A DNA stretch of 64,000 bases. Source: Larkinella humicola (GTDB taxonomy: Bacteria > Bacteroidota > Bacteroidia > Cytophagales > Spirosomataceae). A model generated the notes under the pieces. The model had not been told where the DNA came from. It ran no database searches and saw only the letters and a program-made list of their open reading frames with translations. Made by a program: the position numbers and the translations under genes. Of the stretch, positions 1 to 64,000 are shown in pieces. The stretch covers positions 1,612,001-1,676,000 of the forward strand of contig NZ_VTWS01000001.1 in the NCBI RefSeq assembly GCF_008727875.1. The letters run 5' to 3'. Numbering within the stretch: the first letter of the stretch is position 1; each line of letters opens with the position of its first letter.

Positions 1-903
1 CACTTCCTGCACATTGCGGCTGCCATGAAAAACCTGGGCGGACAGGGCATCAGCCTGTGGGACGAAGACGATCAGTTCTACTATGATGTGCTGCACACGC
101 CCGATAACGCCAGTATGCTGTTGAAAATCCGCTCGATGGTGGGCCTGATTCCGCTCTTTGCCGTCGAAATTCTGGATGATGACTTGCTGGAAAAACTGCC
201 GGATTTCAAACGACGGGTCGAGTGGGTTCTAACCAACCGCCCGGATCTGGCATCGATGATTTCGCGCTGGCACGAACCGGGCAAGGGCGCTACCCACCTG
301 CTTTCGCTGCTTCGGGGTCACCGAATGAAAATGCTGCTCAAACGGATGTTCGATGAAACCGAGTTCTTGTCTGATTATGGCATCCGGGCGTTGTCGAAAT
401 ACCACGGAGAAAAACCGTATGAGTTCAACCTGAACGGCGAGATTTTCTCCGTAAAATACGTTCCGAACGAATCGGAAACGAGCCTGTTCGGCGGTAATTC
501 CAACTGGCGGGGCCCGATCTGGTTCCCGGTCAATTACCTGCTGATCGACTCCCTGCTGAAGTTCTACAACTACTACGGCGACGATTTCGAGATCGAGTAC
601 CCGACCAATTCCGGTCAGGTCATGAGCATCAAGGAAGCGACGGTGCTGGTGGCCGAACGTCTGGTCAACATTTTCCGGCGCGACGAAACCGGCAAAATAC
701 CGGCTTACAATGGCTACAAAAAATACCAGGATGATCCGTATTTCAAGGACATGCACCTGTTTTTTGAATATTTTCACGGCGACAACGGCAGCGGCCTCGG
801 CGCCAACCACCAAACCGGCTGGACCGGGCTCGTGGCAGATCTGATCGAATTTCTGTATCAACACCGGCTTCAGAAAGAACCGGTTCATGCCAAAGTGTTG
901 TAG
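1..903 (+). CDS. GH63/MGH1-like glycoside hydrolase, C-terminal part (5' truncated)
   Basis: The frame is open from base 1, so the gene begins upstream of the window; the first ATG (25) is internal. The visible 300 residues look like the end of an (alpha/alpha)6-barrel glycosidase of the GH63/MGH1 type. Supporting segments are GISLWDEDDQFYYD, the NWRGPIWFPVNYLL block and a terminal HQTGWTGLVADLIEF block, which in this family line the substrate pocket. Homologues trim glucose or mannose oligosaccharides or related glucosides; the substrate cannot be read here. No signal peptide can be judged because the N-terminus is missing. A good intrinsic terminator follows 10 nt after the stop, so the transcript probably ends here. 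The family call is fairly secure, the exact substrate is not. Confidence 0.8.
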   Translation, partial: HFLHIAAAMKNLGGQGISLWDEDDQFYYDVLHTPDNASMLLKIRSMVGLIPLFAVEILDDDLLEKLPDFKRRVEWVLTNRPDLASMISRWHEPGKGATHLLSLLRGHRMKMLLKRMFDETEFLSDYGIRALSKYHGEKPYEFNLNGEIFSVKYVPNESETSLFGGNSNWRGPIWFPVNYLLIDSLLKFYNYYGDDFEIEYPTNSGQVMSIKEATVLVAERLVNIFRRDETGKIPAYNGYKKYQDDPYFKDMHLFFEYFHGDNGSGLGANHQTGWTGLVADLIEFLYQHRLQKEPVHAKVL

Positions 904-912
904 CAAACGAAT

Positions 913-936
913 AAGCCGGCATTGAACCGGCTTTTT
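913..936 (+). terminator. Intrinsic terminator after the GH63-like gene
   Basis: A 7-bp stem AAGCCGG/CCGGCTT (913-919 with 927-933) encloses a 7-nt loop and is followed at once by a T-run. It lies 10 nt after the stop codon of the glycosidase on the + strand. Confidence 0.8.
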
Positions 937-1144
937 CGTTTAATAGCGGATGGTATATCTGCCGGTCTTTCCTTTTTGATTACAATTTAATACGTACATA
1001 TAAACACAATTTCAATTTGTATTAATTGGGGTTACTGGCTTCAAACTGCCCCGAAATTCAGCTAATTGATTAGTTTACTTAAACGTCTTCCAACCCAGTT
1101 TATTCGCCCATATACTCACAAAAGCAGACCGGCAACTCACTTTC

Positions 1145-1176
1145 TTTGGCTCCTTTAACCAAAAACTGTATCTTCA
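1145..1176 (+). promoter_or_regulatory. Possible Bacteroidota promoter for the TPR gene
   Basis: TTTG (1145-1148), 20 nt spacer, then TATCTTCA (1169-1176), two mismatches from TAnnTTTG. The start codon is 25 nt downstream. The remainder of the 904-1201 gap is AT-rich and shows no gene or strong repeat other than the terminator at 913. Confidence 0.4.
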
Positions 1177-1201
1177 CCAGCCCGTCCTAACTATTTCTCT
1201 G

Positions 1202-3358
1202 ATGCCGCGGTTGTTGTACCCTGTGATTCTGTTGTTGTGTTTTGTCGTTTTTCAACCGATAACCGGGTATGCGTTAAGAATACCGTCTGACTTAAAATCA
1301 GACAACGATTCCGTTCCCCGGCTCAACAATACTGCCATCAAACTGGCCCGAAACAAGAATTACAGCGGAGCGCTCCAGCTTCTGCAACGCGCTTCGGCGG
1401 GTCGCCCTTCCGACACCCTGCTCTACAACCAGGCGATCATCCTGAGCCGCCTGAAACGGTATGAAGAAGCCAGCAGCCTGTTGCAGCAGATCCCCAACTT
1501 TGCGCACGCCCAGGCCAATCAGGGCGTCTTTTTCTGCATGAGTGGTGATGTAAAAGTGGGCCTGGCCCTGCTTGAAAGCACCCCCGGCGGAAAGGGAGCC
1601 GACAAAGTAGCCTTCAATCGGGCCGTTGCCCACCTCCACGCCGGTCAGTTCGAGGAAGCCAGCCGGGCCGCTTCGGATGCGGTTCGGATGCGACCCGGAG
1701 AGCCCATGTATCGCATGGTGAAAGGCGATGCCCTGTTGGGTCTGGGAAAATTCCGCGAAGCCCTGCATGCCTATGAATCGGTGGAGAAAGCGCCGGAACT
1801 CTCCATGATGTTGCCGGTTCGGCTGGGCAATGCGCTCCTGGGCCTGAAAGAATACGAAGAAGCTGCCGAAAAATTCAACGACTATCTGCTCACCAACGAC
1901 CGGACCTACCAGGCACCGGCCCGCTTCGGTCTGGCGAATGCCTTGTATGGTCAGAAAGAATTTGCGAAAGCCGTGGCCGAATACCGCCGGGCGGTTCAGT
2001 TTCGCCCGCAATGGGTGGAGGCCCGAACCGGTCTGGGCAATGCCTTGGCCAGCATTCGCGATTACCGCTCGGCCCGCATCGAGTTTGAAACGGCTTTGGC
2101 CCTGGCACCCGAAAATCAGCACATTCACCTGGGTCTGGGGGTTATCAGCCACCGGCAGGGCCTGCACGAAGAGGCCATGGAGCATTTTCTGCAATCGCCT
2201 GATTTGTTCGATCAGAAAGACAAAGACCTCGCCGATTGCTTCCTGAGCCGTGGCCTTACGCACCTGGAACTCAATCAACTGGATACCGCCCTGGTCAACC
2301 TCAACGTGGCCATGCGGTTGAACAAAGACCATCCGGCGGCCTATGCCGGTGCCAGTGAAGTCTACCGCAAGAAAGACAGCTTCCGCTACACACTAGCCTA
2401 CCTGGAAAAAGCCATTCGCCTGTCTCCGCAGAACGACAAGATGCTCACCAACAAAGGAAACATGTACCTGAAATCGGGAAACATGGAGGAAGCCTACGAC
2501 AACTTTTCCTGGGCTTTGCACTATAACCGTCAGAGTTTGAATGCCTTAAACGGTTTATCGATTTCTTTGCTGGAGAAAGACCGGATTGAACAGGCGGAGG
2601 CCGTGCTCGACAGCGTCATCAACCGGGGGCATCACAAGGCATTTCTGTACAATAACCGGGGTATTGTCCGCTCGTATCTGGCCCTCAAACACGAAAAAGA
2701 GCGGGATTTTCACAACGCCAAACAGTATTATTACCGATCCATCCGCGATTACGAGCGATCACGCGACCTCGACTCGACCCACAAAACGTACTTCAATAAT
2801 TTAGGAAACGTATACAAGAATACGGAAGACTACGACAAGGCGGTTCAAAGTTACCTGGGTCATCTGGACAAAAGCGCTATCAACAACCTCGGCGTTCTGT
2901 ATGCCCGCAACAAAAGAGGGGAATATGGGCTGCATTACCTGAACATTGCCCTGACCATCGATTCGGCCAGCATGGTGTACCAGTTTAACCGGTATAAGGT
3001 TTACAAGGAGTATTTTAAAGATTCGCTGGCGCGCCGTCCCGATATTCTTCAGGCTCAGAATCTGATGCCAACCAATTCAATTAGTTCAAAATACAGCAAA
3101 GACGGTTACATCAATATTTACCTCTACGATTACGACTTTGAACGCTACGAATTCCCCGGCGATCACTATTTTCCGATCCAAACTGACACGCCTATCCCCC
3201 CGGACTACCGGCCGCTGGACGACCTGGTGACGATGGAAATCATCGCGAATCCTTCCAAAACCGTCGCCCCGCAAACAACCCGGGTGGCCAGCAAACGTAT
3301 GCCTAAACCGCGCCGATCCCGGCTGGCAGGCAGCACGAAGTGTCCGAAGATTATCTAA
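1202..3358 (+). CDS. Secreted tetratricopeptide-repeat protein
   Basis: 718 residues. A hydrophobic N-terminus (residues 3-24) looks like a signal peptide. From about residue 40 to 590 the protein is a run of 34-residue TPR units with the usual W/L-G-Y-A-F-A-P spacing, for example LGNALLGLKEYEEAAEKFND and FGLANALYGQKEFAKAVAEY. The last 110 residues are not TPR: they are Asp/Tyr/Pro-rich and then basic (many Lys/Arg near the end). TPR proteins of this type are scaffolds in envelope complexes; no catalytic motif is visible. The gene stands alone: a terminator precedes it and a long inverted repeat follows directly. Function unknown beyond protein binding. Confidence 0.85.
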   Translation: MPRLLYPVILLLCFVVFQPITGYALRIPSDLKSDNDSVPRLNNTAIKLARNKNYSGALQLLQRASAGRPSDTLLYNQAIILSRLKRYEEASSLLQQIPNFAHAQANQGVFFCMSGDVKVGLALLESTPGGKGADKVAFNRAVAHLHAGQFEEASRAASDAVRMRPGEPMYRMVKGDALLGLGKFREALHAYESVEKAPELSMMLPVRLGNALLGLKEYEEAAEKFNDYLLTNDRTYQAPARFGLANALYGQKEFAKAVAEYRRAVQFRPQWVEARTGLGNALASIRDYRSARIEFETALALAPENQHIHLGLGVISHRQGLHEEAMEHFLQSPDLFDQKDKDLADCFLSRGLTHLELNQLDTALVNLNVAMRLNKDHPAAYAGASEVYRKKDSFRYTLAYLEKAIRLSPQNDKMLTNKGNMYLKSGNMEEAYDNFSWALHYNRQSLNALNGLSISLLEKDRIEQAEAVLDSVINRGHHKAFLYNNRGIVRSYLALKHEKERDFHNAKQYYYRSIRDYERSRDLDSTHKTYFNNLGNVYKNTEDYDKAVQSYLGHLDKSAINNLGVLYARNKRGEYGLHYLNIALTIDSASMVYQFNRYKVYKEYFKDSLARRPDILQAQNLMPTNSISSKYSKDGYINIYLYDYDFERYEFPGDHYFPIQTDTPIPPDYRPLDDLVTMEIIANPSKTVAPQTTRVASKRMPKPRRSRLAGSTKCPKII

Positions 3359-3360
3359 CA

Positions 3361-3437
3361 TGGAGTGAATGCGTGATTGAGCGATTGAGTGAAAAGATCG
3401 AAGATCACCCTTTATCACTCAATCACGCATTCACTCA
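3361..3437. repeat. Intergenic imperfect long inverted repeat (H1)
   Basis: The 5' arm (3361-3392) is built from words such as GAGTGA and GATTGAG and contains only two C. The 3' arm (3415-3437) is its complement, except that the 5' arm carries an extra 8-nt word (CGATTGAG). A second match to that word lies just beyond, around 3446-3453. It begins 2 nt after the TPR stop codon. No T-run follows. Confidence 0.85.
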
Positions 3438-3519
3438 ATGTTCAAATCGCTCAATAAATCCTTGCTTTTGTCTAATAAAAATGACTAACTTAGGGTAGTT
3501 ATACCAAAAAAGCGATGTC

Positions 3520-3954
3520 ATGAATGTGTTACAACGAGTTGAACACTGGGGCGATACGCATCACCCTGCCTGGATTGACGCTCTTCGCATTATGCTGGGA
3601 ATTATCCTGTTCCTGAAAGGAGTTAGTTTTATTGGAGACACCACGTACCTTTCTTCGCTCGTTGGCGGAAGCCGCTTCGGCCTGACGCCGGTCATTCTGG
3701 TTCACTACGTTGCCTTTGCCCATCTGGTGGGTGGTTTGCTGATCGCCTTCGGGATGTTGACGCGCCTGGCCGTGCTGGCTCAGTTACCCATTCTGGTGGG
3801 TGCCGTATTTTTCATCAACATCAGCAAGGGTTTCTCGGCTCTCAATTCCGAACTCTGGTTATCGATTGTCGTTCTGTTTCTGATGATTATGTTCCTGGTC
3901 GTTGGTTCGGGCAAGTTTTCGATGGACGACTGGATGAGCCGGCACGATCACTAA
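3520..3954 (+). CDS. DoxX family integral membrane protein
   Basis: 144 residues with four predicted membrane segments (about 23-45, 63-85, 90-108, 113-135). The DALRIMLGIILFLKGVSF start and the LLIAFGMLTRLAVLAQLP segment are typical of DoxX. DoxX proteins are small four-helix membrane proteins, in some organisms linked to thiosulfate or respiratory redox reactions; the role here is unknown. The preceding 65 nt contain TTTTG (3466-3470) and TAACTTAG (3486-3493), a weak promoter with a short spacer. The gene converges on the AraC gene, with only 6 nt between the two stops. Confidence 0.85.
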   Translation: MNVLQRVEHWGDTHHPAWIDALRIMLGIILFLKGVSFIGDTTYLSSLVGGSRFGLTPVILVHYVAFAHLVGGLLIAFGMLTRLAVLAQLPILVGAVFFINISKGFSALNSELWLSIVVLFLMIMFLVVGSGKFSMDDWMSRHDH

Positions 3955-3960
3955 AACCGC

Positions 3961-4890
3961 CTAGGCAAGTTGCTGTTTATACTGGCGGGGGCTGATGCGC
4001 TCAACGGTTCGAAAGGCATTACTAAAATGCGTCAGGCTATTGAATCCCGATTCATAACAGGCATCCGTAATCGACTTGGCGGGATTGCTCAAAATCTGTT
4101 TCGCCAGCCGAATGCGTTCCTGGAGAATAAATTGAATCGGCGACATGCCAAGTTCGTTTTTAAACAGCCTGAAAAAGTGGGACTTGGACAAACAGGCCTG
4201 ATTCGATAACTCGTCGATCGCCAACGCCTTCGTCAGGTTGTTGCGAATGTATTCCACGACAAACGCCAGCCGGTGCGAACTCATGTACTTCCGCGCCTGA
4301 TCGACCAGCACCCGCCGGGCCTGGGTTTGCATCAGCCGTACAATCAGTTCTTCCAGCGAATTGTGGATAAAGAACGGTTTCAGGACATTATTTTCCCGGT
4401 ACAACCGGATGATTTTATCAATTAATGAACTGATTTCGAAGTTGTTCTGCAGGTGATAGTTGTTGGTATCCACCTCCCAGAGTTCACTGGGTTCGCTGCG
4501 CGGATATTCTTCGTTCAGGTAATTCACGGTTTGCTGGATAAACTCGCCCGAAATCGTGAGCGCAATGCAGCGGGTGGGCGTTTGGACGGTCGCTTCCGGA
4601 AAGTCAATCTTCATCGGCTTGTTGGCCGGTAACACCAGTGATTCACCGGGCAAATAATCGAATGGTTTCAGATCGTCGATGTGCATGACCTTCTTGCCGC
4701 TCAGCATGCTGGTCAGCACCGGCGCACCAAATTCAAGCTCGACCAATTGCGCTCGCTGAAACGTTTCGTACAGATGAAGTTCCGCCACCTCGTGGCTCAG
4801 GGTTAGCTTGTTTTCCACCAGTGCGTCCAGTCGACCACCCCAGGCCGGCGACGCTTCCGAATTCTGCAATGACTTTTTTCCCGATGTCAT
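3961..4890 (-). CDS. AraC family transcriptional regulator
   Basis: 309 residues. The N-terminal 190 residues fit the AraC-type ligand-sensing domain seen in regulators of aldehyde and alcohol metabolism. The C-terminal 100 residues hold two helix-turn-helix units, including IDELSNQACLSKSHFFRLFK and the closing CYESGFNSLTHFSNAFR, followed by the usual P-x-x-Y/R end. It is divergent from an aldehyde dehydrogenase gene across a 226-nt gap, so it probably controls that gene. In the original GC-rich context the regulator would bind DNA as a dimer; the inducer is not deducible, though an aldehyde or alcohol is reasonable by analogy. Confidence 0.9.
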   Translation of the reverse strand: MTSGKKSLQNSEASPAWGGRLDALVENKLTLSHEVAELHLYETFQRAQLVELEFGAPVLTSMLSGKKVMHIDDLKPFDYLPGESLVLPANKPMKIDFPEATVQTPTRCIALTISGEFIQQTVNYLNEEYPRSEPSELWEVDTNNYHLQNNFEISSLIDKIIRLYRENNVLKPFFIHNSLEELIVRLMQTQARRVLVDQARKYMSSHRLAFVVEYIRNNLTKALAIDELSNQACLSKSHFFRLFKNELGMSPIQFILQERIRLAKQILSNPAKSITDACYESGFNSLTHFSNAFRTVERISPRQYKQQLA

Positions 4891-5059
4891 AAGCTACTGG
4901 TTCTATTCCGTTTACCATTCCAATATCAATTTTCCGGATCCCCCAAAAACCGTATTCTGTACGCAAAAAAAGCGGTTTTCAAATCGGTTGATGGGGAAAA
5001 GAGAAAGAGACAATACCGTAAGTTTTTGAGAGAATAGCGAAAAAATTTTAGTACGATTT

Positions 5060-5088
5060 CGGCAAAATTTGTCACAATTCAAATTCCG
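5060..5088. promoter_or_regulatory. Possible operator in the AraC/aldehyde dehydrogenase divergent gap
   Basis: AATTTG (5066-5071) and CAAATT (5080-5085) form an inverted repeat with 8 nt between, flanked symmetrically by CGG (5060-5062) and CCG (5086-5088). It lies about 30 nt before the dehydrogenase start in a strongly AT-rich stretch. It is a candidate binding site; AraC proteins usually prefer direct repeats, which lowers confidence. Confidence 0.3.
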
Positions 5089-5116
5089 AAAAGCAGTTTA
5101 ACGTATTCTTTAATCC

Positions 5117-6655
5117 ATGGAAACCTTAGAAGCACCCGTAGCCACCCGCCCGGCTACCCAACTGGAACGACCTCAGTTCAAGAATCAGTATGAAAACTTT
5201 ATTGGCGGGAAATGGGTCCCTCCCGTTGGCGGTGAATATTTTGAGAATAACTCCCCCATCGACGATAGCCTGATTTCGAGAATGCCCCGTTCCAAAGCCG
5301 CCGATGTCGAACTGGCGGTGGATGCGGCTCATAAAGCGTTTGCGACCTGGTCGCGCACGTCGGCCACTGAACGCAGCAACATTATGCTCAAAATTGCTGA
5401 CATCATTGAAAAAAATCTCGAATTCCTGGCACGTGTTGAAACCGTCGAAAACGGGAAAGCCGTCCGCGAAACAATGGCGGCCGATCTGCCCCTGGTGGTC
5501 GATCACTTCCGCTATTTTGCCGGTGTCATCCGGGCCGAAGAAGGATCGGTTTCAGAACTCGATGCCGATACGGTTTCGATGATTATCAAAGAGCCGATTG
5601 GCGTGGTAGCCCAGATCATTCCCTGGAACTTCCCGCTGCTGATGGCCACCTGGAAACTTGCCCCCGCTCTGGCGGCCGGTTGCTGCGTGGTGTTGAAACC
5701 CGCCGAACAAACACCGACTTCGATTCTGGTATTGATGGAGCTGATCGAAAACGTCGTTCCTCCGGGCGTCATCAACATTATCAACGGTTTTGGCCCGGAA
5801 GCGGGCAAACCGCTGGCACAATCGAAGCGCGTCGCCAAAGTGGCTTTTACGGGCGAAACCACCACCGGCCGTCTGATTATGCAGTATGCGTCGGAAAACC
5901 TGATTCCGGTTACGATGGAACTGGGCGGTAAATCGCCGAACATCTTCTTGCCGTCGATCATGGATGCCGACGATGCCTTTTTTGACAAGTGCATCGAAGG
6001 GGCCGTCATGTTTGCGCTCAATCAGGGCGAAATCTGTACCTGCCCGTCGCGTCTGCTGGTTCATGAAAGCGTTTTCGACCGCTTCATGGAGCGGGTAATC
6101 GAACGCACCAAAGCCATCAAACTGGGGCATCCGCTCGATACAACCACGATGATGGGCGCACAGGCTTCCAACGATCAGTACGAGAAAATCCTGTCGTACA
6201 TCGACATTGGCAAGCAGGAAGGCGCTGAAATTATGACCGGTGGTGGACCGGCGAGGCTGAACAATGGCCTGGAAAACGGGTACTACATCGAGCCGACAAT
6301 TTTCCGGGGCAACAACAAAATGCGGATTTTCCAGGAAGAAATCTTCGGTCCGGTGGTTTCGGCCACGACATACAAAACCGTCGATGAAGCCATCGAAATG
6401 GCCAACGACACGCTGTACGGTTTGGGAGCCGGTGTCTGGACCCGCGACGCGCATGAGCTGTATCAGGTCCCCCGGGCCATTCAGGCCGGACGGGTGTGGG
6501 TGAACTGTTACCACAACTACCCGGCACACGCGTCGTTTGGTGGATACAAGAAGTCGGGTTTCGGTCGGGAAAACCACCTCTCGATGCTCAACCACTACCG
6601 CCAGTCGAAAAACCTGCTGATTTCATACAGCAAGAATAAACTGGGGTTCTTTTAA
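5117..6655 (+). CDS. NAD-dependent aldehyde dehydrogenase (AldB/ExaC type)
   Basis: 512 residues, full length for the ALDH superfamily. It oxidises an aldehyde to the acid with NAD(P)+. Visible landmarks are the cofactor-site block [20 protein letters not shown], the general base in [11 protein letters not shown], the active-site cysteine in [11 protein letters not shown], and the closing [12 protein letters not shown] block. The NQGE-C-TCPSR form with two cysteines is typical of the acetaldehyde/chloroacetaldehyde group (AldB, ExaC, AcoD). A divergent AraC regulator and a downstream DUF779 gene are the usual partners of this subgroup. The physiological substrate is likely a short-chain aldehyde, by analogy only. 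Confidence 0.93.
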
Positions 6656-6663
6656 TCAATGAC

Positions 6664-6737
6664 GGTTAAATGGCTGGATGGTTTAAATGGTTAATTGATG
6701 GTTGTCAACCAATTAAACCATCCAGCCATTTTTAACC
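6664..6737. repeat. Intergenic long inverted repeat (H2)
   Basis: The 5' arm (6664-6704) consists of ATGG/GGTT/TTAA words with a single C; the 3' arm (6707-6737) is its complement, with a 6-nt and a 1-nt bulge. The loop is just TC. More copies of the 3'-arm words (AACCATT, CAACCATT, AGCCATCC) continue to 6760. It separates the dehydrogenase from its usual partner gene, DUF779. Confidence 0.9.
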
Positions 6738-6764
6738 ATTCAACCATTTTTAGCCATCCAACCA

Positions 6765-7157
6765 ATGCTTACCCAATCTATTTCCCGCGTTGAGATTACA
6801 CCGGCTGCTACTATCATCATCGACAAACTACGCCGGGAGCATGGCGAATTGATGTTCCACCAGAGCGGAGGGTGTTGTGATGGATCGTCACCGATGTGTT
6901 TTGCCAAAGGTGACTTCCTGATCGGCTCCTCCGACGTCTGGCTTGGCGAGGTTCATGGCTGTGACTTTTTCATGTCAGAAGACCAGTTCGAGTACTGGAA
7001 ACATACCCAACTGACCATCGACGTAACGCCCGGCCGGGGGGCCAGTTTTTCACTGGAAATTCCGCTTGGCATCCGGTTTTTCATTCGCTCCCGGCTTTTC
7101 GAGCTCGACGAACTCGATCAGCTAACGCCCGTTCACGTTGGCCCGGTCGAAGCCTGA
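6765..7157 (+). CDS. DUF779 protein linked to aldehyde dehydrogenase
   Basis: 130 residues, soluble. The central block HQSGGCCDGSSPMCF, the IGSSDVWLGEVHGCDFFMS block and the later GRGASFSLEIPLGIRFFIRS block are diagnostic of the DUF779 family. Members are almost always encoded next to aldehyde dehydrogenases of the AldB/ExaC group; their biochemical role is not established. Four cysteines (three in one tight cluster) suggest metal or thiol chemistry, which is inference. The gene lies 109 nt after the dehydrogenase, the gap being filled by the H2 inverted repeat, and is probably in the same transcription unit. Confidence 0.9.
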   Translation: MLTQSISRVEITPAATIIIDKLRREHGELMFHQSGGCCDGSSPMCFAKGDFLIGSSDVWLGEVHGCDFFMSEDQFEYWKHTQLTIDVTPGRGASFSLEIPLGIRFFIRSRLFELDELDQLTPVHVGPVEA

Positions 7158-7269
7158 AATCCGTTCGAATCAGGTTTATCCCATGGCTTTTTCAACGTGA
7201 ACTGCGTTTGTTCTGGGCCGTTCGCTCAAATTGATCAAACCGACTGTTGAGAAATAGAGTTACAGAAAT

Positions 7270-7285
7270 ATTGCCTTATGGCAAT
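7270..7285. promoter_or_regulatory. Small palindrome upstream of the Gly-rich peptide gene
   Basis: ATTGCC, 4-nt loop TTAT, GGCAAT. It sits about 40 nt upstream of the chosen start and could be an operator or a leader hairpin. An earlier in-frame ATG (7278) lies inside it, a reason to prefer the later start. Confidence 0.3.
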
Positions 7286-7322
7286 TATTTATTCTATAAG
7301 TTCAACAAAACCACAGTTAGTC

Positions 7323-7529
7323 ATGAAAATGTTCATAATGAGTTACGCACCTCATAATGAAGGTGGTAATGGCGGAAAAACCCAGCAAGGTTCAAAAAGC
7401 AATCAGGGAACCAGCCGGAAAGACACCGGAACGGGTGGCAATCGTGACATGAATCGCGACGGAGATTCGGGTATGGGTGGAGCTGACAACGATCGCAACA
7501 ACCTGGGTCGTACACAGAAAAATCGCTAA
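7323..7529 (+). CDS. Small Gly/Asn/Asp-rich hydrophilic protein
   Basis: 68 residues from the ATG at 7323 (an alternative ATG at 7278 would add 15). The product has almost no hydrophobic residues after position 8 and is rich in Gly, Asn, Asp, Gln, Arg and Thr (GGNGGKTQQG, MNRDGDSGMGGADNDRNN). It is probably disordered. Similar short disordered proteins are often stress- or desiccation-related, but no family can be assigned. It is followed by a long-loop inverted repeat and a tandem duplication. Whether it is expressed is uncertain. Confidence 0.5.
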   Translation: MKMFIMSYAPHNEGGNGGKTQQGSKSNQGTSRKDTGTGGNRDMNRDGDSGMGGADNDRNNLGRTQKNR

Positions 7530-7549
7530 GATTAATAAGCATAACCAGG

Positions 7550-7632
7550 CCGTTCCCGGTTTGATGGGTTTACGATTGCTGCTTTAAAGTCAGGCATCGT
7601 TCTACGCCCACGAGCGGGAACGGTTTTGTTTT
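7550..7632 (+). terminator. Long-loop inverted repeat with T-rich tail
   Basis: CCGTTCCCG (7550-7558) pairs perfectly with CGGGAACGG (7615-7623), followed by TTTTGTTTT. The 56-nt loop is long for an intrinsic terminator, so termination after the small Gly-rich gene is only possible. Confidence 0.35.
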
Positions 7633-7675
7633 AGACGTTATCCAATCCATTTTGTTTTAGACGTTATCCAATCCA
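7624..7675. repeat. Exact 26-bp tandem duplication
   Basis: Two adjoining identical 26-nt units (7624-7649 and 7650-7675), each beginning TTTTGTTTTAGACG and ending ATCCAATCCA. They lie in the 323-nt gap before ftsX. Apart from this, the long-loop inverted repeat and the ftsX promoter, I see nothing in that gap. Confidence 0.95.
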
Positions 7676-7776
7676 TCTGCCCGTACTGACCCGACAGGAA
7701 ACGGATCCAATTGCCTCTTTTTGCCCCCTATCTCTTAATTTTTCCTAAATCTCCCTCCTCTATCCAGCAGAATGAG

Positions 7777-7805
7777 TTGGTGTTCGGGCAAAATCCGTAT
7801 TTTTG
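7777..7805 (+). promoter_or_regulatory. Bacteroidota-type promoter for the ftsX operon
   Basis: TTGG (7777-7780), 17-nt spacer, and an exact TAnnTTTG match TATTTTTG (7798-7805). The ftsX start codon is 47 nt downstream. Confidence 0.6.
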
Positions 7806-7852
7806 TAACCGACGTCGGCATGGCAGGATGACACTGCCCGACGAAGTTTTCT

Positions 7853-8731
7853 ATGGCTTCAAAAAAGAAAGTGGGTGCGTATCCGAGCGGGATGATTCTT
7901 TTCAGCCTGACTTCGGCCTTGTTTTTGATTGGTTTTTGTGGAATGCTGGTGCTTCAGTCCAAGAAATTGGTCCGGTATATTCGTGAAAACAACGAAGTAC
8001 GGGTTTTTCTGGACAAGGATCTGGATGCCGGCAAGCTCGAGAAGCTTCACGCTGAAATCGTTAAAAAACCGTACGTTCTTTTCAATGGGACCTCACCCCA
8101 AATTACGTTCGTGAGCAAAGACGTGGCGGCCAAGGAGTTTATGGCCGATACCAAAGAGAACTTTACCAACTTCCTGAACGAAAACCCATTACGCGACAGC
8201 TACCGCATCAAATTGCAGGAGGATTACTTTGAAGAAGCCCGGCTGCAGGAAGTGAAAACCGATCTGGAAAGCGTCAACGGTGTTTTTGAAGTGATTTACC
8301 AGGAAAACATCGTCGACGAAATCAATAAAAACATCACTAAAATCTACATCATCATGTCGGTTTTTGCGGTGATTATGCTGGTCATTATCGTCGTTCTGAT
8401 GAACAACACGATCCGGCTGGCCTTGTATTCGCAGCGGTTGCTGATCCGAAGCATGCAGCTCGTCGGAGCGACCAACGGGTTTATTCAACTTCCGTTTCTT
8501 CGGCGCGGCATGACGCAGGGCCTGATGAGTGGCATCGTTGCCGCTGCGCTCCTGTTCATTTTATTACAGGTAGCTCTCCGCAACATCGATGGCCTGGCGA
8601 CCTTACAAGAACCCGAAAAAATTGCCATTTTGCTGGGTGCCGTCGTTGTACTCGGTGTAATCATCGGCTTAATCAGCACGTTCCAGGCGGTTCACCGGTA
8701 TTTGAGCCTATCGCTGGACGATTTGTACTAA
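7853..8731 (+). CDS. ftsX: Cell division ABC-type permease FtsX
   Basis: 292 residues, usual FtsX length. A cytoplasmic N-terminus precedes a membrane segment (about 20-42), then a periplasmic domain (about 45-165), then three membrane segments (about 170-193, 220-245, 262-285). The KIYIIMSVFAVIMLVIIVVL and IRLALYSQRLLIRSMQLVGA stretches are typical FtsX. With the ATPase FtsE (not in this window) it couples cytokinesis to activation of peptidoglycan hydrolases. It heads a run of envelope genes (DUF3098, uppP) then truB and ribF, an order common in Bacteroidota. A promoter with an exact -7 element lies just upstream. Confidence 0.95.
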   Translation: MASKKKVGAYPSGMILFSLTSALFLIGFCGMLVLQSKKLVRYIRENNEVRVFLDKDLDAGKLEKLHAEIVKKPYVLFNGTSPQITFVSKDVAAKEFMADTKENFTNFLNENPLRDSYRIKLQEDYFEEARLQEVKTDLESVNGVFEVIYQENIVDEINKNITKIYIIMSVFAVIMLVIIVVLMNNTIRLALYSQRLLIRSMQLVGATNGFIQLPFLRRGMTQGLMSGIVAAALLFILLQVALRNIDGLATLQEPEKIAILLGAVVVLGVIIGLISTFQAVHRYLSLSLDDLY

Positions 8732-8738
8732 TCCATTG

Positions 8739-8786
8739 AATGGTCTAAGCAGCCATCCTTTTAAACCATCTAGCCATTAAACCATT
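8739..8786. repeat. Degenerate intergenic inverted repeat (H3)
   Basis: GAATGGT-type words at 8737-8744 face ACCATTTAA at 8780-8788, with further CCATC/CCATT words between. It looks like a decayed relative of the H2 element. It fills the gap between ftsX and the DUF3098 gene. Confidence 0.55.
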
Positions 8787-8793
8787 TAATTAC

Positions 8794-8997
8794 ATGAGTA
8801 AACTTCCCTTCGGACGCGCCAACTACACCCTGATGGTGATCGGCGTGGTGATTATTCTCCTGGGCTTCATCGTGATGAGCATGGACACGGAAGAATTTGG
8901 CTTTGGAGCCCTGGGCCTAACCATCGGGCCCCTGATTGTCATGGGTGGTTTTATTCTTGAATTTTTTGCCATTTTGCGCCGACCAACGAATCAATGA
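8794..8997 (+). CDS. DUF3098 small inner-membrane protein
   Basis: 67 residues with two membrane segments (about 11-30 and 40-62) and the family signature [20 protein letters not shown] then [13 protein letters not shown]3098 proteins sit between ftsX and uppP in many Bacteroidota; no activity is known. The stop overlaps the uppP start by 4 nt, so the two are probably translationally coupled. Co-location suggests a role in the envelope, which is inference only. Confidence 0.9.
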
Positions 8998-9773
8998 GTT
9001 TCCTCCACGCGATTATTCTTGCCATTATTGAAGGGTTAACCGAGTTTTTGCCGGTTTCTTCTACGGGACACATGATTATTTACTCATCCCTGGTCGGCAT
9101 CAGCAAGTCGGAATTTACCAAGCTATACACGGTCAACATTCAGTTCGGCTGCATCATTTCGGTTCTGGTGCTTTACCGGCGCCGGTTTTTACAAACGACC
9201 GATTTCTATTTTAAACTCCTCGTGGCCTTTCTGCCAGCCGCCGTCATCGGTTTTTTGCTGAATGATTTCATCGATTCGCTGCTGGAAAATGTAACCGTGG
9301 TTGCCATTACCCTTTTGCTGGGCGGTATTCTACTGGTTTACATCGACCGCATTTTCAAGCAGTTTCCGCGGGATTACGACGTCACGTTTCCCGAAGCCCT
9401 CAAAATTGGTTTTTTCCAGTGCATCGCCATGATCCCAGGCGTTTCCCGCTCAGCCGCCACCATCATTGGCGGGATGACCCAGGGACTTACGCGGAAACAG
9501 GCCGCTGAATTTTCGTTCTTCCTGGCCGTTCCGACCATGGCGGCAGCCTCAGGCTATAAATTACTGAAAACCTACAAAACCATTCAGTCCGACGATATTC
9601 AGATTCTGCTGATTGGTAACGTTGTTGCGTTCATTGTGGGCCTGCTCGCCATTCGCGGATTTGTCGGTTTTCTGACCAAATACGGTTTCAAAGTATTCGG
9701 ATATTACCGCATTGCACTCGGCTTGTTATTGCTGGGCCTGATGGCAGCCGGCGTAAAACTGGATGTTGTCTAA
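8994..9773 (+). CDS. uppP: Undecaprenyl-diphosphate phosphatase UppP (BacA family)
   Basis: 259 residues, polytopic membrane protein. It removes one phosphate from undecaprenyl pyrophosphate to recycle the lipid carrier for peptidoglycan and surface glycans. Both catalytic blocks are present: [15 protein letters not shown] near the N-terminus (conserved Glu, Ser and His) and [14 protein letters not shown] in the middle (conserved Ser-Arg). The carrier recycled here is also used by the polysaccharide locus 5 kb downstream. It overlaps the DUF3098 gene by 4 nt and precedes truB by 4 nt. Confidence 0.96.
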
Positions 9774-9777
9774 ATCC

Positions 9778-10476
9778 ATGCAGCAACCCGACGAAGGCCA
9801 ACTGATTCTCATCGATAAACCGCTGACCTGGACGTCGTTCGATGTCGTTAAGAAGCTAAAATTTGCGGGGAAGTTCAAGAAAATTGGCCATGCCGGAACG
9901 CTCGATCCGCTGGCAACGGGCCTGCTGATTCTCTGCACCGGTAAAATGACCAAGCAAATCGACAGCTACCAGGCGCAGGAAAAAGAATATACCGGCACGC
10001 TGGTGCTGGGCAAAACCACGCCCTCCGTCGATCTGGAAACGGATTTCGATGCCGAATTCGATGTTTCCGGAATCACGCCCGAAGCCATTCAAACCGCCGT
10101 TCAGCAACTCACCGGCGTTATCGACCAGATTCCTCCCATTTATTCCGCCGTTCGGGTCAATGGTGAACGGCTTTATGAAAAAGCCCGACGGGGTGAAACC
10201 GCCGACAACGTGGAGGGTGGGATCAAATCCCGGACGGTGACTATCTCTACTTTTGAAGTCGATACCGACCGGTTTCCAGAAATTGATTTCCGGATTATTT
10301 GCTCAAAAGGGACATACATCCGTAGCTTAGTGCGTGATTTGGGATTGTTTTTGCAAAATGGCGCGTATTTAAAAGCCCTCCGCCGAACTCGAATCGGTGC
10401 GTTTCGGATTGAAGAAGCGGACACCGTCGACGGATTTATCAGCAAAAACCGCCCGGCTGAGCCATTACATTCATGA
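9778..10476 (+). CDS. truB: tRNA pseudouridine(55) synthase TruB
   Basis: 232 residues from the ATG at 9778, 4 nt after uppP; an alternative start at 9763 would add five residues and overlap uppP. It converts uridine 55 of the tRNA T-arm to pseudouridine. The catalytic block [14 protein letters not shown] with its Asp is present, as are the [12 protein letters not shown] start and the [20 protein letters not shown] and [15 protein letters not shown] blocks. The C-terminus is short, lacking a PUA domain, as in many Bacteroidota. It overlaps ribF by 4 nt. Confidence 0.96.
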
Positions 10477-11405
10477 AGATTTACCACGGAACCGATACTT
10501 TCCAACCCATCTCCCACGCCGTTGTCACCAGCGGTACCTTCGATGGGGTTCATTTAGGCCACCAGAAAATTTTAACCCGGCTCACCGAAATTGCCCGTCG
10601 CGACGAAGGCGGTGAAACCGTGGTGCTGACGTTCTGGCCGCACCCGCGTACGGTGGTTTCCAACGACAGTCAGGGCTTGAAACTGCTTTCGACACTGGAA
10701 GAAAAAACCGAGTTGCTGGCGACTGCGGGCGTCGATAATCTGGTGGTGATTCCTTTCACCCGTTCGTTCTCCGAACTATCCTCAGCGGAATTTATCGAAC
10801 AGATCCTGGTGGATAAAATCGGAACGAAAAAACTGGTCATCGGCTACGATCACCATTTCGGCCGCAACCGGGAAGGCAGTTTCGAGTATTTGCAGCAACA
10901 CGCCCACCACTACGGTTTTGAGATTGAAGAAATCCCGCGTCAGGATGTGGAAGATGTGGGGGTTAGCTCCTCCAAAATCCGGGCGGCTTTGCTGGAAGGT
11001 GATCTGAAAACCGCTACCAAGTTTCTGGGGCGTCCCTACAGCCTGAGCGGAACCATCGTCAAAGGGCAGCAACTGGGTCGCACCATTGGCTACCCAACCG
11101 CCAACATTCAGGTCGACGATCCGAGCAAGCTGGTACCGGCCAACGGCATTTATGCCGCCGAAGTGATTTACAAAGGCGAAAAACTCGGGGGGGCAATGAG
11201 CATTGGCACCCGGCCCACCGTCGGCGGCACGCATCGCACGATTGAAGTGTATATTTTTGATTTCAACCAGGAAATTTACGGTGAGCACCTGACCGTCCGG
11301 TTTATCGAGTACCTGCGTCCCGAATTGAAGTTCGAAGGTTTGGCGGCTTTAGTGGATCAGATGCAACTGGATGTGGAACAAACGAGAGAGATTCTGAAGA
11401 TGTGA
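10473..11405 (+). CDS. ribF: Bifunctional riboflavin kinase / FAD synthetase RibF
   Basis: 310 residues. It phosphorylates riboflavin to FMN and adenylylates FMN to FAD. The N-terminal nucleotidyltransferase is marked by SGTFDGVHLGHQKIL and the VSSSKIRAALLEGD block. The C-terminal flavokinase (from about residue 185) is marked by GRTIGYPTANIQV and PANGIYAAEV. FMN/FAD from this enzyme would feed the ApbE flavin transferase at 57 kb. The stop codon (11403-11405) lies inside the 5' arm of a 45-bp perfect inverted repeat, so the last codons are also part of that hairpin. Confidence 0.96.
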   Translation: MKIYHGTDTFQPISHAVVTSGTFDGVHLGHQKILTRLTEIARRDEGGETVVLTFWPHPRTVVSNDSQGLKLLSTLEEKTELLATAGVDNLVVIPFTRSFSELSSAEFIEQILVDKIGTKKLVIGYDHHFGRNREGSFEYLQQHAHHYGFEIEEIPRQDVEDVGVSSSKIRAALLEGDLKTATKFLGRPYSLSGTIVKGQQLGRTIGYPTANIQVDDPSKLVPANGIYAAEVIYKGEKLGGAMSIGTRPTVGGTHRTIEVYIFDFNQEIYGEHLTVRFIEYLRPELKFEGLAALVDQMQLDVEQTREILKM

Positions 11406-11507
11406 AATGCCGGATGAAATGCCCCCAACCCCCTAAAGGGGGCTTTCAAATCCGGATGGTTTAGCCCCCTTTAGGGGGTTGGGGGCATTTCATCCGGCAT
11501 TTCACAT
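11400..11507. repeat. Perfect 45-bp inverted repeat at the ribF/pheA convergence (H4)
   Basis: 11400-11444 and 11463-11507 are exact reverse complements with an 18-nt loop. The core is C/G-runs (CCCCCAACCCCC then TAAAGGGGG) nested inside an outer GAAATG/GGATG word arm. It contains the ribF stop codon and ends 17 nt before the pheA stop, so it could terminate transcripts from both sides. The core resembles C-run palindromes that recur in Bacteroidota intergenic DNA. Confidence 0.97.
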
Positions 11508-11523
11508 TTAAAATTCTTCCAAA

Positions 11524-12600
11524 TCACCCCAGCGATCGCACGTAGCTCCCCAGCCATTTGACATCCGCCCCGTGGTGTTCCAGAATTTCCTGAACGCCGG
11601 GGTCGCTGGCGTGACCTTCAAACTCAATCAGGAACCAGTATTTAAAGGTTGCTCCTTCCCGCAGCGGGCGGCTTTCAATTTTGGTCAGGTTGATCTGACG
11701 GGCATCGAACTCCTGAAGAAACTGCGCCAAAACCCCGGGTTTGTTCGTGTTCGGCAGCCGGGCCACAATGGTGGTTTTATCGCGACCGCTCTTCTGGTTT
11801 TCAAAGTCCTTTGCCAGAATTAAAAACCGGGTTCGGTTTAAATCGGTGTCTTCGATATTATCAAACAAAACCGGAACGCCGAACAACTTGGACGCAATGT
11901 TGGAGCAGATGGCAGCCGCCCGGGGTTGCTGGGCCGCCAGTTTGGCCGCTTTGGAGGTCGACTCGACCGGAATCAGTTCAGCGGGCAACCCCTCGAAATA
12001 ATCCCGCAAAAACTTGCTGCACTGACCGAACGCAATGTCTTTGGAATAAATGTGCGTGATTTCGCTCAGCACGTCGGTTTGGGTGGCAAACGTAAAATGA
12101 ATCGGAATCTGGGCTTCAGCGGCAATCAGCAGGTCTTTTTCGAAGAGTAAATCAATCGTCTCATTGACCACGCCTTCCTGGTTATTTTCGATGGGCACCA
12201 CGCCAAACCGGCTGCGGCCCGTTTCAACACTTTCGAACACCGACCGGATGGTGGGTAGGGCCATGTAATCGCTCATGGCCCCAAACCGGCTTTCGGCAGC
12301 CTGGTGGGTAAAACTTCCTTCCGGACCGAGATACGCCACCCGCTCCGGCATTTCCAGATTCCGCGAAACCGCAAAAATCTCCAGGTAAATGGCGTCGATA
12401 GCTGCCGGGGTCATCAGGCCCTTGTTCAGTTCGTGCAACCGATCCAGAATCTGCTTCTCCCGCTCAGGGCGGTAGATAACGGATTTGTTCGATTTCTTTA
12501 ATTCGCCAACCTGCCGCACCACTTCCATGCGCTGGTTTAACAAATGCAACAATTGATCGTCGATGGAATCGATCTGTGTACGGAGGGATTCGAGGGTCAC
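11524..12600 (-). CDS. pheA: Chorismate mutase / prephenate dehydratase PheA
   Basis: 358 residues, a bifunctional P-protein of phenylalanine synthesis. Residues 1-90 are an AroQ-type chorismate mutase (LRTQIDSIDDQLLHLLNQR, basic residues in KSVIYRPEREKQIL). Residues about 95-270 are prephenate dehydratase (VAYLGPEGSFTHQAA, GVVPIENNQEGVV, NRTRFLIL). A C-terminal ACT domain (about 278-350) has the KIESRPLREGATFKYWF motif that binds phenylalanine for feedback inhibition. It lies downstream of parE on the same strand, separated by hairpin H5, and converges with ribF. Confidence 0.96.
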   Translation of the reverse strand: MTLESLRTQIDSIDDQLLHLLNQRMEVVRQVGELKKSNKSVIYRPEREKQILDRLHELNKGLMTPAAIDAIYLEIFAVSRNLEMPERVAYLGPEGSFTHQAAESRFGAMSDYMALPTIRSVFESVETGRSRFGVVPIENNQEGVVNETIDLLFEKDLLIAAEAQIPIHFTFATQTDVLSEITHIYSKDIAFGQCSKFLRDYFEGLPAELIPVESTSKAAKLAAQQPRAAAICSNIASKLFGVPVLFDNIEDTDLNRTRFLILAKDFENQKSGRDKTTIVARLPNTNKPGVLAQFLQEFDARQINLTKIESRPLREGATFKYWFLIEFEGHASDPGVQEILEHHGADVKWLGSYVRSLG

Positions 12601-12615
12601 TTTTAAAAAAGTTAT

Positions 12616-12680
12616 GAGTGAAGAGTTATGAGTGAAGAGTTGGCTGACGCATGAAACTCTTCACTCATAACTCTTCACTC
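12616..12680. repeat. Perfect 26-bp inverted repeat between parE and pheA (H5)
   Basis: 12616-12641 pairs exactly with 12655-12680. The 5' arm is a tandem of GAGTGAAGAGTTAT words with no C; the loop is GGCTGACGCATGA. The 11-mer TTGGCTGACGC (12640-12650) recurs exactly in hairpin H8 at 28589. There is no adjacent T-run. Confidence 0.95.
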
Positions 12681-12701
12681 TTAATTCCTAACTCATATAA
12701 C

Positions 12702-14594
12702 TTATTCCAATACCAGCGCCACTTCCTCCATATCTTTCTCGATGCGGAGGTTGTCGATGATGAAACGCTGGCGATCCGGGGTGTTTTTTCCCATGTAATA
12801 GCTGAGCAATTTCGGAACGGACGTTTCTTTTTCCATAATCACCGGCTCCAGACGCATGTTGTCACCAATGAACAGGCCAAATTCTTCCGGTGAAATCTCT
12901 CCCAAACCTTTAAAGCGTGTAATTTCTACTTTTTTACCGCCTTTGGTCAATTTGTCGGTGGCCTGCTGTTTTTCAGTTTCCGAATAACAGTAATGGGTCT
13001 CTTTGTGGTTTTTCGGATTCCGAACACGGAACAACGGCGTTTCCAGGATGTAAAGGTGGCCATTCCGAACCAAATCCGGAAAAAATTGCAGGAAAAAAGT
13101 CATCAGCAACAACCGGATGTGCATGCCATCGACGTCGGCATCGGTTGCCACCACGATGCGGTTGTAACGCAGCGTATCCAGGCCGTCCTCAATATCGAGG
13201 GCGTGTTGCAGCAAATTGAACTCTTCGTTTTCATACACCACCTTCTTGGTCAGCCCGAAACAGTTCAGCGGCTTTCCGCGCAGACTAAACACCGCCTGAT
13301 TCTGTACATTCCTTGATTTCGTAATGGAACCGCTGGCCGAATCTCCTTCGGTGATGAACAGCGTGGTGTTATACCGGTCGTCGGACTTGATGTCGGGAAG
13401 GTGATTCCGGCAATCGCGCAGCTTCTTGTTGTGCAGGTTGGCTTTCTTCGCCCGGTCGTTCGCCAGTTTTTTAATCCCCGCCAGTTCTTTCCGTTCCCGC
13501 TCCGACTGCTCGATCCGCTTTTTGAGGGCTTCCCGCGTTTCGGTGTTCATGTGCAGGAAATCGTCCAACTGATTTTTGATAAAATCAATCACAAACGAAC
13601 GAACCGTCGTGCTGTTGGAGTCGGGTGCCATGTTGATGGAACCCAGTTTGGTTTTGGTCTGCGACTCAAAAACCGGTTCCTGCACCCGGATGCTAATGGC
13701 CGAAATGATCGACGCCCGAATGTCAGCCGCGTCATATTCCTTCTTGAAGTATTCGCGGATGGTTTTCACAAAGGCTTCACGCAAAGCTGCCAGGTGCGTT
13801 CCGCCCTGGGTCGTATACTGCCCGTTGACGAACGAATAGTATTCTTCGCCATACTGATTGCCGTGCGTCAGCGCAATCTCAATGTCGGAGCCCTTCAGGT
13901 GAATGATGGGGTACCGCAGGGCATCTTCGTCAGTTTTATTCCGCAACAAATCGAGCAGTCCGTTTTGCGAAATAAATTTCTGGCCGTTGAAACTGATCGT
14001 TAACCCGGCGTTCAGGTAACAATAGTTCCAGATCATATTTTCCAGAAACTGCGGGATGTAATGAAAATTCTTGAAAACCGTGTTGTCCGGTTCGAAAACG
14101 ACCAGGGTTCCATTGCGCTGGTTGGTGGAATCTTCGCCCTGCCGAACCAGAATACCGCGTTCAAATTCGGCCCAGACGGTTTTTCCTTCCCGGTACGATT
14201 GCACACGAAACAGGGTGGACAGGGCATTGACCGCTTTGGTACCAACACCGTTCAGCCCCACCGATTTCTGAAACGCGCCCGAATCGTATTTCCCGCCGGT
14301 GTTGATTTTGGATACCACATCGACCACCTTTCCGAGGGGGATTCCCCGGCCATAGTCCCGTACTTCAACGCGGTGGTCGGTCACTTTAATGTCGATGAGC
14401 TTGCCATTGCCCATCACGTGTTCATCAATACAGTTGTCTACTACTTCCTTGATCAATACATAGATTCCGTCATCCGCGGCTGACCCATCGCCCAACTTTC
14501 CGATGTACATTCCGGGCCGGAGCCGGATGTGTTCCCGCCAGTCGAGCGACCGGATACTGTCTTCTGTGTACTGAACCTGATTACTATCTGCCAT
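12702..14594 (-). CDS. parE: DNA topoisomerase IV subunit B (ParE)
   Basis: 630 residues, ParE/GyrB family, close to the usual ParE length. With ParC (not in window) it decatenates chromosomes. GHKL ATPase motifs: [11 protein letters not shown] (Mg-binding Asn), VRDYGRGIP, and the [13 protein letters not shown] lid. The TOPRIM domain has [12 protein letters not shown] and the metal-binding [12 protein letters not shown]. The form starting [17 protein letters not shown] and lacking the GyrB-specific insert is typical of Bacteroidota ParE rather than GyrB. It is transcribed away from the polysaccharide locus. Confidence 0.93.
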
Positions 14595-14717
14595 ATGACT
14601 ATTAAACTGGTTTTACGTCAGAAAACACCCGAAAAACCGTTTTTTAACGCATTCATCAGCGGTCTGTGGTTTATCGTGTGTTCGCAAAATATGAAATTTT
14701 GACCTTTAAAAAGAAAA

Positions 14718-14750
14718 TGTTTAAAAAGTAGTAAAAGTTCGTTTACTTTG
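14718..14750 (+). promoter_or_regulatory. Weak promoter candidate for the polysaccharide locus
   Basis: TTACTTTG (14743-14750) matches TAnnTTTG at seven of eight positions, with a TGTTTA box (14718-14723) 19 nt upstream. The 319-nt gap 14595-14913 is AT-rich; I see no other feature in it. Confidence 0.3.
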
Positions 14751-14913
14751 TAGCGCAAAGTGCGTCAAAAACCGCCAATGCACGATTTACTACCGATAGC
14801 AAACCAAAGCAAATGAGATTGAGCGCCGGAAATCGGTCGTATACTTTCTTAAAAATATGCAAAAATATCCACATTTCCACTGTTTTAGCTCAAATTTTTC
14901 CGCCTACTCTTCG

Positions 14914-17490
14914 ATGCAATTTTTCCGCAAAACCATTCTAGGTGTATTGCTGCTCTGTACTGGCTTCAATGCGGCAGCTCAGGTCATTCAGGCTCCTTCA
15001 GCCCCCACGTCGGCTCCCTCAACGCTCCCTTCCGGTATGCCGCGCCCCACGCAGGGTCAGGCACCGGCCGGACAGCTTCCGGGACAAACCGGTAACGCCC
15101 CCCGCGGTACGCAAGGCACGACCGTACCGACTCAACAGGGAACCCGTGGAACAACCGGCGCAACGGGTACGACACAACAGGGCACCAATCAGCAGGGAAC
15201 CCGGGGCCAGAGCGGAACGACCGGGCAAAACGGCACGACAGGCACCAACCAGAACGGGCAGCAAACCGCTCCTGACGGAAGCAGCCAGAATGCCACCGAG
15301 CAACCTCTGGACGACCAGAATGAGACTCAGCTAAAAACGGAAGCCGAACTCCTGCGGGAACGGGAACTGGCCGCACAACGGCGTAAATTATTCGGGTATC
15401 AGCTTTTTAACGATCCGGCCAACGGCAGCGTTTTTCAGCCGAACATCAACATTGCTACACCAAAAGGTTACGTAGTGGGTCCCAATGATCAGTTAAACAT
15501 CAACATCTACGGCTATTCGGAAGCCGTTTACCAGACCACAGTTAACCCCGACGGATTTATCTACCTCCAGCGCGTAGGACCGGTTCATGTTTCCGGTCTA
15601 ACCATCGAACAGGCCAGAGGTCGTATTCTGGATCGGCTGGCAAAAATATACGTCGGATTGAAAAGCGGACCTTATGGAGCGGCCAATACGTACATGATCG
15701 TCACACTGGGTGACATTCGCAGCATCCGGGTAACGGTGACGGGCGAAGCCGTCCGGCCGGGAACCTACACCGTATCGTCGCTTTCGACGGCCATGAACGT
15801 GATTTACCAGGCCGGTGGTCCGAGCGAAATTGGCTCGTTCCGGAACGTTCAGGTGATCCGCAACAACCGGGTCGTGGCCTCCATCGATTTGTATGACTTC
15901 CTGACGACCGGAATTCAGCGGAACGACATCCGCTTGCAGGACAACGATAACGTACGCTTCCAGACGTTCAAGTCGCACGTGGAAATTAACGGATCGACCA
16001 AACGCAACAACATTTTTGAAATGTTGCCCGGCGAACCCATGGCGCGATTGCTCGAACTGGCCGGTGGTTTTAGCAGCAATGCCTACAAAGCCCGCATCAA
16101 AGTGACCCGGTTTACGAACCGGGAACTGAAAGTGATCGACGTTGTGGAATCGGATTTCCCGACCTTCCCGATGGAAGATGGTGACCAGGTCGTGGTTGAA
16201 GGCGTGTTGGTCCGCTACGAGAATCAGGTCGGTATTCAGGGAGCGGTTTTCCGTCCGGGCATTTATTCGCTGGATCAGAACAAAACCCTGAAACAACTGA
16301 TTGCCAGTGCTGAAGGTCTGAAAGGAGAAGCCTTTACGGGCCGGATTCAAATCGTTCGCACCCGCGAAGACATGGCGATCGAAAATATCTCCCTAAATTT
16401 GGTCGATATTATGAACGGCGTGAAGCCGGATGTGGAATTGAAACGGGAAGATCAGGTCATTATTCCTTCCCGCTTCGACATGGCCGAATTTGCCGAAATC
16501 AGCATCACCGGTGAAGTCATCACTCCGATTGCGGCTACGCCGTATGTGGCCAACATGACGCTCGAAGATTTGATTTTGCGGGCGGGTGGCTTGAAAGAAT
16601 CGGCCGCGGCCGCGCAGATTGAAATTGTCCGTCGGAAAAAAGACGTCGATGTGAGTTCAAAATCGGCTCAGGTTTCGGAAATTTTCCGATTCAACGTCGA
16701 TCGGGATCTCAGCATGAAACCAACCGATACGCAGTTTCCGCTCTTTCCCTACGATCAGGTCATCGTGCGCCGGTCGCCCAATTACCGCATCCAGACGTTT
16801 GTCAATGCGGAAGGGGAAGTGGTCATGCCGGGTGAATATCCGGTGGTAACGAAAGACCAGCGTGTTTCGGATCTGGTCAAAATGGCGGGTGGCATTACGC
16901 CGTTTGCATACGTCCAGGGCGCCACGCTGGTTCGGACCATTCAGCTTAGTGAGGCTGAAAAACAGTTGCGGCAGCAAACCATTACCGAACTGGCCGATGA
17001 CACGCCGAAGGCGATTGTGAAGCCCGAAGTGACCACCGATGTTACAGAGCAACTGATCGGCATCAACCTGCAGAAGATTCTAAGCAATCCGGGTTCGGCG
17101 GAAGATATGATTCTGGAAGAAGGCGATATTTTGCGAATTCCGAAACAACTGGAAACCGTACGGGTTGGTGGAGAAGTGCTGTTGCCCACAACGGCGAAAT
17201 ACCGGAGAGGGCAAACATTCCAGGATTACATTTCGCAGGCGGGTGGGTTCACCAGCCGTTCAGCCCGGAAACGCGCTTATGTCGTGTATGCCAACGGGTC
17301 GGCCGACCGGACACGCCGGTTTGCATTCTTCAATGTGTATCCACGCGTTGAACCCGGTTCCGAAATTATTGTTCCGCAGCAAACCAAGGGCGAATTGACC
17401 CCGCAGCAGCTCATTTCGAACACCACCGGCGTGCTCAGTTCGATCATGACATTGATCACAACGGTGTTGGCATTCCGGTTGCTTCGTTAA
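14914..17490 (+). CDS. Outer-membrane polysaccharide export protein with multiple SLBB domains (Wza/OPX family)
   Basis: 858 residues from the ATG at 14914, which gives a good signal peptide (FFRKTILGVLLLCTGFNAAAQ without its first residues); an upstream ATG (14857) would spoil it. Residues about 25-125 are low-complexity Gln/Gly/Thr/Pro. A poly_export domain follows (YVVGPNDQLNINIYGYSE), then about six SLBB beta-grasp units (for example VTVTGEAVRPGTYTVSSL, ITGEVITPIAATPYVANM). A C-terminal hydrophobic helix (SIMTLITTVLAFRLL) probably spans the outer membrane. It likely forms the exit channel for the glycan and is followed 35 nt later by the Wzz-like gene. Confidence 0.92.
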   Translation: MQFFRKTILGVLLLCTGFNAAAQVIQAPSAPTSAPSTLPSGMPRPTQGQAPAGQLPGQTGNAPRGTQGTTVPTQQGTRGTTGATGTTQQGTNQQGTRGQSGTTGQNGTTGTNQNGQQTAPDGSSQNATEQPLDDQNETQLKTEAELLRERELAAQRRKLFGYQLFNDPANGSVFQPNINIATPKGYVVGPNDQLNINIYGYSEAVYQTTVNPDGFIYLQRVGPVHVSGLTIEQARGRILDRLAKIYVGLKSGPYGAANTYMIVTLGDIRSIRVTVTGEAVRPGTYTVSSLSTAMNVIYQAGGPSEIGSFRNVQVIRNNRVVASIDLYDFLTTGIQRNDIRLQDNDNVRFQTFKSHVEINGSTKRNNIFEMLPGEPMARLLELAGGFSSNAYKARIKVTRFTNRELKVIDVVESDFPTFPMEDGDQVVVEGVLVRYENQVGIQGAVFRPGIYSLDQNKTLKQLIASAEGLKGEAFTGRIQIVRTREDMAIENISLNLVDIMNGVKPDVELKREDQVIIPSRFDMAEFAEISITGEVITPIAATPYVANMTLEDLILRAGGLKESAAAAQIEIVRRKKDVDVSSKSAQVSEIFRFNVDRDLSMKPTDTQFPLFPYDQVIVRRSPNYRIQTFVNAEGEVVMPGEYPVVTKDQRVSDLVKMAGGITPFAYVQGATLVRTIQLSEAEKQLRQQTITELADDTPKAIVKPEVTTDVTEQLIGINLQKILSNPGSAEDMILEEGDILRIPKQLETVRVGGEVLLPTTAKYRRGQTFQDYISQAGGFTSRSARKRAYVVYANGSADRTRRFAFFNVYPRVEPGSEIIVPQQTKGELTPQQLISNTTGVLSSIMTLITTVLAFRLLR

Positions 17491-17525
17491 TTCAGACATA
17501 AATCGCTTTGGTAATCTGACTTCGT

Positions 17526-18623
17526 ATGGAAACCATTGATTCAAAAAAAACAGACAAAAATCAACTGCCTCCCGATCAGGTATCGCCCAAGGAAGTTGTC
17601 AACCGGGTCATCCTGTTCAAAGACCAATTAATCCGCAGTTGGAAGCTGCTGGCCATCTTTATGGTGATCGGCGGAGCAATCGGCTTTATTATTGACTTCA
17701 ATACGGACAAACGGCCGACTTACACGGGTTACATTACGTTTAACCTCGGAGGTGGATCAAGCCAGGGAGGTTTGGGCGAACTGGGCAACCTGGCCGGTAT
17801 GTTTGGTCTGGGTGGTGGCGCTCCGGATGCCAACATCTTTACGGGTGAAAACTTCATGTATTATGTGGTTTCCAAACCGATCATCACCCGGTCGTTGCTG
17901 AAAGAGGTGGACACAACCGCCAACCACAAAGACCTGATGGTCAACTACTACATCAACAAGAGCGGGATTCGCGACGATGAGTGGGAAGACGACGATACGT
18001 TGCGGAACTTCCGCTTTATCCGGGGAAAAGATCCCAAAACCTTCACCCGGCTGGAAAACAAGGCACTGGATGGGGTTTTCAACCGCATCAAAGGCGAAAC
18101 CTCGATTGCCCAGCTCGATCGGAAATCGTCATTCCTCACCCTCCGAACAGGGATGCACGCCGAAATGCTGGCGGCCACCTGGCTGGACGTTCTGCTGGAA
18201 ACCGTACAGGAAGACTTTACGGAAAAACAAAACCGCAAAACCCGAGAAATGCTGGTGCTGATGGAAAACCGCCGGGATTCGCTGGGACGCGTACTGGGAC
18301 GTAATGATTCGAACCTGGCCCGCTACATTGACCAGAATCAGCAGGTTGTCGTGGCCGAAGGGCAGCTTCAGCAGTCGAAACTGACCCGCAACTCGACTTT
18401 TCTGCAACAACTTTACTACGGAGCGGTTCAAAGCGTCGACAACCTGAAGCTTAGTCTGATCAAGGAAGCGCCCCTGTTTACCATTGTGGAACCCGTTTCG
18501 CTGCCGCTGTTCAAGGAAACTCACGAACCGTTTGCCTTTCAGGCCGGTATTGTCATGGGGCTCATTCTGGGTCTGATCTTCATCTTCCTGAGACAGACCT
18601 TCTACAGCATCATGCAGAGCTAA
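17526..18623 (+). CDS. Wzz/PCP-type chain-length determinant protein
   Basis: 365 residues. A membrane segment near residues 38-57 (WKLLAIFMVIGGAIGFII) and one near 335-356 (AGIVMGLILGLIFIFLR) flank a large periplasmic coiled-coil region, the topology of polysaccharide co-polymerases. A Gly-rich block (residues 78-100, GGSSQGGLGELGNLAGMFGL) is typical of the Bacteroidota versions. No cytoplasmic tyrosine-kinase domain is attached. It would set glycan chain length or bridge to the SLBB exporter encoded just before it. Confidence 0.88.
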   Translation: METIDSKKTDKNQLPPDQVSPKEVVNRVILFKDQLIRSWKLLAIFMVIGGAIGFIIDFNTDKRPTYTGYITFNLGGGSSQGGLGELGNLAGMFGLGGGAPDANIFTGENFMYYVVSKPIITRSLLKEVDTTANHKDLMVNYYINKSGIRDDEWEDDDTLRNFRFIRGKDPKTFTRLENKALDGVFNRIKGETSIAQLDRKSSFLTLRTGMHAEMLAATWLDVLLETVQEDFTEKQNRKTREMLVLMENRRDSLGRVLGRNDSNLARYIDQNQQVVVAEGQLQQSKLTRNSTFLQQLYYGAVQSVDNLKLSLIKEAPLFTIVEPVSLPLFKETHEPFAFQAGIVMGLILGLIFIFLRQTFYSIMQS

Positions 18624-18636
18624 TATTGCCAATGAA

Positions 18637-18673
18637 CCCTCCCTCACCGACCGCACGGTTCACGAGGGAGGGT
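18637..18673 (+). terminator. Strong GC hairpin between the Wzz and ABC permease genes
   Basis: ACCCTCCCTC (18637-18646) pairs perfectly with GAGGGAGGGT (18664-18673). There is no T-run, so it may stabilise or partially terminate the upstream SLBB-Wzz transcript instead of ending it fully. Confidence 0.5.
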
Positions 18674-18704
18674 ACTTACTTACACTCTTCATTTATTCAA
18701 GTTT

Positions 18705-19544
18705 GTGAAAACACACGAAGTGGTTATTGAACCCGGCCGGTCGGAAAAGAATTACTGGCGGGATCTCTGGAAAAACCGGGAATTGCTCTATATTTTGTCC
18801 ATGCGTGACATTTCGGTTCGCTACAAGCAAACCATCCTGGGTACCTCCTGGAGTCTGATCCGTCCGCTGATTACGATGATGATTATGTTCTTCGTTTTCA
18901 GTAAAGTGGCGAAACTGAAGGGCGATCCCGGCATTCCGTATCCACTCATGATTTTGGCCGGATTGACAATCTGGACCTTTTTTTCCAATTCGTTCACCCA
19001 GATCAGCACCAGCATCACGGCCAACTCGAACCTGGTCACGAAGGTGTATTTTCCCCGGCTGATCATGCCGCTCAGTTCGTCAGTCGTGAGTTTCATCGAC
19101 TTTCTGGTGGCGCTGGGCCTGTTCGTGGTTCTGACGATCTGGTACCAGTTCTGGCCCGACTGGCACATCCTGTTTCTGCCGTTCTTTATCCTGCTGGCGT
19201 TGCTGGCATCGTTTGCATTTGGTCTTATCTTTGCGGTGCTCAACGTCAAATTTCGGGACATTGGTCAGCTCATACCGTTCATCGTTCAGATCGGTTTTTA
19301 TGCCTGCCCGATTGCGTATAGCAGCCGGCTGGTAGAAGAAAATGCCGGCGAATGGTGGCACCCGATCTATTACATGAACCCGATGGTGGGCATTATCGAC
19401 GGATTCAAATGGTCGTTATTGGGTGAGAAAGCCTTTTTCAATCCGACCAGTGTGATTAATTCAGTGGTGATTATTACAATCTTTTTGTTCATCTCCATTT
19501 ATTTTTTCCGGAAACGGGAAAACTCCTTTGTGGATGATATTTAA
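18705..19544 (+). CDS. ABC-2 type polysaccharide export permease (Wzm/KpsM-like)
   Basis: 279 residues starting at a GTG (18705). Six membrane segments and the N-terminal signature YILSMRDISVRYKQTILGTS followed by WSLIRPLITMMIMFFVFSKVAKLKG mark the ABC-2 glycan exporter family. It would form the inner-membrane channel with the ATPase encoded 93 nt downstream and carry a finished lipid-linked glycan across the membrane. The PIYYMNPMVGIIDGFKW block near the C-terminus is also typical. Confidence 0.93.
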   Translation: MKTHEVVIEPGRSEKNYWRDLWKNRELLYILSMRDISVRYKQTILGTSWSLIRPLITMMIMFFVFSKVAKLKGDPGIPYPLMILAGLTIWTFFSNSFTQISTSITANSNLVTKVYFPRLIMPLSSSVVSFIDFLVALGLFVVLTIWYQFWPDWHILFLPFFILLALLASFAFGLIFAVLNVKFRDIGQLIPFIVQIGFYACPIAYSSRLVEENAGEWWHPIYYMNPMVGIIDGFKWSLLGEKAFFNPTSVINSVVIITIFLFISIYFFRKRENSFVDDI

Positions 19545-19637
19545 AATTAAGTTGCTGGGTTTCGTTTTGAACAGAATGTGTTTATTTACGTTAGTTAACT
19601 GAAAACAAACAACTTACAACGGGCAACTTAGTAAGCT

Positions 19638-20909
19638 ATGGCGGTCATTACAGCAGAAGATATTAGCAAACGATACATCATCGACCATAAACGGGGCAAG
19701 GGCAGCACCAGTATCAAGGATGCCCTGGGCGACCAGATACGGAAGGTTTTTAATGGCAAGAAGTCTCCACACGAGGAGACCGAACACATTGAACACGAAG
19801 ACTTTTGGGCCCTGAAGGACGTTAATTTCAGCGTCGAGCAGGGCGACCGGATCGGGATTGTTGGTCACAACGGGGCCGGTAAGTCCACGCTGCTGAAAGT
19901 TCTCAGCAAAATTACCGAACCCACCACGGGCCGGATTCACATCCGGGGCCGCATTGCCAGTCTGCTCGAAGTCGGCACCGGTTTTCACCCCGAGCTGACC
20001 GGTCGCGAAAATATTTTCCTCAACGGCGCCATTCTGGGCATGACCCGGGAAGAAATCCGGAAGCAGTTTGACGCGATCGTCGATTTTGGCGGCATCGAGA
20101 AATTTCTGGATACGCCCGTCAAGCGGTATTCGTCGGGGATGTACGTCCGGCTGGGATTTGCCATTGCCGCCCACCTTGATCCCGAAATCCTCATCATCGA
20201 TGAGGTTCTGGCAGTCGGTGATGCCGAGTTTCAGAAAAAAAGTCTGGGCAAAATGCGCGATGTTTCGGCCAGCGGCCGGACCATTCTGTTCGTAAGCCAC
20301 AACATGACGGCCGTGCAGGCGCTCTGCAACCGGACGCTCTACTTCGAACGCGGGCAACTGATCGAACAGGGCGAAACCAACCAGGTCGTCGCGTCGTATC
20401 TGAGCAAAATTTCAAAAACGAAACTGATTCGGGAGTGGAATACCCCGGAAGAGGCTCCCGGCAATGATCTGGTGCGGATCAAGAAAATCGAAATCCTGCC
20501 CGAATACGTTGACAATCAGATTTTTATCGACGTTCGCACCCCTTTCCGCGTTCGGTTCGAATACTGGAACTTCATGGACAAGGCCAACCTCAACCTGAGC
20601 CTTCACATGAACTCCATGACCGGCGAATGTATTTTCAACGTCGGAACGCAATCCCAACCCTATTCAAAGGGGCTCATCGCGGGCGAATGTCTGGTACCGG
20701 GTCACTTTCTGAACGATGGGACGTATAACGTCTCCATGATGATTGTAAAAGATACCGTCACTCCGCTGTACAATATGGAAGAAGGACTTATCTTTGACGT
20801 TGCCGATTACCGCGACGGTGTGGCATGGTATGGCAAATGGCCAGGCTATGTGCGTCCGCAACTGAAGTTCCACACCGAAATGATGGAAGAAAACATTCTG
20901 AATGATTAA
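19638..20909 (+). CDS. Polysaccharide ABC exporter ATPase with C-terminal glycan-binding domain (Wzt-like)
   Basis: 423 residues. Walker A GHNGAGKSTLLK (about residue 76), signature YSSGMYVRLGFA (about 164) and Walker B ILIIDEVLAVGD (about 184) are intact. The C-terminal 170 residues (from about 250) form a beta-sandwich-like extension as in Wzt proteins, which recognise the capped end of the glycan. The long form implies that export depends on a specific terminal sugar, as in O9a-type systems. It overlaps the aminotransferase gene by 8 nt. Confidence 0.93.
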   Translation: MAVITAEDISKRYIIDHKRGKGSTSIKDALGDQIRKVFNGKKSPHEETEHIEHEDFWALKDVNFSVEQGDRIGIVGHNGAGKSTLLKVLSKITEPTTGRIHIRGRIASLLEVGTGFHPELTGRENIFLNGAILGMTREEIRKQFDAIVDFGGIEKFLDTPVKRYSSGMYVRLGFAIAAHLDPEILIIDEVLAVGDAEFQKKSLGKMRDVSASGRTILFVSHNMTAVQALCNRTLYFERGQLIEQGETNQVVASYLSKISKTKLIREWNTPEEAPGNDLVRIKKIEILPEYVDNQIFIDVRTPFRVRFEYWNFMDKANLNLSLHMNSMTGECIFNVGTQSQPYSKGLIAGECLVPGHFLNDGTYNVSMMIVKDTVTPLYNMEEGLIFDVADYRDGVAWYGKWPGYVRPQLKFHTEMMEENILND

Positions 20910-21975
20910 CATCACCAAGTCGTACCTGCCTCCCCTCGAAGAATACGTCAAGCATCTTGAGGGAATCTGGGAACGTGTCTACCTGACCAACAATGGTCCG
21001 CTCGTCCAGCAACTGGAAAAAGAGCTGAAGGCGTATCTTGACATCAATCACCTGCTGTTTTGCGGAAACGGAACCATCGTTTTGCAAATGGCAATCAAGG
21101 CATTGGGGCTCACCAAAGAGATCATTACCACCCCATTTTCGTACTGTGCCAGTACGCACGCCATCCTGTGGGAAAACTGCACGCCGGTTTTCGCCGATGT
21201 TCGGGAAGATGATTTCACGATCGATCCGCTGAAGATCGAACCGCTGATCACCGAAAACACGGAGGCTATTCTGGCCACCCACGTCTACGGAAATCTCTGC
21301 CAGATCGAGGCCATCGAAGCCCTGGCAAAAAAGCACAATCTGAAGGTGATCTACGATGGAGCACATTCATTTGGCGCCACCTACAAAGGTAAGTCTGCCC
21401 TGTCATACGGCGACATCAGCACGTGTAGTTTCCACGCAACGAAGGTATTCCACACCATCGAAGGCGGTCTGGTTACCTGCAATGACGACGCCATTGCCGA
21501 AAAACTCAATCTGTACCGCAGCTTTGGGCACCGCTTCGATGACTACATCGACATGGGCATCAACGGCAAAAACTCCGAATTTCATGCCGCGATGGGGATT
21601 TGCAACCTGCCCGTGGTGCCGAAACTGATCGAAGCCCGCCAAGAGCGGTTTGCCCGCTATGATGCGCAGTTGAACCTTTCGAAGATCCAACGGCCCGTGA
21701 TTCAGCCCGAAACCGGCTACAATTACGCCTATTATCCGATTGTTCTGGAAACTGAGGCCAAATTGCTGGAAATCAAAGCGGCACTGGAACAGGTAAAGAT
21801 CAATCCCCGGCGGTATTTTTACCCCTCGCTGAATACCCTGCCGTTCCTGAAAACCACCCAACCCTGCCCCATTTCGGAAAGCATTGCGCTCCGGGCCCTC
21901 TGCCTGCCGATGTATCCCGATCTGGAAGAAGAAGTGATCGATCAGGTTTGCGAGATTGTGAATAAATACGTTTAA
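20902..21975 (+). CDS. DegT/DnrJ/EryC1/StrS family sugar aminotransferase
   Basis: 357 residues, PLP-dependent fold type I. It transfers an amino group to a keto-sugar nucleotide. The Schiff-base lysine is K181 in CSFHATKVFHTIEGG; YDGAHSFGA holds the PLP-ring Asp, and FGHRFDDY and MGINGKNSEFHAAMG are family blocks. It is fused translationally to the end of the Wzt-like gene (8-nt overlap). With WbqC and the acyltransferase at 25020 it suggests an N-acylated amino sugar in the glycan. Which sugar (3- or 4-amino) cannot be read from sequence alone. Confidence 0.92.
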   Translation: MINITKSYLPPLEEYVKHLEGIWERVYLTNNGPLVQQLEKELKAYLDINHLLFCGNGTIVLQMAIKALGLTKEIITTPFSYCASTHAILWENCTPVFADVREDDFTIDPLKIEPLITENTEAILATHVYGNLCQIEAIEALAKKHNLKVIYDGAHSFGATYKGKSALSYGDISTCSFHATKVFHTIEGGLVTCNDDAIAEKLNLYRSFGHRFDDYIDMGINGKNSEFHAAMGICNLPVVPKLIEARQERFARYDAQLNLSKIQRPVIQPETGYNYAYYPIVLETEAKLLEIKAALEQVKINPRRYFYPSLNTLPFLKTTQPCPISESIALRALCLPMYPDLEEEVIDQVCEIVNKYV

Positions 21976-21980
21976 AAAAA

Positions 21981-22090
21981 GAATGAAAAATGTAAAATGA
22001 AGAATTAGAAATGTAAAAATAGTTTACACGGTAGCCTTGAACCGGTTATCACTTTTAAATTTTACATTCATCATTTTACATTTTTCATTC
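21981..22090. repeat. Intergenic inverted repeat (H6)
   Basis: 21981-22000 pairs exactly with 22071-22090 (20 bp, 5' arm without C), and a second inner match AATGTAAAA/TTTTACATT extends the arms. It occupies the gap between the aminotransferase and a GT-C-like membrane protein inside the polysaccharide locus. Confidence 0.9.
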
Positions 22091-22119
22091 ATACGCTAAT
22101 TCACTGCCAGCATTACATC

Positions 22120-24162
22120 ATGACTTTCTTTTACCTGCTTACGTTTGCCCTGTTCGTTGTTTACATTGGCAACACCGCAGCCGGTATCAGCCGACGATCG
22201 CTGACCGAGTGGTTGCTGGTTTGCTTCATTCTCTTTGCCGGTAGCGTTATTCTGACCGGTTATTGCCTTTCCGCCCTGTATTTGACAGCCACTACGCCGG
22301 TTTGGGCGTTTGCCGTTTTTCTGACCTTAACGGTTTTGCGTCTGGTTTTTGGAAGGCTCGTCAATCAGCCGCGCTGGTCGGTGGGATCGTTGTTGCGGGA
22401 AAGGCGGGAAACATTTGGCAACTGGTACCGCTCACTGTCCCTCTATTTCAAGGTTCTTTTCACGACTCTGCTGGCAACCCTGGGCGTCATTGCCATCACC
22501 AACCTGTTGCTGGTGCTGCTCACGCCCCCGAACGAATGGGACAGCATGACCGGCCACCTGAACCGGGTGATGCAATACATCCAGCGCGGCAGTATGCGGC
22601 ATTTTGGCGGTACGAACTGGAACATCGACACCTACCCCAAAAGCGTCTGTACGATCCAGATTTATTCTTTTCTGATCACCGGCCGCTTCGAAAACGCCTT
22701 CAAACTCATTCACCATCTGTCCTACTGGATGGCCATTATCGCGGTTTTCGGCATTGCCCAACGCATTGCCCGGAACCTGTCCGCCAGTTTTTTTGCCGCC
22801 CTGTGTTACGCCCTGCTGCCCGATTTTCTGATGCAGGCCGTTACGACCGAAACCGATATTGTCCTGACGGCCTATCTGGGGAGTTTCCTGTATTTCCTGT
22901 TTGCTTACCGCGAATCCGGCACGGAAACCACCCGCGATGCGCGGTATCTGTATCTGGCCGGCATCACTTTCGGGATTGCCTACGGCCACAAAGTTACATT
23001 TACGCTGCTCCTGCCGTCGCTGTTTGTCCTGATGATCTACACGGTTTTCTGGGCACCCACACCTTCGATCTTTTTTCAGCGACTCAAACACGTCGTACCG
23101 GCTTTCATCGTTGGTGTTTGTTTGTGGATGCTGCCAACGGGGTATCTTAAAAACATCGCAGTATTCGGACACCCAATTGGGCCACCGACCGCCCTGAAAC
23201 ACCAGTCGGTGGAACGCGCCGGGCCGTTGCGGAATTTGCTGGAACAAGGCAGCCGAAATGTCATTCGGTACGGCTACGATCACATCAACCTCGACGGTTT
23301 GCGCAACACGCAATGGGGTCTGGACGCCAACGTGATCATGCGAAAACCGCTGGTCAAACTGGAAGAAGTCACCAAAATGCGGCTGGACGAGGAAACCGAC
23401 TTTTCAATCTTCCCTTTCGTTTTCAGCCGTCGGTTTGAGTTTTACAATGCCAATCCCTACTGGGGTATTATCGGTTTCGGCCTGATTCTGCCGCTGGTCG
23501 CGCTGTCGTTGCTGGGCCTCCTGCGCTCAAAAGCCCACTTTTTCCTGGCGGTTGCCTTCGTGCTGCACTTTCTGGCCCTCTCCTATTCGGCACCGTATGA
23601 TCCCTTCAAAGGGCGGTATTTTATCGAAACCGGTTTGCTGGGGTCGCTCTTTTTACCCATCCTCTTTACGAACCGCTGGCTGAATATCGTGAAACCGGGC
23701 CGGGTGATTCTCAAAACGTATGTGGGTTTCGTCATTAACGTCGGGTGTCTTTCCGCCCTGTTTACGGTTTTTCTAAATGAGCGCTGTTTGCCGCTTCCCG
23801 CCTATGGTCGCCCGTCGGCGTTCAGTGCCGAACGGATGTATTCGCAGATGATGTTCCGGCCCGATAGCTATGTTCCCTACAAACGCTTCGATACGCTGGT
23901 GCCGGAAAACGCGACGGTTGCCCTGGGAACCATCAACGACGATTTTGAATACCCCCTGTACGGCAAAAATCTCTCCCGGCGGCTGATTGTGATCAATCCC
24001 TTCGAAAAAGGGGTTCAACCCATTCCGAAAGAAGCGGATTATCTTTTTTTCTCGAAAAACGTCATCAAACCGCAACCGGGCGATGTACGGTTGGGAACCG
24101 ACACCACCATGACTCACCTGATCGTACCGGGTGAGGATTATTATTTGCGAAAATTGAAGTAG
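22120..24162 (+). CDS. Polytopic membrane glycosyltransferase-like protein (GT-C fold, GT39-like)
   Basis: 680 residues with about twelve membrane segments and a short C-terminal soluble part. The first large periplasmic loop carries PPNEWDSMTGHLNRVMQYIQ; acidic residues at this position are catalytic in GT-C enzymes that use polyprenyl-phosphate sugars. It would add a sugar to the glycan or another acceptor on the periplasmic side. The donor and acceptor are unknown. A different role, such as a polymerase or flippase-like protein, is less likely given the loop motif. Confidence 0.7.
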   Translation: MTFFYLLTFALFVVYIGNTAAGISRRSLTEWLLVCFILFAGSVILTGYCLSALYLTATTPVWAFAVFLTLTVLRLVFGRLVNQPRWSVGSLLRERRETFGNWYRSLSLYFKVLFTTLLATLGVIAITNLLLVLLTPPNEWDSMTGHLNRVMQYIQRGSMRHFGGTNWNIDTYPKSVCTIQIYSFLITGRFENAFKLIHHLSYWMAIIAVFGIAQRIARNLSASFFAALCYALLPDFLMQAVTTETDIVLTAYLGSFLYFLFAYRESGTETTRDARYLYLAGITFGIAYGHKVTFTLLLPSLFVLMIYTVFWAPTPSIFFQRLKHVVPAFIVGVCLWMLPTGYLKNIAVFGHPIGPPTALKHQSVERAGPLRNLLEQGSRNVIRYGYDHINLDGLRNTQWGLDANVIMRKPLVKLEEVTKMRLDEETDFSIFPFVFSRRFEFYNANPYWGIIGFGLILPLVALSLLGLLRSKAHFFLAVAFVLHFLALSYSAPYDPFKGRYFIETGLLGSLFLPILFTNRWLNIVKPGRVILKTYVGFVINVGCLSALFTVFLNERCLPLPAYGRPSAFSAERMYSQMMFRPDSYVPYKRFDTLVPENATVALGTINDDFEYPLYGKNLSRRLIVINPFEKGVQPIPKEADYLFFSKNVIKPQPGDVRLGTDTTMTHLIVPGEDYYLRKLK

Positions 24163-24220
24163 CCGGACTTTCGAAGCCGGTTTCCACACAAAAGACGGTT
24201 TTTGAAAACCGTTTACCGAG

Positions 24221-24919
24221 ATGACCATTGCCATCATGCAGCCCTATATTTTGCCTTACATCGGATACTTGCAACTGATGAACGAGGTCGATAAGTTTAT
24301 TTTTTACGACGACGTGGCGTTCATCAATCGCGGCTGGGTAAACCGAAACCGGATTCTGGTCAACGGCAAGGATTTTATGCTCACGGTGCCGCTCAAGGAT
24401 GCCAGCCAGAATAAGCGGATTGCCGACATCAACCTGAGCGACGATCCGAAATGGCGACAAAAATTGCTGCAAACCCTCGGTCAGTCGTATCGGAAAGCAC
24501 CTTTTTATAAAACGGTATTCCCCTTGCTGGAAAAAATCGTAAACTTGGAGGTTCGAACGATTGCCGAACTGGTTCGTGAAAGTTTTCCATTGCTCAACGA
24601 CTACATCGGCATTCAGACGGAACTGGTTCCATCGTCGGATCAGTACAACAACAGCGAACTTCGGGGGCAGGAACGGATTTTGGACATCTGCCTGCAGGAA
24701 AAAGCAACCCGGTACATCAATCCCATCGGGGGCATGGAACTCTATGACCGGCAGCGGTTTGCCGACGCGGGCATTGAACTGTTTTTTATTCAGTCGAAAC
24801 GGGTGGAATATCCCCAGTTTCAGAACGAATTTATACCCTGGCTCTCCATCGCCGACGTGCTGATGTTCAACGACGTACCGGCGGTGCAGGAGATGCTGAA
24901 AGAGTTTGAGTTAATTTAA
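24221..24919 (+). CDS. WbqC family protein
   Basis: 232 residues. The start MTIAIMQPYILPYIGYLQLM, the FIFYDDVAFINRGWVNRNRI block, the QLGQ-type middle and the NPIGGMELYDRQRF and QSKRVEYPQFQNEFIPWLSI blocks are diagnostic of WbqC. These proteins are encoded in O-antigen clusters next to DegT aminotransferases and acyltransferases and are thought to act on amino sugars or amino-acid decorations; no reaction is firmly established. An 18-nt palindrome (24195-24212) lies just upstream. Confidence 0.92.
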   Translation: MTIAIMQPYILPYIGYLQLMNEVDKFIFYDDVAFINRGWVNRNRILVNGKDFMLTVPLKDASQNKRIADINLSDDPKWRQKLLQTLGQSYRKAPFYKTVFPLLEKIVNLEVRTIAELVRESFPLLNDYIGIQTELVPSSDQYNNSELRGQERILDICLQEKATRYINPIGGMELYDRQRFADAGIELFFIQSKRVEYPQFQNEFIPWLSIADVLMFNDVPAVQEMLKEFELI

Positions 24920-25016
24920 TTTTGAATGAGTGAATGATAGAATGGATGAATAAAACTATTCATCGACCTGATTCCCCGGACATTCTATCTTCACTCATTC
25001 TATCATTCAAAATTAA
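24917..25016. repeat. Intergenic imperfect inverted repeat with nested hairpin (H7)
   Basis: The 5' arm 24917-24944 (no C) pairs with 24982-25016 except for an extra 8-nt word in the 3' arm. The loop itself holds GATGAATA-AAAC-TATTCATC, a perfect 8-bp inner stem. It begins at the WbqC stop codon and ends 4 nt before the next start. Confidence 0.9.
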
Positions 25017-25019
25017 AAT

Positions 25020-25673
25020 ATGGCAAAAGTGATCATCTTCGGCGTATTGGATACCGCCGAACTCGCGCATTTTTATTTAACGCATGACTCTGAACACGAG
25101 GTGGTTGCGTTTGCCCTCAACCGGGATTACCTGAAAGAAACCGAGTTCAAAGGGCTTCCGGTGGTCGCTTTTGAAGAGATTGAAACGGTGTATCCCCCGC
25201 AGGAATTTAAATTTTTCGCGCCCATGACGGGCCGGAAAATGAACAAAAACCGGGAGAAGATTTACCTCGAAGCCAAGGCAAAAGGGTACGAGTGCATTTC
25301 CTACGTCAGTTCCAAAGCGACGCTCTTCAACAACCCGATCGGCGAAAACTGCTTTATTCTGGAGGATAATACGATTCAGCCTTTCACAACCATCGGCAAC
25401 AACGTCGTGTTGTGGAGCGGCAATCACATTGGCCACCACGGACAGATCAAGGATCACGTCTTTTTCACGTCGCACGTCGTTTTGTCAGGTCACTGCGTGG
25501 TGGATTCCTACAGCTTTTTCGGCGTCAACAGCACCATTCGCGATTACCTGCACATTGCCGAAGGCACGCTGGTGGGCATGGCCGCAGCCGTCATCAAATC
25601 GACCGAAGCCTGGGGTGTTTACATGGGCAATCCCGCCGAAAAACGCCCCATTCCGAGTCACAAAGTTTATTAA
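25020..25673 (+). CDS. Sugar O/N-acyltransferase of the NeuD type (left-handed beta-helix)
   Basis: 217 residues. The N-terminal 85 residues form a Rossmann-like domain (KVIIFGVLDTAELAHFYL). After about residue 95 there are hexapeptide repeats (IGENCFILEDNTIQPFTTIG, then VVLWSGNHIGHHGQI, in which His residues are the usual catalytic bases) and the closing GVYMGNPAEKRPIP. It would transfer an acyl group from acyl-CoA to the amino sugar produced by the DegT enzyme. The next gene starts 11 nt later at a TTG. Confidence 0.88.
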   Translation: MAKVIIFGVLDTAELAHFYLTHDSEHEVVAFALNRDYLKETEFKGLPVVAFEEIETVYPPQEFKFFAPMTGRKMNKNREKIYLEAKAKGYECISYVSSKATLFNNPIGENCFILEDNTIQPFTTIGNNVVLWSGNHIGHHGQIKDHVFFTSHVVLSGHCVVDSYSFFGVNSTIRDYLHIAEGTLVGMAAAVIKSTEAWGVYMGNPAEKRPIPSHKVY

Positions 25674-25684
25674 TCATTTTTCTC

Positions 25685-26881
25685 TTGACCAGGATTCTTT
25701 TTATCGGCCACGATGCCAACCGGGCCGGCGCACAATATTTACTGCTTCACCTGCTGACTTTTTTACAGAAGTCGGGAGTCGAAACGGCCTTGTTGCTGGG
25801 GGATGGCGGACCGCTCCTGCCCGACTACGAACGGGTTACCAGGGTCTACGCCGGTTTTGTTCCGCCCGCGCCACCGCAGCCCAATGGCCTGATTACCCGG
25901 GCTTTCAAGCGGCTGGGGGTTGGCAATTCGAACCAGGATAACGATCCCAGAAGCGAGCTTTTTGCTGAACTGCTCCCGGTTTTAGAAGCGCAGTCGTTTG
26001 ATCTGATCTTTTCAAATACCATCGCCAACGGCGGTTTATTGCAACGGCTTCAACCGTTGGGATTGCCCTTTGTTTCCTACGTTCACGAACTGGAAACATC
26101 GATTCATATTTATACCCAACCGAACGAACTGCGCTACCAGCTCGACCACGCCACCTTGTTTCTGTGTGGCTCGGATGCGGTTCGGCAGAATCTGATTCAG
26201 AATCACGGACTGGCCCCCCAAAAAACCAATGTCCTCAATTCACTCATTCGCACCGAATCGCTGCTGAACACGTTGCAAAGCGTGGACCAGCCCGCGATTC
26301 GCACCCGGCTGGGCATCCCGCCCGATGCTGTGGTGGTGGGTGGCTGCGGCAATGCTGAATGGCGGAAAGGCGTGGATTTGTTCGTCCTGATGGCGCAGCA
26401 GGTGCTGAAAACGCACCCCGACACCTATTTTGTCTGGATTGGCGTTCCCAAAAAAGGGGAAGAATACCGCCGGTTGACGTACGATCTGGAACGGATGCGA
26501 CTCAACGAGCGTGTGATCCTGATCGAACCGGGGGGCGATTACCTGAACTATTTTGCCTGTTTTGACATCTTTACCTTAACCTCGCGCGAAGATCCGTATC
26601 CGCTGGTAATTCTTGAAGCGGGCCTGAACCGGATCCCGGTTTTGTGCTTCCGCGATTCGGGCGGCAGTCCGGATTTTGTCGGGGAAGATACGGGTTGTCT
26701 GGTGGATTATTCCGATGTTACAGCCCTGGCTGATGTGATCCGACGGCTGGCCAACGCACCGGACGAACGCAGCCGGGTTGGGGCGATTTTTTACCAGCGG
26801 GCCATGAATCATGATGCCGGGGTGCTGGTGCCCCGTCTGCTGGCCATTCTTGAAACCGCGTTGAATGAACACACTCCCTAG
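25685..26881 (+). CDS. Family 4 glycosyltransferase (GT-B)
   Basis: 398 residues from a TTG at 25685, 11 nt after the preceding stop; the frame is open further upstream but that part overlaps the acyltransferase gene and does not look coding. It begins TRILFIGHDANRAGAQYLLL, the N-terminal Rossmann strand of GT4 enzymes. The C-terminal donor domain has VVGGCGNAEWRKGVDLFVL and the ExFGxxxxE equivalent REDPYPLVILEAGLNRIPV. It adds one sugar with retention of configuration; donor unknown. It abuts the SDR gene. Confidence 0.88.
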   Translation: MTRILFIGHDANRAGAQYLLLHLLTFLQKSGVETALLLGDGGPLLPDYERVTRVYAGFVPPAPPQPNGLITRAFKRLGVGNSNQDNDPRSELFAELLPVLEAQSFDLIFSNTIANGGLLQRLQPLGLPFVSYVHELETSIHIYTQPNELRYQLDHATLFLCGSDAVRQNLIQNHGLAPQKTNVLNSLIRTESLLNTLQSVDQPAIRTRLGIPPDAVVVGGCGNAEWRKGVDLFVLMAQQVLKTHPDTYFVWIGVPKKGEEYRRLTYDLERMRLNERVILIEPGGDYLNYFACFDIFTLTSREDPYPLVILEAGLNRIPVLCFRDSGGSPDFVGEDTGCLVDYSDVTALADVIRRLANAPDERSRVGAIFYQRAMNHDAGVLVPRLLAILETALNEHTP

Positions 26882-26882
26882 C

Positions 26883-27575
26883 ATGGTCGTTGGAAACGGT
26901 ATGATTGCCCGGCGTTTTTCAGCTTTCGACGACCGGGATGATGTTCTGATTTTTGCCTCCGGGGTTTCCAATTCCAAGGAAAACCGGGCGTCGGCGTTTG
27001 CCCGCGAGCAAAAGCTCGTGGAAGAATCCATCGCGTCGTCTGAAAAGCGGCTCTTTGTTTATTTCAGTACGTGCAGCGTCACCGACCCCACCGAGCAGGG
27101 TTCTCCGTACGTGACCCACAAGCTGTTTCTGGAAAACTACATCGCCGAAAATTGCAAAAACTACCTGATTATCAGAGCTTCGAACGTTGTGGGTAAAACG
27201 GACAATCCGCATACGGTTCTGAATTTTTTTGTCAACCGCATCCGAAACCACGAACCGTTCGACGTCTGGCAGGGTGCCACCCGGAACCTGATCGATGTCG
27301 ATGATGTGTACCGGATTGTGACGGCGTACATCGATCGCGGACCGGGAGAATGGAACCAGATGATCAATGTGGCCAATCCATACAGCGTCAAACCGCTGGA
27401 CATTGTGCAGGCCATCGAAAAGCAACTCGGTTTGAAAGCCCTTTACCGGCTGATCGATAAAGGTCAACCCTTTGAAATAGATACCACCCAAAGTGCGGCT
27501 GTTTTACAGGACCAACGCGCTGATCTTCAGCCCGAACGCTACCTAAAACACCTCTTGCAGAAATATTACGCATGA
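26883..27575 (+). CDS. NAD(P)-dependent SDR/epimerase-like protein
   Basis: 230 residues from ATG 26883, 1 nt after the preceding stop; an in-frame ATG at 26865 would overlap the previous gene. VVGNGMIARRF is a short GxGxxA nucleotide-binding start. The catalytic pair appears as Y76-x-x-x-K80 in PYVTHKLFLENYI. It is shorter than typical 300-residue sugar epimerases, with a reduced C-terminal domain, and could be an epimerase, reductase or dehydratase for a nucleotide sugar. It overlaps the next gene by 4 nt. Confidence 0.75.
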   Translation: MVVGNGMIARRFSAFDDRDDVLIFASGVSNSKENRASAFAREQKLVEESIASSEKRLFVYFSTCSVTDPTEQGSPYVTHKLFLENYIAENCKNYLIIRASNVVGKTDNPHTVLNFFVNRIRNHEPFDVWQGATRNLIDVDDVYRIVTAYIDRGPGEWNQMINVANPYSVKPLDIVQAIEKQLGLKALYRLIDKGQPFEIDTTQSAAVLQDQRADLQPERYLKHLLQKYYA

Positions 27576-28555
27576 CGCTAGCTTTCACGATTTGTTCGAT
27601 CAACTACCTCGCTCAGGCCCGAACCCTGGGTGACTCGCTGCGGCAAACCAATCCCGACTGGCAGTATGTGATCGGTTTGGTCGATAAGCTGGATCAGGCC
27701 CACCTGCCCCCCGAGCTGGTTCCTGCCTATCCGATGCTGGAAATCGACCAGATTGACATCGAGGATTTTGCGGGCATGTGCGAGCGGTACGACATCACGG
27801 AGTTGAATACCGCCGTCAAACCGTTTTACATCGACTACTTTTTCAAACACTATTCCGACGCCACCGAGGTCATCTATTTCGACCCGGATATCATTGTTTT
27901 TCAGCCGCTTACCCGACTGAAACAGCATTTGAGCGAATACAACCTGGTGGTGACCCCACACATTTGCCAACCCATCACCGACTGGCTGATTCCCAACGAG
28001 TTGAACCACCTGAACACCGGCACCTACAACCTGGGGTTTATTGGGTTGCAGAAAAGCGAGGAGTCCAACCGGTTTGTGCAATGGTGGAAAAAACGGCTGG
28101 TGAACGAGTGTCGCATCGACCTCTGCAACGGGTTGTTCGTCGATCAGCACTGGGTGAATTTTGCGCCGATTTATTACGACAAGGTCTGGATTGAAAAGCA
28201 TCCCGGTTACAATGCCGCCTACTGGAATCTCCACGAGCGGTTTTTCTCGGAACAGAATGGCGTCTGGAAGGTCAATGAAACGGCGGATTTGCAGTTTTTC
28301 CACTACAGCGGCTACGGAATTCACAAACCGCAGGAAATCTCCAAATACCAGAATCGGTTTACCTTTGCGCAACGCCCCGATGTGGTGCCGTTGTTTGAAC
28401 TCTACCGACAGCGGCTGTTTGATAATCAGAACGAAACGTACCGGAATTACCCCTGTTTTTACATCAAGCCACCAAAAACGCTGTATTACCAAAGCGTCCG
28501 AAAAGCCCTGAAATCGCCAATCGATCGTTTGATTTCGGTGCTCGAAAACCGGTGA
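27572..28555 (+). CDS. GT-A glycosyltransferase-like protein (GT8-like), intact DxD
   Basis: 327 residues. The start MTLAFTICSINYLAQARTLG and the metal-binding D104-P-D106 in EVIYFDPDIIVFQPL resemble retaining GT-A enzymes of the GT8 kind. Later blocks NTGTYNLGFIGLQKSE, FVDQHWVNFAPIYYDKV and YNAAYWNLHERF fit the acceptor and leaving-group regions. A paralogue lies at 30511 with a changed DxD. It overlaps the SDR gene by 4 nt, so it is part of one operon; hairpin H8 follows. Confidence 0.8.
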   Translation: MTLAFTICSINYLAQARTLGDSLRQTNPDWQYVIGLVDKLDQAHLPPELVPAYPMLEIDQIDIEDFAGMCERYDITELNTAVKPFYIDYFFKHYSDATEVIYFDPDIIVFQPLTRLKQHLSEYNLVVTPHICQPITDWLIPNELNHLNTGTYNLGFIGLQKSEESNRFVQWWKKRLVNECRIDLCNGLFVDQHWVNFAPIYYDKVWIEKHPGYNAAYWNLHERFFSEQNGVWKVNETADLQFFHYSGYGIHKPQEISKYQNRFTFAQRPDVVPLFELYRQRLFDNQNETYRNYPCFYIKPPKTLYYQSVRKALKSPIDRLISVLENR

Positions 28556-28565
28556 TTAGTTTACG

Positions 28566-28645
28566 GGTTTACGGTTTACCGTTTTCGGTTGGCTGACGCG
28601 TTCCACTATGTGCATCAGCCAACCGAAAACGGTAAACCGTAAACC
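28566..28645. repeat. Perfect 31-bp inverted repeat in the glycan locus (H8)
   Basis: 28566-28596 and 28615-28645 are exact reverse complements with an 18-nt loop. The arm is made of GGTTTACG/GGTTTACC/GGTT words (five C against about ten G). It carries TTGGCTGACGC at 28589-28599, identical to H5. It lies between a GT8-like gene and a DUF5672 gene that are otherwise co-directional and close. Confidence 0.95.
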
Positions 28646-28657
28646 GAAAACCGAAAA

Positions 28658-29491
28658 ATGAACAAGCTACGTAAAAGTCCGCAGGTCGCCTGTGTGGTCA
28701 TTCCGGTTTATCAATCGTCGCTGACGGCGTATGAACAAATTTCGCTCACGCAGTGCCTGCGCGTGCTGGGTCAGCACCCGCTTATTCTGGTAACCCCCCG
28801 TTCCCTGGATGTGTCGTACCTGACCCAGCCGCACCCGCAACTCCAGGTGCGGACGTTTGACGATGCGTTTTTCAAGGACGTGCAGTCGTATAACCGGCTG
28901 ATGCTTTCGGAAGATTACTATCAGGCCTTTACGGATTTCGAATACATGCTCATTTACCAGTTGGATGCGTTTGTGTTTCGGGATGAACTGGCGGAATGGT
29001 GCCGGAAGGGTTACGAATACATCGGGGCTCCCTGGCTCCGCGACCGCGATTTTGCCGACTGGAAAGACGAAACCGTGTTCAACATCAAGAAAAAAATCGC
29101 CATCTGGCTGGATCTGAAGAAGGACGACGGCGTTACCCCGCGCGAAATCACCTCCCTCAACGGGGTGGGCAATGGCGGTTTTTCGCTGCGCAAAATCCCT
29201 TCGCTGCTGCGCTGGATTCGCTTTTACAAGAAGAAAATTGCTGATTACGAGAAAATTCACGCGCATCAATACAACGAAGATGTGTTCTGGGGTATTGAAA
29301 TTAACCGGTATTTTCCACTGATCAGCGTTCCGGATTTTCGGACGGCACTGCGGTTTTCGGTCGAATTTTATCCCGAACGCGCCATTCAAACCTATAACAA
29401 AGGCCAGTTACCCTTCGGTTGCCACGCCTGGAACATTCACGGAACCGACTACTGGCGGCCCATCTTTGCAACCTATGGCTACACCATCTGA
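28658..29491 (+). CDS. DUF5672 domain protein, putative glycosyltransferase-like
   Basis: 277 residues, soluble. The blocks VACVVIPVYQSSLTAYEQIS, YEYMLIYQLDAFVFRDEL-like text (FEYMLIYQLDAFVF), CRKGYEYIGAPWLRDRDF and GVGNGGFSLRKIPSLL are typical of DUF5672, a family found in glycan clusters. The QLDAFVF segment occupies the place of a DxD motif, and the NGGFSLR block is shared with GT-A enzymes, so a glycosyltransferase role is plausible but unproven. It overlaps the next gene by 17 nt. Confidence 0.82.
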   Translation: MNKLRKSPQVACVVIPVYQSSLTAYEQISLTQCLRVLGQHPLILVTPRSLDVSYLTQPHPQLQVRTFDDAFFKDVQSYNRLMLSEDYYQAFTDFEYMLIYQLDAFVFRDELAEWCRKGYEYIGAPWLRDRDFADWKDETVFNIKKKIAIWLDLKKDDGVTPREITSLNGVGNGGFSLRKIPSLLRWIRFYKKKIADYEKIHAHQYNEDVFWGIEINRYFPLISVPDFRTALRFSVEFYPERAIQTYNKGQLPFGCHAWNIHGTDYWRPIFATYGYTI

Positions 29492-30503
29492 TCCGACCCA
29501 GCCGACGATCTCGGTGGCACTTTGCACCTACAACGGCGAAGCCTATCTGGAAACGCAGCTAGGGAGTATCCTGAAACAGAGCCGGTTACCAACCGAACTG
29601 GTCGTCTGCGACGATGATTCGACCGACCAGACGCGGGCGATCCTGGAAAAATTTGCCGCCAAAGCCCCTTTTCCCGTCCAGATCATCCGGAATGCGACCC
29701 GCCTGGGATTCAATAAAAACTTTGAAAAAGCCCTGTCACTTTGCAATGGAGAGCTGATCTTTATCTGCGATCAGGACGACTGGTGGTTGCCCGAAAAAAT
29801 CGAAACGCTCGCCAACTACCTGATTCAACACCCGAAGGTCGATCTGGTGTTCAGCAATGCCGTCATCGCCGACACCAGCCTCAACAATACCGGCCGTCTG
29901 TTTTGGGATGCCGTGCGGTTTACCGAACCCATCCGCGAGCGGTGGCGTCGGGGCGAAGCGGTGGAAGTGTTGCTGGACGGCAACCGGGTGATGGGCTGCA
30001 CCTCGGCCCTGCGTCGGCGGTTGCTGACGTCGTTTTTACCGATTCCAAACCTGCCTAATTACATTTATGACGGCTGGATGGGTTTGGTGACAGCCGCCAA
30101 AGGCACGATCGATTTTTACGAAAAACCGCTGGTCTGGTACCGAACCCACGAAAAACAGCAGGTCGGTACCCGTCCGCCGGAAGCCGGAAAACCGGTGCGG
30201 TTCAAAGACCGGTTTTCGCGTCCGCATCAGGAGAAACTCGACCCGTTGATTCGCAAGCACCAGGAACTGAAGGATTTATACACCCTGGTAACGCAACGAA
30301 TCGCGGCTAGAACACCGGGAATCGAACAGTTTGAACGGCGGCTGGCGCATTATGCCCGGCGAAGCACGATGCCCGACGGGCGGTTTTCCCGGATCGGTTC
30401 GGTCGTTCGGGAACTGGTGGCCGGAAATTACCACCGCTATGCCGATCAGGAAGCGAATCAGTATGCGCCTTTTCTGGCGGCTTTGGGCGATTTAGTAGAG
30501 TAA
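29475..30503 (+). CDS. Family 2 glycosyltransferase (inverting GT-A)
   Basis: 342 residues from the ATG at 29475; a TTG at 29466 is a less likely start. GT2 landmarks are SVALCTYNGEAYLETQLGSI, VVCDDDSTD, the DQDD metal-binding block in LIFICDQDDWWLPEKI and the GCTSALRRRLL acceptor block. It resembles rhamnosyltransferase-type GT2 enzymes of O-antigen clusters; the sugar is not deducible. The C-terminal third is basic and amphipathic. It overlaps the DUF5672 gene and precedes the GT8-like paralogue by 7 nt. Confidence 0.9.
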   Translation: MATPSDPTQPTISVALCTYNGEAYLETQLGSILKQSRLPTELVVCDDDSTDQTRAILEKFAAKAPFPVQIIRNATRLGFNKNFEKALSLCNGELIFICDQDDWWLPEKIETLANYLIQHPKVDLVFSNAVIADTSLNNTGRLFWDAVRFTEPIRERWRRGEAVEVLLDGNRVMGCTSALRRRLLTSFLPIPNLPNYIYDGWMGLVTAAKGTIDFYEKPLVWYRTHEKQQVGTRPPEAGKPVRFKDRFSRPHQEKLDPLIRKHQELKDLYTLVTQRIAARTPGIEQFERRLAHYARRSTMPDGRFSRIGSVVRELVAGNYHRYADQEANQYAPFLAALGDLVE

Positions 30504-30510
30504 CCAACTT

Positions 30511-31473
30511 ATGATGACATTTCTGACCGTTTGCACCATCCGACAACTGCCGCAGGCCCTCGCTCTGGGCGAAAGTGTGCAACAACAGCATCCCGGCGAT
30601 TCGTTCGTCATTGGGCTTTGCGATAAGGCCTCAAACCTGCCAACCGGTTTTCAAATCCCGTATCCGGTGGTTTTGATCAGCGAGCTGGCGATTCCGGATC
30701 TGGCGCAGCTTTCGCAACAATACACTCCTGCCGAAATGGTGGCAGCCTGCAAACCGCTGTTTATCAATCACGTCTATAAAAATCAAACGCAAAGCAACTG
30801 GCTCGTCTATCTCGATCCGTCTGTTGTTTTGTTCCAACCGCTGACGGACTTGTCGAACCGGTATGCCGATGCGACGCTTGTGCTGACCCCACATCTCCTC
30901 AAACCGGTGACGGACAATGCCTTTCCGGACGAAAAATACCTTCAGAATATCGGTTTATACGCTTCCGGTTTTCTCGGTCTGAAACGGTCTGCCGGAGCGG
31001 CCCGGTTTCTGGACTGGTGGAGTCATCGGGTGCCGGAACGGGCCTTTGCCCGCCCCTGCGAAGGCATGTATACCGACCAGATCTGGCTGGCACTGACCCC
31101 TGGATTGTTCGAAGGCGTTACAATCGTGAAAAACCCCGGCTGGCACCTTGGCTTATGGAATCTGCACGAACGACCCATGACAGAAAGTAATCCGGTTGTT
31201 TTTCTGAATTACAAAGGGTTAGTCGATCAGGAGGGCTATTTTCAGGCGCAGGATCGGGTTCGGATTGCGAATTTTCCGACCATTAAAAAGTGGCTGGGCG
31301 ACTACCAAACCCGCCTGCGCGCATTCGACCGGAATGGGCTGGGGTCAGTTGTGCCGGCCTACGGTCTTCAGTCCTTCAAACCACCCGTGAAAGGCTGGCG
31401 CAAAAAAGCCGTTGAGACGCTGCGCGAAACCGTTCAGTTTATTGAAACGGTCGATATTCCCCGCAAAATGTAA
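30511..31473 (+). CDS. GT8-like paralogue with altered DxD motif
   Basis: 320 residues, similar in layout to the product of 27572-28555: MTFLTVCTIRQLPQALALGE start, NIGLYASGFLGLKRS, CEGMYTDQIWLALTPGLFEG and HLGLWNLHERP. At the metal site the paralogue's DPD is replaced by D102-P-S104 (YLDPSVVLFQPL), so the second acidic ligand is missing. It may be inactive, use another donor or act as a partner subunit. It ends the first run of glycan genes; a promoter lies in the following 157-nt gap. Confidence 0.78.
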   Translation: MMTFLTVCTIRQLPQALALGESVQQQHPGDSFVIGLCDKASNLPTGFQIPYPVVLISELAIPDLAQLSQQYTPAEMVAACKPLFINHVYKNQTQSNWLVYLDPSVVLFQPLTDLSNRYADATLVLTPHLLKPVTDNAFPDEKYLQNIGLYASGFLGLKRSAGAARFLDWWSHRVPERAFARPCEGMYTDQIWLALTPGLFEGVTIVKNPGWHLGLWNLHERPMTESNPVVFLNYKGLVDQEGYFQAQDRVRIANFPTIKKWLGDYQTRLRAFDRNGLGSVVPAYGLQSFKPPVKGWRKKAVETLRETVQFIETVDIPRKM

Positions 31474-31510
31474 GTACTCAAAAACACCGTTGCTCATTAT
31501 TCATTGTCCA

Positions 31511-31546
31511 TTGTTCATTCTTGACTATTCTTTTCTCTATCTTTGT
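31511..31546 (+). promoter_or_regulatory. Internal promoter before the polymerase-like gene
   Basis: An exact TAnnTTTG match TATCTTTG (31539-31546) is preceded by TTGTTC (31511) and TTGAC (31521), either of which could be the -33 box. The start codon is 84 nt downstream. The preceding bases 31490-31520 consist of G-poor ATTCATTG/CCATTG words resembling a single arm of the intergenic hairpins. Confidence 0.55.
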
Positions 31547-31630
31547 ATAGATATTAAAAAAATACAATTGTCCTTGTGATCAGATCAGGACCATTGCGCT
31601 ATTTTTAAAATCGTATAAAACGAATACACT

Positions 31631-32980
31631 ATGCTATCGTCATTGAAAGAACTGTTTACTTGGCGAAAAATACACCTGATGCGGTATGTCGTCGGTATTT
31701 TAATGGTTATCGACGGCTATCCCCTGATTTTCTTTTTTAAGGAAACACTTCGCATTGCACCGGGAAGTACGGCTTTTACAGCGGCTTTTCTGGCGCTGGG
31801 CTTCGCACTGATGATTCCGTTCCACTTCTTGCGAAAACTCTATCGACTGAATACCAACCTGTTGAACATGGCTCTGCTGTTTTTTGCCGTGATCATTTTC
31901 TACATGGCTTTTTACCGCGACCAGTGGTTCAGAGACGGCACGATGGATACGATTTATTACATTTATGTAGCCCTGTTCTTGTTTCTGCTGATTAACATTC
32001 CGAACGACATCATCGAGGTTTTTGTGCCGATTGTGATTGCTTTTACGGTGATTTCCAACCTGGCTCTGGTGTATGCCCTGATGACCGACCCCACCTGGAA
32101 CATCGGCCAACGGGCTGCAATTCAGTATGGTGAGGGAGAATATCGATCCGGGAACCCCCACGTCTTTTCCCGGAATGCCCTGATGTGCGTCGTGGCCTGT
32201 GGGATTTGGGCCTTCCGCCCCCAAACGGGTTTCATTGTCCGGATTCTGGCCCTGGGCTCCTGTGTTTTCAGCATGGGCATTCTGGTCATGACGCAAACCC
32301 GCTCGAGCATCGTGGCCCTGATTCTGATCATCGGCCTGTTTTTTATGTTCAATATCCGCCCACGGCAGATCAAAGAGGCCATACACGGTCTGACACGACC
32401 GGCTTCGCTCTTGTTGTTTTTCGTGGCTTTCATGGGTATTTCCTATTTCATGCGCAAAAACGGCGATCTGATTGCTATCCTCTATGGCTATGCTGTCGCT
32501 TTCATAGAACGAAATCTGGAGAACGTGTATGCGGTTCTGGGGATGAAGGTCCAGAATCAGTTTGCGGCCACCCTCGATGCCTCGGCGGGCAACCGGGCTA
32601 CCAGTTTTGTCTACCTGCAAAACATCCTGGAAGGCCATATTCACGTTATCCTCGTCGGCCAGGGGTATAAGTCTACCTACCTGGATGTGCCGCTGATGGA
32701 AGCCCTGATCAACCACGGCATTCCCGGTTTTGTAACATTTACGGCCTTCTGTTTCTCGGCCCTCTTTTACAGCCTGAAGACCATCCGCGACAACCCTGAC
32801 ACCCTTTCGACCTTCCTGGCGTATTTTTATATCATGCTGTTCGTACAGTTGTTTACGAACGGTCGTCCTTACGAAATCTCGTTCTGGCACCCGTTCTGTC
32901 TGATGATCCGCTTTGTGGGAATTAGTCACCTCTACTCCCCCAATCTGCTTAATCATCCGGTGGTTAAACCGGCACTCTGA
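31631..32980 (+). CDS. O-antigen polymerase/ligase-like membrane protein (Wzy/WaaL superfamily)
   Basis: 449 residues with about ten to twelve membrane segments. A large periplasmic loop between about residues 275 and 360 contains AGNRATSFVYLQNILEG and HVILVGQGYKSTYLDVPLME, in the position of the Wzy_C loop where Arg and His residues act on lipid-linked glycans. MTQTRSSIVALILIIGLF resembles the SRTG-type helix of O-antigen ligases. It could polymerise repeat units or ligate the glycan to a lipid core. Sequence alone does not separate these. Confidence 0.75.
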   Translation: MLSSLKELFTWRKIHLMRYVVGILMVIDGYPLIFFFKETLRIAPGSTAFTAAFLALGFALMIPFHFLRKLYRLNTNLLNMALLFFAVIIFYMAFYRDQWFRDGTMDTIYYIYVALFLFLLINIPNDIIEVFVPIVIAFTVISNLALVYALMTDPTWNIGQRAAIQYGEGEYRSGNPHVFSRNALMCVVACGIWAFRPQTGFIVRILALGSCVFSMGILVMTQTRSSIVALILIIGLFFMFNIRPRQIKEAIHGLTRPASLLLFFVAFMGISYFMRKNGDLIAILYGYAVAFIERNLENVYAVLGMKVQNQFAATLDASAGNRATSFVYLQNILEGHIHVILVGQGYKSTYLDVPLMEALINHGIPGFVTFTAFCFSALFYSLKTIRDNPDTLSTFLAYFYIMLFVQLFTNGRPYEISFWHPFCLMIRFVGISHLYSPNLLNHPVVKPAL

Positions 32981-32997
32981 GGCTCTAACCCATCTCT

Positions 32998-34158
32998 ATG
33001 AAGATTTTGATTGTTCACAACATCCTGTGGGCACACTACAAAGCAACGGTTTTCAGCGAACTCCATCGGCTGGCTTCGGCCTTTGGCAGCACCGTGCATG
33101 TGTTGCAGATTGCCCAAAGCGAACAATCCCGGGCTCTGTTGGGGAAACCGGATCAACTGCCGGATCAATACAGCTACGAACTGCTTTTTGATACGTACAT
33201 CGAGCAGGTTAGCACCTCCGCCAAAAGCAGGGCGCTGGCGAGTCGGATGCGCGCCTACGGTCCCGATGTGCTGTTACTGACGGGTTATTACGACCCCGCC
33301 CAGTTGATCCTGATGACACTTGCCAAACTCAGCGGCATCAAAGTCATTATTCAAACCGAATCCACCCCCGTCGACCTCGTGCGCAGCGGACCCCGCGAAT
33401 GGCTGAAAAAGCGCATCATTTCGATGGCCAACGGTTTTTTCTGTTTTGGAACTCCCCAAGCCCAGTACCTGATGCAACTGGGTGCCCGACCCGAACAGAT
33501 TCTGGTGAAAAACAACGCCGTTGTCGACAACGCCAAATTGCGGCAAGTCTACGAGCAGGCCTTCCCGACCCGGCTGGCGAAACAACGGGAGTTGGGTCTA
33601 AAACCGGCCAATTTTGTGTATGTGGGTCGCCTGGCTCCCGAAAAAAATCTGACGGCTTTGCTGGACGCTTTTCAGCAAGCCCGGCAACAGGCTGCGGAGT
33701 CGACCGACTGGGGGTTGCTGCTGCTCGGCGACGGCAACCAGAAAGCGGTTCTTCAAGCGCAGATTGAACGGCTTCATCTACAGGAATTTGTCAAAATATT
33801 GCCCAATCAACCCTGGCACCGCGTTCCCGAAACGCTGGCGCTGGCCGATGTGCTGGTGTTGCCCAGCTTGTCGGAACCCTGGGGGCTGGTGGTCAACGAA
33901 GCCATGGCCTGCGGCATGCCGGTGGTGGTGTCGGACCGCTGTGGCTGCGCGACCGATCTGGTGAAAAACGGCCAAAACGGCTACGTTTTCGACCCGCAAC
34001 GGCCAGACGAACTCGTGAAATGCCTGTTGAACTTTATGAACGAACGAGTTGACCGGAAAGCCATGGGGCGGGTTTCGGCCGACATCATTGCCGGTTTTAC
34101 CCCGGAAACCGTTGCCCGGGAAATGCTGGCCGGATTTGTGAAAGTGACCCGTACTTAG
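32998..34158 (+). CDS. Family 4 glycosyltransferase
   Basis: 386 residues, GT-B fold. N-terminal acceptor domain starts MKILIVHNILWAHYKATVFS. The donor domain has FVYVGRLAPEKNLTALLDAF and the nucleotide-sugar block PSLSEPWGLVVNEAMACGMP, with the conserved Glu pair at the expected distance. It probably uses a GDP- or UDP-hexose. It starts 17 nt after the polymerase-like gene and is followed 17 nt later by another GT4, suggesting one operon. Confidence 0.9.
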   Translation: MKILIVHNILWAHYKATVFSELHRLASAFGSTVHVLQIAQSEQSRALLGKPDQLPDQYSYELLFDTYIEQVSTSAKSRALASRMRAYGPDVLLLTGYYDPAQLILMTLAKLSGIKVIIQTESTPVDLVRSGPREWLKKRIISMANGFFCFGTPQAQYLMQLGARPEQILVKNNAVVDNAKLRQVYEQAFPTRLAKQRELGLKPANFVYVGRLAPEKNLTALLDAFQQARQQAAESTDWGLLLLGDGNQKAVLQAQIERLHLQEFVKILPNQPWHRVPETLALADVLVLPSLSEPWGLVVNEAMACGMPVVVSDRCGCATDLVKNGQNGYVFDPQRPDELVKCLLNFMNERVDRKAMGRVSADIIAGFTPETVAREMLAGFVKVTRT

Positions 34159-34175
34159 TTATTTCGAACCATCGT

Positions 34176-35354
34176 ATGCGAATCCTCCACATTTGTGCTT
34201 ATACCTGGTCCATCGGTGGCCCGGCCCGGATGATTTACGACCATACGCAGGTTGCGGTGGCGGCAGGCCATCAGGTCGATATTCTGAGTCCGATGTCACC
34301 CGGCGACAAACTGTATCCGGCCCCGGAAGGCAGCCGGGTCATTCCCTGTCTGCGAACGCCGTTCATCAGCCGGTTTTTCCGGGAAGTTTCGCTCGATCTT
34401 TACCGGTATCTGAAAGCCCACAGTGCCAACTACGACATCATTCATTGCCACGGTCTGTGGCATTTTGGCAGCATCGCTCCTTTTCTGGTCGATCAAACCG
34501 TACCGAAAGTAATCACCGTTCACGGCGTTCTGGACGCCTGGGCGTTGCGGCAAAGTCGCTGGAAAAAACAAACGATGGATTTTCTGGTCCAAAAGAAATT
34601 CATGTCCCGGGCCGATCTGATACACATTCTGAATGAAGACGAGCGGCAGGATGTGGAAACCTATCTGGGCTATAAACACCCGCGAATCGTTCTGATTCCG
34701 AATGGCATTGAAGTCGCGGATTTTGCCACTTTACCACCCAAAGGCCAGTTCAAAAAGGAATTCAACCTGGACGTCAACCAGCGAATGGTGCTGTTTATGA
34801 GCCGGTTGAACGTCAAAAAGGGACTGGATTTGTTGTTACCAGCGTTTCGGAACTATTGCCGCCAGCATACGGATGCGGTGCTGGTGCTGGCGGGTTCCGA
34901 CGACGGCTACCAGCACCAGGCACAGCACTTCATCAGCCAGAACGGACTGGAAAAACAGATCCGGCTGGTGGGGATGCTCACCGGTGAAACCAAGCTGGCG
35001 GCCCTGTCCGATGCCGATGTTTTTGTGCTGCCCTCCTACTCCGAAGGTTTGTCGATGGCGGTTTTGGAAGCCATGGCCGCCGGGGTGCCGACGGTGATTT
35101 CCGACCGCGTAGGCCTGGGTCGCCAGGTGGGCCAAATTCAGGCGGCTTGCCTGACCGATCTAAACCCGGAATCGATTGCCAACCATCTGGATGCGGTTTT
35201 ACACCAGGCCGACTACGCCGAAACGCTGCGAAGTAATGCCCGCAAACTCGTCCGGAGCCAGTATGAAATTAAAGTAGTTGGTCATCAACTGCTTCAGGAA
35301 TACCAAAATCTGGTTTTCAGTTCTCACCAACGCTCTGAATCCCATCCCGCATGA
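34176..35354 (+). CDS. Family 4 glycosyltransferase
   Basis: 392 residues, GT-B fold. MRILHICAYTWSIGGPARMI is a typical GT4 start with the Gly-Gly loop. The donor domain shows VLFMSRLNVKKGLDLLLPAF and PSYSEGLSMAVLEAMAAGVP, with the E-x7-E motif. ITVHGVLDAWALRQSRWKK lies in the acceptor domain. It overlaps the following GT2 gene by 4 nt. Donor and linkage unknown. Confidence 0.9.
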   Translation: MRILHICAYTWSIGGPARMIYDHTQVAVAAGHQVDILSPMSPGDKLYPAPEGSRVIPCLRTPFISRFFREVSLDLYRYLKAHSANYDIIHCHGLWHFGSIAPFLVDQTVPKVITVHGVLDAWALRQSRWKKQTMDFLVQKKFMSRADLIHILNEDERQDVETYLGYKHPRIVLIPNGIEVADFATLPPKGQFKKEFNLDVNQRMVLFMSRLNVKKGLDLLLPAFRNYCRQHTDAVLVLAGSDDGYQHQAQHFISQNGLEKQIRLVGMLTGETKLAALSDADVFVLPSYSEGLSMAVLEAMAAGVPTVISDRVGLGRQVGQIQAACLTDLNPESIANHLDAVLHQADYAETLRSNARKLVRSQYEIKVVGHQLLQEYQNLVFSSHQRSESHPA

Positions 35355-36274
35355 GTTCGATCTCCGTCATCATTCTGACCCACAACGAAGAAAAACACAT
35401 TGGCCGGTGCATCGCCAGTTTGCTCCCGTTTACCAAACAGATTTTCATCGTCGACTCCTTTTCAACCGATCAAACCGTTGAAATTGCCCGGGCGATGGGG
35501 GCCGTTGTCGTTCAGAATCCCTGGGTGAATTACGCGACGCAGTTCAATTACGGCATCCGTCACATCCCGTTCCAGACCACCTGGCTCATGCGGATGGATG
35601 CCGATGAGTACGTTTTGCCCGAACTGGCAACCGAAATCAACACCCGGCTCACGACCCTGCCCGATGATGTCAGCGGTATTTACGTCAAACGCCGGGTGAT
35701 GTTCATGAACCGCTGGATGCGTCACGGCGATTATTACCCGATCTGGCTGCTCCGAATCTGGCGCAGCGGACAGGGCATTTGCGAGGAAAGCTGGATGGAT
35801 GAACACATCAAACTGTCGACGGGCCGCTCCATCCAGTTCGGGCACGATCTGGTGGATCACAACCTCAACAATTTAACGTGGTGGACCCAAAAACATAACC
35901 TGTACGCCATCCGCGAAGTGATCGATATTCTCAACATTCGCTTTAACTTTGACCAGTCGATTCGGGTTGAACCGAAGTTTTTTGGAACGCAGGAACAACG
36001 CAAACGGTATCTGAAGCAGCGGTATGCGTCGCTGCCGCTGTTCACCCGGCCGGTGGTGTATTTTCTGTACCGGTACATCGTGCGGCTGGGTGTGCTGGAC
36101 GGACGCCCCGGACTGATGTGGCATTTTTTGCAGGGACTCTGGTACCGGTTTCTGGTCGATGCCAAACTGTACGAAGTCTATCACCGGGTAGGCACGGATA
36201 AACAAGCGATTATCGATTTTTTCCGAACAGAATATGGAAAAGACCTCCAGGCCCGGCAGCCGGGTCAGCACTGA
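35351..36274 (+). CDS. Family 2 glycosyltransferase (WaaE/KdtX-like)
   Basis: 307 residues. SISVIILTHNEEKHIGRCIA, DSFSTDQTVEIARAMGA and the catalytic MRMDADEYVLPELA (DxD as DAD) mark a GT2 enzyme of the WaaE/KdtX-like group, which adds a glucose or similar sugar to a lipid-linked or core acceptor. The middle block RIWRSGQGICEESWMDEHIK is common to this subgroup. The end of the gene overlaps the next start by 41 nt. Confidence 0.9.
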   Translation: MSSISVIILTHNEEKHIGRCIASLLPFTKQIFIVDSFSTDQTVEIARAMGAVVVQNPWVNYATQFNYGIRHIPFQTTWLMRMDADEYVLPELATEINTRLTTLPDDVSGIYVKRRVMFMNRWMRHGDYYPIWLLRIWRSGQGICEESWMDEHIKLSTGRSIQFGHDLVDHNLNNLTWWTQKHNLYAIREVIDILNIRFNFDQSIRVEPKFFGTQEQRKRYLKQRYASLPLFTRPVVYFLYRYIVRLGVLDGRPGLMWHFLQGLWYRFLVDAKLYEVYHRVGTDKQAIIDFFRTEYGKDLQARQPGQH

Positions 36275-36809
36275 CCTGTCGGTTTACAACAACAGTTGGT
36301 GGAACCCCGGCTCCAGGCTCAAAATCATCCTGTGGTTTTTGGTGAGTTCGGTCTCCATCAATTCGTATCTGCCCCTTCCGGTGCGGGTCAAAAAGTGGAT
36401 TCTCACCCTGTTTGGAGCCAAAATCGGGGTAGGTCTGGCCATCAAACCGGCGGTCAACATCAAGTTCCCATGGTTTCTCACCATCGGCGATCACGTCTGG
36501 ATCGGTGAAGGCGTCTGGATCGACAACCTGGCTCCGGTCACCATCGGCAACCACGTCTGCATTTCGCAGGGAGCCATGCTCGAAACCGGGAATCACAATT
36601 ACCGGAGCCGAACGTTCGATTTATTTGTTAAACCCATACACCTGGACAACGGCGTCTGGATCGGTGCAAAATCGGTCGTATGCCCCGGGGTTACCTGCCA
36701 CTCCCACGCCATTCTTGCGGTGGGGTCGGTGGCCACCCAGCCGCTCGAAGCCTACGGAATCTACCAGGGCAACCCGGCCGTCTGGGTTAAAAACCGCGAA
36801 ATCCAATGA
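36234..36809 (+). CDS. WcaF-like acetyltransferase (hexapeptide repeat)
   Basis: 191 residues. The N-terminal block VYNNSWWNPGSRLKIILWFL matches the colanic-acid WcaF group; after about residue 75 there are left-handed beta-helix repeats (IGDHVWIGEGVWIDNLAPV, IGNHVCISQGAMLETG, then the His-containing NHNYRSRTF) and the closing GIYQGNPAVWVKNR. It would O-acetylate a sugar of the glycan. Its start lies 41 nt inside the previous gene and no later in-frame ATG precedes the conserved region. It overlaps the next gene by 4 nt. Confidence 0.87.
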   Translation: MEKTSRPGSRVSTDLSVYNNSWWNPGSRLKIILWFLVSSVSINSYLPLPVRVKKWILTLFGAKIGVGLAIKPAVNIKFPWFLTIGDHVWIGEGVWIDNLAPVTIGNHVCISQGAMLETGNHNYRSRTFDLFVKPIHLDNGVWIGAKSVVCPGVTCHSHAILAVGSVATQPLEAYGIYQGNPAVWVKNREIQ

Positions 36810-37558
36810 AAGTAACGATCATAACGGTGGTGTTCAATGGCGCAGGAACGGTTCGCGACAGCATCGAATCCGTGCTGAACCAGACCCATCCCGATATTGA
36901 ATACATCGTCATCGACGGCAATTCGACCGACAACACGGCCGAGGTAGTCCGCTCCTACGGTTCCCGCATCACCCGCTTCGTTTCGGAGCCTGACAAGGGT
37001 TTGTACGATGCGATTAACAAAGGCATCCGGCTGGCCACGGGCGACGTCATCGGTCTTATTAATGCCGACGATTTTTACCACCATCCCCAGGTGGTCGAAA
37101 AAGTGGTCCAGCTTTTCGACAAGACGAACTGTGATGCCGTGTACGGCGACGTCATTTACGTCAATGCGGAAAATACGCAGAAAATTGATCGCTACTGGAA
37201 AGTGGGCGAATACAAAGAGGGTGCCTTTCTGTGGGGTTGGATGCCCCCCCACCCGACCTGCTTTATCCGGCGGTCGGTGTATGAAAAACTAGGCGGGTAT
37301 ACGCTCGAACTGAAAAGCTCCTCCGATTATGAACTGCTGCTGCGGTACATCCACAAACACAAAATCAAACTCAGTTACCTGCCCGAAGTGCTGGTGACCA
37401 TGCGTTCGGGCGGCATGAGCAACGCGACACTGAAACACCGCTGGCGGGCCAATCGCGAAGACCGTCAGGGGTGGAAATTAAACGGTTTGCGACCTTATTT
37501 TTTTACACTTTTTCTGAAACCACTCAGAAAACTTGACCAGCTATTACCAAAGCTGTGA
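36806..37558 (+). CDS. Family 2 glycosyltransferase (WcaE-like)
   Basis: 250 residues. KVTIITVVFNGAGTVRDSIE, YIVIDGNSTDNTAEVV, FVSEPDKGLYDAINKGI and the NADD metal site in VIGLINADDFYHHP are the blocks of the WcaE-like GT2 subgroup. PPHPTCFIRRSVYEKLGGY is the acceptor block. It is encoded directly after the WcaF-like acetyltransferase, as in many colanic-acid-like loci. A basic C-terminus may associate with the membrane. Confidence 0.9.
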   Translation: MKVTIITVVFNGAGTVRDSIESVLNQTHPDIEYIVIDGNSTDNTAEVVRSYGSRITRFVSEPDKGLYDAINKGIRLATGDVIGLINADDFYHHPQVVEKVVQLFDKTNCDAVYGDVIYVNAENTQKIDRYWKVGEYKEGAFLWGWMPPHPTCFIRRSVYEKLGGYTLELKSSSDYELLLRYIHKHKIKLSYLPEVLVTMRSGGMSNATLKHRWRANREDRQGWKLNGLRPYFFTLFLKPLRKLDQLLPKL

Positions 37559-37696
37559 AAAATAAGCGTTTTTTGCACCGCATGATAAAAATACCATACC
37601 ACTTAGTCAGTTTTGATTGTACCAAAAATAGAAAACAGTAACATTTACGCTCTGTCCATGTGATTTTATAACCAACGTATCATCACACCTGTCCCT

Positions 37697-38905
37697 ATGA
37701 ATCTGGAATTGCTTCTTTCTTATATCCAAAATAAACTTACCGACGATCTGTTCCAACTGGGACTTTACCAGTGCCTCCTGTCGTTTCTGGTAGCTTGTTT
37801 TGTAGCCGTTGTATCCATACCCGTTGTCATCAAAATTTCGGAGTTGAAGTTTCTCATGGAGAAACCCGGCTCACGCAGCTCCCACAAAACGGCCACCCCG
37901 ACCTTCGGCGGGATTGCCATCTTTGCCGCCATTCTGATTAGTTATTTCCTCTGGCCGGCCATCGACCAGACCGATATTTACCGCACCAACCTGTCCATTG
38001 TCGGCATGTCGATTCTGTTTTTCATCGGCATCAAAGACGACATGGTGGGCATCGACCCCAACAAAAAGATTTTCTTCCAGGTGTTGCCGTCTTTGATTCT
38101 GATTTTCTTCGGAAAACTGCGGATCGACTATCTGTATGGTATTTTTGGTCTGTACCACATCAACGATGTGTTTTCGGTCATCATTACCTGCCTCATTTTC
38201 ATAACGATCATCAACGCCATCAACCTGATCGACGGCATCGACGGCCTGGCGGGGGCCATTTCTACCCTGGCAGCGTTGACATTCGGAAGCTGGTTTCTGC
38301 TCACCAATCACTTTGCGATGGCGTGTCTGGCGTTCACCTTGTCGGGCGCACTGGTCGGTTTTCTGCGGTTTAATTTTTCGCACACCAGCAAGATTTTCAT
38401 GGGGAATACCGGATCGCTCATTCTGGGCTTCCTGCTTTCGTTTTTTGCCGTCCGGTTTATCAACCTGAACAACTCGTTCCGGTTCGATCCGACCTCGTTT
38501 TTCAACGCGCCGATCATTGCCATCGTGGTGCTGATCGTTCCGATTTTCGACACCCTGCGGGTTTTTCTGGTGCGGATCATGGCCGGTCGTTCGCCTTTCT
38601 CGGCCGACCGCAACCACATGCACCACATCATGATCGACAACGGTCTGACGCACGCAGCGGCCACGGCGGTGCTTTGCACGATTTCGCTGGTGAATACGGT
38701 TCTGTTTTTCCTTTTTCACCGCGACATCACCAACACGGTTTCGCTGTTTATCCTGATCGGGATGTTTTTCCTCTACATGGCCACCGGCGTTTTTCTGAAG
38801 ATGCGGGCGCGCGTTCAGGCTATTGACAAGCAACGCCGGAAAGGCCTCTACGCCAGCCAATTGGTCAATGCCCTGTCTGGAAAAAACTTTTTGAGATACC
38901 TGTAA
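37697..38905 (+). CDS. WecA/MraY-family undecaprenyl-phosphate sugar-1-phosphate transferase
   Basis: 402 residues with about eleven membrane segments. It likely starts glycan synthesis by moving a HexNAc-1-phosphate from UDP to undecaprenyl phosphate. Diagnostic blocks: RSSHKTATPTFGGIAIF, the INLIDGIDGLAGAIS metal site, IFMGNTGSLILGF and the RNHMHHIMIDNGLTH loop typical of WecA rather than MraY. A 138-nt AT-rich gap precedes it, with TTTTG and TAACATTT boxes too irregular to call. It closes the polysaccharide locus. Confidence 0.93.
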   Translation: MNLELLLSYIQNKLTDDLFQLGLYQCLLSFLVACFVAVVSIPVVIKISELKFLMEKPGSRSSHKTATPTFGGIAIFAAILISYFLWPAIDQTDIYRTNLSIVGMSILFFIGIKDDMVGIDPNKKIFFQVLPSLILIFFGKLRIDYLYGIFGLYHINDVFSVIITCLIFITIINAINLIDGIDGLAGAISTLAALTFGSWFLLTNHFAMACLAFTLSGALVGFLRFNFSHTSKIFMGNTGSLILGFLLSFFAVRFINLNNSFRFDPTSFFNAPIIAIVVLIVPIFDTLRVFLVRIMAGRSPFSADRNHMHHIMIDNGLTHAAATAVLCTISLVNTVLFFLFHRDITNTVSLFILIGMFFLYMATGVFLKMRARVQAIDKQRRKGLYASQLVNALSGKNFLRYL

Positions 38906-38983
38906 GCAACGGCTCCGACGCCGGTCTTCGCCAACAAACGGGGTTCTCGTTTGTTATACGTCCATACTTAAAATGGACGAACC

Positions 38984-39292
38984 ATGGAAAATCAGACCAA
39001 AGGAGACTCGGCCGCCGATTCCCCTAAACCCGGCAATTACCGTCAGTCGCAATCAATGGAAAATGAGGATGGCCTGCCGCCCCTCACTGAAGCGGATACG
39101 GCTCCGATGTATACCGATCTGGGTCTAGGCTCCGAAGATACGTACAACAAAGGCGACGACGAAGCCACGGATACGCTGCTGTATACCGACACCCACACTG
39201 CCATCAACACCGCCGAAAACCGCTCCAACTCGCTGGCCTACGAAGGCGACATCGACGATTTGACGATGGAGATTGAGCCGGATGATCAATAA
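38984..39292 (+). CDS. Hypothetical acidic hydrophilic protein
   Basis: 102 residues, strongly acidic (many Asp/Glu, repeated Asp-Thr/Tyr-Thr-Asp groups such as LGLGSEDTYNKGDDEATDT). There is no signal peptide, membrane segment or recognised domain; it is probably disordered. It follows the WecA-like gene by 78 nt on the same strand and is closed by the hairpin H9 between convergent genes. No function can be proposed. Confidence 0.65.
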   Translation: MENQTKGDSAADSPKPGNYRQSQSMENEDGLPPLTEADTAPMYTDLGLGSEDTYNKGDDEATDTLLYTDTHTAINTAENRSNSLAYEGDIDDLTMEIEPDDQ

Positions 39293-39295
39293 TTT

Positions 39296-39375
39296 ATAGT
39301 TTAGAGTTTGTGGTTTATACTGGCTGGCGCACAAAATCGCGTATTTGTCACTATAAATCACAAACTCTAAACTAT
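39296..39375. repeat. 24-bp inverted repeat between convergent genes (H9)
   Basis: 39296-39319 pairs with 39352-39375 with one G-T wobble; the 5' arm has no C. The loop includes GGCTGGCGCA, similar to the GGCTGACGC of H5/H8. It lies between the ends of two convergent genes and may serve as a bidirectional terminator. Confidence 0.9.
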
Positions 39376-39382
39376 GAACCAA

Positions 39383-40039
39383 TTACGAATTCGTCTTCCC
39401 TTCACTCTTCAACTTTCCCTTCATGGCTTTCCGAAGCTTTTCTACTTTGGGCAGTGACACGCTTTGAATATAGGGCTGATTGGGGTGCAGTCTGCAATAG
39501 TTCTGGTGATAGTTCTCCGCCGGATAAAACTCCTTCAACGGCAAGACTTCCGTTACTACCGGGTTTTTGTAGTGTTTGGAGCCATTGGTACGCTGAATAG
39601 CGGCTTCAATGGCCTGTTTCTCGGCAGGAGTGCGGTAAAAGGCTACTGAACGGTAATCGCGACCGACATCCGGTCCCTGGCGATTGAGGGTCGTGGGATC
39701 ATGACCGGCGAAAAAAGCCTCTAACAGATCGTTGTAGCTGATTACATTCGGATCATAGTAGACCTGAACCGATTCGGCATGACCGGTTTCGTCGGTTCCT
39801 ACCTGCTCATACGTTGGATTTTTCACGAAGCCCCCGGCGTAACCCGAAATCACTTCCCGAACGCCTTTCAGTTGGTCAAAGCCTTCTTCCTGCGCCCAGA
39901 AACAGCCGCCGGCAAAGGTCGCTACCGCTTCACCGGGTTTCAGAACCGGTAGTTTAGCCGGGTTGGTATCCTGCGTTTTTGCAGGCGTACATCCCACCAG
40001 GAACAACAGACTCAACGCAACAATTTTGATGGATTTCAT
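39383..40039 (-). CDS. msrA: Peptide-methionine (S)-S-oxide reductase MsrA, lipoprotein form
   Basis: 218 residues. A lipoprotein signal with LFLVGC places the lipidated Cys at residue 17. The catalytic block is ATFAGGCFWAQEEGFDQLKG; YAGGFVKNPTYEQVGTDETG and GHAESVQVYYDP are MsrA-typical. NYCRLHP near the C-terminus carries a possible resolving cysteine. Being lipidated, it would repair oxidised methionines in periplasmic or outer-membrane proteins and need an extracytoplasmic reductant. It stands 85 nt downstream of the YceI gene. Confidence 0.94.
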   Translation of the reverse strand: MKSIKIVALSLLFLVGCTPAKTQDTNPAKLPVLKPGEAVATFAGGCFWAQEEGFDQLKGVREVISGYAGGFVKNPTYEQVGTDETGHAESVQVYYDPNVISYNDLLEAFFAGHDPTTLNRQGPDVGRDYRSVAFYRTPAEKQAIEAAIQRTNGSKHYKNPVVTEVLPLKEFYPAENYHQNYCRLHPNQPYIQSVSLPKVEKLRKAMKGKLKSEGKTNS

Positions 40040-40124
40040 AACAAAGATTGGTTTATAACTTTCTGAACAAATTCCAGCGAAACGCCGTTCAGGCCAGCCG
40101 GACGGCAGAGACCAGACAACTACC

Positions 40125-40685
40125 TTATCGTTTCGTCACCGGAGTTGTGACTTGCTGCGTCTGCACCACCACCTGAACGGTTACTTCATTTCCCATCAGC
40201 AGACCGGATTTTCCGACCTTGTAATCCAGCCGGTTGAGCGTAAACTGACCCGAGAATGTAGCTGTCATGCCTTTCTGGACAATGGTGAGCGGAATCGTTA
40301 CGGCGCGGGTAGTGTTTTTAATCGTCAGTTCAAACGTGCCGGTGTAGGCGTCATTTTCCTGCCTCTCAATGCGGGTAGAGCGCAAACTGATCCGGGGGTA
40401 GGTCGCTGCGTCGAAATACTCCTTTTTTTTCAGGTGATTGTTCCGCAGACCAATACCGGTTTCGAGGGTCCCGGTTTCCACACTCGCTGAAAGCTGCGTT
40501 TTTCCGGGCATGGCCGGATCAAAAATCAGGTCTCCCGAAAAACCGCCGAAGGTTCCGGTGACGGTTAGACCCGCGTTTCGGATGCTGAACGTCACCGTTG
40601 CTTTGGTGGGTTTCCAGTTGATTTGTGCAACCGCGCACAGGTCGATCAGCAGGACCGTAATCAGGGTTAGAAAGGCGTTTTTCAT
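40125..40685 (-). CDS. YceI family periplasmic lipid-binding protein
   Basis: 186 residues with a signal peptide (about 1-20, ending AVAQ). The core is the YceI beta-barrel: KATVTFSIRNAGLTVTGTFG, SASVETGTLETGIGLRNNHL, then KKEYFDAATYPRISLRSTRI. Family members bind polyisoprenoids or amphiphiles in the periplasm. The start lies 1 nt from the stop of the upstream barrel-like gene, so they are surely one operon with the DoxX-DM13 gene. Confidence 0.92.
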   Translation of the reverse strand: MKNAFLTLITVLLIDLCAVAQINWKPTKATVTFSIRNAGLTVTGTFGGFSGDLIFDPAMPGKTQLSASVETGTLETGIGLRNNHLKKKEYFDAATYPRISLRSTRIERQENDAYTGTFELTIKNTTRAVTIPLTIVQKGMTATFSGQFTLNRLDYKVGKSGLLMGNEVTVQVVVQTQQVTTPVTKR

Positions 40686-40686
40686 C

Positions 40687-41409
40687 TTAAAAATGGTAGG
40701 CTAACGCCAACATCGGCATGGCATTTTTACTGCGAAACCGGTCGTTCTCGAAGGTCAGTTTGCGGTCGGTGGTATACTCTACGAACTGGAAACCAATACC
40801 ACCCCGCAAACTCACTTTCGGCGTAAACCGATACCGCACATACGCTTCCGAGTTCAGACTGCCCCGGTCGCTGTCGCTGATCAGCAGGATGTTAAACCGG
40901 GTTGGGCTGGCGGGTTGCACCGTTCCACTCAGCGACGACCGCGCCGGGTCATTGGCGTAGAAAACCCCACTTTGCGACCCACCCAGCGTCACCCCAATGG
41001 CGTCGATGTTGATGCCGACCTCAAACCGCTGCGTCAGGGCGAACTCGATGTGAATGCTGGCGTTGAGCGAGGTAGTACGGGTGCGGTTTAGCTGGAGCGT
41101 GTCCAGGTTGGTGAGAATGTTCTCGGTAAACAGTGCGACGATGCTTTCGGTGCCGGACGTTAGCCGGGCCGGGGCCGTGATGTAGTCGAGTCTGCTGCCG
41201 AAAGCCGAGGTGAGCCGCAATCCGTAGCCCAGCCGAAATCGGTTCGAACGCCCGATGCCGTGCAATTGGCTGATCGTCAGTGCCGCCGTACCGAAATCAG
41301 GTTTGGCCGCAACACTCAGATCAATCGTTCGGGTCAGCGGTTTGTGGGGTGACTGTGCCAGGACGACCACGGGCAATGACAGGAGAAAAAAGACAAGGAA
41401 TCGTTTCAT
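40687..41409 (-). CDS. Secreted beta-barrel-like hypothetical protein
   Basis: 240 residues from the ATG at 41409, which yields a clean signal peptide (KRFLVFFLLSLPVVVLAQ). A longer frame reaches 41460 but overlaps the upstream gene. The mature part alternates polar and hydrophobic residues and ends with a terminal aromatic (MLALAYHF), as in small outer-membrane barrels. I do not recognise a specific family. It lies between a DoxX-DM13 fusion and YceI. Confidence 0.7.
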   Translation of the reverse strand: MKRFLVFFLLSLPVVVLAQSPHKPLTRTIDLSVAAKPDFGTAALTISQLHGIGRSNRFRLGYGLRLTSAFGSRLDYITAPARLTSGTESIVALFTENILTNLDTLQLNRTRTTSLNASIHIEFALTQRFEVGINIDAIGVTLGGSQSGVFYANDPARSSLSGTVQPASPTRFNILLISDSDRGSLNSEAYVRYRFTPKVSLRGGIGFQFVEYTTDRKLTFENDRFRSKNAMPMLALAYHF

Positions 41410-41428
41410 AACGGTTCGGGTTAAAAGG

Positions 41429-42268
41429 CTATTGTAGTTTGGCGTGGCCGTATAAAACACTGTAGGCCTTGCACCAGATCAGGATGGTCCGCTGGCGGGA
41501 CGGATTGAAGGATGCCGGAGCTTCCAGAAAAAAGGAACCGGTATTGGTTAATTTCTGTACTTCGATGAAATTGGTCAGGCTGGTATCTTCCGCGAGGTAA
41601 ATCCGCAGATCCGGCCCGCCATCCGTACTGAAATTCTCAAACAGAATCGTTCGTTTCCCGGCTTTCTCATACACTTTCACCGTTCCTTTCACCGTATGGA
41701 CATTGTTCATAAACATGCCTTCCACGAGCAGTTGCTGCCCTGTTGCGTCGAATAGTTTGGTGTTATCGGTTGTGCTGACCGGCTTGTCAACCGTCCCGAC
41801 CGGCGTCAGTTCCGGGTCTTTGGCACAGCCCGACAGTCCACCCAAAATCACCAGCCAAACCACAAACTGCCGCCAGCGCCCCGGATACCGGATGGTGGCT
41901 ACCACCTGTCGGTAGCTGACGGCCAAAACGTACAGACAGGTGACCAATACCGCCAGGGCATAGGCAAACAGCAACCCGCCATCGCCCTGAATTTCAATGC
42001 CTAAAACCGTCAAATGGGCACCAATAGCTCCAATCATGATGCCGACGCCCAGCAACGCCCCCATCCAACTGGTTCGGGGAATCAGCAGCAAAACCGACGC
42101 GAGGAGTTCGGCCCCCCCGCTGGCAATCCGCCCGCCGGGCTCCATGTTCAGGGTTGAGAAGATATAAACACTTTCGGGAGCGGCTGTAAATTTGAAAAAC
42201 AGCGTCTGGAGCATGATACCAGCGGCCACAAGCCGGGCCAGCCAGAGTACAAGGGATGAGAGTTTCAT
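41429..42268 (-). CDS. DoxX-like membrane domain fused to a DM13 domain with an internal lipobox
   Basis: 279 residues. Residues 1-115 are a four-helix DoxX-like domain. A fourth/fifth hydrophobic stretch (about 131-149, VVWLVILGGLSGC) ends in a lipobox-like LSGC followed by AKDPEL, the look of a lipoprotein start inside the chain. Residues about 170-279 are a DM13 domain (VEGMFMNNVHTVKGTVKVYE, NFSTDGGPDLRIYLAED, IWCKAYSVLYGHAKL), a periplasmic redox-associated fold. These two parts are usually separate genes, so this is a fusion, or two genes with the second starting at an internal GTG. It heads the barrel-YceI operon. Confidence 0.82.
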   Translation of the reverse strand: MKLSSLVLWLARLVAAGIMLQTLFFKFTAAPESVYIFSTLNMEPGGRIASGGAELLASVLLLIPRTSWMGALLGVGIMIGAIGAHLTVLGIEIQGDGGLLFAYALAVLVTCLYVLAVSYRQVVATIRYPGRWRQFVVWLVILGGLSGCAKDPELTPVGTVDKPVSTTDNTKLFDATGQQLLVEGMFMNNVHTVKGTVKVYEKAGKRTILFENFSTDGGPDLRIYLAEDTSLTNFIEVQKLTNTGSFFLEAPASFNPSRQRTILIWCKAYSVLYGHAKLQ

Positions 42269-42317
42269 AGCGAATGAGAGATGGAGTGAATGAGATAAAA
42301 TGGATTGTAGCCGACGG

Positions 42318-42854
42318 TTAACTCACCAGGTTTTTTTCCGATTGAGCGGTAGACGGTCTTTTTTGGTGAGCCACCGTAGCGTGAGCCACTCCGAAATGAG
42401 CCGGTATCTGAACGTGCGGAAAAACCGCTTCCAGGCCAATGCGAATGATGGCACTGTGGTGAATCGCGTGTTCGATGTTGTAGAGCAATTCGCGGTAAAA
42501 AGTCGTCAGAATGGCCACATCGGGGATCGCGTCCGGCGAATACGACGCTTCCAGGTCCAGCAGGCGGTCTTCCGTACAACAGGCCAATTGGGCAATCATC
42601 TGCTGAATGGCAACCACGGCTTCTGCCGGGCTATTTTCCAGTGACTCTTGCCGAACCCGGCGGTCGTAATTAAGGTAACCGGTGTGGTAGGCCGTCAGCG
42701 AAAGTGCATAAAATTCGATGATGTGCCGCAGGTGTTTCCCCACCGAACTCCCCATCAGCAAATTGAGTGGACGCGTGTATTCGTGGGGTTCAAGTTGGGC
42801 GATCACCGCCGTGAGCTGGCTCAACAGACGGGCCGAAGTGTCCTGTAATTTCAT
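42318..42854 (-). CDS. DinB superfamily protein
   Basis: 178 residues, all-helical. The metal-binding histidines of the DinB/YfiT four-helix bundle are visible in SVGKHLRHIIEF and in NIEHAIHHSAIIRIGL. These enzymes include thiol-dependent transferases and many uncharacterised members; substrate unknown. It begins 25 nt downstream of the secreted YHS gene on the same strand and is followed by a short G/A/T-word stretch (42272-42304). Confidence 0.87.
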   Translation of the reverse strand: MKLQDTSARLLSQLTAVIAQLEPHEYTRPLNLLMGSSVGKHLRHIIEFYALSLTAYHTGYLNYDRRVRQESLENSPAEAVVAIQQMIAQLACCTEDRLLDLEASYSPDAIPDVAILTTFYRELLYNIEHAIHHSAIIRIGLEAVFPHVQIPAHFGVAHATVAHQKRPSTAQSEKNLVS

Positions 42855-42879
42855 GAAAGGTCAGGCGTGGAAAAGTCGG

Positions 42880-43389
42880 TTAGTTGCTTAGTAGTTTTTG
42901 CCAGTTCTGATCCGCTTTTCTTTGCAGATTTGGCTCGTCTTTTTGCCACTTGGGCAGTGTATTGTTGAAAAAAGTGTGGTAGAACAGGTACAGCCGACCG
43001 TCGCGCACCTCGAACGTTTCCGGATCGATCTCCACTTTTTCGCCCGAATCGCCCATAGCGTAGGCACACCAGCCGCCGTAGGCCGGAGCATACGATTCGG
43101 GGGCTTTCAGGAACCGGTCCCGGTTGGCAACCGACGCAAACCGATACGTGGCTCCCTGATACTGGGTAGAAATCGTTTTCTGGCCTTTTGTGGCTTTTTT
43201 TGCCGTGAAATAGGCTACCGGGTCGTAGCCCTGAATGGCCAGCCCTTCGTCTACGTTGGCGTGTTTGGCAAGCATGGCCTCCCGCTGGGCCTGTGCCGCC
43301 GAAAACGTCAGGAGCCAAAGCAGACTGCCAATGAGAAGATGGGCAAACGGGGTCCGCGCCCGGATTAGGTGGGTGTTCATGTTTTTCAA
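42880..43389 (-). CDS. Secreted YHS-domain protein
   Basis: 169 residues with a signal peptide ending about residue 35 (LLWLLTFSAAQAQ). The YHS core is LAIQGYDPVAYFTAKKATKG, then TYRFASVANRDRFLKAPESY, and APAYGGWCAYAMG with the single conserved Cys. YHS domains are thought to bind metals; the secreted form is common in Bacteroidota. A paralogue is at 51688. An internal ATG (43380) is an alternative start. It opens a minus-strand group of envelope genes. Confidence 0.88.
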   Translation of the reverse strand: MKNMNTHLIRARTPFAHLLIGSLLWLLTFSAAQAQREAMLAKHANVDEGLAIQGYDPVAYFTAKKATKGQKTISTQYQGATYRFASVANRDRFLKAPESYAPAYGGWCAYAMGDSGEKVEIDPETFEVRDGRLYLFYHTFFNNTLPKWQKDEPNLQRKADQNWQKLLSN

Positions 43390-43677
43390 GATTCGTCATC
43401 AATCAGGTGAACTCCCTATCCAGTAGCCAAATAACATGCCCTACGGTGCCAGATCCCTGAAAACACCGCCAGCAGTCCGGAAAGCGGTTTTTTAGAACGT
43501 TGTCCTGAGTTCCCGGACGAACTGCCGGTTTTGATATGTCGGGAGAGTCACGCTATTTCGGGAATATGAACCGGAATTACGGCACCGGCATCAGCCTGCT
43601 TTAACCCGATGCAATGAGTAGAAGCGTATTTACGGCCGCAAAGGGCAACGGAATGAATTTTGCGGTTAACTTGGTCA

Positions 43678-46600
43678 ATGAAATCGTTTGTAATTCTGCT
43701 GATCATCATCCTGGATGTCCTGACCGGGGCTGCGTATAGCCAGCCCGCGGGGGTGCCGTTTATCCAGCATTACGCCCCCAAAGTCTACCAGGCTCACCCC
43801 GAAAACCGGGCCATTGCGCAGGATAACCGGGGCGTTTTGTACTTCGGCAACCAACACGGTCTGCTGGAATTCGATGCCAGTACCTGGACACGATTACCCG
43901 TCACCGGCACCAACGCCCGCGCCGTAGCAACCGACACCGCCGGCACGGTTTACATCGGAACCGACACGAACTTTGGCTACCTCAAAACCGACCAAAGGGG
44001 CGTAAACCGCTACGTTTCCCTCAGCGATCAGTTGCCCCCGGCCGAACGCACGCTGCCCAAAGTAGCCCGGGTGTTCTGTACAGATATGGGCGTTTATTTT
44101 AGCACATCTCAAAAAATATACCGCTACCTGCCCGGTCAACCTATGACCATCTGGCCCATCCCGGCCGGCATCCGGCACGTTAGTGTATTGAACAATACGG
44201 TATTTTTGCAAACCCGGAACGGCGGTTTTTTCCGCCTGAACACCGCCCGATCCGGATCTGGTGCCCTGGAGGTGCCCCCCGGAACCGAGCGGCTGACCAC
44301 CCAAACCATCGAGTCGGTTTTGCCGTTTCCCGGCGATCATCAGTTGCTGGTAGTTACATGCCAGGGTGGGCTTTTTCGCTATGACCCATTGAAAGCCAGC
44401 GTTTCACCGTTTCCGACGCAGGCTGATGACTGGCTGCACCAGGCTCGTGTCAGCCGGGCCATTTACATTCCCAATCCCGAAGCGGGCACGCACCAGTACA
44501 TCATTGGAACCGCCCGGGGCGGGGTCCGGATTCTGAACCACCAGGGACAGGAACTGCAACGGATCGATGAAAGCAACGGGCTGCGTCGGAATGCGGTTCT
44601 GAGTTTGTTTCAGGATCGTGAAAAGTCGCTCTGGATTGGCACCGGCAGTGGCCTCGACCGCGTGGAAACCAACCTGCCTGTCAGCCGTTTCGAAAGCAGC
44701 CTGAACGTCCGTTCCACGGTTTGGGCCATTCGTAGGCACGCGGGCGTACTCTACATCGGAACCGGTTTGGGCGTATTTTACTGGAACAACCCGACCCACC
44801 GTTTTGAAATGGTATCTGGTACCGACGCATCCACTACAACTTTACTAACCGATGGAACGGATTTACTGGCAGGTGCGGCAGGCTACATCTGGCGAATTCG
44901 GCAGAACCGGATTGTAGAAACACTTCCGACTGAAAACCAGACGGTTCATGCCCTCCTCCGGCCCCGCCAGAAACCGAATCTGCTGCTGGCGGCTCTGGGC
45001 AATGGGCTCCGGCTCTACCGGCGTGAAGACAACCGCTGGCAGGAGACAGGCCGGGTACTGAACCTCCGGGATGAATGTGTTTCGCTCGCCGAAGCAGCCG
45101 ATGGAACCATCTGGGTTGGGACCCGGCACAACGGTTTCTTTCAACTCGATAAAGACCTGATCCAGACCCTCTTTCACTCGAATTTCGGGGTTCGTCCGGC
45201 AACCGGAAGCTACGTTTTCCCGACCTCCGACGGATTGCTGTTTGCCGCCGGTGGCCGTCTGTACCGTTTTGATGCCCGCACCAAACAGTTCGCAATCGAT
45301 CCGAAATTCAGTGCCCTTCTCGCCAAATCCTCCTCCGATGCCCCTTCCCTTGCCGAAGACCACCAGCGCAACCTGTGGTTTGCCACACCTTCAGTGGCCC
45401 TCCGCCGAAGCGCAGCCGGAACCTGGGAGTGTGACAGCCTGAGTCTGAAACCGATCAGTCGGGGTGGCTACGCCATCTATCCCGATCAGAACGGGCTGGT
45501 CTGGCTGGGCAATGACGAGGGACTGTTCCGGTACGACGGCGCCCAGATGACCATGCCCCCCGATTATCCGGCTTTGATCCGGGCCGTCCGGTTGCAGGCC
45601 AATGATTCCCTGCTGTATGCCGGGGGTAGCATTCCCGCCGGTCAGGGCCGGTTGACGTTGCCCTATCGGTTCCGGGCTTTGTCGTTCCAGTTTGCCGCCA
45701 CCAGTTTTGTGGGCGACAATGAAAATGAGTTTCAGTACAAACTCTCCGGAAATGCCCAGATGGCCGACGATACGGTTTGGTCGAAATGGGGTCGGGAAAC
45801 GCGCAAAGACTACACCAACCTGCCCCCCGGCCCGTATACCTTCCTGGTTCGCGCCCGCGACTCCTACGGTCAGTTGAGCCGGGAAAGCCGCTTTTCGTTT
45901 GAAATCACCCGCCCCTGGTTCCGCGAACCCTGGGCCTACGCGCTTTATATTCTCATCGGTTGTTTCCTGATAGCGGTCTTTGTCCAGTATTACACCCGCC
46001 GGTTGATGCGGGAAAAACTGAAACTCGAAGCCCTGGTGGACGACCGTACTGCGCAGGTGGTTCAGCAAAAAGAGGAGCTGGTGGCACAATCGGCACGTTT
46101 GCAGATGGCGAAAGAAACCGCCGAAGCGGCCAACCGGGCGAAAAGTGAATTTCTGGCCAACATGAGCCACGAACTCCGGACGCCCCTCAACGGCATTCTG
46201 GGTTTTACGCAACTGCTCCAGCGCGACACCAACCTGAGCAGCGGTCAGCAACGCGGTTTGGGCATTATTCGCACCAGTGGCGAACACCTGCTGACGCTGA
46301 TCAACGAGGTGCTGGATATTGCCAAAATTGAAGCCCGGCGGTTCGACTTTCAGCAATCGGCGGTAGCCCTGCCCGCGCTTCTGGCGAACGTGTCGGCGTT
46401 CTTCCGAATCCGGGCCGAAGAGAAAGGGCTGGCGTTTACCTACCGGGTAGAAACGCCCCTGCCGGCGGTGGTTTCCGGCGACGAAAAACGCCTGACACAA
46501 ATCCTGAACAATCTTCTGAGCAATGCCGTAAAATTTACGGAACAAGGTACCGTCGAGTTGGTTGCTGGCAGTCAGGAAATCCGCCCCGGCCAGTTCCGGG

Positions 46601-47535
46601 TGGTTTTCCGGGTCAGTGATTCGGGGATCGGCATTCCGGAAAACCGCCTGACCGAGATTTTCCAACCTTTCTACCAGGTGCGGGACGGAAAACAGTTCAT
46701 CGAAGGCACCGGACTCGGTTTAGCCATTTCGGATAAACTGGTCGAGTTGATGGGCGGCAAATTGAGTGTTGTCAGCACCCCCGGAAAAGGCAGTATGTTC
46801 ACCGTCAGCCTGCCGTTGTCGGCGGCCCAGCGTGGCCCTGCACCGGAAACTACTCACCCGGATCGACGCCGGATTCTGGGCTACGAGGGTCTGCAACGGC
46901 GGGTGCTGGTGGCCGACGACAACGCCGACAACCGGCTGGTGGTGGTGTCACTCCTCGAAACACTGGGTTTCGTCGTCCTCGAAGCCATCGACGGACGGGT
47001 CGCTATCGAGCTGGCGATCCGCCAGAAACCGGATCTGATTCTGATGGATCTGGTGATGCCCAACCTCAACGGTTTTGAAGCCCTGCAACAGCTCAGCGCC
47101 CGGAAGGAACTGGCGCACACCCGAATTATTGCGTTTTCCGCCAATGTTTTCGAACAGAACCAGCAGCGTTCGCTCAGCGAGGGCTTCGATGATTTTGTCG
47201 CCAAACCCGTCGATGTAGATAGTCTCCTGGTTAAAATCGGGGAGCAACTGGCTTTGCACTGGCGATACGCGGCTGATAATTCCGAAACAGGAAAGCCGGT
47301 AACCTCCCCGCCGACTGACACCGCTGAACTGGTCATTCCGGGCCATGACGACCTGAATGCCTTGCTGGACAAGGCCCGGCAGGGTGACATTCGAAGCATT
47401 CTGGATAAACTATCCGACCTTGAAGTACACGATTCCGCGTTCGGTCCGTTTGCCAATCGCTTACGCCACTGGGCCGCGGAGTTTGATACCCGACAAATCC
47501 GGGATTATTTAACCCAACTCCTCGCCAATCCCTAA
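43678..47535 (+). CDS. Hybrid two-component sensor histidine kinase with periplasmic beta-propeller
   Basis: 1285 residues from ATG 43678 (a TTG at 43660 would add six). Signal peptide, then a two-component-regulator propeller (about 25-660) made of repeats such as [14 protein letters not shown] and [14 protein letters not shown], then a Y_Y_Y domain, one membrane helix (about 758-780), a coiled coil, HisKA with H831 in [17 protein letters not shown], HATPase ([32 protein letters not shown]), a receiver with D1124 in [15 protein letters not shown], and a short C-terminal tail. Unlike classical HTCS proteins it lacks an AraC DNA-binding end; the NtrC-type gene 4 nt downstream is its probable output. 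Confidence 0.93.
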
Positions 47536-47539
47536 TCTT

Positions 47540-49015
47540 ATGTCCGCCAGTATTCTTGTCGTTGACGATACGCCCCACAACATCAGCATTTTATTCGATG
47601 CGCTGACCCATTATGGGTACCGCGTGCTGGCCGAGCGCGACGGAAAAAGTGCCCTCGAACAGGTTCGTCACGCCCGGCCCGATCTGATTCTGCTCGACGT
47701 GATGATGCCCGGCCTGAACGGTTTCGAGACCTGCCGACAGCTCAAAAACAACCCCACAACCGCCGACATTCCGGTGATTTTTATGACCGCCCTGACCGAA
47801 TCCATCGACAAAATCAACGGGTTCAACATGGGTGCTGTGGATTACATCACGAAACCGTTCCAGTTGCCCGAAGTTCTGGCGCGGGTTCAAACGCACCTGG
47901 CGCTGCGGCAAATGCGTCAAGATCTGGAGAAACTCAATGAACAGCTCGAACAGCGGGTTCAGGAACGAACCGAAGCCCTCAGCCGCGCCCTGGCCGAACT
48001 GGAAACGCTGAAAGATCAGCTTCAGGCCGAAAATTCTTACCTCCGCGATGAGATCAGCCAGACCAGTGGTTTCAGCGAAATCGTAACCCAAAGTGCACCC
48101 TTCCGGCGTGTATTGACCAAAATAGAGCAGGTGGCCCCCACCAATACGACGGTGCTGATTCTGGGCGAATCCGGTACGGGCAAAGAACTGCTGGCGCGGG
48201 CCATTCACGAACACAGTAGTCGGAAAAACAAACCGCTGGTGAAGGTCAACTGCGCAGCTTTGCCGCCTACGCTCATCGAGAGCGAGCTGTTCGGTCACGA
48301 AAAAGGAGCCTTTACCGGCGCGACCAGCCAGAAAACCGGGCGATTTGAACTGGCCCAGAACGGCACTATTTTTCTGGATGAAATCGGTGAAATGCCCCTC
48401 GACCTGCAATCCAAACTGCTGCGGGTGTTGCAGGAAGGCGAATTTGAGCGCGTCGGCGGCACCAAAACCCTGCGCGTCAATGTTCGGGTGCTGGCGGCTA
48501 CGAACCGCGATCTGGAAGTCGAAATTGAAAACGGCCGCTTTCGCGAAGATTTGTATTACCGGCTGAATGTGTTCCCGGTTAAAAGCCTGCCCCTTCGCGA
48601 ACGAAAAGAAGACATTCCGCTGCTGGTGCGGCACTTTTGCGACAAACACGGTCCCGATCTAAACCGCCGGATCGAGGTCATTCCGACCCGCGTGATCGAT
48701 ATGCTGACGGCGTACAACTGGCCCGGCAACATCCGTGAACTGGAGAACATCATTGAACGCTCATTGATCAGTTCGACCGGCCGACAACTCGAACTCGGCG
48801 ACTGGACGGGCAACGACTGGCGCGACCGCAAGAATCCGCTGGCCCGTAAAGTAACGCCCCTGACGCTGGAAGAATGCGAGCGCAACCACATCATCACCGT
48901 GCTGGAATCCACCCACTGGAAAGTCAGCGGAGATCACGGGGCCGCCCGGATTCTGGATGTCATTCCAACCACGCTCGAATCGAAGATGAAAAAGCTTGGC
49001 ATTACCCGACCCTGA
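47540..49015 (+). CDS. Sigma-54-dependent response regulator (NtrC family)
   Basis: 491 residues. Receiver with phospho-acceptor D53 in [15 protein letters not shown]; a coiled coil (about 125-180); AAA+ domain with Walker [12 protein letters not shown] (about 209), the sigma-54-contact loop GAFTGA (256-261), and Walker [11 protein letters not shown]; then a Fis-type HTH ending [20 protein letters not shown]. It activates RNA polymerase with sigma-54 when phosphorylated, probably by the kinase encoded 4 nt upstream. The target genes are not known; no clean -24/-12 promoter was found nearby. Confidence 0.95.
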
Positions 49016-49029
49016 TCCCCTTCACTCCT

Positions 49030-49056
49030 CCTGAAATGTCCTGACATTCCTGAAAT
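49030..49056. promoter_or_regulatory. Possible regulator site after the NtrC-type gene
   Basis: Two direct CCTGAAAT copies (49030-49037, 49049-49056) flank an inverted repeat AATGTC-CT-GACATT (49035-49048). This could be an activator binding site or a short mRNA hairpin. Confidence 0.3.
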
Positions 49057-49188
49057 ACCGTAACCAACGCTGTTCTACCCTAGCCACAGAAAGCCACCTA
49101 ACCATTTAATCATCAAACCATTACACAAACCTTAAACGACTGGCATATGGCTTGATTACCAGATAGTATCTGTTAATTAAGTTGCGCC

Positions 49189-49935
49189 ATGTGTACCGTT
49201 TCTTACCTTCCCCTGGCAAAGGGTGCGTATTTGATCACCGCCAGCCGCGACGAAAAAACCGCCCGGCCTTCCGCGCGTTTTCCCGTCAAATCGACGCTCA
49301 ATGGACAAGCGGTTTATTTCCCGCAGGACCCCCAGGGACACGGTTCGTGGATTGCCACGGCCCACGAACCCGGTTTTACGCCTACCACGGTTTGCCTGCT
49401 GAACGGTGCTTTTCAGGCGCATACGGCCCATCCGCCCTACCGCCACAGCCGGGGACTGGTGGTTCTGGAGGTGTTCCGGTATGCCTCTCCGGGCGAATGG
49501 CTGGCCGGTTTTGATTTTAAAAACCTCGAACCCTTTACGCTGCTCATCCTGCAACCGGGGCAACTTTGGGAAGTGCGCTGGGATGGAAAAACCGCCCACA
49601 GCCGCCAGCCTGACCCGGCTCAACCCGCCATCTGGTCGTCTTCGACGCTCTACACGTCCACCGTGGTTGCCCGTCGCGAAGTCTGGTTTCAGACGTGGCT
49701 CCGGCAACAAACGCAGTTTACCGTGGCTGGCATTCGCCAGTTTCACAAGCAGGCCGGCCGGGACGACCCACAGAATGCGGTGTTGATGAACCGGGGAGAC
49801 GGGATGCAAACCCTCAGCCTGACCACCGTTCGGCACTGCCCGGACCACACCGAGATTTTCTACGAAGACCTGACAACGTCCCGATTCCTGTATCAGCAAC
49901 TAACGCCATCCCATGAACTTACTTACGTCCACTGA
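49189..49935 (+). CDS. NRDE family protein (TANGO2-like)
   Basis: 248 residues. The start MCTVSYLPLAKGAYLITASR followed by DEK is the NRDE motif (here SRDE), including an N-terminal Cys2 that suggests an Ntn-hydrolase-like active site after loss of Met. Homologues (TANGO2) are linked to haem or lipid handling in eukaryotes; the bacterial role is unknown. Its 3' end overlaps the ATP-grasp-like gene by 23 nt, so the two are likely co-translated. Confidence 0.86.
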   Translation: MCTVSYLPLAKGAYLITASRDEKTARPSARFPVKSTLNGQAVYFPQDPQGHGSWIATAHEPGFTPTTVCLLNGAFQAHTAHPPYRHSRGLVVLEVFRYASPGEWLAGFDFKNLEPFTLLILQPGQLWEVRWDGKTAHSRQPDPAQPAIWSSSTLYTSTVVARREVWFQTWLRQQTQFTVAGIRQFHKQAGRDDPQNAVLMNRGDGMQTLSLTTVRHCPDHTEIFYEDLTTSRFLYQQLTPSHELTYVH

Positions 49936-51031
49936 ACGTCTCCGCCCCCCGGTTTCCGCTGCGGTTCCGAGCTGGGCCGACCGGCTCAACCAGCGGGTAG
50001 ACCGGTTTCTGATTCGGCTCCGGCACTGGGAATACTGGCCTTTTTCCGTGGTCTATTTCCCGGTAATCATCTACTACGGCTGGCTCGCGCTCAAGGCCCG
50101 TTCCTGGTTTTTCTTTTCGGCCAGTAACCCCGGCATTGAATCGGGCGGGATGCTGGGCGAATCGAAAATGGACATTCTGAACCGCATCGACGCACATTAC
50201 AAACCGAAAACCCTGTTTTTCCTCCAACCCACCATCGATGCTGTTCTGGATCAGATGCTGCTAGCCGATTGCTGGTTCCCCATCGTGGCCAAACCCGACC
50301 GCGGAGAGCGGGGCTGGCGGGTCGAAAAGCTCCATTCCGTCGCCGAATTGACGGCGTATCTGAACGATACGCCGGCGGATTTAGCCCTAATCGTGCAGGA
50401 ATACGTCGATGAACCACTGGAACTGGGCGTGTTTTATTACCGGATGCCAGGCCAGCCGACCGGAACGGTTTCTTCCATCGTGGTCAAGGAGTTTCTGTCG
50501 GTGGTGGGTGATGGAACATCTACGATGCTGGAATTACTCCGGCGGAATCCCCGCGCCCGGCTTCAATTGCCGGTGTTGATGGAACGGTATGGCGAACGGT
50601 TAACCTATGTGCCGGAACCCGGAGAAACCCCGATGCTGGAGCCCATCGGCAACCACTGCCGGGGTACGAAGTTTCTGGATGGTAATCATCTGATTACGCC
50701 GGAACTGGTGGCGGTTTTCGACCAGATCAGTCAATCGGTAGACGGTTTTTACTACGGTCGCTACGACCTCCGCTGCCGCTCAATCGACGATCTTCTGCGG
50801 GGGCAAACCATCCGGATCCTGGAACTCAACGGAGCAGGTGCCGAACCGGCGCACATCTACCAACCCGGCTCTTCGATCCGGACGGCCTGGCGGGTGTTGC
50901 TCCGACACTGGCAGGTGTTGTATGCCATCAGCCGGTCCAACCACCAACGCGGTGTGCCGTATATGACTTTCCGGGAAGCCCGAACCATTTACCGCCGTAT
51001 TCAACGGGACAAAACTACCAGACCGTCATGA
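49913..51031 (+). CDS. ATP-grasp-like protein of unknown substrate
   Basis: 372 residues. A hydrophobic segment (about 42-65) may be membrane-associated. The second half resembles an ATP-grasp ligase: CWFPIVAKPDRGERGWRVEK (ATP lysine region), LALIVQEYVDEPLELGVFYY and the metal-binding RILELNGAGAEPAHI. Relatives join carboxylates to amines or thiols. The overlap with the LysE-type exporter (4 nt) suggests that its product or a related metabolite is exported. It may be encoded together with NRDE as one unit. The reaction is unknown. Confidence 0.65.
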   Translation: MNLLTSTERLRPPVSAAVPSWADRLNQRVDRFLIRLRHWEYWPFSVVYFPVIIYYGWLALKARSWFFFSASNPGIESGGMLGESKMDILNRIDAHYKPKTLFFLQPTIDAVLDQMLLADCWFPIVAKPDRGERGWRVEKLHSVAELTAYLNDTPADLALIVQEYVDEPLELGVFYYRMPGQPTGTVSSIVVKEFLSVVGDGTSTMLELLRRNPRARLQLPVLMERYGERLTYVPEPGETPMLEPIGNHCRGTKFLDGNHLITPELVAVFDQISQSVDGFYYGRYDLRCRSIDDLLRGQTIRILELNGAGAEPAHIYQPGSSIRTAWRVLLRHWQVLYAISRSNHQRGVPYMTFREARTIYRRIQRDKTTRPS

Positions 51032-51651
51032 TGCTGTTCGCCGGAAATTTTGTGGTCGGCTGGGTGGTCAGTTTTCTGGGGTCTCTGCCGCCGGGTGTTC
51101 TAAACCTGACCATCATTCGGGTATCGTTGCGGCAGGGTCTTCGGGCGGCTCTCGAATTTGCTCTGGCCTGTACCCTGATCGAGTTCATGTATGGCTACAT
51201 CGCGGTGTGGCTCACGGAACAGATCTCACAATATGCCTTTTTTAAATTTCTCACCGACGGGTTCACCCTGCTCCTGCTGTTGATTCTGGGGCTTTACTAC
51301 CTCCGGAAACAAAGCCGCCCGCCGACGCCCGCCGACCGAACCGCAACCCGCGCGTTCGGGTTGGGTCTTGGCCTGAGTGTCATCAACGTGGCAGCTTTTC
51401 CGTTCTGGCTTTTTTATACAGTATTGCTCACCCAGAAAGGCTGGGTCAGCCTGGCGGGTTCACCGTCGGTTCTGGTGTATGTGCTGGGGATTGCGCTGGG
51501 AACCCTGACCGGTTTGTGGTTTTTTGTTGGCGTAAGCCAGCGTCTGAATACTTTTCTGGTGGCCCACCTTCACCGGTTCGACCGCCTTATGGGCTGGCTG
51601 TGTGTGGGCTTGGCCATTGTTCAGGGCCTGGTACTGGCATCGAACCAATGA
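51028..51651 (+). CDS. LysE family exporter
   Basis: 207 residues with six membrane segments. SLPPGVLNLTIIRVSLRQGL resembles the LysE/RhtB start (G-x-x-P-G-P type), and LGLGLSVINVAAFPFWLFYT the second half. LysE/RhtB proteins export amino acids and their derivatives. Translational overlap with the ATP-grasp-like gene suggests a shared pathway. Confidence 0.85.
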   Translation: MMLFAGNFVVGWVVSFLGSLPPGVLNLTIIRVSLRQGLRAALEFALACTLIEFMYGYIAVWLTEQISQYAFFKFLTDGFTLLLLLILGLYYLRKQSRPPTPADRTATRAFGLGLGLSVINVAAFPFWLFYTVLLTQKGWVSLAGSPSVLVYVLGIALGTLTGLWFFVGVSQRLNTFLVAHLHRFDRLMGWLCVGLAIVQGLVLASNQ

Positions 51652-51687
51652 GTTTTTTAACGATTGTTCTACTAACCCCAATTCATC

Positions 51688-52134
51688 ATGCAACGCAATT
51701 TTGTCCGGTTAACCATTGTTTTTTTGTTCTTTGTTTCCACGGTTTTTGCCCAGAAACCCGTTATCTTTTCAACTTCCGACAAAGCCCTGGGTGGCTATGA
51801 CCCGGTGGGTTATTTTACCGAAGGGAAACCCGTTTTAGGGGCCGATTCGCTGACCTGGACGTGGCAGGGCGCCCACTGGCATTTTGCCAGCGAAAAAAAC
51901 AAAGCAGCTTTTCAGGCTGAACCCGAACGGTTTGCCCCACAGTACGGCGGGTATTGTGCCTTCGGTATGTCGAGGGGTTACAAAGCTCCCACGCAACCCG
52001 ATGCCTGGACGATCGTCGATAACAAGCTCTATTTTAATTACAACCAGAAAGTGCGGACGGAATGGAACAAGGACCGGCCTGGTTATATTCAGAAAGCGGA
52101 TACGAATTGGGTTGAGGCAAGAGAGAAGAAATAG
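51688..52134 (+). CDS. Secreted YHS-domain protein (paralogue)
   Basis: 148 residues with a signal peptide (about 1-20, FLFFVSTVFAQ). YHS core: ALGGYDPVGYFTEGKPVLGA, then HWHFASEKNKAAFQAEPERF and APQYGGYCAFGMS. It is similar in layout to the product of 42880-43389 but shorter at the N-terminus. Metal binding is likely from the family. A terminator hairpin follows immediately. Confidence 0.87.
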   Translation: MQRNFVRLTIVFLFFVSTVFAQKPVIFSTSDKALGGYDPVGYFTEGKPVLGADSLTWTWQGAHWHFASEKNKAAFQAEPERFAPQYGGYCAFGMSRGYKAPTQPDAWTIVDNKLYFNYNQKVRTEWNKDRPGYIQKADTNWVEAREKK

Positions 52135-52139
52135 AGTCG

Positions 52140-52178
52140 GGACGAAACGGCTACGCGGTTTCGTCCTGGTATTTTTTT
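52140..52178. terminator. Terminator between convergent genes, GGACGAAAC stem
   Basis: GGACGAAAC (52140-52148) pairs with GTTTCGTCC (52158-52166), followed after 5 nt by T7 (52172-52178). The stop codon of the minus-strand gene falls in the loop. The 9-bp stem is the same as that of the terminator at 61295. Confidence 0.75.
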
Positions 52179-52501
52179 AGCAGATTGTGAAACCATACGC
52201 GGTCATTGTCTACCAGTTTGATATACAGCCGGAGATTACCTACTGCACTTTCGTACGTAAATTTCCGGCTGGCATCGCCTTTTCGGAGCGCGTATTTCAC
52301 CATTTTATCGACTACCTTAAAGAACCGGTCTTCATCGTCTCTCGCAAATTTTTCATCCCAGAACAAGACCGTTGGGGAAGCCTCCGACGGCTTAAATGAC
52401 AACCTGAATTTTGTCAAACCCATTTCTAATGTTTCCATAGCAGTTCACCACTTCGGCGATTTTTTCATCGTTTCCCAGAAGGTAGGCAATTCATTTGGCA
52501 T
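52151..52501 (-). pseudogene. Hypothetical small protein, frame apparently interrupted by TGA
   Basis: From an ATG at 52501 the frame runs 18 codons (PNELPTFWETMKKSPKW) to a TGA at 52447-52445, then two codons later continues in the same frame from an ATG at 52438 for 95 residues (METLEMGLTKFRLSFKPSEA to KKYQDETA). Both parts look like coding sequence, suggesting one protein of about 116 residues split by a CGA/TGG-to-TGA change, a short leader peptide, or translation restart at 52438. No domain is recognised; the chain is charged with a VWFHNLL-type end. It lies 32 nt downstream of another obscure minus-strand frame. Confidence 0.5.
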
Positions 52502-52533
52502 AACCTAATAATCAGACTTTTAACGATGCTGCT

Positions 52534-52887
52534 CTATTCACAAAAAGGGGTTATCAAGGCTCGTTGATATTCTCTTTCCAGCCCGTGCATGCCACTGGTT
52601 AGCGGTAAACCGTCGAAAGCGGCCAGGGGCAGGTCGGTCCGTTTCCCCTCGTTATCGACCAGAAACGCCGAAAGAAGCCGACATCCTGAACTGGCAAAAT
52701 AATTTAAAACTTCCATCAGGTGTTCCAGCTCATTGGAGTAGAGTCGGCAGGAACGGTTTTTCCCTTGTGAATAGCAAAGCGAAAAGTAAAGCCACATTGG
52801 GTTGAGTAGAATAAGTAGGCAAGCTAACCGGGGTAGTATACGTTTGTCGGCCGTAAGATAGTAGAAACTCCCGGAACCCGTATCCAA
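52534..52887 (-). CDS. Hypothetical protein, start uncertain
   Basis: Up to 117 residues (TTG start at 52887); an ATG at 52797 would give 87. The C-terminal part, LNYFASSGCRLLSAFLVDNE and GLEREYQRAL, looks like real protein, while the N-terminal 30 residues (SFYYLTADKRILPRLACLL) include a hydrophobic segment. No family is recognised. With the split gene just downstream it might form a two-gene unit. Expression is uncertain. Confidence 0.4.
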   Translation of the reverse strand: MDTGSGSFYYLTADKRILPRLACLLILLNPMWLYFSLCYSQGKNRSCRLYSNELEHLMEVLNYFASSGCRLLSAFLVDNEGKRTDLPLAAFDGLPLTSGMHGLEREYQRALITPFCE

Positions 52888-52953
52888 CGACCGCTTTTTT
52901 TGTAAATAGAATTTCTTCCCGAAAATGGCGCCCCCTGTGTCATGGCGGCTGTC

Positions 52954-52988
52954 TTTGATTGCAATTCCCGGAGAATCGACTATATTTA
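52954..52988 (+). promoter_or_regulatory. Promoter for the small membrane protein gene
   Basis: TTTG (52954-52957), 23-nt spacer, TATATTTA (52981-52988), one mismatch from TAnnTTTG. The start codon is 25 nt downstream. Confidence 0.5.
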
Positions 52989-53013
52989 GAGACGCAAAAA
53001 ACCTTCTTCGATC

Positions 53014-53223
53014 ATGAAAAAAGCGGCCGGTATTGGGTTAATTCTTCTCTCCTTCTCCTTTGTCTACATGTCGGTTCAGGTCTATGCCAACGAGGAGGCC
53101 ATGCGGGTGATCGATGAATACGGCTGGATGGCCGTCGTGGCCAAAATCGGTAGCGTCATTCTGTTTACCTACCTGGCTTTTACGTCGCTGATGCGGGGAA
53201 TTTCCCTCATTCGAGAAGAGTAA
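53014..53223 (+). CDS. Small hypothetical membrane protein
   Basis: 69 residues with two membrane segments (about 5-25 and 42-62) separated by a short acidic loop (ANEEAMRVIDEYGW). There is no cysteine motif or known domain. It has its own promoter-like sequence and precedes the FKBP lipoprotein gene by 61 nt, so the two may share a transcript. Function unknown. Confidence 0.65.
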   Translation: MKKAAGIGLILLSFSFVYMSVQVYANEEAMRVIDEYGWMAVVAKIGSVILFTYLAFTSLMRGISLIREE

Positions 53224-53284
53224 AATGGGGCTGGCTGTAGGGTATGTTCGGCGAATGCTGTAGCTTGCGGCCCATTTGTTTTCT

Positions 53285-53761
53285 ATGAAAAGATACGGAT
53301 TTATGTTACTGGCCTTGGCCTTGCTGGCCGGCAGTTGTCAACAGGCCGAACAGACGCCCTGCGACCCAGCCATTCCTACCCTCCAGGCACCCCAGGCGGA
53401 AATCACGGCCTTGAAAAAGTACATCGACTCCAGCGGCATTTCGGCAATGGCCGACGGTCGGGGGTTTTACTACAGCATCCAAGCCCCCGGCACCGGAACC
53501 AAACCAACGCTGTGTTCTGCCGTGACCGTCAATTATGTAGGAAAACTGACCAACGGAACCACCTTTGACAGTTCAAAAAACATCACCTTTGGTTTAAACC
53601 AACTCATTGTGGGCTGGCAGGAAGGCATTCCGCTCATTGCTCCCGGTGGCAGCATTACGCTGTATTTACCCCCCAGTTTAGCGTATGGCGCACAGGCCCT
53701 GAACGGAATTCCGGCCAATTCGATTCTGGTGTTTACGATCGACCTCATCCAGAGTAATTAG
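53285..53761 (+). CDS. FKBP-type peptidyl-prolyl isomerase lipoprotein
   Basis: 158 residues from ATG 53285; a TTG at 53276 is less likely. The signal ends in LLAGSC, a lipobox. The FKBP fold follows from about residue 60: VTVNYVGKLTNGTTFDSSKN, VGWQEGIPLIAPGGSITLYL, PPSLAYGAQALNGIPANSIL and VFTIDLIQ. It would assist protein folding on the periplasmic face of a membrane. It converges on the esterase gene with 17 nt between the stops. Confidence 0.93.
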   Translation: MKRYGFMLLALALLAGSCQQAEQTPCDPAIPTLQAPQAEITALKKYIDSSGISAMADGRGFYYSIQAPGTGTKPTLCSAVTVNYVGKLTNGTTFDSSKNITFGLNQLIVGWQEGIPLIAPGGSITLYLPPSLAYGAQALNGIPANSILVFTIDLIQSN

Positions 53762-53778
53762 GAACGCCTTCGACCCAA

Positions 53779-54831
53779 TCAGCCGCCTTGAAGGTGTTGG
53801 GCAAAAACCGCTTTGACTCTTGCCCACATGGCGTCGGACAGCACGTGGCCCTGTCCCGGCTCGATAAAGGAAGTGAAGTTTCCGGCGGCACCGGCTTTCT
53901 GGTACGCCTGTGCAATCCGGGGAATGGCCTTCCGAACAAAGTCAATCGGTGAGCCCGAGTCTTCTTCTCCAAAGTTTAAGTGCAGAACCCGGGGCGCAAT
54001 GAGGGCCGCGATGTCGGGTGTATCGCCATACTGAAGCCAGCCCGGCACGAAATTCGGAAAGCAATGCAGCAGGTGTTCGTGCTCGATGGCGGCATAGGAT
54101 GGCAAACAACAGTTCCCGACGATGCATTTCAGGCGGTTTTCGAGCGGCCCCACCAGCCAGGAGTGGGTCGATCCCATCGAGTGCCCGTAACAGCCAATCC
54201 GGTTGGCGCGTACTTCCGGACGGCTACTGAGGTAATCGACCGCCCGGCGCATTTCCAGCACATTTTTCCAGGCCATACTGCGCCCCCGGACCACCTGGCG
54301 CAGAAACTCAAAGCGTTCATAATCCCCTTTTTTCAGCTTTCCGGTTGGGTCCTGCCTTTCCTCGAAACAAAGCGCATCGGGACACAACACGACGTAGCCC
54401 TCGCGCACTAGCGCCACGGCGGTATGGTGCATCGGATTACCGGCCAGACCCGCCGGCTCGGATTTGCCCAGGTGATATTCGCCATTGTGCTGGTGCCAGA
54501 CGGCAATGGCCGGGGCCGGTTTTTGAGCCGTCGCCGATTCCGGGATTAACAACAGCGCCGGAACCCGGTCGTTGGGCTCCACCTCGTAGGTGATCGACTC
54601 AATGCGGTAGCCGTCATTCGGCATCGTTTCCCGGAGTTGCGGCAGCAAGGGTGAGGCTTTTGGAAAGGGCCCGCCGAGGCAGGTCTGGTAGTGTTTCCGC
54701 AAGGTCTCGGCCGACAAAATCGGGGGGGTGGGTTGCAAACCGTCCGCCATTGGCAAACTACCGGCGGTGGAAAGCACGCCAAGTCCGCCCATCAGTTGCG
54801 ACTTCATAAAATTCCGTCTCGTGTGTTTCAT
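53779..54831 (-). CDS. Secreted alpha/beta hydrolase (acetyl-xylan-esterase-like)
   Basis: 350 residues from the ATG at 54831, which starts a Tat-like leader (KHTRRNFMKSQLMGGLG) with twin arginines. The nucleophile elbow GCYGHSMGSTHSW contains Ser in G-x-S-x-G form, followed by an acid (LNFGEEDSGSPIDFVRK) and the final His in EPGQGHVLSD. AIAVWHQHNGEYHLGKSEPA is a family block of the dienelactone-hydrolase/acetyl esterase group. It likely removes ester groups from plant glycans, by analogy. Confidence 0.85.
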   Translation of the reverse strand: MKHTRRNFMKSQLMGGLGVLSTAGSLPMADGLQPTPPILSAETLRKHYQTCLGGPFPKASPLLPQLRETMPNDGYRIESITYEVEPNDRVPALLLIPESATAQKPAPAIAVWHQHNGEYHLGKSEPAGLAGNPMHHTAVALVREGYVVLCPDALCFEERQDPTGKLKKGDYERFEFLRQVVRGRSMAWKNVLEMRRAVDYLSSRPEVRANRIGCYGHSMGSTHSWLVGPLENRLKCIVGNCCLPSYAAIEHEHLLHCFPNFVPGWLQYGDTPDIAALIAPRVLHLNFGEEDSGSPIDFVRKAIPRIAQAYQKAGAAGNFTSFIEPGQGHVLSDAMWARVKAVFAQHLQGG

Positions 54832-55060
54832 GGTGAGAAAACCGGTTACCACGTCCAGATCTGAAACGAGGTGAATTGCTGAAATTATCACAAAAAGTGA
54901 CTAGTCGATTCATGGGTGACGTTTTACCGGAAAAAAATATTTCCTCCTTAAAAACATTTTTTTCCGGGGCGGGTTTTGTAATTGTAAATCGCGACTAAGC
55001 GGGGTTACTGTGAAAGGTGCCTGATTGAAAAAATAACCGTTTCATTAGCGATATCATAGG

Positions 55061-55091
55061 GCCAGAGGACTTCCGTCGTCTGGCTTTTTTT
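55061..55091 (+). terminator. Orphan intrinsic terminator in the bestrophin leader
   Basis: GCCAGAGGAC (55061-55070), TTCC loop, GTCGTCTGGC (55075-55084), then T7. The stem is ten pairs with one G-G mismatch. It points along the + strand but no + gene lies between it and the divergent esterase start, so it may end a small RNA or act as an attenuator for the bestrophin gene. The other bases of the 54832-55149 gap show no gene. Confidence 0.75.
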
Positions 55092-55149
55092 GTACGATCT
55101 GATTCAAAAAACACAGTCACCAAAACCGTACTCCTTATCTGCCAGAATC

Positions 55150-56049
55150 ATGTTACTTGACAAATCAATTCCGTTCACGTTTTTGTTTCGAAAAATTCGC
55201 CGGGAGGCTATGCTGGTATTTCTGTTTGCCAATGTGGTCGTTTTGGCCAAGTACTTTTTTCACCTCAGGTATTTGACCATTCCCATTGCGATTCCGACTT
55301 TGCTGGGCACCTGCATTTCGCTGCTTCTGGCTTTTCGCACCAATCAGGCTTACGACCGCTGGTGGGAAGCCCGGATTATCTGGGGCGCCATCGTCAACGA
55401 CAGCCGCAGTCTGATCCGGCAACTCCAGATGTTTCTGCCCGTAACCCCCAACCAACAAATGATCATTCACGCCTTTGTGCAGCGGCAATGCGCCTGGTGT
55501 TTTGTGCTGGGCGATTCGCTGCGGGGGCATGAAGTTGAACGGCGGTTGCATGAATTTCTGACCCCGGCCACCGTCGAGTCCATTCTGGCAACCGACAACC
55601 GACCCAATGCGCTGATGCTCGAACACGGTTTAGCCGTCGGCCAGCTTTACCGAACCGGGCAATTATCGGATTATCAAATGGTGCAGATCAGCACCACGCT
55701 GAACACCCTGACCGACTCGATGGGTCGCTGCGAACGGATTAAGAACACGCCTTTTCCGCGTACTTATACGTTCAACTTGCAATTGTTCATCTATCTTTTT
55801 GCCGCCATTTTACCATTCTGTTTCGAAGCGGATCTGTATTACCTGGATGTGCCGCTGGTGACGCTGATTTCCTGCGCCTTTCTGCTGCTCGAAAAAAGTG
55901 CCGTTCAACTCCAGGACCCGTTTGAGAACCAGCCAACCGATACCCCGATGACGTCGATTGCGCGCACGATTGAGATCAACCTCAAAACCATGACGGATTA
56001 TAAAGAAATACCGCCAAAACTGCTTCCCTACGATTATTACACCCTGTGA
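55150..56049 (+). CDS. Bestrophin family anion channel
   Basis: 299 residues from ATG 55150; an open frame extends upstream to a TTG at 55090 that overlaps the terminator. Four membrane segments. LLAFRTNQAYDRWWEARIIW and GAIVNDSRSL are the bestrophin/YneE signature; the C-terminal half has FGLANDLY-like membrane-proximal sequence (PFENQPTDTPMTSIARTIEI). Such proteins are pentameric channels for chloride or other ions. An orphan terminator sits in its leader, hinting at attenuation. Confidence 0.9.
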   Translation: MLLDKSIPFTFLFRKIRREAMLVFLFANVVVLAKYFFHLRYLTIPIAIPTLLGTCISLLLAFRTNQAYDRWWEARIIWGAIVNDSRSLIRQLQMFLPVTPNQQMIIHAFVQRQCAWCFVLGDSLRGHEVERRLHEFLTPATVESILATDNRPNALMLEHGLAVGQLYRTGQLSDYQMVQISTTLNTLTDSMGRCERIKNTPFPRTYTFNLQLFIYLFAAILPFCFEADLYYLDVPLVTLISCAFLLLEKSAVQLQDPFENQPTDTPMTSIARTIEINLKTMTDYKEIPPKLLPYDYYTL

Positions 56050-56279
56050 TTTTAGGCCTTACATCCGATAATCCTTTACACTTTCGCTTTTCACCCTAAA
56101 TCCCCAAAGACCGGGCAGGAGCCGTCGGTTCGGCCAAAAGAATCGGCTATTCAACCCTGTATAGACCTTAACCAAAGGCCGGCCCCCAACTCCGGTCAAA
56201 AAAAATCGAACGGCGTGGCAACGATCGTGGCAAATATCCCGTATGGGTAGGTAACGCTACCCTACTGCCATCGAAACCC

Positions 56280-56813
56280 ATGACGCGCTTTGAATTTTTA
56301 AAATCATTAGGCTTTTCCGGGGCGGCCCTGCTGGTTGCCATGACTTCCTGCATCCACGAAGAGGACACGGTGGTGGATGCCCTGACCCTGGCGGGTCCGC
56401 AAAGCACGACTCCTGCTTCGTCGACCACCGCCACGCCCAGCAGCGGTACGGTGACCACCCCAGGCACAAGCACCACCACATCTGGTACCGATCTGAGCAC
56501 GATAGCCAGCCGCCTGTTAACAATTGACCTGACAAGTTCGGCAGCAACTGCCCTGAAAACCGTCGGGGGTTACCTGGCCCAAAGTGGCATTGTTGTCGCA
56601 CAGGTCAGCGCAGGGGTATATGTCGCAGTTACACAAACCTGCAGCCATGAACCCAAGAAAAAAATCATCTTCAACAAAACTGAGTTTTACTGCACCGAGC
56701 ATGGGGCCCGCTTCGACTTGACCGGCAAAGGCAAAAACAGTTTTGGCAGCAAAGGCATCACCGTCTACAAAACCGCCACCGACGGAAAAACGCTGGTTGT
56801 TTATAATTCGTGA
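56280..56813 (+). CDS. Rieske-type 2Fe-2S protein, exported
   Basis: 177 residues. An N-terminal leader with a Cys (LLVAMTSCIHEED) may be a lipoprotein signal. A Ser/Thr/Pro-rich linker (residues about 40-70) follows. The Rieske cluster motifs are C-S-H (QTCSHEPKKK) and C-T-E-H-G (YCTEHGARFD), giving the two Cys and two His ligands. It would carry electrons in the periplasm. It precedes the thioredoxin-ApbE-DUF4266-DUF3570 run by 41 nt. The preceding 230 nt hold a small hairpin (56245-56262, GGGTAG/CTACCC) and no gene. Confidence 0.8.
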   Translation: MTRFEFLKSLGFSGAALLVAMTSCIHEEDTVVDALTLAGPQSTTPASSTTATPSSGTVTTPGTSTTTSGTDLSTIASRLLTIDLTSSAATALKTVGGYLAQSGIVVAQVSAGVYVAVTQTCSHEPKKKIIFNKTEFYCTEHGARFDLTGKGKNSFGSKGITVYKTATDGKTLVVYNS

Positions 56814-56854
56814 ATCCCAACACGCCCCTTTTTCATTCATCCAACTAAAAACCT

Positions 56855-57301
56855 ATGAAAGTCTTCCTTTTATCCGTCCTGGCGTTCTTCGCCGTGTCGG
56901 CCCCCCAGTGGCAGCTCAACCTGGATCAGGCAAAAGCTGAAGCGGAAAAGAGCCACAAACTGATTTTACTTAATTTTTCGGGTTCCGACTGGTGCGGACC
57001 GTGTATCAAATTAAAAAAAGACATTTTCGAATCCGAAGCCTTTCAGGTATTTGCAACGGATCACCTGGTGCTGGTACGCGCCGATTTCCCACGTCTTTCC
57101 AAAAACAAACTGGATGCCCGGCAGGAAGCTCATAACGAGGCACTGGCTGAAAAATACAACAAGAAGGGAAAATTCCCCTTTACGGTTCTGCTCGACACCA
57201 GCGGACGGGTATTGAACGAATGGGATGGCTATTCGCCGTCCATGACAGCATCGTCGGTCATGGCGTCTATTCAGGCGGCAAACGCCGGGCAGAACGAATG
57301 A
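56855..57301 (+). CDS. Periplasmic thioredoxin-like protein
   Basis: 148 residues with a signal peptide (about 1-17). The redox block FSGSDWCGPCIKLKKDIF carries the C-x-x-C motif and KFPFTVLLDTSGRVLNEW the cis-Pro region. It belongs to the thioredoxin_7-like group often found with DUF3570 genes. It probably keeps cysteines of the neighbouring proteins reduced. The stop overlaps the ApbE start (ATGA). Confidence 0.9.
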   Translation: MKVFLLSVLAFFAVSAPQWQLNLDQAKAEAEKSHKLILLNFSGSDWCGPCIKLKKDIFESEAFQVFATDHLVLVRADFPRLSKNKLDARQEAHNEALAEKYNKKGKFPFTVLLDTSGRVLNEWDGYSPSMTASSVMASIQAANAGQNE

Positions 57302-58263
57302 AATCCGCCGGACTTCTTCACCAGCGAATCCAGCGACTTATGGGGAATCGCTTCGAATTGAGCGTCGTGAGTCCCGACGCTGACTGGGCCAACGCCTGCA
57401 TCGATGCGGCCATTGCCGAAATTAGCCGCATCGAACGGCTGTTGACCACTTTTGACGAAGGTAGCCAGACCAATCAGATCAACGCTGGCGCAGGCATCCG
57501 GGCTGTTCCGGTCGATCCGGAAGTCTTTGCACTCATTCAACGGTCGCTGCGGCTGTCGGCCCTGACCCAGGGCGCGTTCGACATCACCTACGGCTCGATC
57601 GACAAACGACTCTGGAACTTTGACACAACCATGACCGCGCTACCCGATCCGAAAACCGCCCGGCAGATGGTGCGGCTCATCAATTACCGCAACGTGGTTC
57701 TGGACGAAAAGAACACCACCGTGTTTCTGAAAGAACGGGGAATGCGGATCGGTTTTGGCGGGATTGGAAAAGGGTATGCTGCCGAACAGGCAAAGCGACT
57801 CCTGCAATCGCTGGGCGTCGGAAGCGGCATTGTCAATGCCGCCGGCGATCTGACCACCTGGGGCCTGCAACCGAACGGCGAACCCTGGACCATCGGCATT
57901 GCCGACCCGGACGCGGCCCGAAACGCAACCGCCGGACGGGCCTTTTCTTACCTGAGCATCAGCAATATGGCTATTGCAACCTCGGGTACGTACGAAAAAT
58001 ACGCCATGATCGGCAATCGGCGCTACTCCCACACCATCGATCCGAAAACCGGCTATCCGGTTTCCGGGATTAAAAGCGTGACGATCATCGCCCCCAATGC
58101 CGAGTTGGCCGATGCCCTGGCTACGCCCGTGATGGTGATGGGCGTCCGGGTCGGGCTCGATCTGATCAACCAGATGCAACACCTGGCTTGCATCCTCATC
58201 GATGACCACGATCACGTGTATACGTCAACCAACATCCGGCTGGTCAAGTCGGCGACTCTCTGA
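57298..58263 (+). CDS. apbE: FAD:protein FMN transferase (ApbE)
   Basis: 321 residues from the ATG overlapping the thioredoxin stop; a longer frame from 57220 lies inside the thioredoxin gene. ApbE uses FAD to attach FMN to a Thr/Ser of extracytoplasmic redox proteins. Family blocks: MGNRFELSVVSPD, GAFDITYGSI, MRIGFGGIGKGYAAEQAKRL, NAAGDLTTWG and GYPVSGIKSVTIIAPNAELA with the metal-binding Asp. No N-terminal signal or lipobox is clear, which is unusual. No obvious FMN-acceptor gene is present in the window. Confidence 0.92.
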   Translation: MKSAGLLHQRIQRLMGNRFELSVVSPDADWANACIDAAIAEISRIERLLTTFDEGSQTNQINAGAGIRAVPVDPEVFALIQRSLRLSALTQGAFDITYGSIDKRLWNFDTTMTALPDPKTARQMVRLINYRNVVLDEKNTTVFLKERGMRIGFGGIGKGYAAEQAKRLLQSLGVGSGIVNAAGDLTTWGLQPNGEPWTIGIADPDAARNATAGRAFSYLSISNMAIATSGTYEKYAMIGNRRYSHTIDPKTGYPVSGIKSVTIIAPNAELADALATPVMVMGVRVGLDLINQMQHLACILIDDHDHVYTSTNIRLVKSATL

Positions 58264-58291
58264 AAACCACTCTGACTTGTTTTACTTACCT

Positions 58292-58522
58292 ATGCTAAAC
58301 CAACGAATCATCCCCGCAACGAGGCTGGCACTGGCGCTGCTTGGCGCAGGCCTGTCGGGCTGCGTCTCCGTCAAGGAATACCAGAAAAGCCGCATCAACG
58401 ATGCCGACATGGAACTCTCAGCACGAAAATCAGAAAAGTTTGAGCAGAATTTTTACCTCTACCGCGAAGGTGCAGCCGGTGCCAATGGCGGAAAAAGCGG
58501 AGGAGGCTGCGGCTGTAATTAA
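58292..58522 (+). CDS. DUF4266 small lipoprotein with C-terminal Cys-Gly-Cys
   Basis: 76 residues from ATG 58292. LGAGLSGC is a lipobox; VSVKEYQKSRINDADMELS and NFYLYREGAAGANGGKSG are DUF4266 blocks; the chain ends in a Gly-rich tail GGGCGCN. It is always encoded with DUF3570 in the genomes I know of. The C-terminal CGC could bind metal or a cofactor. The next gene starts 8 nt later. Confidence 0.85.
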   Translation: MLNQRIIPATRLALALLGAGLSGCVSVKEYQKSRINDADMELSARKSEKFEQNFYLYREGAAGANGGKSGGGCGCN

Positions 58523-58530
58523 CCACCCCT

Positions 58531-59730
58531 ATGAAAAAAATCTGTCTGTCCGTTGGCTTGCTGCTGAGCCTGATGCGGACCGGGTATGCGCAGGAAGCTC
58601 CTGCCTACGAAAAGCGGAAACTGAAGGTGGAAGAAATCAACCTGGTATCGAGCTACTATGAACAGTCGGGCCAGAATTCGGCCGTAACCGGCGGCATTGG
58701 TTCAGAATCCCTGCGCGATTTTGCCCAGTCGCTCGACGTGGTGCTGACTACCACCGACCGGCAAAACCGGCGGCACAGCCTGGTTTTCGACCTGAATATT
58801 GATCACTATACTTCCGCTTCGTCCGACAAAATCGACCCACTGACGATCTCGTCGGCCTCCCGGAGTGACACGCACGTGTATCCGTCGCTGTCGTGGAGTA
58901 TGCGCGACGACGTCCGGCGGGTTACCAAAGGCATTTCGTTTGCTTATTCGACGGAGTATGATTACAAGTCTTACGGTGTGAGCGTCAGTTACAGCAAGTC
59001 GTCGGTCGATAACAACCGGGACCTAACGCTGAAAGCCGGGGCCTTTTTCGATACCTGGACGGTAATACTCCCCGCCGAACTCCGCCCTGAGGGCTACGGT
59101 TCGGGGGCAGAAGGTGACATGGACCCGGTTGACCACAAACCGCGTAATTCCTACAACGCCAGTGCGTCCGTTTCACAGGTGATCAACAAACGTCTACAGG
59201 CTTTTTTGACGCTCGAACCCTCGTTTCAGCAAGGGCTCCTGAGCACGCCCTTTCACCGGATTTATTTCAATGAAGGTTCCGAAACCGTTGAACGATTGCC
59301 GGGTTCACGCCTGAAACTGCCTCTCGGCCTTCGCGTCCATTACTTCCTCGGCGACCGCGTAATCATTCGTTCGTTCTACCGGTATTATGCCGACAATTGG
59401 GGCATGCAGGCGCATACCGTCAACCTGGAAACGCCCATCAAGCTGACCTCCTTCGTGTCCATCAGTCCATTTTATCGCTTCAGCAAACAGACGGCGGTTC
59501 GGTATTTTGCCGCCTACGGCCAACACGCCACCACCGAGCGGTATTACACCAGTGATTACGACATCTCGGGGTTTACCAGCCAGTTTCTGGGTATGGGCAT
59601 TCGGCTGGCTCCGCCGGGCGGTTTGCTTGGCATCAACCGCTGGCAGAGCGTCGAACTCCGCTATGGTCGCTACAGCCGCAGCACTGGCCTGACGGCCAAC
59701 AGCGTAACCTTGCTGGCGAAGTTCAAGTAG
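58531..59730 (+). CDS. DUF3570 outer-membrane protein
   Basis: 399 residues with a signal peptide (about 1-20). The body is beta-rich with alternating aromatic residues, for example FDLNIDHYTSASSDKIDP and YNASASVSQVINKRLQAF, and it ends VTLLAKFK, so a barrel is likely. The SSYYEQSGQNSAVTGGIGSE start of the mature chain is typical of DUF3570. It is part of the thioredoxin-ApbE-DUF4266 operon and may form the outer-membrane element of a redox or metal-handling system. Confidence 0.87.
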   Translation: MKKICLSVGLLLSLMRTGYAQEAPAYEKRKLKVEEINLVSSYYEQSGQNSAVTGGIGSESLRDFAQSLDVVLTTTDRQNRRHSLVFDLNIDHYTSASSDKIDPLTISSASRSDTHVYPSLSWSMRDDVRRVTKGISFAYSTEYDYKSYGVSVSYSKSSVDNNRDLTLKAGAFFDTWTVILPAELRPEGYGSGAEGDMDPVDHKPRNSYNASASVSQVINKRLQAFLTLEPSFQQGLLSTPFHRIYFNEGSETVERLPGSRLKLPLGLRVHYFLGDRVIIRSFYRYYADNWGMQAHTVNLETPIKLTSFVSISPFYRFSKQTAVRYFAAYGQHATTERYYTSDYDISGFTSQFLGMGIRLAPPGGLLGINRWQSVELRYGRYSRSTGLTANSVTLLAKFK

Positions 59731-59740
59731 ACCCTTGCAA

Positions 59741-59774
59741 TTGATGCGAAAAGTCGTGCAGATTCTTATCTTTG
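59741..59774 (+). promoter_or_regulatory. Promoter for the Crp/Fnr gene
   Basis: TTG (59741-59743), 23-nt spacer, exact TAnnTTTG match TATCTTTG (59767-59774). The start codon is about 95 nt downstream. Confidence 0.6.
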
Positions 59775-59869
59775 GTAACCGGGTCTTCTGACGTAAACCC
59801 GTTGGGAATAGTCCGCTCCCGGTTTCACAAAAGTCCGAACCCATCTGTCCTCTTAATCGACCAATCTGC

Positions 59870-60499
59870 ATGGAAGAAAGTGAAATTCTAGCCAAACTGC
59901 CTCTGGTTTTCACGGAGTCGGCACTTCGTCAGGAAATGCTGACCCACGGAAAATTCCTAAAAGTTAACAAAGACGATACCCTGATTCGGGAGGGGCAATA
60001 CCTGGACTTTCTGCCCATCGTCATCAAAGGCGAAATCCGGGTTTTCCAGCAAAAAGAGGATCGGGAAATTCTGCTCTACTACGTTCGGGAAGGCCAGACG
60101 TGCATGATGTCACTTTCAGCCGCGTATTTCAACCACACCAGTTCGTCCTACGGGGTGGCCACCAAACCGTCCGAAATTTTCGTTTTTCCCACCCGGCTCG
60201 TCAACGAATGGCAACTGAAATATTCTTCGTGGAACGCCTACCTGATCCAGACCTTTCGCAGCCGCTACGATGAATTGCTGGGATCGTTTGAAAGCGTCGC
60301 GTTTGATCCGATCGACAAACGGGTTCTTTCTTACCTGACCGAGCGGGCCAAAAAAGAAAATACCGCCCAAATTGCCATTTCGCACCAGAATCTGGCGTAT
60401 GAACTGGGCACCACCCGGGTGGTTATTTCCCGCATCCTGAAGGGGTTTGAACAGCAGGGCAAAGTCAAATTGTTCAGAGGTTCAATTCAGCTAAAATAA
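59870..60499 (+). CDS. Crp/Fnr family transcriptional regulator
   Basis: 209 residues. An N-terminal cyclic-nucleotide-binding-type beta-roll (IREGQYLDFLPIVIKGEIRV, FQQKEDREILLYYVREGQTC) and a C-terminal winged helix (ISHQNLAYELGTTRVVISRI, LKGFEQQGKVKLFRG). The beta-roll lacks the full cAMP-binding Arg-Ser pair, so the effector is unclear; GQTCMMSLSAAYF contains one Cys. It precedes the exported DsrE gene by 78 nt and may regulate it, since regulators of this type commonly sense redox state or sulfur species. Confidence 0.92.
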   Translation: MEESEILAKLPLVFTESALRQEMLTHGKFLKVNKDDTLIREGQYLDFLPIVIKGEIRVFQQKEDREILLYYVREGQTCMMSLSAAYFNHTSSSYGVATKPSEIFVFPTRLVNEWQLKYSSWNAYLIQTFRSRYDELLGSFESVAFDPIDKRVLSYLTERAKKENTAQIAISHQNLAYELGTTRVVISRILKGFEQQGKVKLFRGSIQLK

Positions 60500-60530
60500 T
60501 TGAGGGCTTGTGTATCTTTTGATACCGTTT

Positions 60531-60556
60531 TTTAGCGGTGGACGGGTATAGATTTG
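60531..60556 (+). promoter_or_regulatory. Promoter for the dsrE-DUF1059 pair
   Basis: An exact TAnnTTTG match TAGATTTG lies at 60549-60556, 21 nt before the start codon. The -33 box is unclear (TTTG at 60518-60521 gives a long 27-nt spacer). Confidence 0.45.
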
Positions 60557-60577
60557 TACCAACCAACCGCTAACAGG

Positions 60578-61024
60578 ATGAAAACCTACTATACCCTGAT
60601 TGCCTTCATTCTATCCATCGCCAGCATGCAAGCACAATCCAACTCCGGCACAACGCCAGCCCGGAAGCTGACGTTTCTCATTCACGTTACGCAAAGCCAG
60701 GACCCCACCCGGGCTGCCCTGGCTTTTCTGGTGGCCAAAACCGCCCTCGACGAAGGCCACACGGTCAATCTTTTTCTGGCGGGCGATGGCGTAAAGTTGT
60801 TACAGGATGAAACTCTCAACCAATTGACCGGTTTGGGCACCGGCAACCTTCGTGAACATTACGATGCCATTGTAAAAGGAAATGGGCGGTTTTACCTGTC
60901 GGGCAACTCCGCGAAAGCCCGGGGCATGACCGCGGCTGACCTGAAAGACAAACCGGCTGAATTTGCCTTGCCCACCGTGCTGATCAGGCTGGCCACGGAG
61001 AGCGACCGCCTGTTTACGTATTAA
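60578..61024 (+). CDS. Exported DsrE family protein
   Basis: 148 residues from ATG 60578, with a signal peptide (YYTLIAFILSIASMQAQ). The DsrE-like Rossmann fold follows: KLTFLIHVTQSQDPTRAALA, TALDEGHTVNLFLAGDGVKL and the GTGNLREHYDAIVKGN block. It lacks the conserved Cys seen in sulfur-relay DsrE/TusD proteins, so sulfur transfer is uncertain. Its end is 22 nt upstream of a DUF1059 gene. Confidence 0.85.
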   Translation: MKTYYTLIAFILSIASMQAQSNSGTTPARKLTFLIHVTQSQDPTRAALAFLVAKTALDEGHTVNLFLAGDGVKLLQDETLNQLTGLGTGNLREHYDAIVKGNGRFYLSGNSAKARGMTAADLKDKPAEFALPTVLIRLATESDRLFTY

Positions 61025-61046
61025 CCATTCCAAACTCCATAAAACC

Positions 61047-61220
61047 ATGAAAACTCTCCATTGCCGGGACGTTGGCTTCGATTGTGAAGGCGTTATCAAC
61101 GGCACCACCGACGACGAAGTATTGCAACAGGCGGCTGAACATGCCTTGACGGTTCACGGCCTGACGGTTACGCCGGAAATAGCTGAACAGGTCAAAACGT
61201 TGATCAAAGAGGAAGCCTGA
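61047..61220 (+). CDS. DUF1059 small protein
   Basis: 57 residues. KTLHCRDVGFDCEGVINGTT with Cys6 and Cys13 in a C-x6-C form and the closing VKTLIKEEA match the DUF1059 family of small soluble proteins. Its function is not established; the paired Cys suggest metal binding. It is translated just after the DsrE gene, so they probably share a promoter and the terminator at 61295. Confidence 0.8.
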   Translation: MKTLHCRDVGFDCEGVINGTTDDEVLQQAAEHALTVHGLTVTPEIAEQVKTLIKEEA

Positions 61221-61294
61221 TAACAGGTTGTCGGAAGGGTCCGTAAAGAGGTACCGCTCCCGAACGAGCAGGGAGTCTTCTTTACTTAGCAATC

Positions 61295-61340
61295 GGACGA
61301 AACGGGGCACGGCTAGTTTCCCTGTTTCGTCCTTTTATTT
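61295..61340 (+). terminator. Intrinsic terminator after the dsrE-DUF1059 pair
   Basis: A 13-bp stem (61295-61307 with 61320-61332, one G-T wobble), 12-nt loop, then TTTTATTT. The outer nine pairs, GGACGAAAC/GTTTCGTCC, equal those of the terminator at 52140. The rest of the 61221-61576 gap holds only the promoter at 61522. Confidence 0.85.
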
Positions 61341-61521
61341 CGCCGGCGCAGGGTACCCCCCCGACTGAAGGGAGCCGGAAGTCACCGAATTTGATTTTGA
61401 GTAGAAATAATTAAGCAAACATGGATTGATTCCGGCCCGGCCTGACGGTCGTGTATCAAAACAAGAAAGGTTGAACGAATTCCAAAACTGCCGCCATTCG
61501 TCCACCTATTCAGGCCATTTG

Positions 61522-61556
61522 TTGGACAAAAGCCCTGTCATTTTGCGATACTTTTG
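61522..61556 (+). promoter_or_regulatory. Promoter for the siderophore-interacting protein gene
   Basis: TTG (61522-61524) and an exact TAnnTTTG match TACTTTTG (61549-61556) with a 24-nt spacer. The start codon is 20 nt downstream, so the leader is very short. Confidence 0.55.
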
Positions 61557-61576
61557 CCGAAACAAATGACTGATTG

Positions 61577-62272
61577 ATGGCAAATGTTCTCAAAAAAGCC
61601 GTATCGCAGCTAATCGATAAACTTTCAACGCCTTCACACGTCGTGGCCATTCGGGCCTGGCAACCGGCCACGCTGTATGAAGTCGACGTTCACCTTCCCA
61701 CCACGGCAATGGAAAAATGGACCACCATCCAACGCTTGAAATGCAAAGTCGCAGAGTTTGAATACCGGGATTATACCCCGGCCATCTGGAAGGCCGGAGA
61801 AAGAATTTGCACCCTCTATATCCAGGCCGGACACGACGGAGCCGGAAGCCGCTGGGTTCAGCGCCTAAAAAAGGGCGACAAGATCCCCTTAGGCGTTGCC
61901 CACGCAGCCCAGGTGCCGACGAAAGAAGGGAGAATCCTGTGCCTGGGCGACGGCACTGCGATCGGGCATTTTTTAGGGATGAAGCAGTTAACCGACCGAA
62001 AACGGTTTCCGATGGAAGTCGTGATCATACTGCCTGAAATTTACCAGCTACCGTCCACCCTGATAGCGAATAATCCCGAATTTGAATTTATCTTCAACCC
62101 GCACGGAAACAGCCTGGAAACCCTGGAACAATGGGCGCTTTCAAAAGAGTTGAGCGCGTATACCTCGGTATATCTGGCAGGCCATACGCCCCTGGTGAAA
62201 AGCTTGCGAAAAAAGCTGAAGGCAATACCGGACGTACCGGCGACATTCCAGGCCCACGGGTTCTGGTCATAA
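61577..62272 (+). CDS. Siderophore-interacting protein (FAD-dependent ferric reductase family)
   Basis: 231 residues from ATG 61577 (the previous codon is a TTG). The N-terminal FAD-binding barrel has RLKCKVAEFEYRDYTPAIWK and GERICTLYIQAGHDGAGSRW; the C-terminal NAD(P)-like part has GRILCLGDGTAIGHFLGMKQ and FQAHGFW at the end. Members reduce ferric siderophores to release iron in the cytoplasm. An AraC regulator gene starts 9 nt later. No siderophore receptor is in the window. Confidence 0.88.
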   Translation: MANVLKKAVSQLIDKLSTPSHVVAIRAWQPATLYEVDVHLPTTAMEKWTTIQRLKCKVAEFEYRDYTPAIWKAGERICTLYIQAGHDGAGSRWVQRLKKGDKIPLGVAHAAQVPTKEGRILCLGDGTAIGHFLGMKQLTDRKRFPMEVVIILPEIYQLPSTLIANNPEFEFIFNPHGNSLETLEQWALSKELSAYTSVYLAGHTPLVKSLRKKLKAIPDVPATFQAHGFWS

Positions 62273-62281
62273 AAAAGCAGC

Positions 62282-63145
62282 ATGGCGACCCACGATATTC
62301 CCCTCTTTCATTTGGAAAAAAATCCGTTCGAAATGGGAATTTTATCCCTTTCGGATCAAACCACCCTGGAACTTGTCAATGAAAAAGTCAGGATTCCCCA
62401 CCGCCACGACCATTATTGCTTCTTTTTTATGGAAAGTGGTTGCCTGAATTTTAGTGTCGATTTCCAGAATATAGACATCCAGCCTTCCTCCCTTTTAATA
62501 ACCCGTCCCGGACAAATTCACGAACTCGGTTTTGCCAAAGATCCTGCCGGGTGGCTACTGGCTTTTGATGCACACTTTATCGACGAAAAGGCCCGCAGCG
62601 TGATCGACCAATCCTTTGTGAAAGTCATTTTACTCCAGTTGGACGAGGCCGAAAAAACAGAGGTATGCACCCTTTTCAATCTGATCTATTCAACCGAATG
62701 CGAGAAATCACCGGCAAACTTTCATCAGCGGCTTCTCCAAACGTTGATCAATGCCCTATTTTACAAAATCGTACTGATTTTTCAAGCGCAGGAAGACAAA
62801 CGCATTCAAAGCTATTCATCCCGGAGCATGGAAATTACCAGGCGGTTTCATCAGTTGGTGAAAGCCCATTTTCTCCTCCTGAAAAAAACCGCTGATTATG
62901 CGTCAAAACTCAATATAACCGTCAGTTACCTGAACGATACCGTCAAGGCGGTCACCGGGTTTTCCTCAACCTACCTCATCCAGCTTGAAATTTTTCGGGA
63001 AGCCCAGCGATTCCTGGTGTATACCACCAACAGCGTTAAGGAAATTGCGTTTCAGTTGGGCTACGACGACGAGAAATACTTCATCCGGTTGTTCAGTAAA
63101 ACGATTGGGACATCGCCGGCCAGTTTTAGAAAAAAGTATCGATGA
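62282..63145 (+). CDS. AraC family transcriptional regulator
   Basis: 287 residues. An N-terminal cupin-like domain (PHRHDHYCFFFMESGCLNFS, LLITRPGQIHELGFA) and a C-terminal double helix-turn-helix (DYASKLNITVSYLNDTVKAV and IAFQLGYDDEKYFIRLFSKT, then SPASFRKKY). Encoded 9 nt after the siderophore-interacting protein gene, it probably controls iron-reductase expression, although its ligand is unknown. Confidence 0.92.
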   Translation: MATHDIPLFHLEKNPFEMGILSLSDQTTLELVNEKVRIPHRHDHYCFFFMESGCLNFSVDFQNIDIQPSSLLITRPGQIHELGFAKDPAGWLLAFDAHFIDEKARSVIDQSFVKVILLQLDEAEKTEVCTLFNLIYSTECEKSPANFHQRLLQTLINALFYKIVLIFQAQEDKRIQSYSSRSMEITRRFHQLVKAHFLLLKKTADYASKLNITVSYLNDTVKAVTGFSSTYLIQLEIFREAQRFLVYTTNSVKEIAFQLGYDDEKYFIRLFSKTIGTSPASFRKKYR

Positions 63146-63270
63146 CGGTTACGTTCTTTTTTTTTCAGATAAGGCAACGGGGAATCGAAGCCTATGCAAA
63201 AGATGGGTATCTTGAACGCCTGTTTCTCCCATAAACCGTAAGCACAAACCGCCTTTTATTACCCCTAATC

Positions 63271-63639
63271 ATGGAAGCTCCTTTCGATACGCACTGGGCC
63301 GAAGAGGCCCGGTTTACGTTCAATCAACTCCCCACGGAGGTACAGAATGCGTTTTTGCGGCAACTGCCGAATCTGGTGGTTAGTTATGCCGGCCTCTACG
63401 CCCAACGCCCGGAAGACTCAAAAGTAGTCGGCACGGTTTCCCATATGCAGGCACCGGACTGGAATTTATGGCTGCGAATGGGTACGGAATATGCGGAAGG
63501 CGAAACCGGCCCGATCCTGTTTGTCAACGAGTTTTCGTCATTGTCTCCTGACGACTTTGAACAATCGGTAGCCACAGCCCGGCAATCGCCCGACCGGGTC
63601 AATGAAGACGGGAACGCGGCCGGGTCGCCGATGCGATGA
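63271..63639 (+). CDS. Hypothetical soluble protein
   Basis: 122 residues with no signal peptide or membrane segment. The chain begins APFDTHWAEEARFTFNQLPT and contains a Trp-rich centre (APDWNLWLRMG), ending in an acidic, Asn/Gly-rich tail. No family is recognised. It stands alone, 125 nt after the AraC gene and convergent with the following gene. Coding potential is supported by an ATG start and codon use similar to neighbours; function unknown. Confidence 0.55.
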   Translation: MEAPFDTHWAEEARFTFNQLPTEVQNAFLRQLPNLVVSYAGLYAQRPEDSKVVGTVSHMQAPDWNLWLRMGTEYAEGETGPILFVNEFSSLSPDDFEQSVATARQSPDRVNEDGNAAGSPMR

Positions 63640-63704
63640 AGTGAATTGAACAGATTTTTATCTGCATCAATCCGCCCCATTCGTGTGCTCATTTTTGATT
63701 TCAA

Positions 63705-64000
63705 TCATCCTTTTTTAGGCCGTGGCAAAACCCTTTTTAAGGCATCGAACCAGGTCTGGGCTATTTTTTCGGCCCCCTGTGCATTCGGGTGGACTTTATC
63801 GGCGATTGCATCGGTTTGCCAGTCCCAGCCTTTCTCCTGATTAACCAGCATTACATGCCTGCTGTTCACCTCTTTGACCATCACTCCGATTTGCTCGTTG
63901 AGGGCTGGAATGTAGCTGTACTTCGGGAGTTTGCCACTGGAAATAACCTGCGCCACCAGGATGACAACCCGCGGATTGATGGCGGTCAGTTGGGCAATGA
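63705..64000 (-). CDS. SGNH/GDSL-type hydrolase, C-terminal part (cut by window end)
   Basis: The minus-strand frame stays open to base 64000, so the N-terminal part with the GDS nucleophile is outside the window. The visible 97 residues contain ALNEQIGVMVKEVNSRHVML and the catalytic D-x-x-H block DAIADKVHPNAQGAEKIAQT, then WFDALKRVL, typical of SGNH hydrolases. These remove acetyl or other acyl groups from glycans or lipids. Its substrate is not deducible. Confidence 0.82.
   Translation of the reverse strand, partial: IAQLTAINPRVVILVAQVISSGKLPKYSYIPALNEQIGVMVKEVNSRHVMLVNQEKGWDWQTDAIADKVHPNAQGAEKIAQTWFDALKRVLPRPKKG

Follow-up and report, generated by a model that had tools for sequence, protein, structure and literature searches.

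A probable DUF3570/DUF4266 flavinylation cluster in Larkinella humicola with a predicted outer-membrane barrel as candidate flavin acceptor

We found that a five-gene cluster in the window, the stretch of 64,000 nucleotides of Larkinella humicola DNA analysed here, is probably (roughly 0.6) a DUF3570/DUF4266 flavinylation system, in which ApbE would place FMN on Ser97 and Ser110 of DUF3570, a predicted outer-membrane barrel, and electrons would pass to the cell surface. Computed support came from homologous acceptor serines, the barrel fold, gene linkage and an ApbE without a signal peptide. The flavinylation of DUF3570 and the clustering of ApbE, DUF3570, thioredoxin and DUF4266 are already known (PMC8238504, main text). 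Three features were not found in the literature searched and are apparently new: a 16-strand barrel fold of DUF3570 with both sites in one loop, a signal-less cluster ApbE serving DUF3570, and a Rieske protein as fifth partner. The words "barrel", "porin" and "Rieske" are absent from the main text of PMC8238504, whose supplements were not readable.

Gene content and conservation of the cluster

The initial annotation had described a co-directional extracytoplasmic redox operon, and its five genes, their order and their strand were all borne out, with Pfam matches above the cut-offs (Table 1).

Table 1. Positions in the window of the cluster genes, the adjoining regulator and the residues discussed
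Feature	Position	Strand	Basis
Rieske-type [2Fe-2S] lipoprotein, 177 aa	56280..56813	+	Pfam Rieske, 25.6 bits (cut-off 20.3)
Rieske ligand pattern C121-x-H123 ... C138-x-x-H141	56640-56702	+	
Thioredoxin_7 (Trx_7) thioredoxin-like protein, signal-peptide-like N-terminus, WCGPC	56855..57301	+	Pfam, 49.9 bits (cut-off 27)
ApbE FAD:protein FMN transferase, 321 aa, without signal peptide	57298..58263	+	Pfam, 274.9 bits (cut-off 25.6)
ApbE triad S229, H245, D272	57982-57984, 58030-58032, 58111-58113	+	Alignment with Listeria FmnB
DUF4266 small lipoprotein	58292..58522	+	Pfam, 71.9 bits (cut-off 27)
DUF4266 Gly-rich tail GGGCGCN	58499-58519	+	
DUF3570, predicted outer-membrane beta-barrel	58531..59730	+	Pfam, 98.4 bits (cut-off 25)
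Putative flavinylation site 1, D91-H-Y-T-S-A-S97, acceptor Ser97, Ser95 in place of Gly	58801..58821	+	
Putative flavinylation site 2, S107-S-A-S110, acceptor Ser110	58849..58860	+	
Crp/Fnr-type regulator adjoining the cluster	59870..60499	+	Pfam

At the loci of the window and 47 relatives, ApbE and DUF4266 were present in 48/48, DUF3570 being there by construction, and a separate thioredoxin in 47/48; at the exception (L079) the thioredoxin is fused to ApbE. This set (group A) is biased toward close relatives, since its members were chosen for having a DUF3570 similar to that of the window. ApbE adjoins DUF3570 at all 48 of these loci and at 20/20 loci of a second set. DUF4266 was found in each of 44 DUF3570-positive Bacteroidia genomes, and within 1.5 kb of DUF4266 matches DUF3570 was detected at 28/29 and ApbE at 26/29. 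The five-gene order is strongly conserved and not due to chance. Extra 3.1-kb loci that duplicated fetched loci were removed (16 of 29 retained). The DUF3570 counts exclude L041, which has an in-frame stop in that gene; the contig of L083 is partial, and alignment A1 omits both loci, together with 16 of the 82 DUF3570 relatives. Family f74 was assigned to green sulfur bacteria, the FMO protein being present in 11/11 genomes tested.

The Rieske lipoprotein, encoded at 45 of the 48 loci, is a clade-specific fifth partner. It has a lipobox-like MTSC near residue 24, and the C-x-H...C-x-x-H pattern is kept in 48 of the 49 Rieske proteins found, the exception being a weak match (L117); no solved structure matched the window protein at E 0.01. 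The Crp regulator and a bestrophin were rejected as cluster members, with no relatives above a 60-bit cut in the 47 loci.

A cluster of ApbE, DUF3570, Thioredoxin_7 (PF13899) and DUF4266 with a C-terminal CXC tail has been published among the "DsbD systems" (Méheust et al. 2021, eLife; PMC8238504, main text), and all four are shared by the window. The window cluster differs from these systems in being headed by a Rieske lipoprotein, in the replacement of the DUF3570 motif glycine by serine, and in an ApbE without a signal peptide. DsbD lies outside the window's cluster, as in 316 published clusters of this type; the only DsbD_TM protein of the genome is encoded on another contig (C14).

Acceptor serines of DUF3570

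No obvious flavin acceptor had initially been seen in the operon. This did not hold: the DUF3570 family is among the demonstrated substrates of ApbE, the Chlorobium luteolum member has been shown experimentally to carry covalent flavin, and its flavinylation, at two sites, was abolished only when both serines were changed to alanine together (PMC8238504, main text). Both acceptor serines are kept in the window, in a motif without glycine. The further suggestion that DUF3570 or DUF4266 is an unrecognised acceptor was right in naming DUF3570, but this acceptor had already been recognised in 2021 (PMC8238504, main text). Since the demonstrated substrate is DUF3570, DUF4266 was not retained as the main acceptor, although its tail may carry other modifications.

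The window sites align with DxxTGAS and SGAS of the DUF3570 proteins of green sulfur bacteria. Two strict [S/T]GA[S/T] motifs were not found in the window DUF3570, where TSAS and SSAS stand in their place, and at site 2 the motif Asp lies four residues, not two, ahead of the serine motif. On inspection of the serine sites for conservation, as had been proposed, Ser97 was present in 83/83 Bacteroidia and 16/16 green-sulfur-family sequences, and so was Ala96. D91 and Ser110 are each found in 47/47 of the closest sequences, and Ser110 also in 35/36 of the remaining set. The strict pattern D-x-x-[ST]-G-A-[ST] is met with in all 16 green-sulfur sequences versus none of the 83 from Bacteroidia, none of which has Gly at position 95; ASAS and S[ST]PS occur in three proteins (L117-119). 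The acceptor serines and Ala96 are fixed, while the remaining loop is variable. The acceptor is easily missed, because Bacteroidia DUF3570s are without the motif glycine. Judged from these alignments, the window DUF3570 is likely to be the ApbE acceptor, of a known kind with a conserved one-letter variation of the site, and it may be flavinylated despite the Gly-to-Ser change. In fumarate reductase, a Gly-to-Ala change was reported to lower flavinylation to about 50% (PMC12052999, in the part available).

Catalytic residues of ApbE and timing of flavinylation

A loss of the ApbE catalytic residues had been considered, but all three are present, at positions equivalent to the Listeria FmnB triad Ser257-His273-Asp301. 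The ApbE start overlaps the thioredoxin stop (ATGA). Signal peptides were judged by a Kyte-Doolittle window of 10 residues with a cut of 2.0, not by SignalP. In 46/48 of the closest loci the cluster ApbE has neither its own hydrophobic N-terminus of at least 2.0 nor a fusion; the two exceptions are L072 (2.2, only from a TTG start) and L079 (fusion). In the same set the controls passed in 47/47 (thioredoxin), 46/48 (DUF4266) and 45/48 (DUF3570), and the Crp regulator reached 1.85, below the cut. In green-sulfur loci, 12/12 cluster ApbEs have no signal peptide. The DUF3570 proteins of L135-L154 passed in 4/20 with a poor start choice, and with an alternative start choice those of 12/14 green-sulfur loci (L141-L154) passed.

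Since the cluster ApbE has no signal peptide, flavinylation may precede export. A signal-less ApbE is hard to reconcile with an exported substrate unless flavinylation comes before export.

A periplasmic reaction, for which the cluster ApbE would have to be exported although no signal peptide is recognisable in it, or be replaced by an exported ApbE encoded at another locus, is a possibility that we consider rather doubtful. It is favoured by two lineages (L079, L133) in which an exported thioredoxin forms the N-terminal part of a fusion with ApbE, by the 9 of 20 fetched Bacteroidia loci whose cluster ApbE has its own hydrophobic N-terminus, and by the four other ApbEs of the window's genome, all with signal-like N-termini, as judged by eye. 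Among 18 fetched Bacteroidia genomes, an exported cluster ApbE was also more frequent with an FMN_bind protein (5/6) than without (3/12; Fisher p 0.043, relatedness not corrected). Against it stand the 46/48 closest and 12/12 green-sulfur loci described above. Furthermore, in a tree with hand-set labels, the Bacteroidia ApbEs without a signal peptide fall, L121 excepted, into a single clade of 56 rows (support 99/99), L072 being counted as signal-less despite 2.2 from its TTG start and L139 as signal-bearing despite 1.93. A fusion of thioredoxin and ApbE by read-through or frameshift was rejected as unlikely, because the junctions are spread over all three frames relative to the thioredoxin stop (8, 33 and 26 of 67 in frames 0, 1 and 2). 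ApbEs that work in the cytosol on cytosolic targets have been described (PMC12052999, in the part available).

Predicted barrel fold of DUF3570

The AlphaFold2 model of the window DUF3570 (pLDDT 88.1, pTM 0.81) and that of a green-sulfur DUF3570 (L152, pLDDT 81.9) both contained 16 strands, with both sites between strands 3 and 4. The gaps after odd strands averaged 13.5 and 14.8 residues in the two models, and those after even strands 5.4 and 3.6. The predicted window structure is closed and antiparallel, with an even strand number and a signal-like N-terminus, as expected of outer-membrane beta-barrels. VIA-align gave Z 20.3 to 4y25 and 18.2 to BcsC 6tzk. Foldseek returned TM 0.38-0.51 among the matches listed, with no close solved barrel, and no electron-transfer barrel was named among the 50 matches listed. 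Searching solved structures by sequence gave no useful match, with one at E 0.59. The prediction for DUF3570 is accordingly an outer-membrane barrel of 16 strands, in which a single loop on the long-loop side holds both sites.

In known outer-membrane barrels, the long-loop side faces the cell exterior or is folded into the lumen, and the flavin loop would have one of these orientations. Both models are least certain in this loop (residues 106-110 in the window DUF3570 and 88-109 in L152 under pLDDT 50), so the sites may lie in the lumen or at the surface.

Proposed electron route

With DUF3570 as a predicted outer-membrane barrel, flavins in place of hemes may take electrons across the outer membrane in this system. 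ApbE would attach FMN to both serines in the strand 3-4 loop. A DsbD-type protein encoded elsewhere in the genome would then take electrons from the cytoplasm and hand them to the exported thioredoxin, which would reduce the CGC dithiol in the flexible, glycine-rich DUF4266 tail. The barrel flavins would be reduced next, and a surface acceptor, perhaps metal ions, would receive the electrons last. In the window's clade, the Rieske lipoprotein may be an additional carrier. The order, the direction and the final acceptor are all proposals of this scheme. The cluster thioredoxin is an exported thioredoxin-like protein, with W-C-x-P-C in 67/67 proteins. The initial annotation had pointed to the GGGCGCN end of the DUF4266 lipoprotein, and a C-terminal CGC, the only part of the tail scored, was confirmed in 86/86 proteins.

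A more detailed version is offered tentatively, at somewhat under even odds: in a heme-free outer-membrane conduit, a cytosolic ApbE would load two FMNs on the unfolded precursor before export, the flavins of loop 2 would lie in or above the lumen, and the CGC tail of DUF4266 would reach into the barrel and reduce them from the periplasm, the Bacteroidia motif being D-x-x-[S/T]-S-A-S. In porin-cytochrome conduits of the MtrCAB type, an outer-membrane barrel likewise helps electrons to cross. The window cluster contains no heme protein, and its cofactors would instead be covalent flavins and dithiols.

It is unlikely, in our estimate, that the system serves metal handling or the upkeep of outer-membrane thiols rather than outward respiration, with the barrel passing or sensing metal ions whose redox state is set by the flavin/thiol chain. 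VIT1-type genes near 7 loci and metal-efflux RND genes near 11 suggest such a role, these families coming from BLAST clustering with one member each checked by Pfam (only five flank proteins were named by Pfam), and 25 VIT1-containing clusters have been reported (PMC8238504, main text). However, at the majority of the 87 loci examined, genes of these types are missing within about 9 kb, and the window's cluster has no recognised neighbour of this kind.

Other acceptors and ApbEs in the genome

A standard FMN-bind acceptor elsewhere, strictly co-occurring with this ApbE, had been proposed as a counter-example. FMN_bind (PF04205) gave 0 matches in the window's genome, and this candidate was rejected; 35 of 44 other DUF3570-positive Bacteroidia genomes also have no such protein and 9 have one. 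The genome's two DUF2271 genes were set aside: both are close to, or part of, other ApbE genes, so their products are not necessarily substrates of the cluster ApbE. The genome also encodes a PepSY/DUF2271 flavinylation system (C15), which shares with the cluster an ApbE with a non-FMN_bind acceptor. Unlike the predicted DUF3570 barrel, that acceptor is a small soluble domain (DUF2271), supplied by a PepSY/flavodoxin reductase in the membrane.

That Bacteroidia DUF3570 lost flavinylation along with the site 1 glycine, leaving ApbE to another, unrecognised acceptor, is quite improbable: the glycine is missing throughout and one DUF2271 of the genome retains strict ITGAS, but the serines and Ala96 are fixed amid a variable loop, ApbE adjoins DUF3570 at every locus of both sets, and a natural ApbE-DUF2271 fusion in the same genome carries the same Gly-to-Ser change (SITSAT), so that a site without glycine is kept even with enzyme and substrate in one chain.

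Implications

Because of the Gly-to-Ser change, scans for [S/T]GA[S/T] miss acceptors of this kind. If true, the known routes would be joined by one in which a signal-less ApbE attaches flavin covalently to its substrate before the latter is exported. If the flavins lie on the outer side of the barrel, many aerobic Bacteroidota and green sulfur bacteria would have a surface electron route that is invisible to searches for multiheme cytochromes.

Probable flavin acceptor of the cluster

The five genes lie on one strand and were assigned by Pfam to a Rieske lipoprotein, an exported Thioredoxin_7 protein, ApbE, a DUF4266 lipoprotein and DUF3570. The thioredoxin stop and the ApbE start share ATGA; DUF4266 begins 28 bases after ApbE, and DUF3570 8 bases after DUF4266. 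The initial annotation had recognized no obvious flavin acceptor here. DUF3570 was already published as an ApbE substrate by Méheust et al. (2021, PMC8238504), with two [S/T]GA[S/T] sites, both used, in a Chlorobium luteolum DUF3570. They also report clusters that combine ApbE and DUF3570 with a PF13899 thioredoxin and a DUF4266 protein whose C-terminal CXC is conserved, alongside DsbD; 316 such clusters lacked DsbD. Because DUF3570 flavinylation and the cluster are both reported there, the acceptor puzzle is largely answered in the literature. Profile searches of the L. humicola genome found five ApbEs, two DUF2271, one DUF3570 and one DUF4266, and no match to FMN_bind. Among the other DUF3570-positive Bacteroidia genomes, DUF4266 was present in 44/44 and FMN_bind in 9/44. 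We put the probability that the window DUF3570 is the flavin acceptor of ApbE at about 0.85.

Other flavinylation genes occur in the same genome. Those on contig C15 are a PepSY-type flavinylation set, and an exported ApbE is encoded ∼3 kb from its PepSY_TM/DUF2271 genes on the opposite strand.

Coordinates of the features discussed
Feature	Location	Strand	Description
Redox cluster	window 56280-59730	+	Rieske, thioredoxin, ApbE, DUF4266 and DUF3570 genes
ApbE-DUF2271 gene, own contig C17	L037:355-1890		natural fusion, ∼512 aa; a single chain holds both the enzyme and its substrate; Gly-less site SITSAT
PepSY-type set, own contig C15	L155:6401-13045		PepSY_TM/flavodoxin/NAD-binding reductase, DUF2271 with ITGAS, MFS transporter
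DUF3570 gene, Spirosoma MAG	L041:7989-9203		split by in-frame stop, which may be real or an assembly error

Predicted flavinylation sites in DUF3570

The DUF3570 alignment comprised 105 sequences (an earlier alignment plus 16 more). Site 1 of the window protein, D91-H-Y-T-S-A-S97, aligned on D-x-x-[ST]-G-A-S of family f74, and site 2, S107-S-A-S110, on its SGAS. Since the green-sulfur FMO protein was found in 11/11 f74 genomes tested, with 0 matches in 14 control genomes, f74 stands for Chlorobia. Position 95 was Gly in 16/16 f74 sequences versus 0/83 in Bacteroidia (82 Ser, 1 Thr), and Ala96 and Ser97 were invariant in all 99. Ser97 was also present in four of six DUF3570s from other families, the other two (L137, L140) having a gap. 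Ser110 was conserved in 47/47 of the closest group and 35/36 of the wider Bacteroidia; at site 2, 5/16 f74 sequences had no letters in the alignment. Two observations count against the sites: Asp91 is substituted in 14/36 wider Bacteroidia, and loci L117-L119 carry Pro at position 109.

According to section 8 of PMC12052999, Gly-to-Ala in a model substrate lowered flavinylation to ∼50% and loss of Asp had little effect; by this analogy, flavinylation at the Gly-to-Ser variant motif is plausible. A second hint of a Gly-less site was the C17 fusion, which has SITSAT where the other DUF2271 of this genome shows AITGAS.

Multiple copies of DUF3570 were frequent in green sulfur genomes (family f74), with as many as 9 matches per genome in the phylum search, and DUF3570 relatives of 42-44% identity were found on the Hymenobacter plasmids NZ_CP095067.1 and NZ_CP010056.1.

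Predicted fold of DUF3570

AlphaFold2 gave an all-beta model of the window DUF3570 (with 66 relatives; pLDDT 88.1, pTM 0.81) and a model of the green-sulfur DUF3570 L152 (with 27 sequences; pLDDT 81.9, pTM 0.81). After adjacent short DSSP strands were merged by hand, 16 strands were counted in each. Inter-strand gaps were long after odd strands (mean 13.5 in the window protein and 14.8 in L152) and short after even ones (5.4 and 3.6), an alternation that characterizes outer-membrane barrels with periplasmic termini. Outer-membrane barrels were among the Foldseek matches listed for the window model, and VIA-align Z against barrels was 15.7-21.6, the top row being itself a model. The models make it very probable that DUF3570 is an outer-membrane barrel; a barrel fold in common gives no information on function. 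Both flavin sites were located between strands 3 and 4 in each model (residues 95-111 in the window protein; 86-110 in L152, with Ser88 and Ser109 as putative acceptors by count), in a loop that is itself a low-confidence region. Judging from the alternating gap lengths, the loop with the flavin sites would lie either in the barrel lumen or on the outer face.

Predicted localization and catalytic residues of ApbE

Export was judged by N-terminal hydrophobicity (Kyte-Doolittle, 10 residues, cut 2.0). In the 48 closest loci, 46 ApbEs had neither a passing N-terminus nor a fusion, one passed (L072, TTG start), and the remaining one (L079) was fused behind an exported thioredoxin. By the same test 47/47 thioredoxins passed. 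Elsewhere, ApbE passed in 9/20 further Bacteroidia loci, 3/16 others and 0/12 green-sulfur loci; the four remaining ApbEs of the L. humicola genome had exported-looking N-termini by eye. In the tree, where three own-genome paralogues sit on very long branches, the signal-less Bacteroidia ApbEs except L121 formed one clade (56 rows, support 99/99), and green-sulfur ApbEs a separate one. The thioredoxin/ApbE junction was tight, yet all frames occurred.

On the simplest reading, cytosolic ApbE would flavinylate the DUF3570 precursor, which would be exported afterwards. Flavinylation in the periplasm is part of the system too, as seen from L079 and L133, where thioredoxin and ApbE form a single exported fusion protein, and from the families that have exported ApbEs. 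An exported cluster ApbE was commoner with FMN_bind in the genome (5/6 vs 3/12, p 0.043, uncorrected for kinship).

Ser229, His245 and Asp272 of the window ApbE aligned with the FmnB triad. Of 84 cluster ApbEs, all had the His, 81 the Ser (replaced by Ala in L117-L119) and 72 the Asp. Gly occupied the Asp column in 12/12 green-sulfur cluster ApbEs (L141-L154), despite the activity reported for a Chlorobium ApbE of the DUF3570 system in PMC8238504. In L117-L119 (family f3) enzyme and substrate deviated together, the DUF3570 sites being ASAS and S[ST]PS and the triad Ser being Ala.

Redox partners and proposed electron route

WCxPC was found in 67/67 thioredoxins. The small DUF4266 lipoprotein ends in GGGCGCN, and its C-terminal CGC was kept in 86/86 (80 CGCN, 4 CGCG, 2 CGCAK). 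C-x-H...C-x-x-H was present in 48/49 Rieske proteins, whose gene occurred in 45/48 closest loci, 4/20 other Bacteroidia loci (one, L117, a weak match without the motif) and 0/20 other loci. By BLAST clustering and Pfam, a DsbD-type family lay near the cluster in 14 loci (11/14 green-sulfur), a VIT1-type family in 7 and RND efflux in 11; L. humicola encodes DsbD outside the window cluster. The downstream Crp/Fnr regulator and upstream bestrophin were not kept as neighbours among the relatives' loci.

The carriers of an electron route are present and conserved. DsbD would pass electrons to the thioredoxin, the thioredoxin to the CGC tail of DUF4266, this tail to FMN on the DUF3570 barrel, and the FMN to the cell exterior. 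We infer order and direction from chemistry and the proposal in PMC8238504, and the whole route has roughly even odds. Three features of the DUF3570 cluster were not found in the literature searched: a predicted barrel whose flavins would sit on the side of the loops, a signal-less ApbE and a Rieske partner. The cluster is a known system in variant form.
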